64,000 nucleotides of DNA from Bradyrhizobium sediminis. Its GTDB lineage: Bacteria; Pseudomonadota; Alphaproteobacteria; Rhizobiales; Xanthobacteraceae. A program made the translations under genes and the position numbers. Under the pieces are notes generated by a model. That model was given only the letters and a program-made list of their open reading frames with translations. It did not search any database and had not been told where the DNA came from. The stretch covers positions 1,746,501 through 1,810,500 of the forward strand of contig NZ_CP076134.1 of the NCBI RefSeq assembly GCF_018736085.1. Reading direction: 5' to 3'. Positions 1 to 64,000 of this stretch are shown here, in pieces (positions within the stretch are counted from its first letter, which is position 1; every line of letters begins with the position of its first letter).

Positions 1-66
1 GCAGATCGCCAATCCGATCACTTCCAGCCTTCGGCCGTCCTGGGTGGTCTTTACCAACGTCGCCAT
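1..66 (-). CDS. 5' end of an unidentified gene, cut by the window edge
   Basis: A minus-strand reading frame starts with ATG at 66 and runs off the window. It is preceded by a GGAGG ribosome site 9 bases upstream. The visible start reads MATLVKTTQDG. It follows the small gene at 69-332 with almost no gap, so it is probably the distal gene of the same operon. Twenty-two residues are too few to name it. Confidence 0.45.
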   Translation of the reverse strand, partial: MATLVKTTQDGRRLEVIGLAIC

Positions 67-68
67 GG

Positions 69-332
69 TCAATCCGCCTCCTGCGCTGCGAGCCAGCTGT
101 AACCGCCCTGATCCCAGAGTTGGGCCAGCGTCTGGTCGGGTTTCCAGTCCGGAAATTGCAATCGGATGGCGTCATAGTCGGTCCGAAAGCGCACCGCATC
201 CTCGCCTTGCAAATGCGCGGCGAAGAAATCAGCCTTCGAACGCAGGATGAAGGCGGCCCCGTCTTCGCTGCCCAGCAGTTCGTATTCCGTGCCCTGTGCG
301 ATCAGGCTGACCGATGCTTGATTTCCGCTCAT
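69..332 (-). CDS. Small conserved-type protein of unknown function
   Basis: Encodes 87 residues. I chose the ATG at 332 because it has GGGAG 7 bases upstream; the longer frame to 371 would overlap the sulfurtransferase stop. The protein is soluble and rather acidic, with no cysteines, signal or membrane segment, and a tryptophan-rich C-terminal part. It lies 28 bp downstream of the sulfurtransferase gene, so the two are probably co-transcribed. I do not recognise a family; the only clue is its place at the edge of a nif region. Confidence 0.6.
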   Translation of the reverse strand: MSGNQASVSLIAQGTEYELLGSEDGAAFILRSKADFFAAHLQGEDAVRFRTDYDAIRLQFPDWKPDQTLAQLWDQGGYSWLAAQEAD

Positions 333-360
333 GGGCGCATCTCCCGGTCGGATGAAGGTC

Positions 361-1218
361 TCACGCGGCAACGGCTGGCGTATCCTCCGCCAGTCCCCAT
401 TCCGCCCAGGAGCCGTCGTAGACGGCGGCGGTCTTGTGTCCGAGCAGATAGAGCCCGAGCGCTACCACGCAGGATGTTATGCCGGAGGCGCAGCTCGTCA
501 CGATCGGGCGTTCGAGATCGATCCCGGCCATGGCAAATCGCGCGGCGAGCATGTCCGGCGCAATGAATGCGCCGGTGTCGGGGTCAATCAGGTCGGCCCA
601 CGGAATGTTCGTCGCGTTCGGGATATGGCCGAGCTTCTTGAACGGGAAGACGTCTTGCTGGGTGCCGTCGAATTTGGCGGGGCCGCGGGCGTCGATGACC
701 TGCGCTGCAGCGGTCGCGAGATTCTCCTGCATTTCGCTCAAGGTACGAACCAGCGCGGGATGATACGCGGCCGTGAACGATCTCGGCTCCGGCCGCACCA
801 TCGACATGTCGGACGGCCGCTTTTCCTTGGTCCATTTGCCGTAACCGCCTTCAAGCATGGTGACCTTGTCGTAGCCGAAGACCCGAAACATCCACCAGAC
901 CCGCGCCGCGGCCGCTCCACCATACAGCCGGTCGTAGACCACGACCCGGTCTCCGTCGCCTATTCCGAGCAATCCGACCTTCTTTGCAAAGTCCGACGCA
1001 CTGGGCAGCATGTGTGGAAGCGGGCTCGACTTGTCGGCTATGTGATCGATGTCGAAATGCACGGAACCGGGAAGATGACGGCCACGATACTGCGTGCGCC
1101 CATCGAGATTCGTGCTGGCGTGATGCCAGGTGCAGTCGAGGATCCGGACATCCGGGTCCGACAGATGCTCCGCAAGCCATTCGGTGCTTACCAGCGCTTC
1201 AGGATTTGCATAGGTCAT
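361..1218 (-). CDS. sseA: 3-mercaptopyruvate / thiosulfate sulfurtransferase (two-domain rhodanese)
   Basis: Encodes 285 residues, the usual length for tandem-rhodanese sulfurtransferases. These enzymes move sulfane sulfur from mercaptopyruvate or thiosulfate to an acceptor in the cytoplasm. The N-terminal inactive domain has the DCTW and YRxxHLPGSVHFDID motifs; the C-terminal domain has HIPNATNIPW and a CASGITSC active-site loop, close to the CGSGVTAC loop of SseA. The nif setting suggests sulfur supply for Fe-S or cofactor assembly, but this is inference. Mercaptopyruvate versus thiosulfate specificity cannot be settled here. Confidence 0.85.
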   Translation of the reverse strand: MTYANPEALVSTEWLAEHLSDPDVRILDCTWHHASTNLDGRTQYRGRHLPGSVHFDIDHIADKSSPLPHMLPSASDFAKKVGLLGIGDGDRVVVYDRLYGGAAAARVWWMFRVFGYDKVTMLEGGYGKWTKEKRPSDMSMVRPEPRSFTAAYHPALVRTLSEMQENLATAAAQVIDARGPAKFDGTQQDVFPFKKLGHIPNATNIPWADLIDPDTGAFIAPDMLAARFAMAGIDLERPIVTSCASGITSCVVALGLYLLGHKTAAVYDGSWAEWGLAEDTPAVAA

Positions 1219-1308
1219 CTCTGAATGATCTCCATGTCAGAAACTCGACAATCGTCGCCAAAGAGACATCTGACCGGCCGTTGCGATATGCCGGGCGGTA
1301 GCTCGGTG

Positions 1309-1764
1309 TTACGCCGTGGGCATCGGATAGCCGGTGCGCGGCCTCGTATCGTAGTATTCCGGCTTCTCCGGCCAGCCGCCCTCGGCGATGAATCTGAACG
1401 TCGTCAGCTTCACGGGCGCGCCTTGCGAGAATGAAACCTCGCTGAACTTGATCTCCCGGTCGCCAGGGCCTGCGGAGAAATCGGCAATGACAGTGCCGTC
1501 CGCATTGCGGGCGCGCGCGAAGCCGGGTGTGCCGACACTGCTTGCGGCAACGGGATTCGCGGCAAAGACCGGATTTTCGAGGCCGTCCGACCCCGCACCG
1601 AAGGCGGGTGAGGCAAAGGTGAATGTCGCCAGCGTCCCGCTGCGTTCGACGGGCTGATCGGCGGTCAGGGGGCGGGCGACCGAATAGATCGTCAATGTTC
1701 CGCCATCCAGCAGCGCCTTCAGCTCATCCTGGGAACAGCTGACGAAATCCAGTGTGACATTCAT
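1309..1764 (-). CDS. Protein of unknown function
   Basis: Encodes 151 residues. The start at 1764 (MNVTLDF) is chosen because GGAG lies 7 bases upstream; a frame opening at 1782 would begin inside a perfect inverted repeat. Many alternating hydrophobic/polar stretches suggest a mainly beta fold; there is a single early cysteine. It ends in PMPTA and has no signal or membrane segment. It is first in a minus-strand set with the sulfurtransferase and small gene. I do not recognise the family. Confidence 0.6.
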   Translation of the reverse strand: MNVTLDFVSCSQDELKALLDGGTLTIYSVARPLTADQPVERSGTLATFTFASPAFGAGSDGLENPVFAANPVAASSVGTPGFARARNADGTVIADFSAGPGDREIKFSEVSFSQGAPVKLTTFRFIAEGGWPEKPEYYDTRPRTGYPMPTA

Positions 1765-1771
1765 GCCAATC

Positions 1772-1799
1772 TCCATACGCAAGGGCGTTTGCGTATGGA
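1772..1799. repeat. Perfect inverted repeat, 11-bp arms, at a 5' leader
   Basis: TCCATACGCAA and TTGCGTATGGA are separated by six bases (GGGCGT). The repeat sits just upstream of the ribosome site of the gene starting at 1764 and downstream of a weak -24/-12-like element. It could be an operator or an mRNA stem-loop. It is not a TGT-N10-ACA NifA site. Confidence 0.8.
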
Positions 1800-1802
1800 T
1801 TT

Positions 1803-1818
1803 ATCAAGTTTTGTGCCA
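1803..1818 (-). promoter_or_regulatory. Weak sigma-54 (-24/-12)-like element
   Basis: The minus strand reads TGGCACAAAACTTGAT. The -24 half is perfect, but the -12 GC is GA, which normally lowers activity. It faces the gene at 1764. Confidence 0.3.
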
Positions 1819-1869
1819 GTTGCCGGGGAAGCGGCGCGGATCGCCGATTTCGTCAGGCCGGATCGGATC

Positions 1870-1885
1870 TTGCGCGATTCTTGCA
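1870..1885 (+). promoter_or_regulatory. Possible sigma-54 promoter for the amine oxidase gene
   Basis: TTGCGCGATTCTTGCA has a perfect -12 half (TTGCA) at the right spacing, but TG instead of GG at -24. It lies 36 bases before the ATG at 1922. I found no TGT-N10-ACA site nearby. Confidence 0.4.
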
Positions 1886-1921
1886 GAGCCCGGCCGGGTA
1901 GCGAGATCTGTAGGCTGATCG

Positions 1922-3562
1922 ATGTTGGACACGGCGATCATTGGCGGCGGATTATGTGGCCTTGTGCTGGCGAGGAACCTGTGCCGGCAGGGCAGAGCCG
2001 TCGGTTTGTTCGAGGCGCGCAAACGCCTCGGTGGCCGCATCTTGTCGGCTACGAGCGCCGGCTCCGGCCTCGCGATGGACCTCGGTCCGACCTGGTTCTG
2101 GCCGGACACGCAGCCCCTGATAAAGAGTATCGTCGCCGAGCTCGGGCTTCCCGATATCGCCCAGCATGATGATGGTTCCGTGCTCCATCTGAAGGATCCG
2201 GATCAAGCGCCGGAGCGTATTGACGGGAAAATAATTCACCAAGGCGCCCGTCGTCTCCGGGGCGGCATGGCGCAGCTCGTCGATGCGCTGGCAGCGGGGT
2301 TGCCGCAGGGCCTGACTCATCTCGATCACGTGCTGACGAGCGTCCGCGATCGCGAGGATCATGTCGCGCTGACATTTGCTGCCGGCGACGGCATTGTCGA
2401 GATTACGGCACGACATGTCGTACTCGCCCTTCCGCCCCGGTTGCTGGAACAGCAGGTCCGATTCGAGCCGGATCTCGATGAAGCGACGCGCGAAGCCATG
2501 CGTGGCGCTGAAACGTGGATGGCGGCGCAGGCCAAAGTGGTCATCGCCTATGATCGCGCCTTCTGGCGCGAGGCCGGTCATTCCGGCAACGCCTTCGTAA
2601 CCCACGAGCAGGCGGTGCTGGGCGAGATCTTCGACGCCTGCGATGGCGATCCGGCGAAGGCTGCGCTGGGAGGATTTCTCGCATTGTCGCCGGAGCTGCG
2701 CGCAAGCTTCAGCGCGGGCCTGCCGATGCTGATGGACAATCAAATGGCGCAGGTCTTTGGCGCAACTCTCGAACATGGCGAGCAGTATTTTCAGGATTGG
2801 GCGACGGAGCTCCATACATGCAGCGCGCTCGACCGGACGTCCGCGCGGACCGAACACGCCGGCGCCGCCAATCCGATGCTGCGCCGGGCGCATTGGAATG
2901 GAACATTGTATCTCGGCGGGTCGGAAACCGCGGCGCGCGGCGCCGGCTATCTGGAAGGTGCGCTCGAGGCAGCGCGGCGGATTGATCTCGCGCTCGAGCG
3001 CAAATCGGCCGAGGAGGGGGGCAGCGGATCGCATTCCCGTGCTGCCGGCGATGCCGCCGCCCCGATCAATGCTGCGAGCCTCGCGCGCTTCCGCGCCTGG
3101 GTTGCCGCGCAGCAAGATGCGGCGTTCGACGGCTACCGCCACCGGCTCAATCGCAGCCTCGCGGCCCAGCAGCGCGAGCAACTCACGCAGCGGGCCATCC
3201 TGGAGTCGATGGAAGAGGTCTTCGATCGCGCGCTCGCGGTGCTGGACGGTCTCGACTTCGACGTCGGCGCGGTCACGGTCGAGCACGGCCGCTCGTCGCT
3301 AACACCGGGCGTGCAGCAGCCGTTCGGCGACCTGATGCGCTCGGTTCTCGACGACGTCATCGCCTTCAATCGAACGTCCTGCGCGCTGTCGAACTTCCCG
3401 GACGAGCATCATTTGTCCAGGGAATATCGGCAGGTGATTCTCCGCGACATCGCCGCCGCATGGCTGGAATTTTCGCTGGCCGCCAACCGCCTGTTGCTGG
3501 CCAAGACGGATGCGCGCGACCGCCGCTTGCAGGCAGCAGGATTAACAGGCGTTTCATCATGA
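1922..3562 (+). CDS. FAD-dependent amine oxidase family protein with extra C-terminal domain
   Basis: Encodes 546 residues. The N-terminal dinucleotide-binding motif IIGGGLCGL and FEARKRLGGRI, the central LGPTWFWP and the late flavin motif TLYLGGSETAARGAGYLEG are diagnostic of the flavin amine oxidase fold (monoamine oxidase type) and span about residues 1-355. Residues of about 370-546 form an unusual helical C-terminal extension that I do not recognise; family members usually stop near 450. Its stop overlaps the ATG of the Rieske gene (ATGA), so the two are translationally coupled and may form an oxidase/electron-donor pair. The substrate is unknown. Confidence 0.75.
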   Translation: MLDTAIIGGGLCGLVLARNLCRQGRAVGLFEARKRLGGRILSATSAGSGLAMDLGPTWFWPDTQPLIKSIVAELGLPDIAQHDDGSVLHLKDPDQAPERIDGKIIHQGARRLRGGMAQLVDALAAGLPQGLTHLDHVLTSVRDREDHVALTFAAGDGIVEITARHVVLALPPRLLEQQVRFEPDLDEATREAMRGAETWMAAQAKVVIAYDRAFWREAGHSGNAFVTHEQAVLGEIFDACDGDPAKAALGGFLALSPELRASFSAGLPMLMDNQMAQVFGATLEHGEQYFQDWATELHTCSALDRTSARTEHAGAANPMLRRAHWNGTLYLGGSETAARGAGYLEGALEAARRIDLALERKSAEEGGSGSHSRAAGDAAAPINAASLARFRAWVAAQQDAAFDGYRHRLNRSLAAQQREQLTQRAILESMEEVFDRALAVLDGLDFDVGAVTVEHGRSSLTPGVQQPFGDLMRSVLDDVIAFNRTSCALSNFPDEHHLSREYRQVILRDIAAAWLEFSLAANRLLLAKTDARDRRLQAAGLTGVSS

Positions 3563-3978
3563 ACGAGGACAAGATGACGGCTGATTTGGCCTATGCGATC
3601 TGCAGGATGAGCGATATCCCCAGCCAGCAGGCGAGGGGCTTTCAGCTGATGATCGTCGGGGACGATGGTGCGAAGCGGCCCTGGCCGATCCTCGTGGTTC
3701 GATGGGGCCGTCAGGTCTTCGGTTACGTCAACAAATGCCCGCATGACGGGGTCAATCTGGACTGGGAACGCAATCAGTTCATGGATCCGAACGGCATCCG
3801 TCTGATGTGCGGCAAGCACGGATCGTTGTTCGAACTCGGCACCGGCATCTGCGTGGACGGCCCCTGCAAGGGCCGTGGCCTGACACCGGTGGCACTGACC
3901 GTGCTGGATGACGACATCTGCGTGACAGGCGTGACGCTGGTCGAGGATGAAGAGGTCCTTCCCGACGACGAAGCGTGA
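3559..3978 (+). CDS. Rieske-type [2Fe-2S] ferredoxin
   Basis: Encodes 139 residues from the ATG overlapping the preceding stop. An alternative start at 3574 has a better ribosome site (GAGGA). Cluster ligands are visible: Cys60-Pro-His62 and Cys84-Gly-Lys-His87, the CxH...CxxH pattern of Rieske proteins. There is no membrane anchor, so it is a soluble ferredoxin. A paralog lies at 16280-16765 with the same GxCxDGxC segment after the second ligand pair. The partner is presumably the upstream flavoprotein; this is inference from coupling. Confidence 0.8.
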   Translation: MNEDKMTADLAYAICRMSDIPSQQARGFQLMIVGDDGAKRPWPILVVRWGRQVFGYVNKCPHDGVNLDWERNQFMDPNGIRLMCGKHGSLFELGTGICVDGPCKGRGLTPVALTVLDDDICVTGVTLVEDEEVLPDDEA

Positions 3979-3993
3979 TCCCGGCTCGACCGC

Positions 3994-4608
3994 TCAGACG
4001 GGACGATTTTCGTTCCGGTTCTTCACCGGCTCCATCCGCGCCAGGCCTTCCTCGAAGCTGATGACGTCGTATTTGCCATCGAAGCCCGTCGCGGCGTCGA
4101 GCAGGTAGTCGAGCTTGCCGGCGGTATCGAGCTTCTTGACGTCGTTCTTGTCGATGCTCATCAGGTCCATCATCTCCTTCCAGACCGTGGATTCATCGCA
4201 AGGCAGGACATGGAAGGCGATGCCCCGAAGGGTAACGCGGTATTTCGCCAGAAGATCGATGTTGTTGCAGAACATGAAGTAGGTCCCGTTCGGGCTCAAC
4301 AGGCCGTCCAGCACCTCGGACGCCACGTCCAGATAGGCAAAGGAGTGGATGTATCCCGCCAGGATCGGAATGGTGCTTTCGCCCTCCTGCGCGATGGTGA
4401 GAACCTGCTCGATCGAGAATTCCGGCGGGCGCTTTTCGTCGGCTACCTGGGCCTGGAACTTGAGCGCGATATCGCCCCGGAAGCCAAATCGGCCCGGCTT
4501 CTTCGTCGGGCTCTTGAGCACGGCGTTGAGCAGGCGTCCCTCCCGATCGAGCCGGCCGAGGGCAGTCTTCTCGATTGTCATCGGCGCGGTCATCTCGATC
4601 GTGGTCAT
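3994..4608 (-). CDS. Nif-associated protein of unknown function
   Basis: Encodes 204 residues. The start at 4608 has GGAGAA 8 bases upstream and lies downstream of a minus-strand sigma-54 element at 4667-4682; the longer open frame would begin beyond that promoter. The protein is soluble, with two cysteines in NNID-type and LPCDES contexts. A conserved-looking stretch with FMFCNN and YRVTLRG suggests an alpha/beta fold. It is divergent from the iscN-nifU-nifS operon and shares its NifA site, so it is probably made with nitrogenase. I do not recognise the family. Confidence 0.65.
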   Translation of the reverse strand: MTTIEMTAPMTIEKTALGRLDREGRLLNAVLKSPTKKPGRFGFRGDIALKFQAQVADEKRPPEFSIEQVLTIAQEGESTIPILAGYIHSFAYLDVASEVLDGLLSPNGTYFMFCNNIDLLAKYRVTLRGIAFHVLPCDESTVWKEMMDLMSIDKNDVKKLDTAGKLDYLLDAATGFDGKYDVISFEEGLARMEPVKNRNENRPV

Positions 4609-4666
4609 GTGACATTCTCCGGTGTCAGACAAATCAGCGCCGCGTCGGCGCCGGTCTGACCCGTTA

Positions 4667-4682
4667 TGCAAATTGTCTGCCG
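4667..4682 (-). promoter_or_regulatory. Sigma-54 promoter for the divergent unknown gene
   Basis: The minus strand reads CGGCAGACAATTTGCA: GG-N10-GC with a perfect TTGCA -12 half, 59 bases before the ATG at 4608. The NifA site at 4805-4820 lies about 120 bp upstream. Confidence 0.6.
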
Positions 4683-4804
4683 GTTCGCGTGGCGCGACTT
4701 CAACTCGTCGAAAGTGCCGATCGCCGGCCATTCCCTTCTTCCCGCGGCCATTCCGGCTTCCGCCCGAGCCCTCGTGACAGCGATCCGGCGGCGCAAAGCC
4801 GCCC

Positions 4805-4820
4805 TGTCGGAAACCTGACA
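4805..4820. promoter_or_regulatory. NifA upstream activator site, shared by divergent promoters
   Basis: TGTCGGAAACCTGACA is an exact TGT-N10-ACA. It lies 61 bp upstream of the plus promoter at 4881 and about 120 bp upstream of the minus promoter at 4667. It sits within the 326-base gene-free stretch 4609-4934, where I see nothing else. Confidence 0.82.
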
Positions 4821-4880
4821 CGCGTCGCAAAGGCGACAGGTGATTGGCTGAAAAGCCCATCTTATCAAAGAATTGCGACG

Positions 4881-4896
4881 TGGCATGAGACTTGCC
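4881..4896 (+). promoter_or_regulatory. Sigma-54 promoter of the iscN-nifU-nifS operon
   Basis: TGGCATGAGACTTGCC matches TGGCAYG-N4-TTGC with the obligatory GG-N10-GC spacing. It lies 39 bp before the first gene. Confidence 0.88.
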
Positions 4897-4934
4897 AATT
4901 CCTTTCTCAAGGGTCCTAGCAATGAGGGCGAGCA

Positions 4935-5255
4935 ATGATCAATCTGACCGATAGTGCGCTGAACGCGGTACGCAACGCGATTTCCACGGCAAACAAGCCG
5001 GTCGACGGCCTGCGCATCATGGTCGAGGCGGGCGGCTGCGCCGGCTACAAATACATGCTGGGTCTGGTCGACGTGGTCGACCCCGACGACACCGTGATCG
5101 AGCGCGACGGCGTGCGCGTCTTCGTCGACAACAAGAGCCACGAATATCTTGCGGGTACGACGATCGACTTCGTGATCGCGCTCGAGGGGTCGGGCTTCAC
5201 CTTCGAAAACCCGAACGCGAAGAACAGCTGCTCCTGCGGAAAATCGTTCGGTTGA
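4935..5255 (+). CDS. iscN: A-type Fe-S carrier (IscA/HesB family, IscN-like)
   Basis: Encodes 106 residues, the normal length for the family. It carries the three conserved cysteines: Cys35 in GGCAGYKY and the C-terminal pair Cys99/Cys101 in SCSCGKSF. A-type carriers hold or transfer Fe-S clusters during assembly. It is first in an operon with nifU and nifS, the arrangement described for rhizobial iscN, behind a NifA/sigma-54 promoter. It should therefore serve nitrogenase Fe-S assembly rather than housekeeping. The symbol is by arrangement and homology. Confidence 0.88.
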   Translation: MINLTDSALNAVRNAISTANKPVDGLRIMVEAGGCAGYKYMLGLVDVVDPDDTVIERDGVRVFVDNKSHEYLAGTTIDFVIALEGSGFTFENPNAKNSCSCGKSFG

Positions 5256-5300
5256 GTCAACCGGCCGGAGCCGGCCGCGCCATGGAAAGAAATCAAGATC

Positions 5301-5591
5301 ATGCTGATTGAAACCGAACATCTGAAGCATCTGCCGAGCGCGGACGCCGATCGCGCGGAGATCATCAAGGCGGTAATCGAGGAGATCCGCCCGAACCTGC
5401 AGCGGGACGGCGGCGACTGCCAGCTGATCGAGATCGACGGCAACAAGATCATGGTCAAGCTCACCGGCGCCTGCGTGTTCTGCAAGCTGAGCAGCGCCAC
5501 GCTGGAAGGCATCCAGGCCCGCCTGGTCGAAAAGCTCGGCGAGTTCGTGCGTCTTATTCCCGTTGCCGGAGCTGCCAAGGCGCGGCATTGA
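5301..5591 (+). CDS. nifU: NifU C-terminal (Nfu) domain protein
   Basis: Encodes 96 residues, much shorter than the three-domain NifU of Azotobacter (about 300). Only the Nfu domain is present, with the CxxC motif at Cys58-Val-Phe-Cys61 and the preceding LQRDGGDCQL signature. The IscU-like scaffold and central ferredoxin domains are missing, as in other rhizobial nifU genes. It would bind a [4Fe-4S] cluster and pass it to apo-nitrogenase proteins. It lies between iscN and nifS in one operon. Confidence 0.88.
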   Translation: MLIETEHLKHLPSADADRAEIIKAVIEEIRPNLQRDGGDCQLIEIDGNKIMVKLTGACVFCKLSSATLEGIQARLVEKLGEFVRLIPVAGAAKARH

Positions 5592-5603
5592 AAGAGGCGT
5601 TCC

Positions 5604-6812
5604 GTGCGGCCGATCTATCTCGACAACAATGCGACGACGCGCGCGGATCCTGCCGTCGTCGCAGCCATGCTGCCGTATTTCTCGGAGCAGTTCGGAAATG
5701 CCTCGTCGGCGCACGCCTTCGGCAGTGAGGTGGCGGGGGCGGTGAAGCAGGCGCGCAAGAGCTTGCAGGCGCTGCTCGGTTCGGCCTTCGACCACGAAAT
5801 CGTATTCACTTCTGGCGGTACCGAATCCGACAACGCCGCCATTCTGTCGGCCCTCGACAATCAGGACCGCCGTGACGAGATCGTCACGACCGCCGTCGAG
5901 CATCCTGCCATCCTGTCGCTGGTGGAATACCTCGCGGCGTCGCGCGGCATCAAAGCGCATTTCGTCGGGGTCGATTCGCGGGGTCGGCTGGATATCGAAG
6001 CCTATCGGCGCGCGCTCGGCCCGCGCACCGCGATCGCCTCGGTGATGTGGGCGAACAACGAGACCGGAGCGCTGTTCCCGGTCGAGCGGCTGGCCGTCAT
6101 GGCACATGAGGCCGGCGCGCTGTTCCATACCGACGCCGTCCAGGCGGTCGGCAAGGTCCCGCTCGATCTGAAGGCGACCGCGATCGACATGCTGTCGTTG
6201 TCGGGACACAAGCTGCACGGACCCAAGGGCATCGGGGCGCTATACCTGCGCAAAGGTACGAAATTCAATCCGCTGATTCGTGGCGGACCCCAGGAGCGGC
6301 GGCGGCGCGGCGGCACGGAGAATGTACCGGCCATCGTTGGATTGGGAAAAGCAGCCGAGCTGGCGCTGACACAGATGCAGGACGAGCAGGCCGGCGTTCG
6401 TGCCCTGCGCGACCGTCTTGAATACGGCATCCTCAAGCTCGGCAATTGTTCGGTACTGGGGGACGCGGACAACAGACTTCCCAATACCTCCAATATCGCC
6501 TTCGAGCATCTCGAAGGCGAAGCCATCCTTCATCATTTGAACCGGGCGGGCATCGCAGCTTCGCTGGGCTCGGCCTGCGCCTCCGGTTCGATGGAGCCGT
6601 CGCACGTGCTGCGCGCGATGAATGTGCCGATGGCGGCACTGCGCGGCGCTATCCGGTTTTCACTGTCGCGCGACAATACGATCGATGACGTCGTCTGCGT
6701 ATTGAATTTGCTGCCGGAGATCATTGCCAGGCTGAGGGCGTCGTCGCCGTCATGGCAGGAGCGCGCACATATCACGGCGAATCCATCCCGGTCCACGGAG
6801 CTGACCTCATGA
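5604..6812 (+). CDS. nifS: NifS cysteine desulfurase
   Basis: Encodes 402 residues starting with GTG at 5604, with GAGG 6 bases upstream and the typical N-terminus IYLDNNATT. It is a PLP enzyme that releases sulfur from cysteine as a persulfide for Fe-S assembly. Visible active-site parts are the PLP lysine in SGHKLHG (Lys203), the histidine in VEHPAIL and the catalytic cysteine Cys325 in SACASGSMEPSHVL, a class I loop. Its stop overlaps the nifT start (ATGA). Confidence 0.95.
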   Translation: MRPIYLDNNATTRADPAVVAAMLPYFSEQFGNASSAHAFGSEVAGAVKQARKSLQALLGSAFDHEIVFTSGGTESDNAAILSALDNQDRRDEIVTTAVEHPAILSLVEYLAASRGIKAHFVGVDSRGRLDIEAYRRALGPRTAIASVMWANNETGALFPVERLAVMAHEAGALFHTDAVQAVGKVPLDLKATAIDMLSLSGHKLHGPKGIGALYLRKGTKFNPLIRGGPQERRRRGGTENVPAIVGLGKAAELALTQMQDEQAGVRALRDRLEYGILKLGNCSVLGDADNRLPNTSNIAFEHLEGEAILHHLNRAGIAASLGSACASGSMEPSHVLRAMNVPMAALRGAIRFSLSRDNTIDDVVCVLNLLPEIIARLRASSPSWQERAHITANPSRSTELTS

Positions 6813-7030
6813 AAGTTATGATTCGCCGTTCTCCTGAGACGGGGCTTTCGATCTACGTACCGAAAAAGGATCTCGAGGAGCCGATCGTCGAGTCCGAACA
6901 CGAATCGCTGTGGGGCGGCTGGATCCGCATCGCCAACGGCTGGGTACTCGATCTGCCGGAAATGGCGGTGGGCACCTCGCTTCCCATCACGGTCAATGCC
7001 CGCAAACGCGGCCAGGAAAGTGAAGACTGA
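6809..7030 (+). CDS. nifT: NifT/FixU family protein
   Basis: Encodes 73 residues, the family length. The start at 6809 overlaps the nifS stop; a longer frame from 6752 would lie inside nifS. Family features are MKVMIRR at the start, LSIYVPKKDLEE and the GGWIRIANGWVLDLP core. NifT is a small protein of the nif regulon without a settled function; mutants elsewhere show little phenotype. It is coupled to the next gene by TGATG. Confidence 0.9.
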   Translation: MKVMIRRSPETGLSIYVPKKDLEEPIVESEHESLWGGWIRIANGWVLDLPEMAVGTSLPITVNARKRGQESED

Positions 7031-7899
7031 TGAACGCCCCGATACCGTCGATTGATTTCCTGAAGCACGCCGACGCCGAGGCGACGCTGGCCGAGGTTGC
7101 TGCGGGACTGCGCGCAGGCACGGTCATTCCCTATCTGGGACCGGGGGTCGCCGAACTCTCGCAGTCCGCGGTGCCGATGAATCCGGAGGCGCTCGCGGCG
7201 TTCTTCGGCATCAAGGTCGCGCTGCCGCGGCGCGCCAAGGGCAATGCCTGGGCCGCCGCGCAGCATATCGAAAGCAACAAGCACCGCTCCACCGTTACCA
7301 CATTGATGGCGGAGGCTTTCGCGGCGCCGGTGGAGCCGACGGCCCTGCATCGTTATCTTGCTTCGCTGCGCCTGCCGATGATCGTGGATGCCTGGTACGA
7401 CGGCGCCATGCGCTCGGCGCTGAGGGAGCGGAGCGACTGGGGTGAGGTGCAGGGCATCACTCGCGCCGGTATCGGCGAAGACCGCTGGTACCGGTTTTAC
7501 GACGCCGCCGGCGCCGAGACGGATCGAGCCGCGGCAAGCGGCTGGACCACCTTGCTCTACAAGCCTCATGGCAGCATCGCGCCGGCGCGGAACTTCCTGA
7601 TCTCGGACGCCGACTATGTCGAGGTGCTGACGGAAATTGACATCCAGACGCCGATCCCCGACGTCGTCAAGGACCGCCGCACCGAGCGGAGTTTTGTCTT
7701 CATCGGCTGCCGCTTCAACGATCAGCTTCTCAGGACCTATGCACGGCAGGTCACGAAGCGGTCGTCGACCCTGCATTATGCGATTGTCGAGCCGGAAACG
7801 CTGAGCAAGAACGAACTTCGGTTTCTGTTCGGCCAGGGTCTGACGCCGATCGCCCTTCCGTTGGCTCGAGCTGTGGAAATCCTGACTGCGGCTGGCTGA
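7030..7899 (+). CDS. SIR2-like domain protein of the nif operon
   Basis: Encodes 289 residues. The stretch VIPYLGPGV (residues 32-40) matches the phosphate-binding turn that opens SIR2-like NAD-binding folds, followed by LHRYLASL and a late SFVFIGCRFND segment also typical of the group. It lacks the zinc-binding cysteine pairs of true sirtuin deacetylases. The 1-nt overlap with nifT makes it a member of the NifA-controlled operon. Deacylase, NADase or nucleotide-sensing roles are all possible; none can be shown from sequence. Confidence 0.65.
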   Translation: MNAPIPSIDFLKHADAEATLAEVAAGLRAGTVIPYLGPGVAELSQSAVPMNPEALAAFFGIKVALPRRAKGNAWAAAQHIESNKHRSTVTTLMAEAFAAPVEPTALHRYLASLRLPMIVDAWYDGAMRSALRERSDWGEVQGITRAGIGEDRWYRFYDAAGAETDRAAASGWTTLLYKPHGSIAPARNFLISDADYVEVLTEIDIQTPIPDVVKDRRTERSFVFIGCRFNDQLLRTYARQVTKRSSTLHYAIVEPETLSKNELRFLFGQGLTPIALPLARAVEILTAAG

Positions 7900-8032
7900 G
7901 AGTTTCGTTCAGCAATGCCTTTCGGCCTGAAGTGGCACAACGCCGTCCGGGCGTGCGCGCGGTGCGGCAATCAGCAGTCCTCGGAAATGCCCGGGCGCAT
8001 GATGCCGGAAATCACCAAGCAAATCCCAAGTC

Positions 8033-8048
8033 TGTAACGTTTCTAACA
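8033..8048. promoter_or_regulatory. NifA upstream activator site of nifB
   Basis: TGTAACGTTTCTAACA is an exact TGT-N10-ACA, about 100 bp upstream of the nifB -24 element, a normal distance for enhancer-type activation. Confidence 0.87.
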
Positions 8049-8146
8049 TACTTTGAAAATCTTGGTCGGCGCGTGTTGGCAACGCGACAGCTCCCGCTCT
8101 CCCAATAACCCATTGAAATGTTGTGAAGTTGTCGACCTCTCGGCAA

Positions 8147-8162
8147 TGGCACGCGAGTTGCT
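8147..8162 (+). promoter_or_regulatory. Sigma-54 promoter of nifB
   Basis: TGGCACGCGAGTTGCT is a perfect consensus -24/-12 element, 63 bp before the nifB ATG. Confidence 0.95.
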
Positions 8163-8224
8163 AATTGCCATCTCGCTAATTCTCTTCGGAACTTTTTGGA
8201 TTTGGCCAGCAGCGAGGATCGCAC

Positions 8225-9784
8225 ATGCAAGCTTCAATACACGAAGGTACCGCGGCTCCCAGCGTCGCGAACGTTGGAGAAGTGATGCAGGCGATCGCGG
8301 AGCACAAGGGCTGCGGCACCAGTGGCGGCAGCGGCAAGGCGAGCTGCGGCTCGGCGGCGGGGCAAGGCGATTTGCCAACCGAGATCTGGGAGAAGGTGAA
8401 GAACCACCCCTGTTACAGCGAGGAAGCCCACCACCACTACGCGCGCATGCATGTGGCGGTGGCGCCGGCCTGCAACATCCAGTGCAACTACTGCAATCGC
8501 AAATACGACTGCGCCAATGAATCGCGCCCCGGCGTGGTCAGCGAGAAGCTGACCCCGGAGCAGGCCGCCAAGAAGGTGCTGGCGGTTGCCTCCACCATTC
8601 CGCAGATGACCGTGCTCGGGATCGCGGGTCCGGGCGACCCGCTCGCCAATCCCGAAAAGACCTTCAAGACCTTCGAGCTGATCGCCAAGACCGCGCCCGA
8701 CATCAAGCTCTGCCTGTCGACCAACGGGCTCGCGCTGCCCGATCATGTCGACACCATTGCCGGCTTCAATGTCGATCACGTCACGATCACCATCAACATG
8801 GTCGATCCCGAGATCGGTGCAAAGATCTATCCCTGGGTGTTCTGGAAACACAAGCGCTACACCGGCGTCGAGGCCGCCAAGCTCCTGACCGATCGGCAGC
8901 TGCAGGGGCTCGAAATGCTCACCGAGCGCGGCATTCTCTGCAAGGTCAATTCGGTGATGATCCCGGGCGTCAACGACAAGCACCTCGTTGAGGTCAACAA
9001 GGCGGTGAAGTCGCGCGGCGCCTTCCTGCACAACATCATGCCGCTGATTTCCGCCCCCGAGCACGGCACCGTGTTCGGCTTGACCGGCCAGCGCGGCCCG
9101 ACCGCGCAGGAATTGAAGGCGCTGCAGGATTCCTGCGAAGGCGAGATGAACATGATGCGTCACTGCCGGCAGTGTCGCGCCGACGCCGTGGGCCTGCTCG
9201 GCGAAGATCGCAGCGCCGAGTTCACCACCGACAAGATCATGGCGATGGAGGTCAACTACGACCTCGACACCCGCAAGGCCTATCAGGCCAAGGTCGAAGA
9301 GGAGCGCGTCGCCAAGGTCGCTGCGAAGCAGGAGGAGCTTTCGACGCTGGCCGGCGAAATGAGCGAGATCAAGCTGCTGGTCGCGGTGGCGACCAAGGGT
9401 TCCGGGCTGATCAACGAGCACTTCGGTCATGCCAAGGAATTCCAGGTCTATGAACTCTCGACCTCGGGAGCGAAATTCGTCGGTCACCGCCGGGTCGATC
9501 TCTACTGCCAGGGCGGATTTGGCGACGAAGAAAGCCTCGAGACGGTGATCCGCGCGATCAACGATTGCCACGCGGTGTTCGTGGCCAAGATCGGCGGCTG
9601 CCCGAAGGCGGACCTGCTGAAGGCAGGGATCGAGCCGGTCGATCAGTTTGCCCATGAGTTCATCGAGAAATCGGCGATCGCCTGGTTCAAATCCTATCTC
9701 GACAAGGTCAACAGCGGTGAGATCGAACACGCCGAGCGCGGCGATGCCGAAATCCGCCAGGGCGCGCTGATCACGGCGGCCTGA
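8225..9784 (+). CDS. nifB: NifB, radical SAM FeMo-cofactor core (NifB-co) synthase
   Basis: Encodes 519 residues. The radical SAM motif CxxxCxxC is at Cys83-Cys87-Cys90, preceded by HVAVAPAC and followed by NRKYDC. The C-terminal third (about residues 385-490) is a NifX-like cofactor-binding domain with [10 protein letters not shown] and GGCPKADLL. NifB builds the [8Fe-9S-C] core common to all nitrogenase cofactors from [4Fe-4S] pairs and SAM. GAGGA precedes the ATG. It heads a long operon of Fe-S and accessory genes. Confidence 0.97.
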
Positions 9785-9822
9785 ACATCCGAAAAATATG
9801 AATGAGCTACCAGGAGCAAGCG

Positions 9823-10047
9823 ATGGCGCTGAAGATCATATCCTCACAATGCACCAGCTGTTCGGCATGTGAGCCCGAATGTCCCAACGTCGCAATCACG
9901 GAGAAAAACGGAACCTTCGTGATCGATCCGAAGAAATGCACCGAATGCCTCGGGCATTTCGATGCCCCGCAATGCGCGGCGGTCTGTCCGGTCGATGATA
10001 CCTGCGTCATCGACAATTCCTTCCCGCGTTACCAGGTTCCGGCTTGA
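9823..10047 (+). CDS. fdxN: Nif-specific 2[4Fe-4S] ferredoxin (FdxN type)
   Basis: Encodes 74 residues from the ATG at 9823, which has GGAGCAA upstream; a frame opening at 9802 lacks this. Two cluster motifs are visible: [11 protein letters not shown] (Cys10, 13, 16, 20) and [17 protein letters not shown] (Cys39, 42, 51, 55), with the long insertion typical of FdxN-like ferredoxins downstream of nifB. It could supply electrons to NifB or nitrogenase. It lies 38 bp after nifB. Confidence 0.92.
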
Positions 10048-10057
10048 GGAGGGCACG

Positions 10058-10366
10058 ATGAATTTCACCCTTACGCCGGCGGCAACCAAATTCATTCGGA
10101 TGATGATCCGTGCCGACGGGGATGCATCCTCAGGTTTCCGGCTCGCCGTCAGTCCCGGCGGCTGTTCGGGCCTGGCGGCCGATATCAGCGTCCGCAAGGA
10201 GCCCGCGGCCGGCGAGGCCGTGGTGGAACGCAATGGCGTCAAGCTCTTCCTGCCTGCGGAGAGCCGTATCCTGCTCGATGGCGTCACCATCGACTTCGCC
10301 GATACCCCGTCGCAAACCGGGCTCGTCTTCAAGGATCCGAAGCAGGTCTCCTGCTCGAGCCACTAG
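10058..10366 (+). CDS. Degenerate A-type (HesB/IscA-like) protein
   Basis: Encodes 102 residues; ATG at 10058 follows GAGGAGGG. It has the family start (FTLTPAATKFIR) and the first cysteine in SPGGCSGL. The usual C-terminal CxC is altered: the end reads VSCSSH, leaving one cysteine and a histidine. It may bind a cluster with different ligands or act in another step. It lies between fdxN and the TPR gene in the nifB operon. This is the second A-type protein in the window, besides the one at 4935. Confidence 0.8.
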   Translation: MNFTLTPAATKFIRMMIRADGDASSGFRLAVSPGGCSGLAADISVRKEPAAGEAVVERNGVKLFLPAESRILLDGVTIDFADTPSQTGLVFKDPKQVSCSSH

Positions 10367-10379
10367 ACAGGAGGCGCCG

Positions 10380-10919
10380 ATGATGGGGTCTGCGGATCGA
10401 GGCGAGCCGCAATCCGTCACGGAGGCGGCAGTCCTGGCCAATGCGTTGCTCGGCGGCGAGCTTCCGCCCGAAGCGGAATTCCATCTGTGGGAGGCCGGGC
10501 TTTCCTACCATCTGGACGATGTCGCCGAGCATCATCTGCGGGAAGCCCAGGCGCTTGCCCCCGGACACGCGGCGGTGCTGATCGGCCTCTACCGGTTCTA
10601 CTTCTACAAGGGACGTTTGGCCGACGCGCTGACGGTCGCGAAGCTGTGTCTGGAGAAGGCGGCGCGCGAAAACAGGCTTGCGGCCGATTGGCAAAAGGTC
10701 GCGGCCGGCGATGCCGCGTTCGGCCAATACGAGAACATCCTGCCGCGCTTCTACCTCTTCACGCTGAAGGGGTACGCCTATCTGCAGATGCGGCTCGGCA
10801 ACCTCGAAGAGGGCCGTGTAGCCGTCCTGAAGCTCCTCGAGCTGGATCCGAGCGACAAGGTGGGCGCGCGGGTGTTGCTCGAGGTCCTCGAACGAATGGG
10901 GCAGGACGATGATGGATGA
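10380..10919 (+). CDS. TPR-like helical protein of the nifB operon
   Basis: Encodes 179 residues from the ATG at 10380, preceded by CAGGAGGCG. The central part has alternating helices with tetratricopeptide-like spacing (GLYRFYFYKGRLADAL and LFTLKGYAYLQMRLGN). A likely paralog is the minus-strand gene 20133-20612, with the same YFCLYK/YQGxLDxA and LYTLKALAFIHLRQ pattern. It probably acts as a protein-protein adaptor in nitrogenase maturation. Its end overlaps the LRV gene by 11 bp. Confidence 0.7.
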   Translation: MMGSADRGEPQSVTEAAVLANALLGGELPPEAEFHLWEAGLSYHLDDVAEHHLREAQALAPGHAAVLIGLYRFYFYKGRLADALTVAKLCLEKAARENRLAADWQKVAAGDAAFGQYENILPRFYLFTLKGYAYLQMRLGNLEEGRVAVLKLLELDPSDKVGARVLLEVLERMGQDDDG

Positions 10920-11682
10920 CATCGACGAGGCCCGGGATTGGTGTGGCAATGAAATCGATTGCCGCGGCTGCGCTCACCAGGATCTGGCGAGCGCCGGCGG
11001 CTGCCGCCTGAAGCATGCCTGCGTCAACGACCGCTATGCGCGGCGTATCGATCGCTTCTTCAACTGGAATCCGGAACTTGCCAATTCCTACATCGCGCAT
11101 CCGCATTTCGAGGTGCGCGCGATCGCGGCCAAGCACGCCAGCGTATTCCTGCTGCCGCCGCTGCTCGACGATCCCGAAGAAACCGTGCGCTGGAACGCAG
11201 CGCGGCGGCTGCCGAAGCGGCTGGTGCTCCGGCTGCGGACGGATGCTCATCGCGAGGTCAGGATTCGCATCGCCTCGTTGCTCGACGATGCCGAGCTGAT
11301 GCCGATGATGAACGATCCGGATTACTACGTGCGGCTGGTGATCGCGCGTCGCGTCGCGCCGTCGCTGCTTGTGCACATGATCGACGATGAGGAGGCCGAA
11401 GTGCGCCGCATCGTGGCGCAGCGCATTCCGCGCGACTGGCTGCTTCGGATGGCGAGCGATCGGGATGCTCGGGTGAGGTTGGAGATCGCTCAGCGCCTGG
11501 CTCCGGAACTGCTCTTCCGGCTTCGTTACGATCCGGACTGGCGCGTGCGCTACGAAGTGGCGAGCAGGATCGCGGTCGGGGAACTCGCCGAACTGGCGGA
11601 CGATAGCGACGGCCTCGTACAGGACATGGCGCGGGCGCGTGCGACCGGCAGACAGGAGCGGCTAGGGGAGTTTCCGGCATGA
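10909..11682 (+). CDS. LRV (leucine-rich repeat variant) Fe-S protein
   Basis: Encodes 257 residues. The N-terminal 40 residues carry five cysteines (12, 18, 21, 32, 37), matching the small cysteine cluster domain ahead of LRV repeats. The rest is a chain of about 24-residue helical repeats rich in VRxxIARR and PEELLxxLxxDxD-type units (about residues 60-235). The Azotobacter vinelandii LRV protein, a [4Fe-4S] protein from its nif region, has the same plan. Its role is unknown; the repeats suggest binding a partner during maturation. Confidence 0.85.
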   Translation: MMDDIDEARDWCGNEIDCRGCAHQDLASAGGCRLKHACVNDRYARRIDRFFNWNPELANSYIAHPHFEVRAIAAKHASVFLLPPLLDDPEETVRWNAARRLPKRLVLRLRTDAHREVRIRIASLLDDAELMPMMNDPDYYVRLVIARRVAPSLLVHMIDDEEAEVRRIVAQRIPRDWLLRMASDRDARVRLEIAQRLAPELLFRLRYDPDWRVRYEVASRIAVGELAELADDSDGLVQDMARARATGRQERLGEFPA

Positions 11683-11999
11683 GTAATATCGTTCGAGACA
11701 GCGATGTGGTGGAGCTTTCCGCGCCGCCCTATTTCAATTTCGGCGAAAAGGTGAAGGCGAAGCGCACCATCCGCAACGACGGCACCTATGCCGGCAAGGA
11801 GATCGGAGAGGTTCTCGCGAAGAAGGGCGAGGAGGGCTACGTCGTCAGCATCGGGACATTCCTGCAGCAGTTCTACATCTACGGCGTCGAGTTCATGGAG
11901 AGCGGCAATCGTGTCGGGATGAAGCGCAAGGAACTGGACCCGGCGATTGCGCGCGACGAAATGTCGGATCTGCCTCTGCCGGGAGGAACCGCAGCATGA
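11679..11999 (+). CDS. nifZ: NifZ
   Basis: Encodes 106 residues. The NifZ core is visible: PPYFNFGEKVKAKRTIRNDG, GYVVSIGTFLQQFYIYGVEF and the MKRKEL end. NifZ helps mature the second P-cluster of the MoFe protein. It overlaps the LRV gene and the next nifZ-like gene by ATGA at both ends, so the three are tightly coupled. Confidence 0.92.
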   Translation: MSNIVRDSDVVELSAPPYFNFGEKVKAKRTIRNDGTYAGKEIGEVLAKKGEEGYVVSIGTFLQQFYIYGVEFMESGNRVGMKRKELDPAIARDEMSDLPLPGGTAA

Positions 12000-12235
12000 T
12001 CGAACCGAGACTCCCGAAATATCAATGGGGTCAGCGCGTCAAGGCGCTGATCGACCTTCTCAACGATGGGTCGTTTCCCGGCAAGCCCGCCGACGCCATG
12101 TTGGTCAGCGTCGGCGATACCGGAGAAATCGTTCAGGTTGGAACGCAGACCGAGGCGAACCTGCCGATTTACCTGGTCGAATTCGACGAGCGGCTCGTCG
12201 TCGGATGCCTCGAGGAAGAGATCAGCCCGCTCTAG
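11996..12235 (+). CDS. Second, shorter NifZ-family protein
   Basis: Encodes 79 residues that follow the NifZ pattern: YQWGQRVKALIDLLNDGSFPG, GDTGEIVQVG, LPIYLVEFDE. It lacks the C-terminal basic tail of NifZ. The ATGA overlap with nifZ suggests equimolar synthesis. A tandem duplication followed by divergence is likely; whether it replaces or assists NifZ is unknown. Confidence 0.82.
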   Translation: MIEPRLPKYQWGQRVKALIDLLNDGSFPGKPADAMLVSVGDTGEIVQVGTQTEANLPIYLVEFDERLVVGCLEEEISPL

Positions 12236-12248
12236 AGGAGCAGACACC

Positions 12249-12608
12249 ATGCTATCGGCCACTCTGATTCAGCCGGCGATCAGGCCATTCGCTCATCCGA
12301 ACGATCTCGACCGCAAGCGGATCGAGCGCGCATTGAAGGCGCGCAGACGGTACCGGTACGTCACGCCCAGCGTGACCACGACCATCGGCGGCTATCGGAT
12401 CGAAAGCCCATGCTGCTCGAGAAATGTCGATCGGGACGGCGGCGTCGTCGACGTCGCGCTGCTGTTGCATGATGCCGATGGCGCGCGATGGCAGCTGTTT
12501 CGAAAGGACCACCAGAAGGGCTTGTGGCAACTCGACAGCACCCATGAGCGGCTGCCCGCGGCACTGGAACGATTGAACGCCGATCCCGACCGAAGCTTTT
12601 GGCAATGA
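12249..12608 (+). CDS. Nif-operon protein of unknown function
   Basis: Encodes 119 residues from ATG at 12249, preceded by GAGGAGCAG. It begins with a basic helix (DRKRIERALKARRRYRYV) and then strand-rich sequence with SPCCSRN. This resembles the DUF3024-type pattern only loosely. Its 3' end contains the -24/-12 promoter of the next gene. Confidence 0.65.
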   Translation: MLSATLIQPAIRPFAHPNDLDRKRIERALKARRRYRYVTPSVTTTIGGYRIESPCCSRNVDRDGGVVDVALLLHDADGARWQLFRKDHQKGLWQLDSTHERLPAALERLNADPDRSFWQ

Positions 12609-12615
12609 ACTTGCA
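12600..12615 (+). promoter_or_regulatory. Internal sigma-54 promoter inside the nifB operon
   Basis: TGGCAATGAACTTGCA has GG-N10-GC and a perfect -12 half. It overlaps the stop codon of the gene ending at 12608. Transcription would start near 12626, which makes the GTG at 12622 unusable and supports the ATG at 12670. Upstream I find only TGT-N9-ACA (about 12523), not an exact NifA site. Confidence 0.8.
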
Positions 12616-12669
12616 TAACCAGTGCTTGCAAGAGCAGGGGGCGCGATCCTCTCACACAGGGCAACGGGA

Positions 12670-12939
12670 ATGGCGTTAGGCGCAGACGAGTTGATGGAAA
12701 TCGATCGGGTGCTTTCCGACCCGGGTGCCGATGCGCGCGTCTTTACCGAGCTGCGGCGGCGGTTTCCGCATCTGTCGTGGACGAAGTGCGACGCCAATGA
12801 CGTGACCGAAACCCCGTTCCGCAGCTATTCGCGATTTGAAATCCACCTCGTCGACCGCACCGACCACTGCCTGCAGATCACGGCGGACCCGGCGCGCGCC
12901 AGCGGCATCGTTCTGGCGAACCGGAACGCGATGTCATGA
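12670..12939 (+). CDS. Small protein of unknown function preceding the DegT-like gene
   Basis: Encodes 89 residues (MALGADELMEID...), start chosen because the longer GTG frame begins within the sigma-54 promoter. It is acidic, with PHLSWTKCDANDV and a beta-rich C-terminal half (FEIHLVDRTDHCLQIT). Two cysteines are present. Its stop overlaps the DegT-like start (ATGA), so the two products are probably made together. Confidence 0.65.
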   Translation: MALGADELMEIDRVLSDPGADARVFTELRRRFPHLSWTKCDANDVTETPFRSYSRFEIHLVDRTDHCLQITADPARASGIVLANRNAMS

Positions 12940-14141
12940 CCGAGCTCGCCATCGTGCAGGATATCGAAAGCGACGACGTCGTTGCCGAAGAGGCGGACGA
13001 GAGCTTCATCCCGCTTTCGGACCCCGATATCACCTTGGCCGAGCTCGAGGCCGTCGATTCGGTCATGCGGTCGCCTCGGCTTTCCTCAGGGCCTGCAGTG
13101 GAGGCCTTCGAGGCGGCGTTTGCGGCCTATCTCGGGCGCAAATATGCGATCGCGGTGCCGAGCGGCACGCTCGGGCTTCTGCTTGCCCTCAAGGCTTACG
13201 GGATCGGTCCGGGACAGGAGGTGATCGCGTCGCCCTATTCGTTCCGGGAGACCGCGCATGCCGTCAGCATCGCCGGCGCCAGGCCGGTATTCGCCGACAT
13301 CGACTACTGGGCCGGAACGCTGGTGGCGGAGAAGGCGGAAGCCCGCATTACTGCGAATACGCGCGCCATCGTCGCTTGCAACAATAACGGTCACCCCGCG
13401 CAGTGGTCGGAATTGCGCGCGGTGGCGAAAAAGCACGGCCTCGTGCTGATCGAGGATTCCACCGAAGCCATCGGCTCGCGCTACCAGGGCGCGCTGGTCG
13501 GAACTTTCGGCGACGTCGCGGTGTTCGATTTTTCGCAGCCTTCCGCATTGACCTGCGGTGAGGGCGGCATGGTGGTTACCGATGACGTCGACGTCGCGGT
13601 GGCGTTGCGGCGTCATCGCGCGCATCGTCTGGAAGAGCGCGCGTCCGTCGTCGTCAGCGCGACACCGGCCCATCAGGCCGGGATGAGCAGTATTGCGGCC
13701 GCGCTCGGCCTGGCGCAATTGCGGCGGCTGGACGAGATTCTGGAACGTCGACGGCTGACCGAACATCTCTACTACAAGCATGTGCAGTCCTTTGAGGGAA
13801 TAAAGCCGCCGTATGTGGGGCCTGACGTGACGGAGGTGAACTGGTTTCTCTACCTCGTTCATCTCGGCACGCGCTTCACGCGCTCCAGCCGCGACGCCAT
13901 CGTGGAAGATCTGCGGGTCGAGCAGGTGGAAGCGGCGGCCTACTGCAATCCGCTTCATCTGCAGCGGCACTATTTCGAACTCGGCTATCGCCGTGGCGAC
14001 TATTTCGTCACCGAAAAGGTGGCGGATCGTGCGGTCGCGCTGCCGTTCCACACCCATCTGACGGAAGATCAGATTGAATTCATCGTAGGCACGATGAAGG
14101 ACGCGTCGATCAATGTCGGGGCGGGTGCGGCAATCTACTAG
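12936..14141 (+). CDS. DegT/DnrJ/EryC1/StrS-fold protein lacking the PLP lysine
   Basis: Encodes 401 residues, the family length for sugar aminotransferases. Preserved parts: SGTLGLLLALKAYG, the PLP-ring aspartate in LIEDSTEA and the glycine-rich GEGGMVV. The lysine that forms the Schiff base with PLP normally sits five residues before that GEGG; here it is Ser203 (QPSALTCGEGG). The usual NxR cofactor-phosphate loop before the ALGLAQL helix reads AHQAGMS. It is thus unlikely to be an aminotransferase and may be a binding or scaffold protein. Its N-terminal 20 residues are acidic. Confidence 0.85.
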   Translation: MTELAIVQDIESDDVVAEEADESFIPLSDPDITLAELEAVDSVMRSPRLSSGPAVEAFEAAFAAYLGRKYAIAVPSGTLGLLLALKAYGIGPGQEVIASPYSFRETAHAVSIAGARPVFADIDYWAGTLVAEKAEARITANTRAIVACNNNGHPAQWSELRAVAKKHGLVLIEDSTEAIGSRYQGALVGTFGDVAVFDFSQPSALTCGEGGMVVTDDVDVAVALRRHRAHRLEERASVVVSATPAHQAGMSSIAAALGLAQLRRLDEILERRRLTEHLYYKHVQSFEGIKPPYVGPDVTEVNWFLYLVHLGTRFTRSSRDAIVEDLRVEQVEAAAYCNPLHLQRHYFELGYRRGDYFVTEKVADRAVALPFHTHLTEDQIEFIVGTMKDASINVGAGAAIY

Positions 14142-14166
14142 AAGTGCAACAAAGAGGAATCGAAAA

Positions 14167-14475
14167 ATGTCGATACTTACTGTCATGCCGTCAGGCAAAA
14201 CGATCGAGGTCGCCGAGGGGACGACCCTGCTGGCCGCGCTGCTCGGCGCGGAGATGGGCATCCTGCACAAGTGCGAGGGACAAGCCAAATGCGGCTCCTG
14301 CCACATCTACGTGCAGGAAGGAAGAAAGGGCCTCTCCAAGATAGCCCGCGAGGAGAATGAGAGGCTGGATACCATCGTCGGCATCGGCTCCAAGTCGCGG
14401 CTGGCCTGCCAGGCCAAGGTGCTGGGCACCGAGAACATCAAGATCGAATTGCTGGGCTTCGGCTCGGGCATCTAG
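14167..14475 (+). CDS. [2Fe-2S] plant-type ferredoxin
   Basis: Encodes 102 residues; ATG at 14167 follows AGAGGAA. Cluster ligands Cys36, Cys42, Cys45 (CEGQAKCGSC) and Cys81 (ACQA) give the C-x5-C-x2-C...C pattern, with the first spacing longer by one than in plant ferredoxins, as in adrenodoxin-type proteins. It may donate electrons to nitrogenase or to cofactor assembly. It follows the DegT-like gene by 25 bp. Confidence 0.88.
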   Translation: MSILTVMPSGKTIEVAEGTTLLAALLGAEMGILHKCEGQAKCGSCHIYVQEGRKGLSKIAREENERLDTIVGIGSKSRLACQAKVLGTENIKIELLGFGSGI

Positions 14476-14484
14476 GAGAGAGCA

Positions 14485-14709
14485 ATGGAATCGCAGACCG
14501 TGCTCATACACGTGCGCTTCGCGCCCAACGGCGTCGTCGTCGAAATCAGCGAGCGGCCGACGGCCCTCAGCCCTCAGGAATGGTACAATTTTCTGAGCGA
14601 CAAGGCTGCCAACGCCTATCAACCGCTTGCCGGCGGCCGCGGCGTGTTCCGGCTGACGAAGGACGCCCTCGATCCGCTCAAGGCCGAGAGCACGCCGACG
14701 GCGGCGTGA
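14485..14709 (+). CDS. Last gene of the nifB operon, unknown function
   Basis: Encodes 74 residues; GGAGAG lies 8 bases before ATG. Features are VLIHVRFAPNGVVVEIS and SPQEWYNFLSDKA, with no cysteines. It lies 9 bp after the [2Fe-2S] ferredoxin gene. It is too short and featureless for an assignment. Confidence 0.65.
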   Translation: MESQTVLIHVRFAPNGVVVEISERPTALSPQEWYNFLSDKAANAYQPLAGGRGVFRLTKDALDPLKAESTPTAA

Positions 14710-14769
14710 CGACGGCGGCACTGCACGGCGGAGACGGTTTGCGCGTCTCCGCTGCGGCCGTGGATGCGT

Positions 14770-15054
14770 TCATTTGAGAAATTGAATCCGGAACAAGCTG
14801 ATCTTTTCCGCGGTGTCGAGACCGCGCCGCGCCGGCCATCTGTTCTGGAAGAAGAACGTGGAGACGTCGCGGGTCACGTCCTTGCCCCTGACGTACCAGC
14901 GCTCGACGCCGTCGGGGGAAATCACCGCGGGCCCGTCGCCTCGATGGACCAGATTGTCTTCCAGCCAGAGCCTGGTGTCGGTGTAGAGATAGCAGCCGGC
15001 CTTGCGCGACATGTCGTCCTGATTGCGATCTTCCACCACGATCATTTCTGTCAT
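14770..15054 (-). CDS. Small protein of unknown function downstream of the GST gene
   Basis: Encodes 94 residues from the ATG at 15054, which follows GGAGCAG; the frame from 15126 has no site. It contains the motif LVHRGDGPAVISPDGVERWY, reminiscent of repeat units that recur in small proteins of unknown role. It is 72 bp after the GST gene on the same strand, convergent with the nifB operon. Confidence 0.6.
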   Translation of the reverse strand: MTEMIVVEDRNQDDMSRKAGCYLYTDTRLWLEDNLVHRGDGPAVISPDGVERWYVRGKDVTRDVSTFFFQNRWPARRGLDTAEKISLFRIQFLK

Positions 15055-15126
15055 AGCTGCTCCTGCTTCCCGGCCTCCGATTGCGCTGTTCATGCAAGAA
15101 TCATGCGCTGAGGTCAGGTAGCACAT

Positions 15127-15798
15127 TCATCCGGCATCCTGATCTTCGCGACGTGAAAACCTGGCAAGTGTTGCCGTATTGTACCCTTCCTCGCGCAACA
15201 CGCGCTGGACTGCGGGGCGCGCGAGCATGCGCATGTAATGCGTCACAAGACTATCCGGCAGCGCAATATTGGTCTTGTCGGCCCAGAATTCGACATAGAA
15301 GAGGATTGCATCGGCGACCGAGTAGTCGCCTGCCAGATAGGGTCCGGTTTCGATCGTGTTGTTCAGAATCGCAAAGCCCTTTGCGACGATGTCGCGGCCG
15401 AGGTCACGCACCGAGTCGTGGTCGGCTGGATTGCGGGCAAACGTGCTGGTGGCGAAGATGCGGGCGAAGCCCTGGCCGTGGATGGTCCCCACGACATAGG
15501 CCATGGCTTCGATCAGGCGGCACTCGCTCTCGATGCCGTTCGGCCACAGTCTGGCGCGCGGATAGCTGCGCGCCAGCCAATAAGCGATGGCCGGAACTTC
15601 GGTGAGCGATGTGCCATCGCGGCGTACCAATGTCGGAATCGTCGATTTTGGATTGATCGCGACATAATCCGGCTTGAACTGCTCGCCGGCCGGCAGGTTC
15701 ACCACGTGGGCCTCGAACGTCTCTTCCAGCTCCTCCAGAATGATATGGATAGCCGTCGAGCACGACCCGGGGGTCATGTAGAGCTTCATGGCTGCCAT
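15127..15798 (-). CDS. Glutathione S-transferase family protein
   Basis: Encodes 223 residues. Start at 15798 (MAAMKLYMTPGSCS) has AAAGGA upstream; the longer frame to 16062 would cross the promoter region. The N-terminal thioredoxin-like domain has MTPGSCSTA as glutathione-binding loop and STIPTLVRRDG with TEVPAIAYWLA; the C-terminal helical domain has YLAGDYSVADAILFY. GST genes occur in other nif regions; the substrate is unknown. A NifA site lies at 15925. Confidence 0.85.
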   Translation of the reverse strand: MAAMKLYMTPGSCSTAIHIILEELEETFEAHVVNLPAGEQFKPDYVAINPKSTIPTLVRRDGTSLTEVPAIAYWLARSYPRARLWPNGIESECRLIEAMAYVVGTIHGQGFARIFATSTFARNPADHDSVRDLGRDIVAKGFAILNNTIETGPYLAGDYSVADAILFYVEFWADKTNIALPDSLVTHYMRMLARPAVQRVLREEGYNTATLARFSRREDQDAG

Positions 15799-15853
15799 CG
15801 GTGGTCCTTTCGGCATCTCGCGGAACAGTGGATCCCGGGCGCACGCGCCCTCG

Positions 15854-15869
15854 CGGCATGCTTCATGCA
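15854..15869 (+). promoter_or_regulatory. Candidate sigma-54 promoter for the 15950 operon
   Basis: CGGCATGCTTCATGCA has GG-N10-GC. The -12 half is ATGCA rather than TTGCA. It faces the gene at 15950; the NifA site lies downstream of the expected start, which is atypical. Confidence 0.5.
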
Positions 15870-15881
15870 AATATCGGGTCA
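15866..15881 (-). promoter_or_regulatory. Candidate sigma-54 promoter for the GST gene
   Basis: The minus strand reads TGACCCGATATTTGCA: a perfect -12 half, but GA instead of GG at -24. The NifA site 15925-15940 is 44 bp upstream. It overlaps the plus-strand candidate by four bases, so the two would compete. Confidence 0.35.
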
Positions 15882-15924
15882 GTAGTGTTTTGCGGGCTCG
15901 TCGATGGGGCGAGTACGACAGCAA

Positions 15925-15940
15925 TGTCGTCTTTGCGACA
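15925..15940. promoter_or_regulatory. NifA site between the GST gene and the 15950 gene
   Basis: TGTCGTCTTTGCGACA is an exact TGT-N10-ACA. It ends only 9 bp before the ATG at 15950, so it fits the GST promoter better than the plus-strand operon. Confidence 0.6.
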
Positions 15941-15949
15941 AGGACAGGT

Positions 15950-16258
15950 ATGGCGATCGATCTCAAGAGCGAATGGTCCGCCGCTGATGTCAGCGCGCTG
16001 CTTGCTTCGGTCGAGGATGATCGGAGCTGGCGTCTCGAAGTCCTGGCTGACGGGACGGCCAAGCTGAATGATCTGAGCGCCGTGCCGGACGCAGCTTATG
16101 AAGAGTCGCTGCACTGCTTCTTCGAGATCTGGGAGCAGGGAACGGACTTCGTCGGTCCGGGCGCCGCATGCGACAAGAGCTTGTGCAAGAAGATCGAGAA
16201 ACTCCTTCGAGAGAATTATCCGGCGCTCAAGGGCGCGCGGACGCTTTCAGCGCTCTGA
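15950..16258 (+). CDS. Protein of unknown function, first in a five-gene set
   Basis: Encodes 102 residues; AAGGACAGG precedes the ATG. It is acidic, with three cysteines (LHCFFEIWEQG, ACDKSLCKK). It lies 21 bp before a Rieske gene and probably shares its transcript with the four genes that follow. No family recognised. Confidence 0.6.
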   Translation: MAIDLKSEWSAADVSALLASVEDDRSWRLEVLADGTAKLNDLSAVPDAAYEESLHCFFEIWEQGTDFVGPGAACDKSLCKKIEKLLRENYPALKGARTLSAL

Positions 16259-16279
16259 GCGATGGCAGGGGGGTAAGGC

Positions 16280-16765
16280 ATGAAAGGCGCGCCGCTCGCG
16301 GAACGAGGTCGGGAGATGTCGTCAACTGAACTTGAGGTCTTCGCCGTTTGCGCTGCCGACGACATCGAGCGGGGCGATGCCAGGGCCTTCAGCCTGTCGC
16401 GCGTCACCGAGGCCGGCGAGAACCGGCCGTTTCCGATCGTCATCGTCCGGACCCATGCCGACGGCTATTTCGGCTATGTCAATTCCTGCCCGCATGAAGG
16501 CATCTGGCTCAATTTCGGGGAAGGCAACTTCTTCACGCCGGATCGGGCATTCCTCAAATGCGGCAGGCACGGTTCGACCTTCGAGATTGAAACCGGGCTG
16601 TGCATCGACGGACGGTGCAAGGACAAGAGCCTGGAGCCGATCGCGCTCGCGGTGGTCGATGGCGACGTCTGTGTTTGCGGCGTTGCGCTGGTCGAGGACC
16701 ACGGCGTGCCCAATCCGTTCGATGAACTCGACGATACCATGGAAATCATGATTCATCCGGATTGA
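16280..16765 (+). CDS. Second Rieske-type [2Fe-2S] ferredoxin
   Basis: Encodes 161 residues. Ligands are Cys70-Pro-His72 and Cys94-Gly-Arg-His97, followed by the GLCIDGRC segment also present in the paralog at 3559. It is longer at both ends than that paralog. There is no membrane segment. Two soluble Rieske ferredoxins in one nif region suggest dedicated redox partners. The partner of this one is not evident from its neighbours. Confidence 0.8.
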   Translation: MKGAPLAERGREMSSTELEVFAVCAADDIERGDARAFSLSRVTEAGENRPFPIVIVRTHADGYFGYVNSCPHEGIWLNFGEGNFFTPDRAFLKCGRHGSTFEIETGLCIDGRCKDKSLEPIALAVVDGDVCVCGVALVEDHGVPNPFDELDDTMEIMIHPD

Positions 16766-16813
16766 CGAGGGGAGCTGCGCCGCCCGGCGACGGCCCAACG
16801 AGGAGGCCTGTGA

Positions 16814-17152
16814 ATGGACGATGTGAATCGGGAGTGCAGGTTCTTCGTCTCCTATAGCGGCGTCAAACTGCCTTTCAACCTCGTGAACCCGATCGATCCG
16901 GAAATGCTCTCGCACCGCAACACCTTCATCCGCGCCTATTTCGACCAGGCGGGGAAGTTGAGCGGTTTCGACAAGGTCGTTTATGGCGAGGTTGAACTCT
17001 CGCACCGTTACGAATATCACGCCAATGGCGCGTTGAAGCGGGCGGAGATCGCAATGCCGGATGAGGAGCCGGCGGCGCTCGACTTCGACGAGGCCGCGGC
17101 GCCCGGTGTTCGGCCCGTGAGGGCGGCGGGAATTGACGAGGAAGGCCCATGA
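16814..17152 (+). CDS. Nif-associated protein of unknown function
   Basis: Encodes 112 residues. The N-terminal 75 residues look conserved (RFFVSYSGVKLPFNLVNPI, RNTFIRAYFD, VVYGEVELSHRYEY), suggesting a beta-rich domain; the C-terminal part is acidic and low in complexity. GAGGAGG lies before the ATG. It overlaps the next small gene by ATGA. Confidence 0.7.
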   Translation: MDDVNRECRFFVSYSGVKLPFNLVNPIDPEMLSHRNTFIRAYFDQAGKLSGFDKVVYGEVELSHRYEYHANGALKRAEIAMPDEEPAALDFDEAAAPGVRPVRAAGIDEEGP

Positions 17153-17316
17153 CGGTCGCAGGATTGCTTGAAGCGCTGGCGAAGATGCCAAAGGATGCGG
17201 TCGTCCTGATGGAGAGCGGCGGCGGTTTGTCGCTTGTCGCCGGGCTCGATTTCGTCGAGGAACAGGGGGCCGGCGCGCCGGCCGAGGTCATCTTGCTGCC
17301 GAACATGGATGAGTGA
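17149..17316 (+). CDS. Very small nif-region protein (55 residues)
   Basis: ATG at 17149 overlaps the previous stop and follows GAGGAAGG; the frame ends with TGA at 17314. The translation begins MTVAGLLEALAKMP and ends ILLPNMDE, a plausible soluble alpha/beta mini-domain. Its coupling, ribosome site and codon use all match its neighbours, so I consider it real. Function unknown. Confidence 0.65.
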   Translation: MTVAGLLEALAKMPKDAVVLMESGGGLSLVAGLDFVEEQGAGAPAEVILLPNMDE

Positions 17317-17364
17317 TCTTTTCGTCGAACGTCGCCGCCATGCGCGGCGACCCCGGAGTGAATG

Positions 17365-17793
17365 ATGTCTGAGATCGTAGCGGAAATATCGATGTTCGAG
17401 CGAATCGGCGGCGCCGTCGTCGTCGATCGGCTGGTGGAGGCATTCTACGGCAGGATGGACGCGCTGCCTGAAGCGACCACGATCAGGGCCATGCACGCGG
17501 CGGATCTCGGGCCGGTCAAGAATGTGCTCAAGCGTTATCTGACCGAGTGGACCGGCGGCCCCAAGCTCTATTCTCCGGAAAAGGGCCACCCGCGGCTGCG
17601 GCAGCGGCATATGGGATTTGCGATCGGCAACGCCGAGCGCGATGCATGGCTGCTCTGTATGCGCGGTGCGCTCGAGGAGACGGTCGCAGACGGCAATGCG
17701 CGGCAGGAACTCGACATGGCGTTGACCAAGCTCGCGGACTGGATGCGCAACCAGGCCGGCAATCCTCACGACGCCGGAACCGGGCGTCCCTGA
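17365..17793 (+). CDS. Truncated haemoglobin (group II-like globin)
   Basis: Encodes 142 residues. The 2/2 globin pattern is clear: MFERIGGAVVVDRLVEAFYGRMD at the start, LTEWTGGPKLYSPEKGHPRLRQRHMGFAIG in the E-F region (His in HPRLRQRH near the haem), and AWLLCMRGAL for helix G. Start at 17365 is preferred over 17362 by spacing from GGAG. It may scavenge NO or O2 near nitrogenase; it ends the 15950 gene set. Confidence 0.85.
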   Translation: MSEIVAEISMFERIGGAVVVDRLVEAFYGRMDALPEATTIRAMHAADLGPVKNVLKRYLTEWTGGPKLYSPEKGHPRLRQRHMGFAIGNAERDAWLLCMRGALEETVADGNARQELDMALTKLADWMRNQAGNPHDAGTGRP

Positions 17794-17836
17794 GACAAGC
17801 AGTGAGATCGCTGCGGCAACCTGGCTCCGGCTTCGA

Positions 17837-18076
17837 TCACAGCGGGGTTCCGAAAAACGCCTCTTCGTCGCCGCCCCAGGCCTTGTGCAACGCCAGCGCG
17901 CTGCGCCATTTTGCAGCCTCGGAATCGTCGGCGTTGCGATGGGTGATCTTGCCGTCGGGGTTTTCGGCGAGCAGGTAGGCCTTCCCGTTTCGGATGAAAC
18001 GATTGAGGTCCTTGGTGTCGGTCGGACGCACGACGCATCGCGGCGCCTCGTCGATGACAATGGTGGTCGGAAGCAT
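17837..18076 (-). CDS. Small protein of unknown function, last in the yqeB-led set
   Basis: Encodes 79 residues; start at 18076 follows AGGAGAG. It has one cysteine, a basic/aromatic LNRFIRNGKAYLLAENPDGKI core and a C-terminal WGGDEEAFFG. It lies 30 bp after the preceding small gene. No family recognised. Confidence 0.6.
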   Translation of the reverse strand: MLPTTIVIDEAPRCVVRPTDTKDLNRFIRNGKAYLLAENPDGKITHRNADDSEAAKWRSALALHKAWGGDEEAFFGTPL

Positions 18077-18106
18077 ATCTTCTCTCCTTTCCATCAAGTC
18101 CGATGG

Positions 18107-18352
18107 CTAGAACCCGTCTTCCCGTCGGCCCCAGGGATGTGCGCCGGCTACAAGCGGGGCCTTGACGCCGGCTTTTTCGATGTCGGAGAGGCTCTTGTAG
18201 AACGTGCCCTCGTGAACCAATGTGCCGCCCTTGGTGGTGATCGCCACATAGCGGGCCCCGGGATCGGTCTCGCAAAGATAACCGCCGCCCGGATCGAGCG
18301 TTGAGCGGGCGTTGCCATCCCAATCGATGAAGAAACCGGCTGCTATCGACAT
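18107..18352 (-). CDS. Small protein of unknown function
   Basis: Encodes 81 residues; GAAGGAGA precedes the ATG. It contains FIDWDGNARSTLDPGGGY and ARYVAITTKGGTLVHEG, suggesting a small beta-rich protein. One cysteine. It lies in the minus-strand operon running from 21512 to 17837. Confidence 0.6.
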   Translation of the reverse strand: MSIAAGFFIDWDGNARSTLDPGGGYLCETDPGARYVAITTKGGTLVHEGTFYKSLSDIEKAGVKAPLVAGAHPWGRREDGF

Positions 18353-18433
18353 CGAAAGTCTCCTTCAAGTCATTCCCGTCGACCTCTGACGGGTTCGATC
18401 GGGTTCGCGACTGCCCCAGCCGCATTGCGCGGA

Positions 18434-18754
18434 CTACGGACCGTCAGCGTCCGAAACCAGCTTCGCCAATCCCTTCTCGATGATGGCAAGGCAGGCCAGA
18501 AAGCGATCGTATTCCGCCTTGCTGATGCTGATCATTTCGGATGAGGCGAGCGGCGCCGATCGGGATGTCGCCGCTTCAACCGCCTCGAACAGGACTTTTT
18601 CGAGCTGAAAGATCCGCTCGCTCGCCCGCTCCAGGTAGGGCAGGGGATTGGCGCGAATGTTCGCCTCGTGCAAGGCGCTCAGTTCCAGAAGCGTTCGCAG
18701 GCGGCGCGCGGCCTTGCGATCCTCGGTACCGAAATCGTGCCTGATGACGCTCAT
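18434..18754 (-). CDS. Helical protein of unknown function
   Basis: Encodes 106 residues, almost entirely predicted helical (KAARRLRTLLELSALHEANI; SERIFQLEKVLFEAVEAA), with a possible short coiled coil around residues 40-65. One cysteine near the C-terminus. It lies 99 bp after the hydrolase gene in the yqeB-led set. Confidence 0.58.
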   Translation of the reverse strand: MSVIRHDFGTEDRKAARRLRTLLELSALHEANIRANPLPYLERASERIFQLEKVLFEAVEAATSRSAPLASSEMISISKAEYDRFLACLAIIEKGLAKLVSDADGP

Positions 18755-18853
18755 CGCTTTCTCTGCGCCCCGCGCGGCAGGCGATCGATCTCGGAGCGGT
18801 CGCCGGTTGCGTTGCAGCTATGTCCTGGCGCTTCACTCCGCATCGTTGTCGCA

Positions 18854-19624
18854 TCAATCCATCGGCGGTTCGAGATCGTCGGCGCCTTCTTTCTTCTTCT
18901 TTTTCTTCTCGACCTTGGCCTGGGCGTAGGCCCCGGCATTCTTCAGGGCGATCGGGGGTTGGCCCTCGACATATTGGGAGATCCACACCAGCGTCCGTGC
19001 CAGTGCCGCTTTCGCCGCCTCGTCGTGATAGCTGTCGCGGTCGTCGCAATTGAACGCGTGCGCCGCGCCCGGATACGAGAATGCGCTGACATCCGGCCGG
19101 TGCGATCGAAACTGGCTAACCTGCTCGAGGGGAGTCAGCGGATCGGCCTCGCCAAAATGCAGCAGGGTAGGCACTTTCCGCTTTTCGCGGTAATCGTCGA
19201 CGATCCCGCCGCCATAATACCCGACGGTACATGCCACTCCGCTGACGCGATTGGCGGAAACGTAGGCGAGGTATCCGCCCCAGCCATATCCGACGACCGT
19301 CACCTTGCCGGCGCTCTTGACGGCATCCACCGTCTCTTGAATATCGCCGATCGCGCGGTCCGTGCCGACCTGTTGCATCAGGTTCGCGCCCTCGGCGAGG
19401 CCGCCTTCGTCATAACCCAGTGCGACGTCCGCCTTCACGGAGTCGAAAAGCGCTGGCGCGATGGCGAGATAGCCCTTCGCGGCGAATTCGTCCGTGACCT
19501 TTCGGATCTGGGGATTGATGCCGAAGCGATCCTGAATGACGACGACGGCGCCTTTTGGCATCCCGTCGGGATCGGCACGATAGGCGGAAAACCTGTGTCC
19601 GTCGCCGGCTGTCAGCTCGATCAT
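18854..19624 (-). CDS. Dienelactone hydrolase family protein without its nucleophile
   Basis: Encodes 256 residues with an alpha/beta-hydrolase fold. The nucleophile elbow reads VGYGWGGYLAY; the position that is Cys in dienelactone hydrolase (GxCxGG) is Gly114. The nearby glutamate is Asp32 (VIQDRFGIN). The acid (GEADPLTP) and base (GAAHAF) remain. A lysine run and an acidic tail close the protein. Catalysis by the usual mechanism looks unlikely. It sits between the MIP18-like gene and small unknowns in a NifA-linked operon. Confidence 0.8.
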   Translation of the reverse strand: MIELTAGDGHRFSAYRADPDGMPKGAVVVIQDRFGINPQIRKVTDEFAAKGYLAIAPALFDSVKADVALGYDEGGLAEGANLMQQVGTDRAIGDIQETVDAVKSAGKVTVVGYGWGGYLAYVSANRVSGVACTVGYYGGGIVDDYREKRKVPTLLHFGEADPLTPLEQVSQFRSHRPDVSAFSYPGAAHAFNCDDRDSYHDEAAKAALARTLVWISQYVEGQPPIALKNAGAYAQAKVEKKKKKKEGADDLEPPMD

Positions 19625-19667
19625 GGTGTCCTCGTCTCTCTCGGTTCTGTTGCTGCAAAGGTGGATT

Positions 19668-20051
19668 TCAGATCAAGCCCAGTTCCAGTTGAACGTCTTC
19701 CGACATTCGTGACTTGTCCCAGGGCGGATCGAACACAAGATTGACATCCACGGTGCCGACGCCCTCGACGCCAATGACAGCTGTCTGCACCATCTTCACC
19801 ATTTCGCCGGCGACGGGACAGCCGGGCGCCGTTAGTGTCATGTCGATCTCAACATGGCCCCATTGTTTCGGCTCTATCCGGTAAATCAGTCCGAGATCGT
19901 AGATGTTTACCGGTATCTCCGGATCATGCACCGTGCGCAGCGCAGCGATGATGCGCTCGGTCAGGCTGCTCGAGCCTGTCTCGGAGGGAGCCAGCGCGTC
20001 ACCGCCCGCAAGCGTCGGTGAGGCGACATCGATTCTGCCATCATCCATCAT
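19668..20051 (-). CDS. MIP18/DUF59 family Fe-S assembly factor (SufT/PaaD-like)
   Basis: Encodes 127 residues. Conserved HDPEIPVNIYDLGLIY, LTAPGCPVAG with the key cysteine, and FDPPWDKSRMS define the family. The 30-residue N-terminal extension is low in complexity. Such proteins take part in Fe-S cluster maturation. Position in an operon headed by a molybdoenzyme factor under sigma-54 control suggests a nitrogenase-related role (inference). Confidence 0.88.
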   Translation of the reverse strand: MMDDGRIDVASPTLAGGDALAPSETGSSSLTERIIAALRTVHDPEIPVNIYDLGLIYRIEPKQWGHVEIDMTLTAPGCPVAGEMVKMVQTAVIGVEGVGTVDVNLVFDPPWDKSRMSEDVQLELGLI

Positions 20052-20132
20052 TCGCCGGTCTCCGTTTTGTGACCATCCCCTCGTCTCAGCTCTTGCGAAT
20101 CATTCTCTGCAAGGTCGATGCCAGCCGGCTTC

Positions 20133-20612
20133 TCAACTGACGCCCTCGGCCAGCGCCGCGACGACCGGCCATCCGACGGCGCCCGCGGGATCCAGCCGCT
20201 GCAAAGCTGCGAGCATCTGGTTGGCTCGCTGCGGGTCGTTCTGCCGCAGATGGATGAAAGCGAGTGCCTTCAAGGTGTAGAGCGCAAAACGGCCGGGGCC
20301 ATCGGGAACAACGCGCTGCGGCTGCCATTGCCGCCAGTCGGCGTCCCATCCTGCCTGGCTTGCCGCTTCCCTAAGGCCGCTCTCTGCCGCGATCTGCGCC
20401 TGGTCGAGATGGCCCTGATAGGTATGGATCTTGTACAGGCAGAAGTAGATCGGAAGCTGCGCCGGCGCCGCCGCCAGCGCCCGCCGAAACAGCCGGTCCG
20501 CCTGCGCGCGATCGTGGCGATAGACCGCGACTCCCTGTTGCAGCAACGCGTCGACGTCTTCGGGAAGGTCTCCGAAATTGATCGTGTCGCGTTCTGCGAA
20601 CAGCTCGGTCAT
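20133..20612 (-). CDS. TPR-like helical protein, paralog of the 10380 gene
   Basis: Encodes 159 residues. Repeated helical pairs (GVAVYRHDRAQADRLFRRAL; LYTLKALAFIHLRQNDPQRA) fit tetratricopeptide units. The similarity to the nifB-operon protein at 10380 lies in the middle and end. No cysteines other than one in YFCLYK. It lies 36 bp after the yqeB-like gene and is probably an adaptor. Confidence 0.7.
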   Translation of the reverse strand: MTELFAERDTINFGDLPEDVDALLQQGVAVYRHDRAQADRLFRRALAAAPAQLPIYFCLYKIHTYQGHLDQAQIAAESGLREAASQAGWDADWRQWQPQRVVPDGPGRFALYTLKALAFIHLRQNDPQRANQMLAALQRLDPAGAVGWPVVAALAEGVS

Positions 20613-20648
20613 GTGACGCCCGGAACGTTGATGCTCATCGCTGCGGGC

Positions 20649-21512
20649 TCACTTGACGAGGTGAAGCGTCTGGCCGGTCTTCTCCGGAACATTCGGCTGA
20701 TGCAACGAAATAGCCTTTGCCACGGCGTTCGCAATGAGCTGGCCCCGGCTGTCGATGCCGGTCCAGTTCGCCTTGCGCCCGCGGGAATCGATTTCAAGAA
20801 GCTTTACGCCCGAGGGCACCTCGGTCCCGTCGCGGACGACGCCTCGCAGGATGCCGTCGAACGGCGCGCGTACCGGGATGTTTCCGAGATGGCCGACGAC
20901 GTAATCCTTGAAGACACGCGTGCCGATTTCGATTGCCGTCTTCCATCGGCCGGAGCATTCCGAGCGGACGAAGCGTTCCCCCCAGTGATTTCCAAGGCGG
21001 CGCGACACGCCATCGGGCGGATCCGCCGGCCCTTGCCGGACGATCTGTCCCGCTTTGCCCGGCCACGTTTCGATCGCGACGTCACAATTGGAGCCGCCGC
21101 AAAAGCCGGGGCCGAGACCTATCGTCAATCGGGCGAGCCGGCGCAAATCGGGGGTGGCGAGATATTTCTGCATCCTGGCATCCACCAAAATATCCAGGCT
21201 GCGCAGGACAATGAGATCAAGCAGCCCAAGCTCGGTGACGAGAACGCCGGGCGCGCGTCCGAAACTGGCGCGAATTTCGAAGCCGGTGTCGGCCCGCTGC
21301 GCTGCAACGCCGGCAACGCTGACCGCATCCTCGAACAGCGCATCATGGAAGGCCATTTTTCGCCGGATCACCGGCGGCAACGGATCATGCGAAAGGACCA
21401 CTCCATAGCCATTGCGGCGAAGCAGTACCGCGACGGCCGAAGCAATCTCGTTGGTGCCGAGAATCACGGCGAATCGATCAGGTGAATTGAGCCGCATAGT
21501 CTGGGTTCTCAT
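20649..21512 (-). CDS. YqeB/EF2563-type (XdhC-related) molybdenum hydroxylase maturation factor
   Basis: Encodes 287 residues from ATG at 21512 (21497 also possible). The region FAVILGTNEIASAVAVLLRRNGYGVVLSHDP and the MAFHDALFED segment match the YqeB/EF2563 group linked to molybdenum hydroxylases; GLGPGFxGGxNCD and VRAPFDGILRGVVRDGTEV follow. The chosen starts lie just downstream of a sigma-54 promoter (21539-21554); an upstream start at 21731 would precede it. A role in handling Mo or its cofactor for nitrogenase is an inference. Confidence 0.72.
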   Translation of the reverse strand: MRTQTMRLNSPDRFAVILGTNEIASAVAVLLRRNGYGVVLSHDPLPPVIRRKMAFHDALFEDAVSVAGVAAQRADTGFEIRASFGRAPGVLVTELGLLDLIVLRSLDILVDARMQKYLATPDLRRLARLTIGLGPGFCGGSNCDVAIETWPGKAGQIVRQGPADPPDGVSRRLGNHWGERFVRSECSGRWKTAIEIGTRVFKDYVVGHLGNIPVRAPFDGILRGVVRDGTEVPSGVKLLEIDSRGRKANWTGIDSRGQLIANAVAKAISLHQPNVPEKTGQTLHLVK

Positions 21513-21538
21513 GGCTGGCCGTCGAGTTCCATTCTGGA

Positions 21539-21554
21539 AGCAAGAGCCGGGCCG
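21539..21554 (-). promoter_or_regulatory. Sigma-54 promoter of the yqeB-led operon
   Basis: The minus strand reads CGGCCCGGCTCTTGCT: GG-N10-GC, perfect TTGCT. Transcription would begin near 21527. The NifA site is about 140 bp upstream. Confidence 0.68.
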
Positions 21555-21691
21555 AGGAGATCGAGGCCAGAATAGAAGAGATAAAAAAACCACTGCGATC
21601 GACCGGATGCGGCATTTCAGTGCGGATATGGCGTTTCCGTCGTGATCGGACGCGGGACGCGCGTCATATCCGGAACAGTGCCGGCGTTGGA

Positions 21692-21707
21692 TGTCGTAAA
21701 CCCGACA
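21692..21707. promoter_or_regulatory. NifA site shared by yqeB-like and bolA operons
   Basis: TGTCGTAAACCCGACA is an exact TGT-N10-ACA with extended dyad (TGTCG/CGACA). It lies 85 bp upstream of the plus promoter and 138 bp upstream of the minus one. Apart from these elements the 334-base gap 21513-21846 holds no gene. Confidence 0.87.
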
Positions 21708-21791
21708 TCTGACGGCGTGCCTTCGCGCCAAAATGTGAAAATCGGAACGCTATTCCAGCGTTGCGGCGAGAGCCCGGTGCTGTTGGCGAGT

Positions 21792-21807
21792 TGGTTTGGA
21801 CCTTGCA
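21792..21807 (+). promoter_or_regulatory. Sigma-54 promoter of the bolA-grx4-ferredoxin operon
   Basis: TGGTTTGGACCTTGCA: GG-N10-GC with perfect -12 half. The frame start at 21796 is inside it, so translation must begin at 21847. Confidence 0.78.
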
Positions 21808-21846
21808 AGGAGAAGCCAGGAGATCGTCACAGCAGGAGCGAACGCG

Positions 21847-22080
21847 ATGGCAATGGCCGGACCGGACATCGAACGTCTCATCAAGCAGGCCTTCCCGGAT
21901 GCGCATGTCGTCGTCGTGGACCTCGCCGGGGACGGCGACCATTACGGCGCGCGCGTCACCTCCGCGGCCTTCACCGGCAAAAGCCGGATCCAGCAGCACC
22001 AGATGGTCTACGCCGCGCTGCAGGGGCAGATGGGGGGCGCCCTCCATGCGCTGGCTCTCGAAACCGTGGCGCCGAAGTAG
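21847..22080 (+). CDS. BolA family protein
   Basis: Encodes 77 residues from ATG at 21847, preceded by GGAGCG. The family core is visible: [30 protein letters not shown], then [18 protein letters not shown]. BolA proteins form [2Fe-2S]-bridged complexes with CGFS glutaredoxins, and the next gene encodes one. The pair may carry clusters or sense iron for nitrogenase synthesis. Confidence 0.9.
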
Positions 22081-22135
22081 TGGCCCTCGTCGGCATCCGG
22101 CGGGCCAAACGCAATCAACCATCGAGGAGAACAAG

Positions 22136-22468
22136 ATGATGAGTTCAACGGCCGGGCGTATCAAGGACGTGATCGCAAGCAGCGACGTCGTGCTGTTCAT
22201 GAAGGGCGTGCCGGCCGCGCCGCAATGCGGATTTTCCGCAGCCGTGGTGCAGATCCTCTCCAGCCTCGCGGTGCCGTTCAAGAGCGTCGATGTGCTCTCT
22301 GATCCGCAAATTCGCGAGGGCATCAAGACCTTCTCGAACTGGCCGACCATCCCGCAGCTCTACGTCAAGGGCGAATTCCTCGGCGGTTCCGACATCGTCA
22401 GGGAAATGTTTCAGGCCGGAGAGCTCAAGGCGTTGTTGAGCGACAAGGGAATTGCGACCACGACATGA
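22136..22468 (+). CDS. grxD: Monothiol glutaredoxin (Grx4/CGFS type)
   Basis: Encodes 110 residues. The CGFS active site begins at Cys31 ([11 protein letters not shown]), with [20 protein letters not shown] as glutathione-binding segment. Such proteins hold a [2Fe-2S] cluster with glutathione and pass it on. GAGGAGAA precedes the ATG. Next to bolA, it is probably a nif-specific copy besides a housekeeping one elsewhere. Confidence 0.93.
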
Positions 22469-22830
22469 CAGACACGGCTGACATCGCGGAAGCATCCGAT
22501 TTCGACCTCCCGCAGGTCTATAAACATCACGTCTTTGCCTGCCACACGCAGCGGCCGCCGGGCCATCCGCGTGGAAGCTGCGGGGCCTTGGGCGCCCAGC
22601 CGCTATGGGATCGGCTGGGCAAGGCGATCGAGACCGAAGGACTGGCCGAGATCGGCTTTACCGCCTCGGGCTGTCTCGGCTTCTGCAAGGCCGGTCCGCT
22701 GATGGTCGTCTATCCCGAGGGAGTCTGGTATCGGCCGACCACACCGGAGGATATCGACGAAATCGTCGAACAGCATTTCAAGCAGGGCAAGCGGGTGGAT
22801 CGCCTCGTCATGGTGCTGACGCGGCGCTGA
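22465..22830 (+). CDS. Thioredoxin-like [2Fe-2S] ferredoxin
   Basis: Encodes 121 residues. Cysteines occur as [17 protein letters not shown] and [10 protein letters not shown], the C-x(10-12)-C...C-x3-C arrangement of clostridial-type thioredoxin-fold ferredoxins. ATGA overlap with grxD. Homologs occur near nif genes and may carry electrons or serve in cluster repair. [10 protein letters not shown] is the conserved strand after the last ligand. Confidence 0.88.
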
Positions 22831-22887
22831 GCCGTCGCATTCCGTAGTCGAGAAAATGCTTCGCTCCTTGAAGGCGCCGAGCGGGTT

Positions 22888-23709
22888 TCAGGGGCCTGGA
22901 GATGGGCTGGGGCCGGCGTCCGATTGGGCTGTGCTTCGTCCGCTGCGCTTGGGGCGAAGGAGCGTCAGGCACTCGATGGATTGCGCGAGGTCAAGCGCCG
23001 AAAAGCCGTCCAGCATTTCCGGGGTGACGTCGGCCCCCTTTGCCAGCAAACGCTCGACGGCGGCCGCCTTGCCCGACGAGGCCGCGTACATCAGGGGCGT
23101 CGCGCCATTGTCGTTCCGATTGTCGAGGTCGATCCCGGCTTCGACCAGGGTGTCGATCAGATCCAGGTGGCCGCCGACGCAGGCGAGCCACAGCGCGTTG
23201 TTGCCATCGGCATTTCGTGCATTGACCTCGGCGCCCGCGGCAATCAGCAAGCGAACGATCTTGCCGTCGCCAATGTGGGATGCTCTCATCAGCGGTGTCG
23301 TGGCGTTGGCGATGACGGCGTTGACGCCGGCAGGCGGGAAATGCTGCGCGACCAGCCATTGCTCCAACCCAGCATCGGGCGCGCCGCTTCCGCTCGCCGG
23401 TGGCCTGCTGCGCCAGGCCTCGTATCCGCCGTCGAGGCTATAGACCTCGGAGAACCCGAAATCGGAAAAGATCTGCGCATATTCGCGGCTGGCGTTGCCG
23501 TGATAGCAATAGATCAGAACCGGCCGAATTCTGGCGGTGGCGTTGAGAACGCCCGACAGGTTGGCAGATGAAACGTGCTGCGCGCCATGGATGTGAGAGT
23601 TGTCGAAGGAGCCGGCGTCGCGAACGTCGAGCACGAGCAGATCGGCGCGCGAGATGAGAGCCCCGGCCTGCTGGATGTCGATGCGCTGGAACGGGGGGCG
23701 CAGTCTCAT
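22888..23709 (-). CDS. Rhodanese domain fused to ankyrin repeats
   Basis: Encodes 273 residues. Residues 10-100 form a single rhodanese domain with active loop CYHGNAS (Cys68), as in GlpE. Residues about 130-245 hold three to four ankyrin repeats (TTPLMRASHIGDGKIVRLLIAAGAEVNARNADG..., GATPLMYAASSGKAAAVERLLAKGADV). It could deliver sulfane sulfur to a partner bound by the repeats. Its start overlaps the SagB-like stop (ATGA). Confidence 0.88.
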   Translation of the reverse strand: MRLRPPFQRIDIQQAGALISRADLLVLDVRDAGSFDNSHIHGAQHVSSANLSGVLNATARIRPVLIYCYHGNASREYAQIFSDFGFSEVYSLDGGYEAWRSRPPASGSGAPDAGLEQWLVAQHFPPAGVNAVIANATTPLMRASHIGDGKIVRLLIAAGAEVNARNADGNNALWLACVGGHLDLIDTLVEAGIDLDNRNDNGATPLMYAASSGKAAAVERLLAKGADVTPEMLDGFSALDLAQSIECLTLLRPKRSGRSTAQSDAGPSPSPGP

Positions 23710-25352
23710 GCCGGGGTTTCCTTGAACGGTTGTATCCGCCTGCCCGGATAGGCAGGCAATGTCGAAATGCGGCCATCGATCAGAGGCCGTCCGACGGTGA
23801 AATGGTAGAGCGCCTGAAATTGCGTGGTGGCGATTCCAAGTATCTCATGCAGGGCATCGTCGAAGTAGCAACCAATGCCGGTGCCGCGCAGTCCGGCGGC
23901 TTCCGCCTCCAGGTAGAGGACGTGCCCGAGAAGTCCGGCTTCCCAGTGCAGCTGGCGGTAGCGCCAGGGGTTGGCGCTGACGATGGAGTCGAATTCGCTG
24001 AGCATGCTGAGCGCGAAGCAGCCGTCGCTGGCAATCGCCTGGTGGCAGTTCATGGTCCTCGCAATGACCCGGCAATCGGTTCGCAGCAGCCTGACAAAGG
24101 GAAGATGTGCCGGCGTTCTTTCCGGGGTCTGCCACTCGAAATCGCCGCGCAGTTGCCTGCGGAGAGCATGTGCCGCCGCGGTGCTTCGCGGCAATGCATA
24201 GACGCCGGGGTCGAGCCCATCGACCCGATGGACGAAGAAGATGGGATGAATACACGGCGCAAAATTCCAGACGTCCCAGGGAGCGTTCGGTCGATCGAGC
24301 AGGCAATCCAGCAGACGATAGAAGGTATCCGCGCTCATCCTGAATTTGCTGTCGAAGCGTTGCGCGCTGCGCCGGCCGAGGATGACATCTGTGGCGCGGG
24401 CTTCGGAGCTTTGCTGCAGGGGCGGATAGTTCGGAAAATCCGATCGCAAGCCGCTGCCCCGTCCCTGCGTGGCCTGGCTCACTTGCCCGATCGCGGGCCA
24501 GCGATAGAGGGGATGCGGATCGAGCAGGTTCGCCTGTCCGGCCCATTGATTTCGGTCGCTTTCAGGGGTGCCGGGAACGCCATGTTCCGGCGCCGGGTTC
24601 GTCGATGGGGCAGAGTCGATCGCAATCAGGAGCTCGGCGTCTTCGCCTTCCACGCCCGAAAAGGCATCGGTGCGATCGAGGCCCAGCAATGCCGCGAGTT
24701 CGGTGCTCGTCAGATCCTCGACCAGCGTCGCGCGCCATCCCAACGCGCCGGCGGCATAGCGCAGAGCGCCGAGGGCATGGCCGACATCGAGCTGACAATA
24801 GCGGAACGCGCGCTCGCCATACTTCCAGGCTTCCCGCCATTGCACCGATGAGAGGCCGATCCAGAGCCGGCCCGGCGCGCCGGATTGATCGTTGCTCCGG
24901 CATCGCAACTCCAGCAAATGATCGCGGCTCAAATAGTGGTGCAGCCCGTCGATGATGCCGGGCACGTTGCGGGAGAGAATGTAGGCTTCGGTCGGATGCA
25001 GATTGCCGCTCGATGGATTGCAGCGCAGCGCCCAGCGATCCGGCCCGTATTCCTTCCAGGCGGAGAGGCCAAAGGAAAGCTCCAGCAGCTTGCCGACCGT
25101 TTCGATCGTGAGCGCAGCCGGGGCAATTCCGCCGGGCGTGCAAGCCTGGGCAAAGCTCGTTGCAAGCTGGTCAGCGCCAAGATCGAGTTCAGTTCGCGCG
25201 CAGCCCGCGAATTCGCGGAACGGATTGGGCTGCGTGTCCCAGTCGAGCGTTTCGGGGCCGGCGGCGTAGCGCTTGAGCGTGTGCTTTGTCCGCGCGTGAT
25301 AAGCGAAGACAATGTCCGCGGGGCTCAAGGCCTGTGTTGCCGCGACGTTCAT
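23706..25352 (-). CDS. SagB/ThcOx-type two-domain nitroreductase family protein
   Basis: Encodes 548 residues from ATG at 25352, which overlaps the upstream stop. Two nitroreductase-like halves are visible: residues about 75-235 with LRCNPSSGNLHPTEAY, and 330-530 with RRSAQRF, FVHRV and GLLGHVLYLEAEAAGLRGTGIGCYFDD. SagB/ThcOx proteins are FMN oxidases known from azole-forming peptide clusters. No cyclodehydratase or precursor peptide gene is near, so the role here must differ. It is part of a four-gene coupled set. Confidence 0.82.
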   Translation of the reverse strand: MNVAATQALSPADIVFAYHARTKHTLKRYAAGPETLDWDTQPNPFREFAGCARTELDLGADQLATSFAQACTPGGIAPAALTIETVGKLLELSFGLSAWKEYGPDRWALRCNPSSGNLHPTEAYILSRNVPGIIDGLHHYLSRDHLLELRCRSNDQSGAPGRLWIGLSSVQWREAWKYGERAFRYCQLDVGHALGALRYAAGALGWRATLVEDLTSTELAALLGLDRTDAFSGVEGEDAELLIAIDSAPSTNPAPEHGVPGTPESDRNQWAGQANLLDPHPLYRWPAIGQVSQATQGRGSGLRSDFPNYPPLQQSSEARATDVILGRRSAQRFDSKFRMSADTFYRLLDCLLDRPNAPWDVWNFAPCIHPIFFVHRVDGLDPGVYALPRSTAAAHALRRQLRGDFEWQTPERTPAHLPFVRLLRTDCRVIARTMNCHQAIASDGCFALSMLSEFDSIVSANPWRYRQLHWEAGLLGHVLYLEAEAAGLRGTGIGCYFDDALHEILGIATTQFQALYHFTVGRPLIDGRISTLPAYPGRRIQPFKETPA

Positions 25353-25789
25353 TGCGACGGGGATATCGATGACGGAACAGGATCTGGGCAGGACACCGAT
25401 ACCGGCGGTCGGCTGCAGGCTTCGACGTCGTCGCCGACGGGGTCGCCAAGCAGGGTTGTGACCGGTTCGCGGTCGAAGCCCGCGCATCTTTGCCCTTCCG
25501 TTTCCACGAGCGGCCGCCGGATCAGCAGGGGATCGTCGAGCATCAGCGCGAGCGCGCTCGCGGCGTCGAGTTTTGCAGGCACGATCTCGCCGGACTTGAC
25601 GCGCGGCGCGGCCGGATTGAACCACGCGGTCACCGGGGTTGATCCGAAAAAGCCGCGCAACGCCTCGGCGGTCCATGGTTCCGCTAGCAGGCTCTTTGCG
25701 ATGACGGTATGACCGGCAGCCTCGAGCATCCGCCTCTGGCGCGCATTCGTCGCACAGCCCGGCTTCTGGTAGAACTGGATCGTCGCCAT
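25349..25789 (-). CDS. nifO: NifO-like ArsC-fold nitrogenase-associated protein
   Basis: Encodes 146 residues, start at ATG 25789 (a TTG frame start at 25798 is less likely). FYQKPGCATNARQRRMLEAAGHTV and FNPAAPRVKSGEIVP match the nitrogenase-associated group of the arsenate-reductase (thioredoxin-like) fold. NifO in Azotobacter affects Mo use and nitrate effects on nitrogen fixation. The C-terminal 30 residues are extra and include two cysteines. Confidence 0.82.
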   Translation of the reverse strand: MATIQFYQKPGCATNARQRRMLEAAGHTVIAKSLLAEPWTAEALRGFFGSTPVTAWFNPAAPRVKSGEIVPAKLDAASALALMLDDPLLIRRPLVETEGQRCAGFDREPVTTLLGDPVGDDVEACSRPPVSVSCPDPVPSSISPSQ

Positions 25790-25800
25790 CCTGGCCAAAC

Positions 25801-26235
25801 CTAGGCGGGAAGGCCGAGCTGGACCAGCGGCGCCGCGCCGTCCCGGCCGAGGATCGTATCCACCTTCTTCCGGACGTTCTCCAGGGTGAGCGGCTTGACC
25901 AGTGCGCCATGCGCGCCGGCCTTCAAACCATCCAGGGCGGTGGCTTCGTCAGACTTCGCGCAAATGATGAGAATGCGGACGCCGGGGAATTTCGCCACCA
26001 GTTCGCCGATCAATGCCGCGCCCCTCTGCTTCAGGAACGAGACGCCAAGCAGCACGACATGGGGCTTGAGCCAGTCGACGCCCTTTTCATAGGCCTCTTC
26101 GGGGCTCACCAGCTCGTGGGTTTCGATTTCGTCGTGCAACATGAACTGCAGCGCGGCGCGGGTGATCTCGTCATCGTCGATGACGAACACGCGCCGCTGG
26201 TCGACAGCCTTCGATGTTTCGACGCCGATCTGCAT
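25801..26235 (-). CDS. Receiver-domain protein without the phosphoacceptor aspartate
   Basis: Encodes 144 residues; a very strong AAAGGAGG lies before ATG 26235. It is a stand-alone receiver fold: VFVIDDDE gives the acidic pocket (Asp20-21) and ALVKPLT the conserved Lys114. At the acceptor position (PHVVLLGVS) Gly64 replaces aspartate. It cannot be phosphorylated in the usual way, so it may act as a constitutive or ligand-controlled switch. It is first in the operon with NifO-like, SagB-like and rhodanese-ankyrin genes. Confidence 0.85.
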   Translation of the reverse strand: MQIGVETSKAVDQRRVFVIDDDEITRAALQFMLHDEIETHELVSPEEAYEKGVDWLKPHVVLLGVSFLKQRGAALIGELVAKFPGVRILIICAKSDEATALDGLKAGAHGALVKPLTLENVRKKVDTILGRDGAAPLVQLGLPA

Positions 26236-26292
26236 TTCAACCTCCTTTGTTTGCCGGCCATGTTCCGTCGTGTGCGGCCTCTCAGGGCTGCT

Positions 26293-26308
26293 AGCAATTT
26301 TCATTCCG
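26293..26308 (-). promoter_or_regulatory. Sigma-54 promoter of the receiver-nifO operon
   Basis: The minus strand reads CGGAATGAAAATTGCT: GG-N10-GC, perfect TTGCT. It lies 58 bp before ATG 26235, with a NifA site 84 bp upstream. Confidence 0.65.
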
Positions 26309-26391
26309 TGCGATGCGGACGCAGCACTTGCACGGAAAGCGCCGGTGATCGGCGATGGACGGCGATCGTCCCGAACACGGGCCGGCTTTCT

Positions 26392-26407
26392 TGTCTGATT
26401 TCGAACA
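26392..26407. promoter_or_regulatory. NifA site shared by nifH and the receiver operon
   Basis: TGTCTGATTTCGAACA is an exact TGT-N10-ACA, about 100 bp upstream of the nifH -24 element and 84 bp from the divergent promoter. Confidence 0.88.
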
Positions 26408-26505
26408 GGCGCCACACAGCCGGAGGGCCGCTGTCGGCTTCAAAACATCCAGCTGTTTTCAGAAAGCCGGGCGTTTCAGAAGCTGAATCATCAACTTAAG
26501 GGGAG

Positions 26506-26521
26506 TGGCACGGCGGTTGCT
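26506..26521 (+). promoter_or_regulatory. Sigma-54 promoter of nifH
   Basis: TGGCACGGCGGTTGCT is a perfect -24/-12 match; the leader to nifH ATG is about 140 nt. Confidence 0.96.
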
Positions 26522-26546
26522 AATGAGGGTGCGGAACAAGGAGTGA

Positions 26547-27578
<1,032 letters not shown>

Positions 27579-27598
27579 GGCCTTTCAGTCGACACTAC

Positions 27599-27622
27599 CC
27601 GGTCCCTCGCAAGAGGGGCCGG
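27599..27622 (+). other. Stem-loop 3' of nifH with GCAA tetraloop
   Basis: A 10-bp stem, CCGGTCCCTC pairing with GAGGGGCCGG (one G-U), encloses GCAA, a GNRA tetraloop. It begins 20 nt after the nifH stop, without a T-run. It may stabilise the nifH message or attenuate read-through into nifQ. Confidence 0.65.
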
Positions 27623-27657
27623 CACTACCAACGGCATCCGTTCAACGAGATGCGATC

Positions 27658-28476
27658 GTGAATCCGGGGCGGCTGAAACGAGCAAGACAGCGCGAGGCAG
27701 AACAGCCGGCTTTGGAGCGGTTTGTGGTAGCAGCGGTGCAGCGAGAGCAGTCAATCGACGCAGTATCAGTGCTCCCCGCAGTGGAGCAGCCGACTACGCC
27801 GCGCGGTCGTGAACATATCGGAACCGCGGCCTACCGGGCGTTGACCGGAGGTCACCCGGCGGACGCCGTCATTGACGATGATGCCGGTTTCGACGGGCAT
27901 GTGCTGGCCTCGATCCTGGCGGTTGCGGCAATGGAGGACGGCGTGCTGGCCGAGCGGGCGGGACTCGCGGCGGCCGATCTTGCCAGTCTCCTGGCACAGT
28001 GGTTTCCGGCGGCCTGCGGCACGGGTGTGGCCTGGTACGCACAGGACGCCGACGCCGAGGATGATGAGGTCGCCATGGTGCGCGATCTGTTGCTGACGCA
28101 TCGCTCGAGCGAGGGCGACGCCGGTCGCTGGCTCGCCGCCATGATTGCCCGGCGCGCGATGGAACCGAACCATCTGTGGGAAGATCTCGGCCTGCGCGAC
28201 CGCTCCGAACTCAGTCGCCTGCTGTCGCGGCATTTCGCTCCAATCGCCAACCGCAACACGCAAAACATGCGGTGGAAGCGCTTCTTTTACCGGGCGCTCT
28301 GCGAGTCCGACGGCTTCGTGATGTGCACGACGCCGGTTTGTACCGAATGCCGGGACTTCGATCTTTGTTTCGGCGACGAGAGTGGCGAGAGCCGGATGGC
28401 GGACCGGCGTCGCGAGGCATCCTTGCAGGTCGTTCTCTCCGCGACCGCAGCATCGCCCTCCCGGCCGCCGGAGTAA
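27658..28476 (+). CDS. nifQ: NifQ, molybdenum donor for FeMo-co synthesis
   Basis: Encodes up to 272 residues; the frame opens with GTG at 27658, and the true start may lie further in, because no good ribosome site is seen. The diagnostic C-terminus is present: MRWKRFFYRALCESDGF, then CTTPVCTECRDFDLC, the C-x4-C-x2-C-x5-C cluster site. NifQ carries a Mo-Fe-S cluster to the NifEN/NifH complex. GGAG before the next gene lies within its end. Confidence 0.92.
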   Translation: MNPGRLKRARQREAEQPALERFVVAAVQREQSIDAVSVLPAVEQPTTPRGREHIGTAAYRALTGGHPADAVIDDDAGFDGHVLASILAVAAMEDGVLAERAGLAAADLASLLAQWFPAACGTGVAWYAQDADAEDDEVAMVRDLLLTHRSSEGDAGRWLAAMIARRAMEPNHLWEDLGLRDRSELSRLLSRHFAPIANRNTQNMRWKRFFYRALCESDGFVMCTTPVCTECRDFDLCFGDESGESRMADRRREASLQVVLSATAASPSRPPE

Positions 28477-28481
28477 TGATC

Positions 28482-28988
28482 ATGGATCTGACGGCGACGA
28501 CGCCCCCGATTGAGCTTGCTTCGGAACCATGCGCCGGCGCGGCAGTGGAAGTTCCGTTCGAGACGCAGCAGGGACTCCTGATCGGGAACGACTGCCTCGA
28601 TTTGCTCCGCGAGGCCGGTCTGCGGCCGACGTATCAGCGCCTGGTGCTTGGCGGACTTCTGTTCTCGAAGGGCGGCCGTCATGTCACCGCCGACATGCTT
28701 TATACCGAGGCAACTTCGATCGGGATTCAGATCTCGCGGGCGACGGTCTATAATGCACTGAACCAGTTCACCAATGCCGGCCTGCTGCGCCAGATCGGCA
28801 TCGATGGGTCGAAATCGTTCTTTGATACCAATCCGACCGGACATCACCATTTCTTCGTCGATTCTGAGGACAGGCTGCTCGACGTTCCGGAACCGGGCGT
28901 CTTGATCGACGTGCTGCCGCAACCGCTGCCGGGCTATGAGATTGCCGGGGTAGATGTCGTCGTCCACCTGCGCCGAAAGCAGGTTTGA
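28482..28988 (+). CDS. Fur-family regulator, Irr-like
   Basis: Encodes 168 residues; start at 28482 set by GGAG 8 bases upstream. The winged-helix part has LREAGLRPTYQRLVLGGLLF and SRATVYNALNQFTNAGLLRQI. The metal/haem region TGHHHFFVDSEDRLLDV with three consecutive histidines is the Irr signature. Irr proteins sense haem/iron status in Rhizobiales. Its place between nifQ and nifV suggests iron control of nitrogen fixation, or control of its own nif-specific targets. Confidence 0.85.
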   Translation: MDLTATTPPIELASEPCAGAAVEVPFETQQGLLIGNDCLDLLREAGLRPTYQRLVLGGLLFSKGGRHVTADMLYTEATSIGIQISRATVYNALNQFTNAGLLRQIGIDGSKSFFDTNPTGHHHFFVDSEDRLLDVPEPGVLIDVLPQPLPGYEIAGVDVVVHLRRKQV

Positions 28989-29011
28989 TCGACGCGTCGC
29001 ATTTGCGACGC

Positions 29012-29027
29012 TGTCGCGATTGCGACA
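29012..29027. promoter_or_regulatory. NifA site of nifV
   Basis: TGTCGCGATTGCGACA is an exact TGT-N10-ACA, 58 bp upstream of the -24 element. Just before it, 28995-29010 reads CGTCGCATTTGCGACG, a near-match lacking the outer T and A, so this may be a tandem site. Confidence 0.87.
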
Positions 29028-29085
29028 ATCCGCGAATATATAAAAATGATCGAGTTATCAGCAGCTTAAGGCATGGACTGAGCGC

Positions 29086-29101
29086 TGGCATGCGGGTTGC
29101 T
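29086..29101 (+). promoter_or_regulatory. Sigma-54 promoter of nifV
   Basis: TGGCATGCGGGTTGCT is a near-perfect -24/-12 element, 69 bp before the nifV ATG. Confidence 0.95.
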
Positions 29102-29170
29102 CTGCATCAGCTACGAGGTGGCGCTGCGAACCGCCGTCTCTCGTGAAGCCGCCACCGTGGTGAGGGTTCA

Positions 29171-30382
29171 ATGATCGAGCAGCCGGCATCCGATAGCGCC
29201 AAATACCGCGGCGACCACCTCGATCGCGCCGCCGCGGCAAGACTCCTGCCGATCGTTCTCAACGACACCACGCTGCGCGACGGCGAGCAGGCGCCGGGCG
29301 TTGCCTTCACGACAGCGGAAAAGGTTGCGATCGCGCGCGCGCTGGCTTGCGCCGGCGTCCCGGAACTCGAGGCCGGTACGCCCGCGATGGGGCGCGAGGA
29401 GATCACCGCGATCCGCGCCATTGTCGCCGCGGAACTGCCGCTGACCACCATCGCCTGGTGCCGGATGCGGACCGAGGATGTCGACGCCGCGATCGCGGCC
29501 GGCGTGTCGATGGTCAATGTGTCGGTACCGGTTTCCGACGTCCAGATTGCGGCGAAGCTCGGCGGCAAGCGCTCCAACGCGATCGACATGGTCAAGCACG
29601 TCGTCGGATATGCGCGCGGCAAGGGCCTCGCCGTCGCCGTCGGCGGAGAGGATTCCTCCCGTGCCGATCGTGATTTTCTGATCGAAATCATCGCCACCGC
29701 GAAGGCCGCTGGTGCGCGACGGTTTCGCATCGCCGATACGCTGAGCGTGCTCGACCCGGATTCGAGCTACGCGCTGATGGCAGCGTTGCGCGCGACGACC
29801 GACCTCGAACTCGAGTTTCACGGCCACGACGATCTCGGACTTGCCACCGCCAATACGCTGGCGGCGATCAAGGCCGGCGCCACGCATGCTTCGGTCACCG
29901 TGATCGGGCTCGGCGAGCGCGCCGGCAACGCACCGCTTGAAGAAGTCGCGGTGGCCCTCCGGCAATTGTATGGGCGGGAGACCGGCATCGTGTTGTCCGA
30001 ACTCGGCAACGTCGCCGCTATGGTCGCTGCGGCTGCGGCGCGCAGCATCCCGCTCAACAAGGCGATCGTGGGAGAGCATGTCTTCACCCACGAATCCGGT
30101 ATCCATGTCGATGGATTGCTGAAGGATCAGCGCACCTACCAGTCGCTCGACCCGCTGCTGTTCGGCCGCTCGAATCGCATCGTCATCGGCAAGCATTCCG
30201 GCCTGTCGGCCATCACCTCCCTGCTCGCGGATCTGCAGTTGAAGGCAACGGCCGACCAGTTGCGCGGCATTCTCGCCCGGGTTCGCGAGCATGCGGTCTA
30301 CAACAAGGGGCCGGTGGCGCGTGAGACCGTCATGCGCATCTGGCGCGAGGTTTGCGACCCCAGACTTCCCAATTGTGCGTGA
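29171..30382 (+). CDS. nifV: NifV, homocitrate synthase
   Basis: Encodes 403 residues; GAGGG precedes the ATG. It condenses acetyl-CoA with 2-oxoglutarate to homocitrate, the organic ligand of FeMo-co. [17 protein letters not shown] is the DRE-TIM metallolyase start, [22 protein letters not shown] carries the metal-binding HxH region nearby, and [15 protein letters not shown] is conserved. Its presence indicates fixation without plant-supplied homocitrate. Confidence 0.95.
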
Positions 30383-30401
30383 GGCTGCCGGAGAGGTTGT
30401 C

Positions 30402-31193
30402 ATGTCCGATGCCGTAGATGTGCAGGTCAGCGATCCCCTGGCGGATGTCCGGTTGCGGCTTCCTTCGCTGCTGCAGCTGATCAGGGAGGACATTGGCTGT
30501 GTTCGGCTGCGGGATCCTGCCGCCCGCAGCGAGCTGGAGACCCTGCTGACCTATCCGGGCGTCCATGCCCTGATCTGGCATCGTATCGCCCACCGCTTAT
30601 GGGTCGCCGGCTGGAAGTTTCCGGCGCGGCTGTTGTCGTGGCTCGGCCGCTTCCTCTCCAATGTCGATATCCATCCGGCAGCGAAGATCGGGCATCGGTT
30701 CTTCATCGACCACGGCGCCTGCGTCGTCATCGGCGAGACTGCAGAGGTCGGCGACGACGTCACGCTGTATCACGGCGTAACGCTGGGCGGCACATCGTGG
30801 TCGCCGGGCAAGCGTCACCCCAGCCTGGAAGATCGCGTGGTCGTCGGCGCCGGCGCCAAGATTCTCGGGCCCATCACAATTGGACGGGGCACGCGGGTCG
30901 GGGCCAATTCGGTGGTGATCGAGAGCACGCCGCCTGAAGTGACCGTGGTCGGCATTCCGGCCAGGGTGGTGCGGCCGGAACTCAGCCATCGCCGCGTGGT
31001 CGGCCGCATCGATCTCGATCATCATTTGATGCCAGATCCGGTCGGGGAAGCGATCTCGGTCATGCTGGACCGGGTCGAGTTCCTCGAGGCACGGCTCGCG
31101 CACCTGCAGAAGCGCTTGCGCGACAGCAGCGGACCGATGCGGGAAGGCAGGGACGCCGCCCGCCCCGGTCCGCGCGCCGTCGAGCGAACTTGA
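30402..31193 (+). CDS. cysE: Serine O-acetyltransferase (nif-linked CysE)
   Basis: Encodes 263 residues; GAGAGG lies before ATG 30402. The left-handed beta-helix region is visible: [42 protein letters not shown], followed by [21 protein letters not shown]. It makes O-acetylserine for cysteine synthesis, supplying sulfur to NifS. In other diazotrophs the nif-linked copy is called nifP or cysE1. It lies 20 bp after nifV. Confidence 0.93.
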
Positions 31194-31206
31194 AGGAGAC
31201 CGGAAG

Positions 31207-31539
31207 ATGAGTGGTGCACCCGTCGGCATGCTCGAGCAGTTGAACAAGGCTTCCTCCGCCGAGGACTTCTTCGCGCTGCTCGGCGTCGATTATGACCCCA
31301 AGCACGTCAACGTGGTGCGGCTGCACATTCTCAGGCGCATGGGGCAATATCTCGTGAGCGAGGATTTTACCGGGCAGCCTGACGAAGTCGTGGCGCAGCG
31401 CTGCAAGGCGGTGCTGGAGCAGGCCTATGCCGATTTCGTCACATCATCGCCGCTCGACCAGCGGGTGTTCAAGGTCCTGAAGGATGCGGTGGCGCCGCCC
31501 AAGCCGCCGGTATTCGTGCCCCTCACCACGCTCAAGTAA
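31207..31539 (+). CDS. nifW: NifW, nitrogenase stabilising/protective protein
   Basis: Encodes 110 residues with the family pattern: LNKASSAEDFFALLGVDYDPKHVNVVRLHILRRMGQYL and the C-terminal VFVPLTTLK. NifW binds the MoFe protein and protects or helps mature it. AAGGAGA precedes the ATG. It ends the nifV-cysE-nifW set. Confidence 0.93.
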   Translation: MSGAPVGMLEQLNKASSAEDFFALLGVDYDPKHVNVVRLHILRRMGQYLVSEDFTGQPDEVVAQRCKAVLEQAYADFVTSSPLDQRVFKVLKDAVAPPKPPVFVPLTTLK

Positions 31540-31638
31540 ACCTGCTGCACGTTCGCGTCGGATCTCCGGTCTCGCCGAGCCGGACGGCCGGCGGCGAGCT
31601 ATTTTGACGTCGCTTCCCGCAACGCTTCGTCGCCTCGC

Positions 31639-31654
31639 TGTCGCATTTGCGACG
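31639..31654. promoter_or_regulatory. Near-consensus NifA site of fixA
   Basis: TGTCGCATTTGCGACG is TGT-N10-ACG, one base from the exact site, about 105 bp upstream of the fixA -24 element. The rest of the 31540-31812 gap holds only the promoter. Confidence 0.5.
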
Positions 31655-31759
31655 TGTCGGAATTGTCCCTGTCAGCGACCGCAGAACAATGTCCGGCCGG
31701 AAGTCCGCCTGTTCCCTCAAGTCATTGTCGTGACGTCGATATTTCATCGCGACCGCGAT

Positions 31760-31775
31760 TGGTACGGCACTTGCT
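31760..31775 (+). promoter_or_regulatory. Sigma-54 promoter of fixABCX
   Basis: TGGTACGGCACTTGCT has GG-N10-GC and perfect -12 half, 37 bp before the fixA ATG. Confidence 0.88.
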
Positions 31776-31812
31776 CTTGCCTTGTCGGGGCCATCAGGCT
31801 CGGAGCAATCGC

Positions 31813-32658
31813 ATGCACATTGTCGTCTGCATCAAGCAAGTTCCGGATTCGGCGCAGATCCGGGTTCATCCGGTGACCAATACGATCATGCGCCAGGGGG
31901 TGCCGACCATCATCAACCCCTACGATCTGTTCGCGCTCGAGGCGGCCCTCGAGCTGCGCGACCAGTTCGGCGGCGAGGTCACGGTACTGACCATGGGGCC
32001 GCCCTCGGCCGAGGACAGCCTGCGCAAGGCGCTGACCTTCGGCGCCGACCGCGCCGTGCTGCTGACGGATCGCTTTTTCGCCGGCGCCGACACGCTGGCG
32101 ACGACCTATGCGCTCGCCACCGCCATCCGCAAGATCGGCGAGACCTACGGCGCGCCGGATATCATCTTCACGGGCAAGCAGACCATCGATGGCGATACCG
32201 CCCAGGTCGGTCCCGGCATCGCCAAGCGCCTCGGTCTGCTGCAACTTACCTATGTCGCCAGGATCGGCACGCTCGATCTCGCCGCGCGCACCATCGAGGC
32301 CGAACGGCGGTCGGAGGGCGGGGTGCAAATCCTGCGCACCAGGCTGCCCTGCCTGATCACCATGCTGGAGGCGACCAACGAGATCCGGCGCGGAGCGATG
32401 ATCGACGCGTTGCGGGCGGCGCGCGCCACGATCGTCAAATGGAGCGCGCAGGAGGCGGGAGTCGAAGACATCGCGAAATGCGGGCTGCGCGGTTCGCCGA
32501 CCATCGTCAAGCGCGTGTTCGCCCCGCCGCCGCGCGCGGAGAAGGCGGCGCTGATCGACTTCGGCAGCCGGCCGCCCGCCGAAGCATTGATCGAGGATAT
32601 TTTCAAGCGGCAGCCCAAGCTCGAAGCGGAACTCGTCGCGCTGGCGCGCGGATTCTGA
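31813..32658 (+). CDS. fixA: FixA, electron-transfer flavoprotein beta-like subunit
   Basis: Encodes 281 residues from ATG 31813 (GGAG upstream). It begins [24 protein letters not shown], with [14 protein letters not shown] and the ETF-beta signature [17 protein letters not shown]. FixAB bind FAD and bifurcate electrons from NADH to quinone and a low-potential ferredoxin or flavodoxin that feeds nitrogenase. First gene of fixABCX. Confidence 0.95.
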
Positions 32659-32671
32659 AGGGGGGACCAGG

Positions 32672-33775
32672 ATGAGCGAACCAACCAAGGCGGCAGCGCC
32701 CGCGGGCCGGGCGGCGACCAAGAAGGAACTGCCGGAGCACTTCAAGGGCTACAAGCACGTCTGGGTGTTCATCGAGCAGGAGCGCGGCCAGGTCCACCCC
32801 GTTTCGTGGGAACTGTTGGGCGCCGGGCGGCAGCTTGCCAACAAGCTGAAGGTCGATCTCGCCGCCGTGGTGATCGGGCCCGAGGGCGAGGCCACGCAGC
32901 ATGCTGCCACCGAGGCCTTCTGCTACGGCGCCGATCTCGCTTACGTCGTTGCCGACGATATCCTTGCCGACTATCGCAACGAGTCCTACACCAAGGCCCT
33001 GACCGACGTCGTCAACGCCTACAAGCCGGAGATCCTGCTGCTTGGCGCGACCACGCTCGGCCGCGATCTCGCCGGCTCGGTGGCGACCACGCTGCTCACC
33101 GGACTGACCGCCGACTGCACGGCGCTCGACGTCGATGCCGACGGCTCGCTCGCCGCCACCCGCCCGACCTTCGGCGGATCTCTGATGTGCACCATCTATA
33201 CGCTGAACTACCGGCCGCAGATGGCGACGGTGCGCCCGCGTGTGATGCCGATGCCGGAGCGCATCGAGCGCGAGCCCGGCCGTATCGTCACCCATCCGCT
33301 CGGCCTGGTCGAGGCCGACATCGTCACCAAGGTGCTCTCGTTCCTGCCCGATCGTGAATCCGCGAAGTCGAATCTCGCTTATGCCGATGTCGTGGTGGCG
33401 GGCGGGCTCGGGCTCGGATCGCCGGAGAATTTCCAGCTGGTGCGCCAGCTCGCTTCCGTGCTGGGCGCGGAATACGGCTGCTCGCGTCCGCTGGTGCAGA
33501 AGGGCTGGGTCACGTCCGATCGCCAGATCGGCCAGACCGGCAAGACCATCCGGCCGAGACTGTACATCGCCGCCGGAATTTCGGGGGCGATCCAGCACCG
33601 GGTCGGAGTCGAAGGCGCCGATCTCATCGTCGCCATCAACACCGACAAGAATGCGCCGATCTTCGATTTCGCCCATGTCGGAATCATCACCGACGCGATC
33701 CGGCTGCTGCCGGCATTGACTGAAGCGTTCCGCGCGCGGCTGTCGCCGCATTCGCGCGACCGGATCGCAAGCTAG
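32672..33775 (+). CDS. fixB: FixB, electron-transfer flavoprotein alpha-like subunit
   Basis: Encodes 367 residues. The C-terminal FAD domain has [63 protein letters not shown] and [20 protein letters not shown], all typical of ETF alpha. A 25-residue Ala/Lys-rich N-terminal segment precedes the fold. It partners FixA and FixCX at the membrane. Confidence 0.95.
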
Positions 33776-33786
33776 AGGAGGGTGCC

Positions 33787-35094
33787 ATGATCGAGGAAAG
33801 ATTTGATGCGATCGTCGTCGGCGCCGGAATGGCGGGCAACGCCGCCGCGCTGACGCTGGCCCAGCGCGGCCTCAAGGTGCTGCAGCTCGAACGCGGCGAA
33901 TATTCCGGATCGAAGAACGTCCAGGGCGCGATCCTCTATGCCGATATGCTCGAGAAGCTGATCCCGGATTTTCGCGAGGATGCGCCGCTCGAACGTCATC
34001 TGGTCGAGCAACGGTTCTGGATGATGGACGACCGCGCCCATGTCGGGCTGCACTACCGTTCCGACGACTTCAACGAGGAGCGTCCCAACCGTTACACCAT
34101 CATCCGCGCGCAATTCGACAAGTGGTTCTCGTCCAAGGTGCGGGAGGCGGGGGCGACCGTGCTGTGCGAGACCACGGTGACCGAATTGGCGCAGGATGCC
34201 TATGGCCGGGTGATCGGCGTGCGGACCGACCGGCACGACGGCGAGGTGCACGCCGATGTGGTCGTGCTGGCCGAGGGTGTCAACGGGTTGCTCGGCACCC
34301 GTGCCGATCTGCGTGCGAGACCGCGGCCAGACAATGTCGCGCTGGCCGTCAAGGAAATGCATTTCCTGCCGCGCGAGACCATCGAGGCCCGCTTCAACCT
34401 CAAGGGCGACGAAGGCACCGTGATCGAGGCGGCCGGCACCATCTCGCGCGGCATGACCGGGATGGGCTTCATCTATGCGAACAAGGAGTGCGTGTCGCTC
34501 GGGATCGGATGCCTGGTGGCTGATTTCGAGAAGACCGGGGAGACGCCCTACGGGCTGCTCGAGCGGTTCAAGCGTCACCCTTCGGTGGCGCCGCTGATCG
34601 AGGGCTCCGAGGTGAAGGAATATTCCGCCCATCTCATTCCCGAGGGCGGCTACAACGCGATCCCGCAGCTCTACGGTGAAGGCTGGGTTGTGGTCGGCGA
34701 CGCCGCCCAGCTCAACAACGCCATTCACCGCGAGGGCTCGAACCTCGCCATGACCTCCGGCCGTATTGCCGCGGAGGCGATCTTCCAGGTCAAGTCGCGC
34801 CGGGATCCGATGACCAAGGAGAACCTGTCGCTCTACAAGAAGATGCTGGACGACTCCTTCGTCATCAAGGATCTGAAGAAGTACAAGGATATGCCGCAGC
34901 TGATGCATATCCAGTCGCAGAACTTCTTCCTCACCTATCCGCAGCTCGTCTCCAAGGCGATGCAGAATTTCGTGCGCGTCGACGGCACGCCCAAGATCGA
35001 CAAGGAGAAGACCACACTGCGATCGTTCGTCAAGGCGCGGTCATGGATGGGCCTGTTCGGCGATGCCTACCGCTTCGCCCGGGCATGGCGATAG
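33787..35094 (+). CDS. fixC: FixC, ETF-quinone oxidoreductase-like flavoprotein
   Basis: Encodes 435 residues. N-terminal FAD motif [21 protein letters not shown], then [14 protein letters not shown], and the late [22 protein letters not shown] segment. It passes one electron stream of the bifurcation to quinone. GAGGAGGG precedes the ATG. Its stop codon abuts a palindromic repeat. Confidence 0.95.
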
Positions 35095-35142
35095 AGCATG
35101 ATCCGGAAAAGCGGGAACCGGTTTTCCGAAGAGGTCATGCTC
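35094..35142. repeat. Palindromic intergenic repeat between fixC and fixX
   Basis: GAGCATGA and TCATGCTC form the outer arms, with CGGAAAA and TTTTCCG inside, around a GAACCGG centre. Dispersed elements of this design are common in Bradyrhizobium genomes. Here it separates fixC from fixX inside the operon and could form a stable mRNA hairpin. Confidence 0.75.
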
Positions 35143-35187
35143 AATAATGCGGACCTTTGAGCACGGTCCCAACGATGGAGATCGAAC

Positions 35188-35484
35188 ATGACGACTGAGC
35201 TCGCTGTGCGTGTCGAGGACAAGCTATTCTACAACCGTTATCTCGTCGATGCCGGCCGTGCCCACATCAAGGTGCGGCCGCACACGGTGCCGTCGCCGGC
35301 GCTGCTCACCTTGCTCAAGGTCTGCCCGGCGCGGTGCTACGAACTCAACGATAGCGGTCAGGTGGAGGTCACCGTCGACGGCTGCGTGGAATGCGGCACC
35401 TGCCGGGTGATCGGCGAGCCGGGCGGCGATATCGAATGGAGTTATCCGCGCGGCGGCTACGGTGTGCTGTTCAAGTTCGGTTGA
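35188..35484 (+). CDS. fixX: FixX, ferredoxin-like subunit of FixABCX
   Basis: Encodes 98 residues. Cysteines in [10 protein letters not shown] and [11 protein letters not shown] give the ligands of a [4Fe-4S] cluster, as in the C-terminal domain of ETF-quinone oxidoreductase. It ends with the conserved [13 protein letters not shown]. It completes the FixABCX complex. Confidence 0.95.
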
Positions 35485-35535
35485 TGGCCGGCGCGGCGTC
35501 CTGCGGCGATATTCCCAGGCTGAAGAGAGGGTGAC

Positions 35536-36345
35536 ATGGGCGATCTTTCGGTGGCGCTGCAGTCGGCAAGCATCCTGCTGCGCGAAGGCGTCGAGGCGAT
35601 GCTGGTGATCGCCGCCCTGGCCGCTTTCCTTCGCCGGGCCGGAGCGTCGGGCGAATTGAAGGCGGTCTATCTCGGCACCACGCTCGCCATCCTCGCCAGC
35701 GTGCTGGCGGCGGTGGTGTTCGACGTCTTTCTCGGGGGCGCCCATGACGACCGGGTCGAAGCCGCGGTGATGCTACTGGCTTCGGCGCTGATGTTCTACA
35801 TGAGCGGCTGGCTGTTCCTGCGTCAGGACCCCGCCGCCTGGAACGCGACCCTGCACCGTTCGGCGGAACGCGCGCTGTCGTCGGGCGCCTCGCTGTCCCT
35901 CGGTTCCATCGCCTTCCTTGCGGTGTTCCGGGAAGGCGGCGAGACCGTGCTGTTCCTTCACGTGCTGGCGCGGTCGAGCGGCGGCTGGACCGCCGGCCTC
36001 AATGTCGGACTGCTCGCGGCACTGCTCTGTCTGTTCGCGCTCTACGGTGCGATGCAGTGGCTCGCATTTCGCCTGCCGCTGCGGCCGGTGTTCCTGCTGA
36101 CGTCGGCGTTTCTGTTCCTGATGGGGCTGCGCTTCATCGGCGGTGCCGTTCAGGAATTGCAGGAGCAGGCGCTGGTCTCCTATGACGCCGTGGCCGCGCC
36201 GGACTGGTTGCTCGCACTGGGCATCAACCCGACCTGGGAGGCATTCGCTGCGCAGTTGGTGATTGCCGCGCTTGCTGCCGGAAGCACCCTGGCAATGTAC
36301 AGCCGGCGTCCGCTCGCCATGGTGGCTGCGAAACGCCGGCCGTAA
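35536..36345 (+). CDS. FTR1-family iron permease
   Basis: Encodes 269 residues with about seven hydrophobic membrane segments. The two REGxE motifs that coordinate iron are REGVE (near residue 17) and REGGE (near residue 135). FTR1/EfeU proteins import iron. It lies 51 bp after fixX and may be co-transcribed with fixABCX, supplying iron during nitrogenase synthesis. No partner oxidase or periplasmic EfeO-like gene is next to it. Confidence 0.88.
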   Translation: MGDLSVALQSASILLREGVEAMLVIAALAAFLRRAGASGELKAVYLGTTLAILASVLAAVVFDVFLGGAHDDRVEAAVMLLASALMFYMSGWLFLRQDPAAWNATLHRSAERALSSGASLSLGSIAFLAVFREGGETVLFLHVLARSSGGWTAGLNVGLLAALLCLFALYGAMQWLAFRLPLRPVFLLTSAFLFLMGLRFIGGAVQELQEQALVSYDAVAAPDWLLALGINPTWEAFAAQLVIAALAAGSTLAMYSRRPLAMVAAKRRP

Positions 36346-36355
36346 CCACCCATGA

Positions 36356-36901
36356 TTATTCGGCCGCGACCGCCGGCTCGATGGCGCTTGCCTCGATCGC
36401 CACGGCCACCGATTGAATGATGGCGGCGAAGCGGACCGCCGTCTGGATCGAGGCCGATGCAACGCCGGCATCATGCAGCGCCTTCTCGTGGGCGTCGATG
36501 CAAGCGCCGCAGCCGTTGATCGCCGAGACCGCCAGCGACCACAGTTCGAAGTCGACCTTGGCGACGCCAGGATTGGCGATCACGTTCATGCGCAGCCGCG
36601 CCGGCATCGTCGCGTATTCCTTGTTCGAGGCGAGGTGCACGAACCGGTAGTAGATGTTGTTCATCGCCATCACGGATGCGGCCGACTTCGTGGCCGCGAG
36701 TGCCTCCGGCGTGAGCTTGTCGGCCGCAAGCACCTCCATCGCGGTTATCACGGCCGGGTTGCGCGTCGCGATTGCGGCGGCGAGGAAGAGCCCGTATTTG
36801 GCCTGCGTGCCCAGCGTTTCGTCGGACGCCATCGACGTCAGGTTGAGCCTGACGTCCTTGGCGAAATCCGGAATTCTGTCCTTCAGAGCGTCGATCGACA
36901 T
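36356..36901 (-). CDS. ahpD: AhpD alkylhydroperoxidase
   Basis: Encodes 181 residues. The active CxxC is in [13 protein letters not shown] (Cys131/Cys134), and [13 protein letters not shown] is the conserved helix. AhpD regenerates AhpC using lipoamide-type reductants. It lies 6 bp after ahpC. The pair at the end of the modABC operon suggests peroxide protection of nitrogenase. Confidence 0.93.
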
Positions 36902-36907
36902 GAGCCC

Positions 36908-37462
36908 TCACGCCACCTTGAGGGTTTCGCCGCCGATTTCGCGGTTGCAAGGACACAATTCGTCGGTCTGCAAGGCGTCGAGCACGCGAAGCGTGTCCTT
37001 CGGGCTGCGGCCGACATTGAGGTTGGTGGCGTAGACGTGCTGGATCACGTTGTCGGGATCGGCAATGAAGGTGTAGCGGTAGGCGACGCCATCCGGCGAG
37101 CGGACGCCGAGGCCGTCCACCAGCGAGCCGTTGCTGTCGGCGAACTGCCAGATCGGCAGGTGATGCAGATCCTTGTGCTCGCGCCGCCAGGCCAGCTTGC
37201 AGAACTCGTTGTCGGTCGAGCCGCCGAGCACCACGGCGTCGCGGTCGGCGAAATCCCTCGACAATCGCGCGAATTCGGCGATCTCGGTGGGACATACGAA
37301 GGTGAAGTCCTTCGGATAGAAGAAGATGATCTTCCACTTTCCGGGGAAGCTCGCTTCCGTCAGCGGCTCGAAGGCGCTCTGTCCCTTCTCCTCCTGCAGG
37401 TGAAAGCCGGGCTTCACGCCGACAACGGTGAATGAGGGCAGCTTGTCTCCAATTCCGAGCAT
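36908..37462 (-). CDS. ahpC: AhpC peroxiredoxin
   Basis: Encodes 184 residues. Peroxidatic Cys57 is in DFTFVCPTE, the resolving cysteines in [11 protein letters not shown] near residue 171; WRREHKDL and [15 protein letters not shown] are typical. It is of the AhpC type used with AhpD. Its first 49 bases overlap the 3' end of modC, which ties the peroxidase genes to the molybdate operon. Confidence 0.93.
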
Positions 37463-38697
37463 CTTCTAACTCCATAGAGGATTTGATTTTGGTTGGGCCA
37501 TGGTTCCGGTGAAGCAAGCGATATGCCATCGAGGAATCCGGCGGACGTATCGATCAGGTCCGGCCCCGCGCCTTGGCCGGCCGCTGCGTCCGTTCCGGAT
37601 ACCAGTGAAACGCCTTTGATCTGAGCAAAGACCATCATGGCCTCGGCAAGCCCGAGCAGGTCCCACGATCGAAGCGTGATCCGCGCCAGGAGTCGCGCCC
37701 CGCGGCCGTCGGCCCCGAGGGCAAGGACCACGATGACCTCGCCATGGCCGAGCATTGATTTCGAGACGATGCGTGCCGGCAGGACGTTGAGGATCGAGCT
37801 GGTGTCCGGCGCCGTGCGGGCAATGGAGACATCGCTGGCGGCGATGTGCAGCCGTTGCCGCTTGCCGGCGGCGACCGCTGGCGCCGGCACCAGCAGGTGC
37901 CCGCCGGCGACGCGCAGCGTCAGCAATCCATAACCGGCATCATGGGCTTCGACCATTGCGTCCAGGCTGATTGCCGCTTCGCGGGTAGCGGCGAGCGGCA
38001 GCGAAGGGTCGCTTTGCAGGACCTGCAGCGGCCCCGCCGCCACGACATGACCGTGCTGCATGAGTATCAGGTGATCGGCGAGCCGCTCGATCTCCGCCAT
38101 GTCGTGACTGATGTAGATCACCGGCAGCGAAAGCCGCTCGTGCAGCCGCTCGAGGAATGGCAGGATCTCGTTCTTGGTCAGGCGGTCCAGCGCCGACAGC
38201 GGCTCGTCCATCAGCAGCAATTTTGGCTGCGACAGCAGGGCGCGGCCGATGGCGACGCGCTGCCGCTCGCCGCCGGAGAGATTTTGCGGCGACCGGTCCA
38301 ACAGCCTCGCGAGGCCGAGCAGGTCGATCACCTCGTCGAAGCCGATGCCGTCGGCTCTCGGCGCCAGCACGTCTCGTGGCGCGCCGTAAAGTAGATTGCG
38401 TCTGACCGAGAGATGCGGGAACAGGCTCGCTTCCTGGAACACGTAGCCGATCGGTCGCTGGTGGGCCTTTCGAAAGCCGGATTGGTCCTGCCAGATCTCG
38501 CCATCGACCGCGCAGAAGCTTCCGGGCAGATAGTGCAGGCCGGCCAGACAGCGTGCGACGGTGGTCTTGCCGCAGCCGGAAGGGCCGAAAATGGCAGTTG
38601 CGCCCGTTGCCGGAGCAGAGAAGCTGGCATCCAGTTGAAATCCTCCGAGGCGGCCGCGGAACGCTGCCTGAATCTGGCCGGGCGTCTGCGCGGTCAT
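37414..38697 (-). CDS. modC: ModC, molybdate ABC transporter ATPase, with long tail
   Basis: Encodes 427 residues; ATG at 38697 overlaps the modB stop. Walker [10 protein letters not shown], signature LSGGERQRV, Walker B LLLMDEP and the H-loop IYISHD are in order; residues about 295-360 form a molybdate-binding (TOBE/Mop-like) domain. ModC is usually about 350-370 residues; here about 55 extra residues follow and run into ahpC. That tail looks unstructured and may come from a lost stop codon. Confidence 0.93.
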
Positions 38698-39380
38698 GGG
38701 CGGACCGCCGCGCTGCGCTTGTCGATCAGAGTCATCGCCAGGATCACCGCGAAGGCGAAGATCACCATGCCACCGGCGAGGATATTGGCCTCGCGCCACC
38801 GCGACGCCTCGACATAGTCGAATATCGCGACCGACAGCACCTTGGTCTGGCCTGGGATATTGCCGCCGATCATCAGCACCAGACCGAATTCCCCGACGGT
38901 ATGGGCGAATCCAAGCACGGCGCCGGTCAGGAAGCCCGGCCGCGCCAGCGGCACCGCCACCGTCCAGAATGTGCGCCGCGGCGAGGCGCGCAGCGTCGCG
39001 GCGACCTCCAGCGGCCGGTCGCCGATCGCCGCGAATGCGTTGCGGATCGGCTGCACCACGAACGGCATCGAGTAGAGCACCGATCCGACCACCAGGCCCT
39101 CGAAGGTGAAGGCGAGGGTGCGTCCGCCCCAGAGGCCTGCGATCCATCCGCCGGGCCCGTTGGGCCCAAGCGTCACCAGCAGGTAGAAGCCGAGAACGGT
39201 CGGCGGCAGCACCAGGGGCAGCGCAATCACCGCTGCAATCGCTTCCGTCCACCAGGCTTTCGAGCGCGCCAGCCACCAGGCGAGCGGCGTGCCGACCAGA
39301 AGCAGGATCACGGTCGTAACCGCCGCCAGTTCAACCGTGAGCCGGACCGATTGCCAGATGTCGTCGGCGAGGCCGTCCAT
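38694..39380 (-). CDS. modB: ModB, molybdate ABC transporter permease
   Basis: Encodes 228 residues with five to six membrane segments. The cytoplasmic EAA-loop region reads [49 protein letters not shown] is typical of ModB. It starts directly after the modA stop and overlaps modC by ATGA. Confidence 0.94.
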
Positions 39381-40142
39381 TCAGCTTTGTCCGTCGAGCA
39401 CGTAACCGTATTTTTCGATGATGACGCGCGCTTCCGGGCTCTTGAGGAAGGCGATAAAGCCAGTGGCTGCCTCGTTCGAAGCCCCGCTCTTGAGCAGCAC
39501 CGCATCCTGGCGGATCGGCGAATAGAGTTCCTGCGGGACCAGCCAGCGCGAACCGGTCGCGGGTCCCGTTAGTTGCGACAGCGCCACGAAGCCGAGTTCG
39601 GCGTTGCCGGTTTCGACGAACTGGTAGGCCTGAATGACCGTGGCGCCCTCGACCAGCTTCGGCTTCAGCATGTCGTAAACCTTGAGGGATTTCATCGTCT
39701 CCACGGCTGCCGCACCATAGGGCGCCGCGACCGGATTGATGATCGATAGTTTTGCGAAGGAAGCGGCCTTGAGGGTCGCTTCGCCCTTCACGAGGTTTGG
39801 TGTCTTGCTCCACAGCACGAGTTTGCCGACCGCATAGGTGAAGTTGCTGCCGGGGACTGCCAGTCCGTCATCGACCAGTTTCTTCGGACGGGCGTCGTCG
39901 GCGGAGAGAAGAACCTGAAACGGCGCGCCCTGCGTGATCTGGCTGTAGAATTGACCGCTGGAGCCAAAGCTCAGCACGGCCTCGTGGCCGGTCTTGGCCC
40001 TGAACGCGGCGGCGATCTCCTTGGCAGCGGCCGTGAAGTTGGCGGCGACGGCGACGTTGGTCTGCGCCGCGGGCACGCTGGTGGTTGTGAGGACCCAGGC
40101 CGCGATCGCGGCGGCGAGTTGAATGGTTCTGGCAAGTCTCAT
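39381..40142 (-). CDS. modA: ModA, periplasmic molybdate-binding protein
   Basis: Encodes 253 residues with a Sec signal (residues 1-26, ending VPAAQ). Binding-protein features are VAVAANFTAAAKEIAAAF, FSFGSSG-like LSFGSSGQFYSQI, and VLLSADDARPKKLVDDG. It binds molybdate for import through ModBC. It follows a sigma-54 promoter and two NifA sites, which is unusual; classical mod operons are repressed by ModE. Confidence 0.94.
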   Translation of the reverse strand: MRLARTIQLAAAIAAWVLTTTSVPAAQTNVAVAANFTAAAKEIAAAFRAKTGHEAVLSFGSSGQFYSQITQGAPFQVLLSADDARPKKLVDDGLAVPGSNFTYAVGKLVLWSKTPNLVKGEATLKAASFAKLSIINPVAAPYGAAAVETMKSLKVYDMLKPKLVEGATVIQAYQFVETGNAELGFVALSQLTGPATGSRWLVPQELYSPIRQDAVLLKSGASNEAATGFIAFLKSPEARVIIEKYGYVLDGQS

Positions 40143-40200
40143 CGTCAGCTCCTGGTCTCGCTCTGGCGGACCCGCGGGCCCGCCCCGATGCCGTCATCTC

Positions 40201-40216
40201 AGCAAGCCGCGTGCCG
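40201..40216 (-). promoter_or_regulatory. Sigma-54 promoter of modABC-ahpCD
   Basis: The minus strand reads CGGCACGCGGCTTGCT: GGCACG, four bases, TTGCT, a near-perfect -24/-12 element, 59 bp before the modA ATG. Confidence 0.87.
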
Positions 40217-40298
40217 CAACCGTGTTGGTCCGGCGATTGCTTATCCGAGAAGGCAACGGGGTGTTTTCGGTGACGGGCCGGTCAAACCCCGCCGTCAT

Positions 40299-40314
40299 TG
40301 TCGCAGTTCCGACA
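40299..40314. promoter_or_regulatory. NifA site 1 upstream of modA
   Basis: TGTCGCAGTTCCGACA is an exact TGT-N10-ACA inside a longer perfect dyad (CATTGTCG / CGACAATG). It lies 83 bp upstream of the -24 element. Confidence 0.85.
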
Positions 40315-40318
40315 ATGA

Positions 40319-40334
40319 TGTCCTTGACCGGACA
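40319..40334. promoter_or_regulatory. NifA site 2 upstream of modA
   Basis: TGTCCTTGACCGGACA is a second exact TGT-N10-ACA, 20 bp centre-to-centre from site 1, about two helical turns, so two NifA dimers could bind on one face. It is only 18 bp before the modD ATG. Confidence 0.8.
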
Positions 40335-40352
40335 TGACGCAGGACCTTTGAA

Positions 40353-41276
40353 ATGTCTCGCCAAGCTCTGTTGTTGCCGGCACGACTGCATCCCATCAAG
40401 TCCCTGAGGCCGGCCGACCGCGCGCCGGCGGTCGCATCCCGCGCCGAACTCGAACAACTCCTCGCCGACGATGTTCCCTATGGCGACCTCACCACGGACG
40501 CGCTCGGTATCGGCGCCGCCGCCGGGACGATGGCGTTCACGGCGCGCGACACGATGGTGCTTGCGCTCGCCGAGGACGCGGCCGCCATCATCGAACTTAC
40601 TGGCTGCCGGGTCGAGCTGCATGCCGCCTCCGGCGCCGCGCTGGAGCAGGGAACGCCGATCCTGACCGCGCACGGTCCGGCCTCGGCGTTGCTGCGCAGC
40701 TGGAAGGTGGCGCAGACGTTGATCGAAATCTGGTCGGGTGTTGCGACAGACGCCCGCGCGATCGTTGATGCCGCGACCGCCGTCGCGCCTCATGTCGCCG
40801 TTGCCTGCACGCGCAAGAACGTCCCCGGCACCAAGCGCTTCGCGGTCGCGGCGGTGAAGGCGGGCGGCGCGGTGATGCATCGCCTCGGGCTGTCGGAGAC
40901 AGTGCTGGTTTTTCCGGAGCACCGCGCCTTTCTCGGCGAGGACTTGCTCCCCGACATGATCGAGCGATTGCGGCGAGCCGCGCCGGAAAAGCGCCTGGTG
41001 ATCGAAGTGACCACGATCGAGGCGGCGATCGTTGCGGCGGCGGCGGGTTTCGACGTGATCCAGGCGGAGAAATTCGCACCGGCCGAAATCGCCGGGCTCG
41101 TTGCCCGGATGGCCCGAATGGGGTCGGTGCGATCACGGCCCATCATTGCCGCCGCCGGCGGCATTCATGCCGGAAATGTCGCTGCCTACGCGCTGGCCGG
41201 GGCCGACGTCGTGGTCACGTCGTCGCCATATCTGGCGCGGCCCCGCGATGTGCAGGTGCGGATGGCCCCGCTATAG
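40353..41276 (+). CDS. modD: ModD, nicotinate-nucleotide pyrophosphorylase-like protein
   Basis: Encodes 307 residues. The QPRTase fold is visible: LEQLLADDVPYGDLTTDAL, ACTRKNVPGTKRFAVAAVKAGGAVMHRLGLSETVLVF and the FDVIQAEKFAPAEIAGLV/AAGGIHAGN C-terminal part. ModD is linked to molybdate genes in diazotrophs and has no settled function. NadC-like activity cannot be excluded. It is divergent from modABC; I see no sigma-54 promoter for it. Confidence 0.88.
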   Translation: MSRQALLLPARLHPIKSLRPADRAPAVASRAELEQLLADDVPYGDLTTDALGIGAAAGTMAFTARDTMVLALAEDAAAIIELTGCRVELHAASGAALEQGTPILTAHGPASALLRSWKVAQTLIEIWSGVATDARAIVDAATAVAPHVAVACTRKNVPGTKRFAVAAVKAGGAVMHRLGLSETVLVFPEHRAFLGEDLLPDMIERLRRAAPEKRLVIEVTTIEAAIVAAAAGFDVIQAEKFAPAEIAGLVARMARMGSVRSRPIIAAAGGIHAGNVAAYALAGADVVVTSSPYLARPRDVQVRMAPL

Positions 41277-41283
41277 CCTCCGG

Positions 41284-41463
41284 CAACCTGCCGTCGGCGT
41301 AGCCCGCGCCAAGATTCGGGAGGTGTCCGAAGCGTCCAGACATGATGCCCATCTCGTCGTGATGAGCGCCCATCATCACGCGCGGTTGATGCGGGCAATT
41401 TCCGGCGGCGTGACGCTAGCCGCCATCAAGCGCGCGACCATTCCGGTATTGATGTCGCAATGA
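41284..41463 (+). pseudogene. C-terminal remnant of a universal stress protein gene
   Basis: In one frame the DNA reads ...AKIREVSEASRHDAHLVVMSAHHH then SGGVTLAAIKRATIPVLMSQ before TGA at 41461. This matches the last third of UspA-like proteins (DADLIVMGxHxR...GSVTExVxRxAxxPVLxV). No ribosome site or N-terminal two-thirds is present, because modD occupies that place. It is most likely a remnant left by a deletion. Confidence 0.6.
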
Positions 41464-41479
41464 CCGGGACGGGCCCGGG

Positions 41480-42784
41480 TCAGACGTGGACCGCGGTGCG
41501 AACGCGGCCGGCGTTGCCGAACACGCGGAGATAGCGCTCGATCTCGGACGCGTCACCGGTCGACTTTTCCGGATTGTCCGACAGTTTTACGGCCGGCCGG
41601 CCGTCGACCGAAGTCACCTTGCAGACGATCGAGATCGGATCGAGGTTGGCCGAACCGTCGGGCGCGCATCCGACGAAATCATTGGTCAGGTTGGTGCCCC
41701 AGCCGAAGGCGATCCGGACCCGGCCGGCGAAATGACGGTGGGTCTCCTCGATCGATCCGACATCCATGGCGTCAGAGAACACCAGGAGCTTCTCCCGGGG
41801 ATCGCGGCCCTTCTGTTTCCACCATTTGATGATTTCCTCGCCGGCCGCGATCGGCGGCGCGCTGTCCGGGCGGAAGCCGGTCCAGTCCGCCACCCATTCC
41901 GGCGCGTCACGCAGGAACGATTTGGTGCCGAAGGCGTCGGGCAGCGCGATCAAGAGATTGCCGCCATAGGTATGGCGCCACTGGTCGAGAATACGATACG
42001 GCGCCCAGCGCAACTCATCGTCGTCATCGGCCAGCGCTGCTGCGACCATCGGCAATTCATGCGCGTTGGTGCCGATCGCTTCGAGGTCGTTGTCCATCGC
42101 CAGCAGCACGTTCGAGGTGCCGGTGAAGGACGATCCCAGGCCCTCCTTCACCGCCTCGACGCACCATCGCTGCCACAAAAAGCCGTGCCGCCGCCGCGTC
42201 CCGAAATCGGACAGCCGCAGGCCGTCCAGCTTTCGCAACCGCTCGACCTTGGTCCACAGCTTGGCCTTGGCGCGGGCATAGAGAACGTCGAGCACGAACC
42301 GGCCCTGGCCCTTCACGACCTGGCGCGAGCGCAACTCGTTGAGAATGGCGAGCGCCGGAATCTCCCACATCGTGGTGTGGGACCAGTTGCCGTGGAAATG
42401 CAGCTCATACTGGCCGTCGACCTTGCGCAGCTCGTATTCGGGAAGCCGGAACGCCGCGAGCCAGTTGATGAAGTCGGGCGAGAACATCTGGGTCTTGCCG
42501 TAGAAGGTATTGCCGGCGAGCCAGATCAGCTCTTTCTTGGTGAAGCGGATGGTGCGGGCATGGTCGAGCTGGGCGCGCAGTTCGCCCTCGTCGATCACCT
42601 CGGCAAGCCGCACATGTCGGCTGCGATTGATCACCGAAAAGGTGACCTGCTGGTCCGGATAGAATTCCCGGATCATCTGCAGCATCAGGAGCTTGTAGAA
42701 ATCGGTATCGAGCAGGCTGCGCACGATCGGGTCGAGCCGCCAGCCGTGATTGTAGGTCCGGGATGCAATGTCTGTGACTGCCAT
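41480..42784 (-). CDS. pncB: Nicotinate phosphoribosyltransferase
   Basis: Encodes 434 residues, the size of PncB. It makes nicotinate mononucleotide from nicotinate and PRPP. Family features are [61 protein letters not shown] (loop with the phosphorylated His region) and [36 protein letters not shown]. It is next to the nicotinate oxidation genes, so salvage and catabolism of nicotinate are encoded side by side. Confidence 0.95.
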
Positions 42785-42846
42785 GGGGGAACCCTAGCCC
42801 GCCCGAAGCCCTGCAACCAGTACCCTTTCGCCCCGGGCATGGCAGC

Positions 42847-45800
42847 TCAGCGCGAAAGCCGCTGCTGGGCCTGGCTGACGGCCGCCCGGACGCCGGTCCA
42901 AACAGGCTTTCCCGGGGCGAATTGCCGCCGCAGATAGGTGACGAGCTCGGTCAACTGGTCATCGCTCATGCTGTCCTTGAAGCCTGGCATATAGCCGAGG
43001 TCGCTCGTAACAGGAGAAGCGATGCCGTGCAGGATCACCTGGATCAGATTGTCCGGGACGGCGCTGTGCAGGTTGCTGTTCAGCGCCAGCGACGGCCGGC
43101 TGCCGAACAGGACCGGCCCGCCGACCGCGTGGCAGACCGCGCAGGCGCCTTCGTAAAGCCGCGCGCCAGCGGGCGAAGCCGAGACCATCCGGGTGCCGGT
43201 GGATTTTTCCAGCTGGGCGGCCAGCGTGTCCTGCGCCGCTTTGTCAGGTGCATTCGCGTTGAACGAAGCGAGATAGGTCGCCATGGCGCGAATATCCTGG
43301 TCGGGCAGCACCGCAAGCTCCTTCACTACAGGCGCCATCGGCCCCGCGGCCACGCCGTGGAGGCGGGATTTGCCCGTTCGCAAATAGGCGTAAAGCTCGT
43401 CTTCGCTCCAGGGGATCGGCGCATGCGACAACGAGGTCAGCGGCGGCGCTTCCCAGCCTTCGGCGAAGCCGCCGGCGAGGTAGGCGCCGGCCTGCTCCGC
43501 GCCGAGCGCGTTGCGCGGCGAATGGCAGGCGCCGCAATGGCCGAGGCCCTCGACCAGATAGGCGCCGCGATTCCAGATCGCCGACTTCGTCGCATCGGCT
43601 TCGAACGTCGTGGGCTGATGGAACAGCGCGTTCCATCCCGCCATCAGCGGACGCAGGTTAAACGGAAACGCCAGCGTGTTGTCAGGCGTCTCGGCGCGCA
43701 CCGCAGGCTGCGCCATCAGATAGGCATAGAGCGCCTGCAGGTCGGCATCGCTGGTCCTGGCGAAATGCGGATAGGGAAACGCCGGATAGAGATGCCTGCC
43801 GTCGCGATGAATGCCCTCGCGCATGGCGCGCTCGAAGGCGGGATAGGACCAGGCGCCGATGCCGGTCTCGGCATCGGGCGTGATGTTGGTCGCGTAGATG
43901 GTGCCGAACGGGGTTTCGATTCCCCGGCCGCCGGCATTGACGGCGCCGTTCACGCTCGTGTGGCAGACCGCGCAGTCGCCGAGCGCGGCGAGCTGCGCCC
44001 CGCGCGCGATGGTCGCCGCGGAGAACACGGACGCATCCGGCCGCGCGATCGGTGCGATCGCCCGCCACGGCAGCACGGCGGCGCCGATGCCGATCGCCGC
44101 GGCACATAACGCCGCAGCCGTGGCAAAGACGCCGCGCCGCCCGGCGAACGGATTCCTCCATCGGTCGGCCGGAGCTGGCGGCTGCGGCGCGGCCAGCGGC
44201 GCCGGGGCTGGTGGCGCGGCTGGCTCGCCGCGCAACCCCGCCAGAATGCGTTCCGGCGTGAACGGCAATTCGCGAAACCGAACCCCGGTCGCATCATAAA
44301 TGGCGTTGGCGATGGCGGCGGCGCTCGGCACCGACGCGGACTCGCCGACGCCGAGCGGCGGCTGGTCCTGTCGCGGCAGCATCAAGACGTCGATCTTGGG
44401 AACGTCGGGGAATTTGATGATGGGGTAGGCGCCCCATTCGCGCGCCGTCACCGCGTTGCGGTCGAACGAAACCTGCTCCATCAGCGCGCGGCTGGTCGAC
44501 TGGATGACGTTGCCGTGAATCTGGTGGCGGACGCCGTCCGGGTTGATCATCAGCCCGGAATCCTGCCCGGCCACCACGCGGGTGACGCTGACGTCGCCGG
44601 TCGCTTTGTTGACGGCGACGTCGGCAATCCAGGCCGACCACGCCGCGCCGTAACCCGGAAACTTGCTGTGCACATAGAGCGCGTAGGCAAAACCGCGCCC
44701 ACGCACGATGTCGCCTTCGGCCTCAGGCTCCGGCCGCGCCGGACGCGGCACCCAGCCGGCGCGTTCGGCGACGGCGTTGACGAGATCGACCGCGCGCTGG
44801 TCTTTCAGGTAGCGCAGCCGGTATTCGACCGGATCGACGCCGGCTTCGGCCGCGAGTTCGTCGATATAGGATTCATGGGCAAAGGTGTTCGGCAGTGCCG
44901 AGACGCCACGAAACCATGATGCTCGCACGATCGGCGGCATGTCGTGCGCCACCACGCGCAAATTGTCGTAGTCGTAAGGCGGGATCGCGGTGCGGTCGCC
45001 CATCTCGAACACGGCGGGAGTAGGCGCAATCGCTCCGGTGAGCAGCAGCGCCAGCGTCGGCGCGCCGTTCGAGGGATAGCGCGTGGCAAAATCGTAACCG
45101 GCGACGCTGCCGTCGGCGTTCAGTCCGCCGTTGACGTCCATCAGCTGCGCGGTGCCCTTCGGCTCCCAGGCGTGCTCCTGTTCGCGCGTCAACTGCACGC
45201 GGACGGGGCGGCCGACCGCGCGCGACAGCAGCACCGCGTCGGCGGTGACGTCATCGGCGCAGTTGCGGCCATAGCAGCCCGCGGCTTCCAGCCGGATCAC
45301 GTCGATGTCGTGCTCCGGCTTCTGCAGCAGCAGTGCGAGGTCGGCGCGCAGCATGTGCGGATTTTGCGTGCCGGACCACACCTTGACCTGATCGTCCCGG
45401 ACATCCGCGACCGCGCAGGACGGACCGATCGAGCCGTGCATCTGGTACGGCCAGACATAGGTCCGCTGCATCGGCCTGGCGGCAGCGGCGATCGCGGCAT
45501 CGACATCGCCCTTGTCGATCAGGGTGCGCGGCGCCGACGGATTGGCGCGCAGCGCGGTCTCGATATCTTTCAAGTCCGGCAGCGTCGGGGTCGGCTTCCA
45601 GCTCACCTTGAGCTGCGCGGCCGCCTTGACCGCGTTTTCCTCGCGTTCGGCGACGACGCCGACGAAATCGCCGATCCGCACCACCGCCACCAGCCCGGCA
45701 ATATCGCGGACCGATGCTTCGTCGACCGCGATCAGGCTGGTGCCGACGAAATCGCCGGCATCGACGCCGGCATAGGGCGGCCGCACCACGCGACCGTGCA

Positions 45801-46395
45801 GCATGCCGGGCACGCGCACGTCATGAACATAGACCAGTTCGCCGGTCGCCTTCGCCGGCAGGTCGGTGCGCGGCACCGATTGCCCGACGATGCTGTAGGC
45901 GCTGACGGCCTTGACCGGAACGTCGTCCTCGAGTTCGAGTCGGACGGTCTCGCCGGATATCAATTCGCCGTAGGAGACGCTGCGGTTGTCCCTGCCGCGG
46001 ATCAGGCCGTCCTCGATGACCAGCTCCTCCGCCGGCATTTCCAGCCGTTCCGCAGCGCGCGCTATCAGGAAGTGCCGCGCCTGTGCCGCCGCCTTGCGCA
46101 GCGGCACCGCCGTGATCTGGATGGTTTCACTGGCGATGGTCGCGCCCTGATTGGGGACCAGCGCGGTATCGCCCAACACAATGACGACGCGGGCAAAGGA
46201 CACGTCGAGCTCTTCGGCGACGATCTGCCCGAGCGCAGTGCGAATCCCGGTGCCGAGATCGACATGGCCGTTGTAGGCCGTGACCGAGCCGTCGGCCGTG
46301 ATCCTGATGAAGGTTTCGAAGCCGGCCGCGGCCGGACGAACAACGGTCAACGATCCTGACCCGGACTCGCGATTGTCAGTAACGTCTGCGGTCAT
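42847..46395 (-). CDS. nicB: NicB-type nicotinate dehydrogenase: molybdopterin subunit fused to tri-haem cytochrome c
   Basis: Encodes 1182 residues. Residues about 1-720 are a xanthine-oxidase-type molybdopterin protein (GHVDLGTGIRTALGQIVAEEL, PPLGVGESASVPSAAAIANAIYDATG). After an Ala/Pro linker and one membrane segment, three haem motifs follow: CAVCH, CGACH and CAVCH. This plan and length match Pseudomonas NicB, which hydroxylates nicotinate to 6-hydroxynicotinate and passes electrons to the respiratory chain. Start at 46395 overlaps the nicA stop (TGATG). Other substrates (isoquinoline-type) cannot be excluded, but the neighbours favour nicotinate. Confidence 0.88.
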   Translation of the reverse strand: MTADVTDNRESGSGSLTVVRPAAAGFETFIRITADGSVTAYNGHVDLGTGIRTALGQIVAEELDVSFARVVIVLGDTALVPNQGATIASETIQITAVPLRKAAAQARHFLIARAAERLEMPAEELVIEDGLIRGRDNRSVSYGELISGETVRLELEDDVPVKAVSAYSIVGQSVPRTDLPAKATGELVYVHDVRVPGMLHGRVVRPPYAGVDAGDFVGTSLIAVDEASVRDIAGLVAVVRIGDFVGVVAEREENAVKAAAQLKVSWKPTPTLPDLKDIETALRANPSAPRTLIDKGDVDAAIAAAARPMQRTYVWPYQMHGSIGPSCAVADVRDDQVKVWSGTQNPHMLRADLALLLQKPEHDIDVIRLEAAGCYGRNCADDVTADAVLLSRAVGRPVRVQLTREQEHAWEPKGTAQLMDVNGGLNADGSVAGYDFATRYPSNGAPTLALLLTGAIAPTPAVFEMGDRTAIPPYDYDNLRVVAHDMPPIVRASWFRGVSALPNTFAHESYIDELAAEAGVDPVEYRLRYLKDQRAVDLVNAVAERAGWVPRPARPEPEAEGDIVRGRGFAYALYVHSKFPGYGAAWSAWIADVAVNKATGDVSVTRVVAGQDSGLMINPDGVRHQIHGNVIQSTSRALMEQVSFDRNAVTAREWGAYPIIKFPDVPKIDVLMLPRQDQPPLGVGESASVPSAAAIANAIYDATGVRFRELPFTPERILAGLRGEPAAPPAPAPLAAPQPPAPADRWRNPFAGRRGVFATAAALCAAAIGIGAAVLPWRAIAPIARPDASVFSAATIARGAQLAALGDCAVCHTSVNGAVNAGGRGIETPFGTIYATNITPDAETGIGAWSYPAFERAMREGIHRDGRHLYPAFPYPHFARTSDADLQALYAYLMAQPAVRAETPDNTLAFPFNLRPLMAGWNALFHQPTTFEADATKSAIWNRGAYLVEGLGHCGACHSPRNALGAEQAGAYLAGGFAEGWEAPPLTSLSHAPIPWSEDELYAYLRTGKSRLHGVAAGPMAPVVKELAVLPDQDIRAMATYLASFNANAPDKAAQDTLAAQLEKSTGTRMVSASPAGARLYEGACAVCHAVGGPVLFGSRPSLALNSNLHSAVPDNLIQVILHGIASPVTSDLGYMPGFKDSMSDDQLTELVTYLRRQFAPGKPVWTGVRAAVSQAQQRLSR

Positions 46396-46877
46396 CAATC
46401 CAGCGCCTCCGCGACGCGGCCAGCGGCCCGCATCGCCGCACGCATGATTTCGACATGCGCGCCGCACCGGCACAGATTATAGCGCAGCGCCTCGTGCAGC
46501 TCGCTCTCCGTAGGATGCGGGTTGCGATCGAGCAGCGCCCTGGTGGTCATGATCATGCCGTTCAGGCAGTAGCCGCATTGCGCGGCCTGTTCCCGTATGA
46601 AGGCCTGCTGCACTGGATCGGGATGTTCGCGCGAGCCCAGGCCTTCGAGCGTCACAATGTCGCGCCCGACGCAGCCTTCGATCGGAATGACGCAAGACCG
46701 CGCCGCGACGCCGTCGATCAGTACGGTGCAGCTGCCGCATTCGCCGAGCCCGCAGCCGTATTTCGGTCCGTTCAGTTCGAGATCGTTGCGCAACACATAG
46801 AGCAGCGCGGTATCGGGGGCGGCGTCGACCTCGTGAATCCGACCGTTGACCGTCAGGCGGATCGTGCTCTCAGTCAT
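46395..46877 (-). CDS. nicA: NicA-type [2Fe-2S] subunit of nicotinate dehydrogenase
   Basis: Encodes 160 residues from ATG 46877; a start at 46910 is possible but less like the family. Plant-type cluster ligands Cys42, 47, 50, 62 (GCGLGECGSC...SC) and the second cluster motifs QCGYCLNGM and CRCGAH are complete. It relays electrons from the molybdopterin site to the haems of NicB. Confidence 0.9.
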   Translation of the reverse strand: MTESTIRLTVNGRIHEVDAAPDTALLYVLRNDLELNGPKYGCGLGECGSCTVLIDGVAARSCVIPIEGCVGRDIVTLEGLGSREHPDPVQQAFIREQAAQCGYCLNGMIMTTRALLDRNPHPTESELHEALRYNLCRCGAHVEIMRAAMRAAGRVAEALD

Positions 46878-46950
46878 GTCGGTGATCCCGCTCCAACGGT
46901 TGCGCTGCAAACATCGCGTCGAAACGCGCTAAAACCTCCGGGCAAGATAC

Positions 46951-46966
46951 CGTTTGCATACAAACG
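46951..46966. promoter_or_regulatory. Palindromic operator-like site A
   Basis: CGTTTGCATACAAACG: 6-bp perfect arms around CATA. It shares the TTTG...CAAA half-site pattern with two other dyads in this gap and one at 62731. Confidence 0.6.
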
Positions 46967-47003
46967 TGCAAGCATGCCGGCAGCGGGCGAAACCGGCTGC
47001 CCT

Positions 47004-47017
47004 GTTTGTGAACAAAC
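47004..47017. promoter_or_regulatory. Palindromic operator-like site B
   Basis: GTTTGTGAACAAAC: perfect 6-bp arms around GA, same half-site as site A. Confidence 0.6.
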
Positions 47018-47103
47018 CCGGCAGGCAATCTGCGGTATTAATCGGCAGCCGCCGTTTTCGCATTGCACGGCGCTTGACAGCTTTCAGCCGGGCGCGCAAC
47101 ATC

Positions 47104-47117
47104 GTTCGTGTACGAAC
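47104..47117. promoter_or_regulatory. Palindromic operator-like site C
   Basis: GTTCGTGTACGAAC: perfect 6-bp arms around GT. It lies about 80 bp before the reductase start and resembles the dyad at 62731 (TTCGTATACGAA). Confidence 0.6.
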
Positions 47118-47193
47118 AAATACCCCGTTGCGATATGAGGCGTCGTTACCGTTTGGCCGTCCGACAGTTTGACGCTGGCTTGTGAGTTCGTTC

Positions 47194-48645
47194 ATGCTGA
47201 CCGATACGACTGCTGCCGACGACAAGATCCGCTGCGATGCGTGTCCCGTGATGTGCTACATCAAGCCGGGCGCGGCGGGCGCCTGCGATCGCTATGCCAA
47301 TCATGATGGCGAGCTGGTGCGCGTCGATCCACATATCCTGCTGGAGCGAACAGTGTCGCATGGCGGACGGCTGGTGCCGTTCCAGGGCAGCGGCGACTGG
47401 GACGGCAAGATCGTGCACGAGCCCAGCCTGTTCGTGACCGCGATCGGCGCCGGCACCACCTATCCCGACTACAAGCCCGCGCCGTTCATCGTCTCCTCCG
47501 AGGTCGACGGCGTCGACATGGTCACCGTGGTGACCGAAGGCATCTTCAGTTACTGCGGCGTCAAGGTGAAGATCGACACCGACCGCTATCTCGGTCCGGA
47601 GACGGCGGCGGTGCGCGCGCAGGGCGAGGCGATCGGCCACGTCACGACAAGCGAATACGGCTCGCAGATGCTGTCGCTGGGCGGCGTGCATCACCTTACC
47701 GGCGGCTCCAAGAAGGAAGGCCGCGTCACCTGCGACGCGCTGATGGACCTCAGCAACTGCAAGCCGGTCGAACTGACCATCGACGGCGGCGCCACCGTGG
47801 TGGTGCAGGCCGGATATCCGCCTGTTGTCAACGGCGTGCCCGAAGAGCGGATGCGGGTCGGTTGCGGCTCGGCGACCATCGGCATGTTCGCCAAGCAGTG
47901 GCACGGCAAGGTCGATGAAGTCGTGGTGGTGGACGACCACATCACCGGCGTACTCAGCGAACACCAGGCCGGCAAGCTGCTCGACATTCCCGATACCGGC
48001 ATCAAGATGAAAGGGCGGCGTTCGACGCCGGGCCGCTATTTCCAGGTCGCCGAGCCCGGCACCGGCTGGGGCGGCACCAAGATCTCCGATCCGTTGTCGG
48101 TGCTCGGTCCGTTCGATCCCAAGAAGGCGCACCCGGGGCTGACCATGCTGATGGTCTCCACCACAGGCGAGCATGCGGCTTATTATGTCCTCGACGATGC
48201 GCTGAAGCCGGTCGAGCAGCCGATGCCGGCCGACTTGAAACTGTCGGTCGAGCGGATTCAGGAGAATTGCGAGCCCGCTCTGTGCACCGTGCTGTTCATG
48301 GGCGGGGCAGGCGGGTCGTTGCGCGCCGGCGTCACCGACAATCCGGTGCGGCTGACGCGATCGGTCAAGGACGCGCTGACGCGCGTCACCAGCGGCGGCG
48401 CGCCGGTCTATGTCTGGCCGGGCGGCGGCATCACTTTCATGGTCGATGTGACGCGATTGCCGGCAGGCGCCTTCGGCTATGTTCCGACGCCGGCACTGGT
48501 GGCGCCGATCGAATTCACGTTACGGCTGTCGGATTATGCGGCGCTCGGCGGCCATATGGATCATGTGCGGCCGCTGGCGTCGCTGAAGGACAATACCGAA
48601 ACGCGCCAGGTGGCTTCGCCGCCATCCGCCCGGGAGCGTTCATGA
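47194..48645 (+). CDS. 6-hydroxynicotinate reductase
   Basis: Encodes 483 residues from ATG 47194 (GTG 47182 is an alternative). The N-terminal cysteines IRCDACPVMCYIKPGAAGACDRY form an Fe-S site, as in the ferredoxin-dependent 6-hydroxynicotinate reductase of the anaerobic nicotinate pathway, which yields 1,4,5,6-tetrahydro-6-oxonicotinate. Glycine-rich segments and many cysteines follow. Its partner enamidase (61450) and a ferredoxin reductase (62807) occur in the window. Overlaps the next gene by ATGA. Confidence 0.82.
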   Translation: MLTDTTAADDKIRCDACPVMCYIKPGAAGACDRYANHDGELVRVDPHILLERTVSHGGRLVPFQGSGDWDGKIVHEPSLFVTAIGAGTTYPDYKPAPFIVSSEVDGVDMVTVVTEGIFSYCGVKVKIDTDRYLGPETAAVRAQGEAIGHVTTSEYGSQMLSLGGVHHLTGGSKKEGRVTCDALMDLSNCKPVELTIDGGATVVVQAGYPPVVNGVPEERMRVGCGSATIGMFAKQWHGKVDEVVVVDDHITGVLSEHQAGKLLDIPDTGIKMKGRRSTPGRYFQVAEPGTGWGGTKISDPLSVLGPFDPKKAHPGLTMLMVSTTGEHAAYYVLDDALKPVEQPMPADLKLSVERIQENCEPALCTVLFMGGAGGSLRAGVTDNPVRLTRSVKDALTRVTSGGAPVYVWPGGGITFMVDVTRLPAGAFGYVPTPALVAPIEFTLRLSDYAALGGHMDHVRPLASLKDNTETRQVASPPSARERS

Positions 48646-49547
48646 TGCGGGTTCCGCAAATCGGGTTGCTGGCCGACGGCAGGCGGCTTCATCTGCAGGA
48701 TGGTCCGATCGACCTGATCGTCGAAGCGCGGGGCGGCGAGGCCGATATGCGCGCGGCCTATGATGCGGCAGCACGACGCTTCACCGGCCTGCTCGACGAA
48801 CTCTGCAGCGAATTGCCGCTCTTGCGGCAGGCGGCCGATCCCGGGCGATGCCCGCTGCAAGGCGTCGTTGCCCGCCGCATGCATGCGGCGGTGGCGCCGT
48901 TCGCCGCCGATCACTTCATCACGCCGATGGCGGCGGTCGCGGGTGCCGTCGCGGAAGAAATCCTCGGCGCGATGACCGCCGCGGCGGGCCTTGAACGCGC
49001 CTATGTTAACAATGGTGGCGACATTGCCCTGCATCTTTCCGGCGGAGAGAGTTTCACGGTAGGCCTGATGGACCGGCCGGACACCGCCGGATTGCTGCAA
49101 ACCATGGTGGTCGATGCCGGTGATCCCACCCGTGGCGTTGCGACCTCGGGGCGGCACGGCCGCAGCTTCTCGCTCGGCATCGCCGACGCCGTGACGGTGC
49201 TGGCGCGGACGGCTTCCCAGGCCGATGCTGCCGCCACCATCATTGCCAATGCCGTCGATCTGCCCGGACATCCCGCGATCCTGCGTTGCCCGGCCAACGA
49301 ACTGCAGCCCGACAGCGATCTCGGCGCTCGCCTCGTCACCCGTGACGTCGGCGCGTTGTCCGGGGAAGAGATCGAAAACGCGCTCGCGGCCGGCGCGGCG
49401 CGCGCGCGGCGATTATTGCTTTCGGGATTGATCGAGGGCGCGGCTTTGCGCCTGTGCGGTGAGACCGTCGTGGTGGAAGCGAGGCTGCAACCGCCGCAGT
49501 CGCAATCGATTCACAGAGACATGCCCGCGAGCCTGATGCATGCTTGA
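48642..49547 (+). CDS. UPF0280 family protein (ApbE-like fold)
   Basis: Encodes 301 residues. FAADHFITPMAAVAGAVAEEIL, RAYVNNGGDIALHLSGGESFTVGL and VATSGRHGRSFSLGIADAVTVLA are typical of UPF0280, distantly related to the flavin transferase ApbE. It is translationally coupled to 6-hydroxynicotinate reductase, so it may insert or attach a cofactor in that enzyme (inference). Confidence 0.85.
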   Translation: MMRVPQIGLLADGRRLHLQDGPIDLIVEARGGEADMRAAYDAAARRFTGLLDELCSELPLLRQAADPGRCPLQGVVARRMHAAVAPFAADHFITPMAAVAGAVAEEILGAMTAAAGLERAYVNNGGDIALHLSGGESFTVGLMDRPDTAGLLQTMVVDAGDPTRGVATSGRHGRSFSLGIADAVTVLARTASQADAAATIIANAVDLPGHPAILRCPANELQPDSDLGARLVTRDVGALSGEEIENALAAGAARARRLLLSGLIEGAALRLCGETVVVEARLQPPQSQSIHRDMPASLMHA

Positions 49548-49568
49548 CCGGAAACAAGGCTGACAAAG

Positions 49569-50153
49569 ATGAGTGCTGTCATTCGCAAGATAGTCACCGT
49601 GGTTGAAGAGACCCGGCTGGAGATGGGCAAGACCATTACGCCGCCGACGCGGCGTGCGGCGGCGATCGCCGTGATCGAGAACCCGTTTGCCGGAAGATAT
49701 GTCGAAGATCTCAGCCCGCTGATTGCGATCGGCGAGGAACTCGGCGAATTGCTGGCGGCGAGGGCGGTGGCCGCGCTGGGCATCGAGGGCCCGAAAGCGC
49801 ACAGTTACGGCAAGGCGGCTGCGGTCGGCGAAAACGGCGAGCTCGAACATGCGGCCGCCATCCTGCATCCCAAGATGGGCGCGCCGGTGCGCAAGATCCT
49901 GGGCAAGGGCGCGGCGCTGATACCATCGTCGAAGAAGCGAAGCGGGCCGGGGACGACGCTGGATATTCCGCTCGGCCACAAGGATGCGGCGTTCGTGCGC
50001 AGCCATTTCGACGGCATGGAGGTCATGATCAACGATGCGCCGCGCGCCAACGAGATCATGGTGGCGGTCGCGGTCACCGACAGCGGCAGGCCGCTGCCGC
50101 GTGTCGGCGGCCTGACCGTTGCAGAAGTCAAAGGCGAAGACGGTTTACGATAA
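49569..50153 (+). CDS. DUF1185-type (amino acid synthesis family) protein
   Basis: Encodes 194 residues. Pattern: VVEETRLEMGKTITPPTRRAAAIAVIENPFAGRYVEDL, GPKAHSYGKAAAVGENGELEHAAAILHPKMGAPVR, and DGMEVMINDAPRANEIMVAVAVTD. Such proteins are often named for amino acid synthesis but have no proven reaction. Its position suggests a ring-processing or accessory role in nicotinate breakdown. Confidence 0.8.
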   Translation: MSAVIRKIVTVVEETRLEMGKTITPPTRRAAAIAVIENPFAGRYVEDLSPLIAIGEELGELLAARAVAALGIEGPKAHSYGKAAAVGENGELEHAAAILHPKMGAPVRKILGKGAALIPSSKKRSGPGTTLDIPLGHKDAAFVRSHFDGMEVMINDAPRANEIMVAVAVTDSGRPLPRVGGLTVAEVKGEDGLR

Positions 50154-50177
50154 TTTCTTAACCAGTGGAGGTAAGGG

Positions 50178-51383
50178 ATGCGACGGAGCAGATATTTCTT
50201 GAGCGCGGGATTGGCGATCGTGGTCGCGGGCATGGCGCATTCCGCTCTTGCCCAGAGCGAAATCAAGATCGGCGAGATCAACAGTTATTCGCTGTTGCCG
50301 GCATTCACCGAACCCTATCGCAAGGGCTGGCAGCTGGCGTTGGAACAAATCAATGCCGCCGGCGGCATCAACGGCAAGAAGCTCGTGGTCATCTCCAAGG
50401 ATGACGGCGGCAAGCCAGCCGACGCGCAGACCGCCGCCAACGAACTGGTGTCGAGCGAGAAGGTGGTGATGCTGACCGGTACCTTCCTGTCCAACATCGG
50501 CCTCGCCGTCAGCGATTTCGCCAACCAGAAGAAGGTTTTCTTCCTGGCGGCCGAGCCCCTGACCGACGCCATCACCTGGGCCAAGGGCAACCGCTACACC
50601 TTCCGCCTGCGTCCTTCCAACTACATGCAGGCGGCAATGCTGGTGGAAGCGGCCGCCAAACTGCCGGCCAAGCGCTGGGCAACTGTCGCGCCGAACTATG
50701 AATACGGCCAGTCCGCAGTGGCGGTGTTCAAGAAACTGATGTCGGAGAGGCGGCCGGATATCCAGTGGGTCGATGAGCAGTGGCCGCCGTTCGGGAAGCT
50801 GGATGCGGGTCCTGTCGTGCAGGCGCTTGCGGCAGCCAATCCGGAAGCCATCCTGAACGTGACCTTCGGTGCCGATCTCGTGAAGTTCGTGCGCGAAGGC
50901 AACACCCGCGGCCTGTTCAAGGATCGTGCGGTGGTCTCTTTCCTCACCGGCGAACCGGAATATCTCGATCCGCTGAAGGAAGAGACACCTGCAGGATGGA
51001 TCGTCACCGGCTATCCCTGGTACTCGATCAAGACGCCGGAGCACGATGCGTTCCTCAAGGCGTACCAGGCCAAATACAACGACTATCCGCGGCTTGGCTC
51101 GATCGTCGGCTACCAGACCATCAAGGCGGCGGCGGCGATCCTCACCAAGGCCAACTCCGACGATCCGGAGAAGCTGATCGCGGCCACGGAAGGACTATCG
51201 ATGCCGTCGCCGTTCGGCGAAATCACCTTCCGCAAGATCGACCACCAGTCGACGCTCGGCGCCTTCGTCGGCAAGACCGCGCTCAAGGACGGCAAGGGCA
51301 TCATGGTGGACTCGGTCTATCGCAAGGGTTCGGACTTTCTGCCGAGCGACGCCGAAGTCGCCAAGCTGCGCCCGAAGGAGTGA
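50178..51383 (+). CDS. Branched-chain-type ABC transporter substrate-binding protein
   Basis: Encodes 401 residues with a signal peptide (about residues 1-25, ending HSALA). The LivK-type fold starts IKIGEINSYSLLPAFTEPYRKGWQLALEQINAAGGINGKKL. It precedes LivHM, LivG and LivF-like genes. In this cluster the ligand is probably nicotinate or a ring-opened product rather than an amino acid. Confidence 0.9.
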   Translation: MRRSRYFLSAGLAIVVAGMAHSALAQSEIKIGEINSYSLLPAFTEPYRKGWQLALEQINAAGGINGKKLVVISKDDGGKPADAQTAANELVSSEKVVMLTGTFLSNIGLAVSDFANQKKVFFLAAEPLTDAITWAKGNRYTFRLRPSNYMQAAMLVEAAAKLPAKRWATVAPNYEYGQSAVAVFKKLMSERRPDIQWVDEQWPPFGKLDAGPVVQALAAANPEAILNVTFGADLVKFVREGNTRGLFKDRAVVSFLTGEPEYLDPLKEETPAGWIVTGYPWYSIKTPEHDAFLKAYQAKYNDYPRLGSIVGYQTIKAAAAILTKANSDDPEKLIAATEGLSMPSPFGEITFRKIDHQSTLGAFVGKTALKDGKGIMVDSVYRKGSDFLPSDAEVAKLRPKE

Positions 51384-51400
51384 TTCCTTACCTCTCCCTC

Positions 51401-51420
51401 TCTCCCCGCTTGCGGGGAGA
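51401..51420. repeat. Hairpin of REP type after the binding-protein gene
   Basis: TCTCCCCGC pairs with GCGGGGAGA around TT. No T-run follows, so it is a stabilising or transcript-shaping hairpin rather than a simple terminator. Confidence 0.7.
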
Positions 51421-51436
51421 GGGAGAAAAGGAACGA

Positions 51437-51480
51437 CCTCATCCTGAGGAGCGGCGGCTTCGCCGCGTCTCGAAGGATGA
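51437..51480. repeat. Dispersed intergenic repeat
   Basis: The CCTCATCCTGAGGAGCGG...CGTCTCGAAGGATGA unit is a widespread intergenic element of Bradyrhizobium and relatives. It sits between the binding-protein and permease genes. Confidence 0.7.
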
Positions 51481-51517
51481 AGCCAATGAATCAAGATGCG
51501 TGAGCCGCGGACCGCCA

Positions 51518-53404
51518 ATGGCCTTTTACTTCGTCCAGTTCCTGACCGGCCTTGCCAGCGCGGCGTCGCTGTTTCTGGTGGCGTCTGGCCTGTCGATCAT
51601 CTTTGGCGTGACGCGGATCGTCAATTTCGCCCATGGCGCGTTCTACATGCTCGGCGCCTATGTGGCGTTCACGCTGACCGAACGCTTTTCCGGCGCGCTC
51701 GGCTTCTGGGGCGGCATCGTGGTTGCCGCGCTGGTCGTGGCCGCGGTCGGCGTGCTGGTCGAGATGGTGCTGCTGCGGCGGATCTATCATGCGCCGGAAT
51801 TGTTTCAGTTGCTGGCCACCTTCGGTCTGACCCTGATGGTCGAGGATCTGGTGGTCCTGATCTGGGGGCCGAGCGATCTACTCGGCCGCCGCGCTCCCGG
51901 CTTCAAGGGCGCGGTCGATTTCTTCGGCCAAAACATTCCCTCCTATGACCTGTTCCTGATCGCGCTCAGTCCGGTCGTGCTCGGACTGTTGTGGCTGGTG
52001 TTCCAGCGCACGCGCTGGGGCATCCTGGTTCGCGCCGCGACCCAGGACCGCGACATGGTGGCAGCGCTCGGCGTCAATCAGAAATGGCTGTTCACCAGCG
52101 TGTTCGCGCTCGGGGTCTTCCTCGCCGCATTGGGCGGCGCGCTGCAGATCCCGCGCGACGCGGTGCATCACGCGCTGGATTTGCGGATCATCGTCGACGT
52201 GTTCGTGGTGGTGGTGATCGGCGGCCTCGGCAGCATCGTCGGCGCCTTTGTCGCCGCCGTGCTGGTGTCCGAGCTGAACGCGTTTGGCATTCTCATCTTC
52301 CCGAAGATTTCCATCATCCTGGTGTTCCTGGTGATGGCCGCGGTGCTGATCGTGCGGCCGTGGGGCCTGTTCGGAAAGCCGGAAGCCGCCGCGCGCCGCA
52401 CGCCGGGGCTGACCGTCAATCCCTGGCGTCCGCTGACCTCGAATGAGCGGCTGGCCGCGCTTGCCGCGCTGGCCGTGGCGGCGGCGCTGCCTTTGATCGG
52501 CGGCAACTATGCGCTCACGGTCGGATCCGAGATCGCGATCTTCGTGATCTTCGCCGCCAGCCTGCATTTCCTGATGTCGGTCGGCGGGCTCGCCTCGTTC
52601 GGCCATGCCGCGTATTTCGGGCTGGGGGCTTACGGCATCGCCTTCCTCGCCAAGATGGCGGGGCTGCCGATGATCGTCTGCCTGCTGCTTGGCCCGCTGT
52701 TGGGGTGTCTTGGCGCGGCGTTGTTCGGATTCTTCGCGGTTCAGCTCTCGGGAGTCTACTTCGCGATGCTGACGCTGGCGTTTGCGCAGATCGTCTGGTC
52801 GGTCGCATTCCAGTGGGTCGCGGTGACCGGCGGCGACAACGGCATTTTGGGAGTTTGGCCGGAGAAATGGGCGGCGGGGCCTGCGAGCTTCTACTGGCTC
52901 TCCATCGCCGTGGCAGCGGCGGCGGTGGCCGTGCTCCGCATCATCGTATTCTCGCCGTTCGGCTATGCGCTGCGGGCGACGCGCGACTCCCTGCTGCGCA
53001 GCGAGGCTGTCGGCATCGACGCCAAGCGCATCCAGTGGACCGCCTTCGTGATTGCCGGCACCGTCGCCGGCATCGCCGGCGCGCTGTTCGCCTACCTGAA
53101 GGGCAGCGTGTTTCCCGACAGCCTCGGCATTTCGCTGTCGGTCGATGCGCTGGTCATGGTGCTGCTCGGCGGGGTCGAGACCGTTTCCGGCGCGGTGATC
53201 GGCGCCATCGTCTACAAGGCGCTCTCGATCTGGCTGGTCAGCCAGACCGATTTGTCGAAACTGGTGCTGGGCGGCTTCATCGTGCTGATCGTGGTCGCCT
53301 TCCCGAAGGGTATCGTCGGCATGCTGGAGACGATCCGGCATCGCCGCCGCGCCGGGGCAGAGAAGTCCGCGATCGTCACTCCCCGGGTAGAGGCCGCCGA
53401 ATGA
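51518..53404 (+). CDS. Fused LivH-LivM branched-chain-type ABC permease
   Basis: Encodes 628 residues. Residues 1-290 are LivH-like (SGLSIIFGVTRIVNFAHGAFYMLGAYV; IGGLGSIVGAF), and 320-610 LivM-like (LMSVGGLASFGHAAYFGLGAYG; LRATRDSLLRSEAVGID; LLGGVETVSGAVIGA). Normally these are two genes. An upstream in-frame extension to 50780 is only open frame inside the binding-protein gene. The ribosome site is weak. Confidence 0.92.
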   Translation: MAFYFVQFLTGLASAASLFLVASGLSIIFGVTRIVNFAHGAFYMLGAYVAFTLTERFSGALGFWGGIVVAALVVAAVGVLVEMVLLRRIYHAPELFQLLATFGLTLMVEDLVVLIWGPSDLLGRRAPGFKGAVDFFGQNIPSYDLFLIALSPVVLGLLWLVFQRTRWGILVRAATQDRDMVAALGVNQKWLFTSVFALGVFLAALGGALQIPRDAVHHALDLRIIVDVFVVVVIGGLGSIVGAFVAAVLVSELNAFGILIFPKISIILVFLVMAAVLIVRPWGLFGKPEAAARRTPGLTVNPWRPLTSNERLAALAALAVAAALPLIGGNYALTVGSEIAIFVIFAASLHFLMSVGGLASFGHAAYFGLGAYGIAFLAKMAGLPMIVCLLLGPLLGCLGAALFGFFAVQLSGVYFAMLTLAFAQIVWSVAFQWVAVTGGDNGILGVWPEKWAAGPASFYWLSIAVAAAAVAVLRIIVFSPFGYALRATRDSLLRSEAVGIDAKRIQWTAFVIAGTVAGIAGALFAYLKGSVFPDSLGISLSVDALVMVLLGGVETVSGAVIGAIVYKALSIWLVSQTDLSKLVLGGFIVLIVVAFPKGIVGMLETIRHRRRAGAEKSAIVTPRVEAAE

Positions 53405-54192
53405 GCACCGCGCCCACACTGCTGTCGGTCGATGGCCTGAGCAAATCCTATGGCGGCGTCCACGCCGTGCGCAGCGTGTCGTTTTCACTGAGGGCCGGCG
53501 AGATCCTGGCGCTGATCGGCCCCAACGGCGCGGGCAAGAGCACCTGCTTCGACATGCTCAACGGCCAGACCACGCCCGGCGCCGGCACCATCCATCTGCT
53601 CGGCGAAGAGACCACCGGCCGGAAACCGCGCGAGATCTGGCGGCTCGGCGTCGGCCGCACCTTCCAGATCACTGCGACCTTCCCGACCATGACGGTGCGC
53701 GAAAACGTCCAGGTCGCGCTGGTGTCGTATGGCCGGCAGTTGTTCAATCTGTGGGTCTCGGCGCCGAAATTCGCGCGCGAGGAAGCCGGCCGTCTGCTGG
53801 AGCTGGTCGGCATGGGCGGCTATGCGGAGCGGCCCTGCGGCGAGCTTGCCTATGGCGACCTCAAGCGGCTGGAACTCGCCATCGCGCTTGCCAACCAGCC
53901 GAAGCTGCTGCTGATGGACGAGCCGACCGCCGGCATGGCGCCGCGCGAGCGCATCGAGCTGATGCGGCTGACCGCCAAGATCGCGCGCGAGCAATCGATC
54001 GGCGTGCTCTTCACCGAACACGACATGGACGTGGTGTTCGAGCATGCCGACCGCATCCTGGTGCTCAATCGCGGTACGCTGATCGCCGAAGGTTCGCCCG
54101 AGGAAGTTCGGCGCAATCCGCAGGTTCGCGCCGTCTATCTCGGCGAGGGCCTGGTCTATGACGCCCGCCACCGCGAGGGAGCATCGGCATGA
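53401..54192 (+). CDS. LivG-type ABC transporter ATPase
   Basis: Encodes 263 residues; start overlaps the permease stop (ATGA). Walker A GPNGAGKST, FDMLNGQTTPGAG, VGRTFQITATFPTMTV, and Walker B LLLMDEPTAGMAP with EHDMDVVF are typical of LivG. The usual LSGG signature reads LAYGDLKRLE, as in LivG relatives. Confidence 0.93.
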   Translation: MSTAPTLLSVDGLSKSYGGVHAVRSVSFSLRAGEILALIGPNGAGKSTCFDMLNGQTTPGAGTIHLLGEETTGRKPREIWRLGVGRTFQITATFPTMTVRENVQVALVSYGRQLFNLWVSAPKFAREEAGRLLELVGMGGYAERPCGELAYGDLKRLELAIALANQPKLLLMDEPTAGMAPRERIELMRLTAKIAREQSIGVLFTEHDMDVVFEHADRILVLNRGTLIAEGSPEEVRRNPQVRAVYLGEGLVYDARHREGASA

Positions 54193-54893
54193 AGCTCGCA
54201 GTCGAGGGGCTCAACAGCCACTACGGCCCCGCCCATATCCTGTTCGATATCTCGCTTGAGGTCGGCGACGGCGAGGTGGTGGCGCTGCTGGGCCGTAACG
54301 GCGCCGGCAAGTCGACCACCTTCCGCTCCATCGTCGGCCTGGTCGAGAGCCGCACCGGCCGCATCGTGTTCGAAGGCAACGACGTCTCGGATCAGCCGAC
54401 CCATGCGATCGTCAGCCGCGGGCTCGGCTACGTGCCGGAAGAGCGGCGCATCTTCACGGATCTGACGGTCGACGAGAATCTCGAAGTCGGCCGCCAGAAG
54501 GTCAGGCCGAACGCGCCGCACTGGACGCGCGAGAAACTGTTCACGCTGTTTCCGAACCTCGCCGAGATGCGCAACCGGCCGGGCGGCCGCATGAGCGGCG
54601 GCGAGCAGCAGATGCTGACCATCGCGCGCACCCTGATGGGAAATCCGTCGCTGGTGCTGCTCGACGAACCCTCGGAAGGCCTGTCGCCGAAGATCGTGGA
54701 GCAGATGGTGGACGCGATCCTGACCATGAAGAAAGCGGGCGTCAGCATCGTCGTGTCGGAGCAGAACCTGCATTTCGCGCGGCTGATCTCCGACCGCGCC
54801 TACATCATCGAGCGCGGCCGGATCTGCTTTTCCGGCACGATGGCCGAACTCGACGCGCGTCCGGACATCAGAGACACGCATCTGGCGCTATGA
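54189..54893 (+). CDS. LivF-type ABC transporter ATPase
   Basis: Encodes 234 residues; ATGA overlap with livG-like gene. Walker A GRNGAGKST, LGYVPEERRIFTDLTVDENLEVG, signature MSGGEQQML and Walker B LVLLDEPSEGLSP are present. Second ATPase of the transporter. Confidence 0.93.
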   Translation: MKLAVEGLNSHYGPAHILFDISLEVGDGEVVALLGRNGAGKSTTFRSIVGLVESRTGRIVFEGNDVSDQPTHAIVSRGLGYVPEERRIFTDLTVDENLEVGRQKVRPNAPHWTREKLFTLFPNLAEMRNRPGGRMSGGEQQMLTIARTLMGNPSLVLLDEPSEGLSPKIVEQMVDAILTMKKAGVSIVVSEQNLHFARLISDRAYIIERGRICFSGTMAELDARPDIRDTHLAL

Positions 54894-55384
54894 TGGCGAC
54901 GGCGGAAAAAAAGGGGCGGGCAACGCACATGGCCAGGAGTGTTTCGCCGAAACGCAGCGCAAGACCTTCGAAGGCACCTTACGTGCTGGAGGAGCAGGTC
55001 GGCTTCATCCTGCGCCAGGTCTGGCAGCGCCACGCCGCCATCTTCGCGAAGGAAATCGGAATAAATCTCACGCCGACGCAATGGGCGGCGCTGGCGAAAC
55101 TCACCGAGACCGGGCCCTGCTCGCAGAACCAGCTCGGCCGGCTGACGGCGATGGATGTCGCCACCATCAAGGGCGTGATCGACCGGCTGACCGCGCGCGG
55201 CCTGACCGAAACCAGCCCCGATCCCGCGGACGGCCGCCGCCTCCTGGTCAGCCTGACCCGCGCGGGCCAGCAGATGGCCGACAAGGCGATGCCGAACGCG
55301 CTGGCGATCACGAGGGAAACGCTGGCGCCGCTCGATGCCAAAGAGCGGGAGACGCTGATGGCGCTGCTCGGCAAGCTGCGGTGA
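54890..55384 (+). CDS. MarR-family transcriptional regulator
   Basis: Encodes 164 residues; ATGA overlap with the ATPase gene. After a basic N-terminal tail comes the MarR core: YVLEEQVGFILRQVWQRHAAIF, LTPTQWAALAKL, CSQNQLGRLTAMDVATIKGVIDRLTARGL, and wing DPADGRRLLVSLT. NicR, the regulator of aerobic nicotinate genes in Pseudomonas, is also of MarR type. It may bind the palindromes at 46951-47117 and 62731. Confidence 0.9.
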   Translation: MMATAEKKGRATHMARSVSPKRSARPSKAPYVLEEQVGFILRQVWQRHAAIFAKEIGINLTPTQWAALAKLTETGPCSQNQLGRLTAMDVATIKGVIDRLTARGLTETSPDPADGRRLLVSLTRAGQQMADKAMPNALAITRETLAPLDAKERETLMALLGKLR

Positions 55385-55407
55385 TCGGGAATTCGTAGGG
55401 GCCCACC

Positions 55408-55526
55408 GTCATTGCGAGGAGCGGAGCGACGAAGCAATCCAGCTTCCTTCTTGGTGCGACAATGGATTGCTTCGCGGAGCCTGTTATCGGGCGCGCATTC
55501 GCGCGACCCGTTGGCTCGCAATGACG
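55408..55526. repeat. Large dispersed palindromic repeat, copy 1
   Basis: GTCATTGCGAGGAGCG...GCGACGAAGCAATCC at one end and GGCTCGCAATGACGG at the other, with TGGATTGCTTCG inside. A second, shorter copy lies at 63588-63675. It is a Bradyrhizobium-type intergenic element. Confidence 0.8.
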
Positions 55527-55618
55527 GTCAAGCCGTCGGGTGAACACGCGACCGATCAAAGGCTCCGCGCGCAAGCCGACGCCAAGAGGCGGGCACGGCG
55601 CAAAGCGCCTTTGCCCCC

Positions 55619-55753
55619 CTATGCTTTCTGACCCTTGCTGTCCTTGTCTCGTGATTTCGCCGCGTTCTGAATGCGCTCCAGCAGCTTCAAAAGCTCTGCG
55701 GTTTCATCGTCTTTCGGCTTCGAGGGTTTGGGGAAGGGTATCACGTCAGACAT
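55619..55753 (-). CDS. Possible 44-residue protein
   Basis: ATG at 55753 follows AAGGGA; the product begins MSDVIPFPKPSKPKDDETAELLKLLERIQ and ends in lysines. The acidic/helical make-up is plausible for a small protein, but support is weak. The rest of 55527-55904 holds no clear gene. Confidence 0.35.
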   Translation of the reverse strand: MSDVIPFPKPSKPKDDETAELLKLLERIQNAAKSRDKDSKGQKA

Positions 55754-55901
55754 TGGTCGGTCCCTTACTCTACACGTCCGCGCCGTAGCTCCCTTCTCGT
55801 CCGCGATTGCCGCGTTTCTGCGACATCCGATCTTTCCTTGATCCGGAGTTCGCCACAATTTTCTCAAACTTTGCTTGGCGTTGCCCGGCGAGCTGCGCTG
55901 A

Positions 55902-56987
55902 TCAGTGCCCCACAATCTCCGGCACTTTTCCCGCCGGCGGCGTGTTGCGGCTGCGCTGGGTGCGGACGATGCCGTCGATGATGGTCATGCCGATGCCGGG
56001 GAGGTCGCCGAGCTGCACGCTTTCCAGGATGTTCTTGCCCGGCGAATGCTGCGCCTTGTCCATGATGACGAAGTCGGCCGAGCGGCCGACCTCGATCAGG
56101 CCGCAGTCCAGCGCGCGCATCCGGGCGGTGTTGCCGGTGGCAAAGCAGAATGCGATTTCGGCCGGCACCTCGCCGAGCGAGGACAGCAGCGACACCATGC
56201 GCAGGATGCCGAGCGGCTGCACGCCGGAACCGGCCGGCGCGTCGGTGCCGAGGATGATGCGGTTGAGGTCGCCCATCTCGCGCGCGGTGCGCAGCGTGAA
56301 CAGCGCCGAGCGCTCATTGCCGTTGTGCACCAGTTCGAGGCCGCGCTTGCAGCCTTCGCAGATGCAGCGGATCTGGTCGTCGGGCAGCGCGGTGTGGCCG
56401 CCATTGATATGGCCGACCACGTCGGTATCGGCTTCCAGCACCACGTCCTTGTCGATCAGGCCGGAGCCGGGGATCGACGGCCCGCCGGTGTGAATGGTGC
56501 TCTGGATGCCGTATTTGCGCGCCCATCCCACCATCTTGCGCGCGGTCGGGCCGTCCTTGACGCCGCCGAGCCCGACTTCGCCGAGTAGCTTGACGCCGGC
56601 CGCGGCCAGTTCCTTGAAGTCGTCCTCGACCATTTCGCATTCGATCACCGGCGCGCCGGCATGCACCTTCACGCCGCCCGGCCGCAGCGTCCAGAACGCG
56701 CGCTGTGCGAAGATAGCCATCGCCTTCAAGCCCACGACGTCGCGCGGCCGGCCCGGCATATGCACTTCGCCCGCCGAGATCATGGTGGTGACCCCGCCAT
56801 GGAGATAGCTGTCGATCCAGTTGGTCTGGTTCTGCCGCGGCGTCCAGTCGCCGGCGACGGGGTGGACGTGGCTGTCGATCAGCCCGGGCGCGACCGTGGT
56901 GCCCATGGCGTCGACGATCGTGGTGGCGCCCTCGGCGTCGACGTCCTTGGCTTTCCCGATCGCCGATATCTTGCCGTTCACGGCCAC
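55902..56987 (-). pseudogene. Truncated copy of the enamidase gene
   Basis: The frame (361 residues at most, from a GTG) equals residues about 42-398 of the intact enamidase at 61450-62646. The first 40 residues, promoter and ribosome site are missing; homology stops at about 56986 where the island begins. It keeps the DSHVHPVAG metal motif, but without the N-terminal strands of the amidohydrolase fold it is unlikely to work. Confidence 0.8.
55905..56986. repeat. Direct repeat, left copy (partner 61453-62534)
   Basis: Offset is exactly 5548 bp. From about 56097 to 56931 (roughly 830 bp) I saw no difference between copies, whereas the first 90 and last 55 bases differ at many positions. Confidence 0.9.
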
Positions 56988-57026
56988 GCTATATTACGCG
57001 CACAGCCTGAATCATGTTGGCAAGGG

Positions 57027-57650
57027 TCAGTAGTTGCTTCGGTAATCAGCGAGGACATCCATCGACGCTCCACAGTAACTGGTGATGTGATCGTGAGCCT
57101 TCACCAGTCCGTCGAACTCAACCCGGGTATAGGCGAACAGCTTCTTGCTGACACTGTGTGGGTACCGGAAAGAGTCGCCCTTCGGGTCTGTGTTGTGCAT
57201 GTGTTTGATAAGCTTCTCAACGTGCAAGCCCCAAGGGTCCATCTCACCAGGCAGCGCGGCCAAATCAAACTGCTGTCGCTTCAGCTCATTCCAGAGGTCC
57301 AGAAGGCTGTGCCCGTAGTCTTTGCCAGAATCTCCAGTATAGCTCGCAAACTCTTCAATTGCCCACTTCAGGTGAAGCTCGACTGAATGCCGGGCAACGT
57401 AGAACAAAGGCGCCTGAAGCAGCCCATTGTGACGCCACCGCTCTTTTAGCGCTGTTGCCATCTCCCGGAATGCCACCTCGTACGAATAGGCGAAGAACGA
57501 CAGCGTTTGATCCGACATCGAAGGGGGTTCTTCACGATGCAGGAAGCGCTCAAATTGTGTGGGGATTTCGAAATTGCCGACATCATTCAGCAGATCGAGA
57601 AATTCGCCCATCTCTAGCTTTCGTTCCACTATTTCTTCGAAGCGTTCCAA
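57027..57650 (-). CDS. Island protein of unknown function, possibly HEPN-like
   Basis: Encodes 207 residues, largely helical. FYVARHSVELHLKWAIEEFA followed by GHSLLDLWNELKRQQ resembles the helix pair of HEPN-type domains, although the RxxxxH nuclease motif is not evident. Codon use is AT-richer than in the neighbouring nicotinate genes. Its start overlaps the 3' end of the membrane-protein gene by 22 bp, so the two are probably co-expressed. Confidence 0.6.
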   Translation of the reverse strand: MERFEEIVERKLEMGEFLDLLNDVGNFEIPTQFERFLHREEPPSMSDQTLSFFAYSYEVAFREMATALKERWRHNGLLQAPLFYVARHSVELHLKWAIEEFASYTGDSGKDYGHSLLDLWNELKRQQFDLAALPGEMDPWGLHVEKLIKHMHNTDPKGDSFRYPHSVSKKLFAYTRVEFDGLVKAHDHITSYCGASMDVLADYRSNY

Positions 57651-58498
57651 ATCTCTTCTGACTTTTCAGCCTCGTGCTTCAACAGTGCATCGAAGAATTC
57701 GGCGGACTCTTTCGTATAGCCGCCCTTTTTCTCGCTATCGTCAGCTTGCTTTAGTATCTCTTTCTTGAACAGCACGACTGCTGCAAGCTCTTTGTCCGAC
57801 AACCAACCACCTTTTTCCGGCATCCATTCGTCGATTACGGCCGAGAGGCTCTTGTTCTCCAACCGGTCCATGGCCTTGAAGTCTGCGTTGGTCTTCTTCG
57901 ACCATGGGGTTATGAGATCAGAGTGGGCCATCGAAGCATCCGTTGCCGCCTGACTCTGTGTGGCGTGCATTGCGGCCACCAGCTCGGTAGTCTTGAGGGG
58001 CGCTATTCCGCGGACCACTCTCGTGAACAGAAAGAAGAAGTCCGCCTTAATCATCTTGACCCATGGCCGAATGATGACCGCCCGCTCCTCCGGCGTAACC
58101 TTCAGCTCGACCAGCTGGGCATCTATATCGTCGAGCACGACCTGCTTCTCCTTCGCAGTAGGCGTGCCAAGACGGTTGCCCCATGAGATCGTCAAATAGC
58201 TGGCTCGGGCGCTTATTGCCGCCAGCCTTCGTAGCCTGCCGATGATTTCCTCGGCCCTATCCAACGTCTCACGGAGTTCAACCTGAACCTCCCAGACCTT
58301 GAACGTCTTTATTTGCGATAGGAATAGAAAAATGCCGCACACAACAAAAGCAGTGCCTAAACCGGCCGCCGACTTCATGTTGCCTGACCAGGCTTGAAAG
58401 GCTGCAAGCAGGAGACAGCCGACGCCCACTACGAAGGCCACAAAGATGTAAATCTCTCTGAGCTTTTCCATGTTATCTGCCGCCACTGGAAGCCTCAT
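57629..58498 (-). CDS. Island membrane protein of unknown function
   Basis: Encodes 289 residues (or 280 from 58471). Two membrane segments lie near the N-terminus (IYIFVAFVVGVGCLLLAAF; AAGLGTAFVVCGIFLFLSQI), followed by a coiled-coil-like stretch (VELRETLDRAEEIIGRLRRL) and a long charged cytoplasmic part. No ribosome site decides the start. Not recognised; the set-up (membrane anchor plus soluble partner) recalls defence modules, but that is only a guess. Confidence 0.6.
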   Translation of the reverse strand: MRLPVAADNMEKLREIYIFVAFVVGVGCLLLAAFQAWSGNMKSAAGLGTAFVVCGIFLFLSQIKTFKVWEVQVELRETLDRAEEIIGRLRRLAAISARASYLTISWGNRLGTPTAKEKQVVLDDIDAQLVELKVTPEERAVIIRPWVKMIKADFFFLFTRVVRGIAPLKTTELVAAMHATQSQAATDASMAHSDLITPWSKKTNADFKAMDRLENKSLSAVIDEWMPEKGGWLSDKELAAVVLFKKEILKQADDSEKKGGYTKESAEFFDALLKHEAEKSEEIWNASKK

Positions 58499-58570
58499 AA
58501 CAAAAAGCCGAGACTCAGTTGATCCGAGAATTCCACCTAAAGGACCCGATATCCCGCCTCGGCTAACATG

Positions 58571-58837
58571 TCAGCGTTTGAGATACGTCGCAATCAACGT
58601 TGCGATAATACCGACAACGCCAATCCCTAGAGCGACCTTGCCTGACTTCCCCGAGCCCATTTGGCGCAATAACAAATAGTAGGTCGGCCACCTGCCGAAA
58701 TGTCGGACGAGTTCATCTAAAGAATACTTGTCGAGCAAACCCGCTCTCTCTTTCTCAGAGAGAAGTGCCGGTTTGTTCGTCCCATTAGGACGCAATCTTT
58801 CGTTCGCCCGTTTAGGCGTTAAGGTACTGTCGCTCAT
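58571..58837 (-). CDS. Small island protein with C-terminal membrane helix
   Basis: Encodes 88 residues (start at 58837; 58867 possible). A basic, polar N-terminal half is followed by YSLDELVRHFGRWPTYYLLLRQ and a single C-terminal membrane helix (VALGIGVVGIIATLIATYL). It is probably tail-anchored. Unknown function. Confidence 0.5.
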   Translation of the reverse strand: MSDSTLTPKRANERLRPNGTNKPALLSEKERAGLLDKYSLDELVRHFGRWPTYYLLLRQMGSGKSGKVALGIGVVGIIATLIATYLKR

Positions 58838-59542
58838 TTTGCGTACAACCTGTAGGTGGCTTTCCACCTAAACAACGCAACACACTTATCTATGTTGCAT
58901 CGGGACCGTTATCGATTCCTTAGGCTCCGAACCATGTTCGGGTGACACCCTTTCAACATGCGTTCTTTTTCCGCTTTGTCAACAAACTCGGAAAGCCCCT
59001 ATTTTATAAGGGTTTCTTAAACTACCAATACAACGGCAGACCTATATTGCCTCTGTTTACCGCCAAATGGGACTCTTGTGTTGTTAATTATCTTATAGAG
59101 ATTCGTGCGCGGCTAGTACATTTCGTAGGAAAATGCAAGATAGATTATCTGGCCCCGGTGTTCTGAACAGATTTCTGACTCGATAAGTGTAACCTCTGCC
59201 GGGGTTAAGCTGCGAAGCGGACTGGCCCCTGGATCGACAACGGCAGCTCGTTGAAAAACAGATGGTTTGGCGTCTCGTTCGTCCAACCGATTGTGTGTGC
59301 TCTGGCCCGTGCCGGCTTGCCATCGAGCCGGTGCTGAATACTTCGAGCGGCGATCCACCCGACTCCCACGGCTTGTCGGGCTCTTCACGAAAGCAGACAT
59401 CAGGCTGACGGATCGGCACGTCTGCTGAGTGCCAACAGCCGGCATCGACCACCGCAAACGCTGCGCGCAGCGAATGCTGGCATTCATCGGCCACCGTTGG
59501 TACGCTTCGCCAAATCAACGGACATGGAAGATAACGACAACT
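58838..59542. other. AT-rich stretch without recognised gene
   Basis: About 700 bases. 58860-59160 is clearly AT-rich, with runs such as TTTATAAGGG. Open frames at 59093-59518 are in shadowing frames and look like decayed coding DNA. I found no integrase, transposase ends or tRNA. Confidence 0.5.
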
Positions 59543-61300
59543 TCACTTTGGGCCTGAATCTTTTGGGAAGAGTACCGTCTGTGCGGTGTTGAAAAGTGCC
59601 AATGCTGAGTCTAGCAGCGCCTGACTTTCCTTGAGCTTTTGCGTGTAAGCTGACTGGGTGAGAAAGCTGTACACGGTTGCCACGCGATCTGGCACGGCGC
59701 TACAATAGTCATCTAAAAATTTCACCAAGCTGAAGTTCTCTAAGGACGCTTCAAGATGCTCCAGGTCAGCCAACGTTAAGATGACCAACTTTTCTACTCG
59801 CCGTCCTCCGGGAACAGGTCCGAGTAGCGCGTCAAATTCCTTCGCAAGTACTGCGCCCAAGGTTGCCACCTTGGTGTCATGCGCTATAAGCAGCGGGAAA
59901 ATCCGGCGGACTTCCTTGAAGTCGTCGCCCTGACCTTTCCAAATATCATTTGTGATAGCGCGAACGATCCTCGCGAGTTGCGAGACGCCTTTTCTTCTCT
60001 CAATCGACGACGCGGTCGTTTCGCTGTATTTGAGACGAATTTCTTCAAGAAAATCGTCGCCAAGGATGGCTCCTTCTTTCAACCATACAGACTTAGATTC
60101 TGAAACAACTAAATCCTTAACGTCATTGAGAATATTGTCGACCTCGAACTCGCCATCGGCGTCTGCGCCTTTAACGTTGCAAGCAAGACGATCGACTAAG
60201 CCCCTTGCACTGGGATAGGCGCGGCGAAGCATATCGCTAACATAATCTTCAAAAGCTAAACCAAACCGCCCGAAAACTTCATTGGCGCTTTGAGCTTGCG
60301 CTGTAATCTGGAAAAGTGATCCGATTGAAATCCGCTCGCTGAAAAAGACTGGATCGAGAACGACTGCCGTCTTATTTTCAGTAATGAGAATCGGCCGCGC
60401 GCGAATCGCGCGATACCCGGACTTGTCAAAGTCGTTCCATAGGTCTTCCGCAAGCTGTTCAGACGACTGAGATTCGTGGGCCAGAAACTTCGGAAACAGG
60501 TCACTATAGGCAGTTGCATTCCCAAAAGTCGCCGGTCGAAAAAAAATATCTTGCTCGGTGCCTATTAAGGCCTTTGTGGAAACGCCTGCGAGGCAAACGA
60601 AATATTCTTCAACGGAAAGTCCCGTAATGCGTTTGAACTCGGCCTCAAATTCCGGATACCGCTTCGGAAAATACTTAGAGAAAAAAGCCCAGCCGTGGCC
60701 GAGCGTTTCACGTGGGTACGGAGCAGGATTTGCTTCCTCGAACGCTTTCCAAAACGGCCCTGCGGCTTTCAGGCGAGCCTCGTCGATGTTGGCTTCGCCG
60801 ATGCCGTCAAGCTTGTTCCCAAATATTCTGTTGTTCCAGAGGCCACTCGCGATAAGTGCGCACCTGACGAACTTTGATTTTGTCGCTGCATTTTGAAACG
60901 TGTCGCCGTCATTCGTCAGGTTTTTGCAATGCTTCGAAATCCATCGCATCAGCTCAAGGAGCTGCCCTCGGAAGAAGAAAGTGGGTGGAATTTTCCACGC
61001 CCCGTTCTTCCAGAATTCGTTGACCTTGTTCCGCTCATCATCATTCAAGGCAAGTTGGATTGCACGCTCCTGCCGCACCCTGATATCTTCGGTTCCTGGC
61101 CCCGAAACGATCCGATTGATAAGTGCGCAACAGCAAAGGGCTTCGTCGCGACTAAGGCCCTCTAGCGATTGGACCATGCCTTTTTCGCTGACTTCGATGT
61201 CGGGGTAGATAGCCTGCGCTGTGACGAATACGCCAATTTGCGTGAGATTTACGACGGAGGGTTTCCTTGGGAGCAGGATCATTATGCAAATCCGTGGCAC
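59543..61300 (-). CDS. Large island protein with possible PD-(D/E)XK nuclease site
   Basis: Encodes up to 585 residues; the start may be 61300, 61282 or 61177 (MVQSLEGL, best ribosome site AAAAAGG). A helix GRFGLAFEDYVSDMLRRAYP (about 344-363) is followed by GEFEVDNIL (Asp388) and VVSESKS (Glu401, Lys403), a D...ExK pattern as in PD-(D/E)XK nucleases. The other parts are unrecognised and the N-terminal half is helical. It has the AT-richer codon use of the island and could be a defence nuclease. Confidence 0.6.
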   Translation of the reverse strand: MPRICIMILLPRKPSVVNLTQIGVFVTAQAIYPDIEVSEKGMVQSLEGLSRDEALCCCALINRIVSGPGTEDIRVRQERAIQLALNDDERNKVNEFWKNGAWKIPPTFFFRGQLLELMRWISKHCKNLTNDGDTFQNAATKSKFVRCALIASGLWNNRIFGNKLDGIGEANIDEARLKAAGPFWKAFEEANPAPYPRETLGHGWAFFSKYFPKRYPEFEAEFKRITGLSVEEYFVCLAGVSTKALIGTEQDIFFRPATFGNATAYSDLFPKFLAHESQSSEQLAEDLWNDFDKSGYRAIRARPILITENKTAVVLDPVFFSERISIGSLFQITAQAQSANEVFGRFGLAFEDYVSDMLRRAYPSARGLVDRLACNVKGADADGEFEVDNILNDVKDLVVSESKSVWLKEGAILGDDFLEEIRLKYSETTASSIERRKGVSQLARIVRAITNDIWKGQGDDFKEVRRIFPLLIAHDTKVATLGAVLAKEFDALLGPVPGGRRVEKLVILTLADLEHLEASLENFSLVKFLDDYCSAVPDRVATVYSFLTQSAYTQKLKESQALLDSALALFNTAQTVLFPKDSGPK

Positions 61301-61449
61301 GGCTCAAGGCTCATAGGCCGGCCCTTCCTCAAACTAATTGTAATTCCTAGCACTCGATGGTGGACGCTCTCAACCCGGCAAAAATGGCGCACATGCAATG
61401 ATCGCTAAGGTATGTCCGAAAAGTGTCAAAAGCTCACTTGGCGCGCCGC

Positions 61450-62646
61450 TCAATGCCCCACGATCTCAGGCACCTTCGTCGCCGGCGGCGTGTTGCGGCT
61501 GCGGGTGGTGCGGACGATGCCGTCGATGATGGTCATGCCGATGCCGGGGAGATCGCCGAGCTGCACGCTTTCCAGGATGTTCTTGCCCGGCGAATGCTGC
61601 GCCTTGTCCATGATGACGAAGTCGGCCGAGCGGCCGACCTCGATGAGGCCGCAGTCCAGCGCGCGCATCCGGGCGGTGTTGCCGGTGGCAAAGCAGAATG
61701 CGATTTCGGCCGGCACCTCGCCGAGCGAGGACAGCAGCGACACCATGCGCAGGATGCCGAGCGGCTGCACGCCGGAACCGGCCGGCGCGTCGGTGCCGAG
61801 GATGATGCGGTTGAGGTCGCCCATCTCGCGCGCGGTGCGCAGCGTGAACAGCGCCGAGCGCTCATTGCCGTTGTGCACCAGTTCGAGGCCGCGCTTGCAG
61901 CCTTCGCAGATGCAGCGGATCTGGTCGTCGGGCAGCGCGGTGTGGCCGCCATTGATATGGCCGACCACGTCGGTATCGGCTTCCAGCACCACGTCCTTGT
62001 CGATCAGGCCGGAGCCGGGGATCGACGGCCCGCCGGTGTGAATGGTGCTCTGGATGCCGTATTTGCGCGCCCATCCCACCATCTTGCGCGCGGTCGGGCC
62101 GTCCTTGACGCCGCCGAGCCCGACTTCGCCGAGTAGCTTGACGCCGGCCGCGGCCAGTTCCTTGAAGTCGTCCTCGACCATTTCGCATTCGATCACCGGC
62201 GCGCCGGCATGCACCTTCACGCCGCCCGGCCGCAGCGTCCAGAACGCGCGCTGTGCGAAGATAGCCATCGCCTTCAAGCCCACGACGTCGCGCGGCCGGC
62301 CCGGCATATGCACTTCGCCCGCCGAGATCATGGTGGTGACCCCGCCATGGAGATAGCTGTCGATCCAGTTGGTCTGGTTCTGCCGCGGCGTCCAGTCGCC
62401 GGCGACGGGGTGGACGTGGCTGTCGATCAGCCCGGGCGCGACCGTGGTGCCCATGGCGTCGACGATCGTGGTGGCGCCTTCGGTGTTGACGTCCTTGGCG
62501 TGGCCGATCGCGGTGATCTTGCCGTTCTCGGCCACGATGGTGTCGGCGTCGAGGATCGGCTTCTCCAGCGCGCCCGACAGCAGCAGTCCGATATTGCGGA
62601 TCACCAGTTTGGTCGGGCCGGCGGCCTGGGGGGCATCATGGGCCAT
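61450..62646 (-). CDS. Enamidase (amidohydrolase of nicotinate breakdown)
   Basis: Encodes 398 residues; AAAGGATAAACC precedes the ATG. Amidohydrolase motifs are VIRNIGLLLSGALEKPIL and GLIDSHVHPVAGDW (metal His pair), IHTGGPS, GHINGGHTALPDDQI and ILGTDAPAGSG. The clostridial enamidase opens tetrahydro-6-oxonicotinate to 2-formylglutarate. With the reductase at 47194 it gives two consecutive steps. It is divergent from the ferredoxin reductase gene. Confidence 0.82.
   Translation of the reverse strand: MAHDAPQAAGPTKLVIRNIGLLLSGALEKPILDADTIVAENGKITAIGHAKDVNTEGATTIVDAMGTTVAPGLIDSHVHPVAGDWTPRQNQTNWIDSYLHGGVTTMISAGEVHMPGRPRDVVGLKAMAIFAQRAFWTLRPGGVKVHAGAPVIECEMVEDDFKELAAAGVKLLGEVGLGGVKDGPTARKMVGWARKYGIQSTIHTGGPSIPGSGLIDKDVVLEADTDVVGHINGGHTALPDDQIRCICEGCKRGLELVHNGNERSALFTLRTAREMGDLNRIILGTDAPAGSGVQPLGILRMVSLLSSLGEVPAEIAFCFATGNTARMRALDCGLIEVGRSADFVIMDKAQHSPGKNILESVQLGDLPGIGMTIIDGIVRTTRSRNTPPATKVPEIVGH
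61453..62534. repeat. Direct repeat, right copy (partner 55905-56986)
   Basis: Lies wholly within the intact enamidase gene. See the left copy for comparison. Confidence 0.9.
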
Positions 62647-62730
62647 CAGGTTTATCCTTTTCGTTCAATGCCTTCGCAGGCGCTCCCCGGCATCTTGCGC
62701 GCGGCTTGACGCCGGGATCAAGCCGGATTA

Positions 62731-62750
62731 TTCATTCGTATACGAATGAA
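62731..62750. promoter_or_regulatory. Perfect 20-bp palindrome between enamidase and fpr
   Basis: TTCATTCGTATACGAATGAA. A second dyad TGTATACA (62751-62758) follows. The half-site TTCGTnnACGAA recurs upstream of the 6-hydroxynicotinate reductase gene. Confidence 0.7.
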
Positions 62751-62806
62751 TGTATACAAATGAATTGAACGGCACAATCGGCCGCCAGACAAGCCGGATC
62801 GGCGAG

Positions 62807-63580
62807 ATGAGCAACTTCAACCGGGAAAGCGTCCTCAGCGTCCATCACTGGACCGACACGCTGTTCAGCTTCACCACCACCCGCGACCCTTCGTTCCGTT
62901 TCCGCAACGGCGAATTCACCATGATCGGCTTGAAGGTTGGCGAGAAGCCGCTGCTGCGCGCCTACAGCGTCGCCAGCGCCAATTACGAAGACCGGCTCGA
63001 ATTCTTCTCGATCAAGGTGCCAGACGGCCCGCTGACCTCGCGGCTCCAGCATCTGAAGGAAGGCGACCAGGTCATCGTCAGCCGCAAGGCCACCGGCACG
63101 CTGGTGATCGACAACCTCGAAGACGGCCGCAATCTCTATCTGATCGGCACCGGCACGGGCCTGGCGCCGTTCCTCAGCGTGATCAAGGACCCCGAGACCT
63201 ATGAGCGCTTCGAGAAGGTGGTGCTGCTGCACGGCTGCCGCCGCGTCGCCGAACTCGCCTATGGCGAGATGATCACGGAAAAGCTGCCGAACGACGAGCT
63301 GATCGGCGAACTCGTCCGCAACCAGCTGATCTATTATCCGACCGTGACGCGCGACCCGTTCCGCAACCGCGGCCGGATCACCGACCTGATCAATTCAGGC
63401 AAGCTGTTCAGCGACATCGGGCTGGCCTCGCTCGAGCCCGGCCGCGACCGCGTCATGATCTGCGGCAGCCCGGCGCTGGTTCACGACACCCGCGCGCTGC
63501 TGTCGGGCAAGGGCTTTGCCGAAGGCAATCACGGCGAGCCCGGCCAGTTCGTGGTCGAGAAGGCTTTTGCGGAACGGTAG
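62807..63580 (+). CDS. fpr: Ferredoxin-NADP+ reductase
   Basis: Encodes 257 residues, the length of bacterial Fpr; the start at 62807 (MSNFNRESVLSVHHW) matches the family. FAD site RAYSVASANYEDRLEFFSIKV, NADP part LIGTGTGLAPFLSVIKDP and MICGSPALVHD. It could reduce a ferredoxin for 6-hydroxynicotinate reductase, making that step NADPH-driven. The frame from 62750 starts inside the palindrome and is rejected. Confidence 0.9.
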   Translation: MSNFNRESVLSVHHWTDTLFSFTTTRDPSFRFRNGEFTMIGLKVGEKPLLRAYSVASANYEDRLEFFSIKVPDGPLTSRLQHLKEGDQVIVSRKATGTLVIDNLEDGRNLYLIGTGTGLAPFLSVIKDPETYERFEKVVLLHGCRRVAELAYGEMITEKLPNDELIGELVRNQLIYYPTVTRDPFRNRGRITDLINSGKLFSDIGLASLEPGRDRVMICGSPALVHDTRALLSGKGFAEGNHGEPGQFVVEKAFAER

Positions 63581-63587
63581 GATAGTC

Positions 63588-63675
63588 GTCATTGCGAGGA
63601 GCGTAGCGACGAAGCAATCCAGCTTTTCGCCCGTTGCGGGAAAGCTGGATTGCTTCGCTGCGCTCGCAATGACGG
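63588..63675. repeat. Large dispersed palindromic repeat, copy 2
   Basis: GTCATTGCGAGGAGCG to CGCTCGCAATGACGG with AGCAATCCAGCTTT and AAAGCTGGATTGCT as inner arms, forming an almost perfect long hairpin. Same family as 55408-55526. Confidence 0.85.
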
Positions 63676-63687
63676 ACTCTGGGTCCG

Positions 63688-64000
63688 CTATTTCCTCTTT
63701 TCCGACAGCTTGTAAATCTCCAGCGCGTCGGCATCCGCGCCGCGCGCGGCTTTTGCCAGCCTGAACAATTGCGCGGCCAGTGCCGCCATCGGCACCGGCG
63801 TCGAGGTGTCGTGCGCCACGTCGACCACGGTGTCGAGATCCTTCAGCATGGTGGCGATGTGGCCGAGCGGCGGCGAGTGGATGCCCTGCGCCATGCGCGG
63901 CACGAACAACTGTAACGGTATCGAATCGGCAAAGCCGCCGGCGAGCGCTTCCGGCAGCCTGACGGCGTCGATCCCGGCATTGCTGGCGAGTCGCGTCGCC
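63688..64000 (-). CDS. C-terminal part of a beta-hydroxyacid dehydrogenase (cut by window edge)
   Basis: The last 103 codons of a minus-strand gene. ASNAGIDAVRLPEALAGGFADS, HIATMLKDLDTVVDVAHD and STPVPMAALAAQLFRLAKAARGADADAL match the C-terminal helical domain of 3-hydroxyisobutyrate / tartronate-semialdehyde reductases. In the clostridial nicotinate pathway the enzyme of this family is 2-(hydroxymethyl)glutarate dehydrogenase, the step after enamidase. That identity is an inference from position. Confidence 0.78.
   Translation of the reverse strand, partial: ATRLASNAGIDAVRLPEALAGGFADSIPLQLFVPRMAQGIHSPPLGHIATMLKDLDTVVDVAHDTSTPVPMAALAAQLFRLAKAARGADADALEIYKLSEKRK

Follow-up and report, generated by a model that had tools for sequence, protein, structure and literature searches.

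Organization of the locus

The window analysed is a 64,000-nucleotide stretch of the Bradyrhizobium sediminis genome. It contains a set of four genes on the minus strand, at positions 22888–26235, exactly the limits given in the initial annotation. In the order of reading, the genes encode a 144-residue pseudo-receiver with glycine at the phosphoacceptor position (25801–26235), the ArsC-fold nitrogenase-associated protein NifO (25349–25789), a 548-residue tandem SagB-like protein of nitroreductase fold that is presumed to be an FMN oxidoreductase (23706–25352), and a 273-residue protein in which a GlpE-like rhodanese with a CYHGNAS loop is fused to ankyrin repeats (22888–23709). A gap of 11 nucleotides separates the receiver stop codon from the NifO ATG. 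The coupling proposed for the last three genes is visible in the sequence as two ATGA stop/start overlaps, one between the NifO and SagB-like genes (25349–25352) and one between the SagB-like and rhodanese–ankyrin genes (23706–23709), both on the minus strand. The nifH gene is divergent from the set and occupies 26676–27578 of the plus strand, with a start codon picked by eye. It shares 89% identity with the nifH annotated in Methylococcus EFPC2. The window also holds genes for a globin (17362–17793), a Rieske protein (16280–16765), a glutathione transferase and a DUF6156 protein within a few kb of the set.

Pseudo-receiver and NifO

The first protein matches the Response_reg family (4.7e-14). 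Its phosphoacceptor position, located by eye from the receiver pattern, is glycine instead of aspartate in all 25 aligned rows, which comprise 24 distinct sequences with the window's own entered twice. The receiver is thus degenerate, as first described. Its N-terminal half is strongly conserved, with MQIGV...FMLHDE.ETHEL present in most rows.

NifO scores 176.3 bits against TIGR01616, above the cut-off of 109, which turns a NifO-like label into family membership. Its PGC motif is retained in 25 of 25 aligned rows. Receiver and NifO genes were searched for in 15 chosen genomes. One set, L002 of genome G023, has no NifO match between the receiver and SagB-like genes, so NifO is dispensable in the set.

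The tandem SagB-like protein

Residues 82–228 of the third protein match TIGR03605 with 96.3 bits (cut-off 78.4), and the family scan also returns PF00881 Nitroreductase. The predicted fold is that of a tandem nitroreductase, resembling 3eo7 along the whole chain. The Foldseek and VIA lists contain many ordinary nitroreductases and are evidence for the fold only. K177 and Y178 form a Lys-Tyr pair that aligns with McbC and ThcOx; the pair is catalytic in McbC. Fold and motif together bear out the SagB/ThcOx-type assignment of the initial annotation. The pair is present in 52 of 52 rows, an invariance that is partly by construction because the patterns WREAWKY or DRWA[LV]RCN served to retrieve the loci.

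Alignment to BmdC indicates that the FMN-binding motifs of one site are kept, and the protein is predicted to bind FMN at a single complete site per chain. The alignment score of the BmdC segment with Gly294 is non-significant. Cys495 is invariant and lies next to the glycine assigned near flavin N5. In mycobacterial Acg proteins, FMN is bound without turnover. The tandem protein could similarly be an inert scaffold for assembly or a store for flavin supply, but this is very unlikely, as the invariant cysteines and the Lys-Tyr pair, the latter with its retrieval bias, would favour catalysis.

Across the whole genome, YcaO (PF02624) gives no match at E ≤0.001, which extends the earlier observation that no cyclodehydratase gene is present. 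There is therefore no known azoline-forming partner. An azole-peptide (TOMM) cluster is rejected on this ground, and azole-peptide synthesis is unlikely. Among the Pfam and NCBIfam matches of the SagB-like protein at E ≤0.001, the leader-binding RRE domain is absent. The enzyme might instead act in post-translational oxidation, dehydrogenating a residue or heterocycle on a dedicated protein or a small metabolite, with the pseudo-receiver, NifO or a nitrogenase factor as substrate. The missing YcaO match and Gln331, which occupies the position of the flavin-ring-contacting arginine of BmdC, both speak against such a reaction, and it is rather unlikely. The genome thus presents a RiPP-type oxidase fold without a YcaO partner.

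The rhodanese–ankyrin protein and its fusions

Both domain types proposed for the fourth protein are matched in the family scan, with PF00581 (65.7 bits) for the rhodanese domain, alongside ankyrin-repeat matches. The score against the GlpE equivalog NF001195 is 92 bits, below the cut-off of 102. All 33 rows keep the active-site cysteine; two of them, L010 and L059, resemble rhodaneses that do not belong to the module. The SagB-like protein is fused to a rhodanese in three relatives and to both rhodanese and ankyrin repeats in a fourth. Because of these fusions, the SagB-like and rhodanese–ankyrin proteins probably constitute one physical unit. A role in anti-phage defence was rejected: PADLOC gave only ankyrin-repeat matches to the rhodanese–ankyrin protein, and none for the SagB-like protein, NifO or the receiver.

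The promoter region

The intergenic stretch between nifH and the receiver gene contains two NifA-type upstream activator sites of the form TGT-N10-ACA, TGTCTGATTTCGAACA at 26392–26407 and TGTCGGCTTCAAAACA at 26432–26447, neither assigned to a strand. Lying between the two genes, they agree with the proposal that nifH and the receiver gene share activator sites. A canonical −24/−12 element of nifH is found at 26506–26521 on the plus strand. The element directed toward the receiver, CGGAATGAAAATTGCT at 26293–26308 on the minus strand, retains 9 of 12 consensus positions and is off-consensus in its −24 half. It is weak when taken alone, as 53 places in the 64 kb score at least 9 on the two strands and the shuffle p value is about 0.1.

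The weight of this element comes from its conservation in related loci. The pattern GGAAYR-N4-TTGCW, composed after the sites had been seen, has a single occurrence in the 64 kb, both strands considered, at 26293–26308, and stands ahead of the receiver gene in 15 of 20 related loci, being absent from the other 5. The sigma-54 element noted earlier is thus weak in the window, but its form is kept elsewhere. The region carries both the activator sites and the −24/−12 element of a NifA/sigma-54 regulon, and, judging from these motifs, NifA and sigma-54 probably activate the operon in vivo.

The 1 kb before the SagB-like gene was scanned in 47 loci (34 without a nif marker, 8 hand-chosen and 5 on plasmids). 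The activator-plus-promoter configuration is present in four Bradyrhizobium loci and L089 and absent from the other 42, in a scan where the SagB-like gene is not the first gene in every locus. In BTAi1, the SagB–rhodanese–ankyrin genes lie megabases away from nif, yet have their own NifA-type promoter.

Distribution and linkage to nif genes

The loci analysed are the best 80, ranked by similarity, of at least 578 confirmed. Receiver, NifO and rhodanese genes accompany the SagB-like gene in 18 of these 80, 15 of which also have ankyrin repeats, and a divergent nifH is found in 24. Loci with the set or with divergent nifH span alpha-, beta- and gammaproteobacteria, and chance or purely local gene order is excluded by this recurrence. 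Lack of conservation near nif genes, which the initial annotation had named as grounds for abandoning its idea, was looked for; the set recurs beside nif, and the idea survived. The tree left out L018 (a 170-residue SagB fragment), L001 (the window copy) and L003–L005 (weak matches); sequences longer than 560 residues, fusions included, were trimmed at 560.

In an unmatched comparison, nifD is present in 71 of the 80 genomes of the best loci and in 13 of 385 genomes of a class sample that was drawn evenly (400 asked). The SagB-like protein is carried by 2 of these 13 nifD-positive genomes, one being the window's own and the other (G388) having it about 0.9 Mb from nifD. The set is optional, not general to diazotrophs, because the remaining 11 lack the protein. 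Within the genus, a near-full-length relative is found in 2 of 25 genomes, the window's own included. No nif marker is in reach in 34 of the best 80 loci. Tandem SagB proteins at about 43–47% also occur without nif in G096 and G346, and at the same level at plasmid loci L007, L008 and L010, with no nif genes in the annotated flanks. These distant relatives exclude a nif-specific fold.

Such a patchy distribution would be expected of passenger genes, a hitch-hiking block that joint horizontal transfer keeps near nifH and that contributes nothing to nitrogen fixation. The SagB–rhodanese(–ankyrin) fusions, the NifA-type promoter on detached Bradyrhizobium copies and the conservation of the active site across three classes all argue against this, and we regard it as highly improbable.

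The neighbouring genes bear on a different reading, protection from oxygen, nitric oxide or peroxide. The flavin protein would remove the oxidant or repair oxidized thiols near nitrogenase, together with the recurring globin, Rieske protein and glutathione transferase, and the rhodanese would serve redox balance, not sulfur donation. Besides the globin, Rieske, glutathione transferase and DUF6156 genes of the window, Methylococcus EFPC2 has both globin and Rieske genes in the SagB gene row, and L025, L031, L033 and L043 have one of the two there; draT lies between the receiver and NifO genes in L022 and L024. However, 14 of 15 complete sets have no globin or Rieske match between receiver and rhodanese, and the Lys-Tyr pair may point to oxidation of a substrate instead of removal of an oxidant. 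Oxidant protection is possible but fairly doubtful.

Proposed function

The reading that we favour, tentatively and at somewhat short of even chances, is an optional nitrogenase accessory operon whose flavin–rhodanese–ankyrin core performs thiol or persulfide chemistry for nitrogenase maturation or protection. From domain content, fusions and linkage, we infer a sulfur/redox role in maturation or protection. We further infer the persulfide chemistry, the client and the physiological role.

NifA and sigma-54 would drive expression of the operon, which is divergent from nifH. The core unit would consist of the tandem nitroreductase-fold FMN oxidoreductase, the rhodanese and the ankyrin adaptor. 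Within the flavin protein, the two halves may pair as an internal pseudodimer that has one complete FMN site, to which the C-terminal half would contribute an Arg-Arg-Ser phosphate clamp and the glycine near flavin N5, and the N-terminal half the Lys-Tyr pair together with a PSSG loop. The active cysteine of the rhodanese would take up sulfane sulfur. Electrons could then pass between the flavin site, with Cys495, and a thiol or persulfide group carried by the rhodanese, by NifO or by an ankyrin-docked client. In this way, a nitrogenase maturation protein or an Fe-S protein would be supplied with sulfur or kept under oxidation control, and the pseudo-receiver may act, unphosphorylated, as a docking or regulatory subunit.

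A narrower proposal makes the SagB–rhodanese–ankyrin unit a dedicated sulfur donor for cofactor assembly. The rhodanese would cleave thiosulfate, releasing sulfite and leaving a persulfide on protein; the redox state of this sulfur would be set by the flavin site and NifO, and the module would feed NifB or NifU, the ninth sulfur of the cofactor included. Sulfite is the in vitro source of that ninth sulfur. Of 34 genomes that bear the module, 21 have the thiosulfate-oxidation gene soxB over the cut-off, as against 2 of 11 nifD-positive genomes that lack the protein, a comparison that is taxonomically confounded. The first group comprises the window's own genome and 33 of 34 listed loci (L029 omitted), and the second, 11 of the 12 other class genomes with nifD over the cut-off (G388, which has the protein, omitted). 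The bias is a weak hint of sulfur donation, and a dedicated donor is unlikely.

The favoured accessory role concerns a set that is conserved across three classes of proteobacteria and whose position, fusions and promoter link it to nitrogenase. If the set does serve sulfur or thiol redox chemistry for the cofactor, it bears on the in-cell origin of cofactor sulfur and names accessory genes relevant to building nitrogenase in new hosts. It also presents a receiver domain retained for a purpose other than phosphorylation. No description of the set was found in the open full-text literature, a scope outside which most subscription papers fall, and terms for it do not occur in the opening part of one review (PMC12857756).

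Comparison with known systems

A tandem putative nitroreductase is also known from Anabaena variabilis, Ava_2154 (PDB 3eo7), but it has arginine in place of Lys177 and glycine in place of Cys495. The azoline oxidases SagB, McbC, ThcOx and BmdC share the nitroreductase fold with the window protein; the Lys-Tyr pair is common to McbC and ThcOx, and the RRS clamp to BmdC. Unlike these enzymes, the window protein has two halves per chain with the motifs split between them, a glutamine at the flavin-ring arginine, no YcaO partner and no RRE match. The window rhodanese has the CYHGNAS catalytic loop and a profile match in common with GlpE-type single-domain rhodaneses, whereas it falls below the equivalog cut-off and is fused to ankyrin repeats, and the rhodaneses of some relatives are fused to SagB. 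The Azotobacter nifB-fdxN-nifO-nifQ-rhdN-grx region places NifO, a rhodanese and Grx in a nif region, and NifO and a rhodanese also occur together in the window. Here, in contrast, NifO stands in a gene row with the SagB-like and rhodanese–ankyrin proteins, behind a pseudo-receiver.

The four-gene operon and its promoter elements

The genome around the window comprises 5.55 Mb on one contig. The four-gene block (22888–26235, minus strand) is sequentially composed of genes for a 144-residue pseudo-receiver (25801–26235), the ArsC-fold protein NifO (25349–25789), a 548-residue tandem SagB-like protein, hereafter SagB (23706–25352), and a 273-residue rhodanese-ankyrin protein (22888–23709). The receiver and NifO genes are 11 nt apart. 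The initial annotation described the last three genes as overlapping by ATGA, and such overlaps are indeed present at both the NifO/SagB and SagB/rhodanese junctions. nifH and nifQ are oriented opposite to the block.

The window contains 12 copies of the NifA-type site TGT-N10-ACA versus 4.7 expected, two of them between nifH and the receiver gene. The sigma-54 (−24/−12) element of nifH is perfect. The best receiver-ward element, CGGAATGAAAATTGCT, matches 9 of 12 positions and is weak alone, with 53 places in the window scoring at least 9 (shuffle p ~0.1). It gains weight because its form recurs in relatives: GGAAYR-N4-TTGCW is found 50–140 nt 5′ of the receiver in 15 of 20 related nifH/receiver gaps, and on the opposite strand in none of the 20. 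The pattern has a single copy in the whole window and 28 matches in the 2.93 million bases of all fetched loci, both strands included. As it was defined after the sites were seen and the loci are homologous, its recurrence represents conservation, not a blind test.

A row of BolA, Grx4, and [2Fe-2S] ferredoxin-like genes (21796–22830) is convergent with the block. It is associated with an activator-type site (21692–21707) and a −24/−12-like element (21792–21807, 9 of 12 positions), and TGGTTCGGAGCTTGCA lies immediately 5′ of the BolA match in Bradyrhizobium sp. BTAi1. With such promoter-like elements in both genomes, the row may belong to the NifA regulon too.

A few kilobases from the operon, genes for a GST, a Rieske protein, DUF6156, a truncated globin, and an Fe-S assembly protein (PF01883) occupy 15127–20051; the globin, Rieske, and GST families adjoin SagB in other genomes as well. 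The nif region also contains a YqeB/XdhC-like gene (20649–21731; TIGR03309, 149.3 bits, below the cut-off of 220). The protein encoded at 20133–20612 has no Pfam match and a weak sub-cut-off TPR match; its family recurs in 19 compared sources, the window among them, and many of these are nif clusters.

Conservation and nif linkage

The initial annotation read the four genes as one operon, and the set recurs beyond the window. A SagB-alignment scan confirmed 578 loci, and in the best 80 of them tblastn was used to look for partners encoded close to SagB and on its strand. Rhodanese was found in 28, ankyrin in 29, NifO in 23, and the receiver in 22; receiver, NifO, and rhodanese occur jointly in 18, and with ankyrin in 15. 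These counts are lower bounds because some loci stop at contig ends. Bearers include Azorhizobium, Xanthobacter, Methylocapsa, Rhodoblastus, Sulfuricella, a Hydrogenophilales MAG, and Methylococcaceae. In a SagB tree (quick method, midpoint root), the window falls inside a 37-row set (SH-aLRT 98) containing all 33 placeable partner-bearing loci, and its nearest named relatives are Bradyrhizobium.

Among the same best 80 loci, at least 24 have a divergent nifH, 46 have a nif marker in reach, and 34 have none. nifD scored above the cut-off in 71 of the 80 host genomes (36/40 and 35/40) versus 13 of the 385 genomes in a class sample, an unmatched comparison. Many loci of the Methylobacter type place SagB behind a NifZ-like gene and next to nifU, nifV, nifW, and a nifS-like gene, the last named by eye.

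Two loci, L022 and L024, carry draT (dinitrogenase reductase ADP-ribosyltransferase) between receiver and NifO, identified by similarity and by Pfam, respectively. A 195-residue protein without Pfam match at L006:6108–6695 has related proteins in loci of Methylococcaceae, Acidithiobacillus, and Rhizobacter that carry nif genes.

The set is split in BTAi1. Its nif cluster runs nifQ-nifH, receiver, NifO, and then at once ferredoxin, Grx, and BolA genes; receiver, NifO, and nifD lie at ~6.11–6.14 Mb versus ~2.24–2.26 Mb for SagB-rhodanese-ankyrin. In BTAi1 and three other Bradyrhizobium loci (4/4), SagB is preceded by an activator site and a GGAACG-type −24/−12 element of its own, a configuration found in 45 of at most 4000 random windows. 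The detached SagB thus keeps the promoter type of the window operon. For one of the four loci, L012, the whole genome yielded no receiver match.

Among 41 genomes, the window's own included, near-full-length SagB matches were confined to that genome and G023, whose locus lacks NifO between receiver and SagB; two further genomes gave weak partial matches. Four of the 385 class-sample genomes encode SagB: two bearers (G096, G346) have no nifD match, and in G388 SagB lies ~0.9 Mb from nifD. This sparse distribution, the bearers without nifD, and the loci without a nif marker indicate an accessory set rather than a general nif part. The wider tandem SagB family is not nif-specific. On the Polaromonas plasmid pE3SP1, a distant tandem SagB gene lies within an Fe-S/cofactor block (Grx4, NifU-like, BolA, lipA, moaA, rhodanese, SelO), and nifHDK are absent from the stretch shown.

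Protein features and proposed function

SagB and rhodanese share a single open frame in three loci (L021, L023, L027; 663–670 residues), and L024 encodes an 808-residue SagB-rhodanese-ankyrin fusion, all Pfam-confirmed. Methylococcus EFPC2 encodes rhodanese and ankyrin in two separate genes. The fusions and ATGA overlaps argue that SagB, rhodanese, and ankyrin form one complex. The rhodanese loop Cys is kept in 33/33 rows, and the PGC motif of NifO in 25/25. The N-terminal half of the receiver is similar in all 25 rows, with Gly at the phosphoacceptor position, so the receiver would act in docking and not as a phosphorylation switch. The ankyrin repeats resemble each other across classes, a likeness that suggests a fixed client.

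Since the physical unit combines a presumed flavin protein and a rhodanese, we favor thiol or persulfide redox chemistry. The main rival, protection against O2 or NO, draws on the recurrence of globin, Rieske, and GST genes near SagB; however, in 14 of the 15 complete sets the stretch from receiver to rhodanese gave no match to either globin or Rieske. The frequency of soxB (21 of 34 set-bearing genomes versus 2 of 11 nif-positive genomes without SagB; Fisher p 0.017) fits a thiosulfate link, but taxonomy and assembly quality confound the comparison. A recent duplication is suggested by two equally scoring soxB matches ~62 kb apart (G000:C1:599811–601484 and 661896–663569).

Judged by titles and abstract openings, a literature search with most subscription journals outside its reach returned no relevant description of this set, and the terms searched do not occur in the part of PMC12857756 covered. 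Peptide azole synthesis, the setting of other SagB-like proteins, is unlikely here: the cyclodehydratase gene reported missing at the outset has no counterpart in the entire genome, which gave no YcaO match. The set is most safely described as a NifA-linked, putative sulfur- and flavin-bearing accessory complex.
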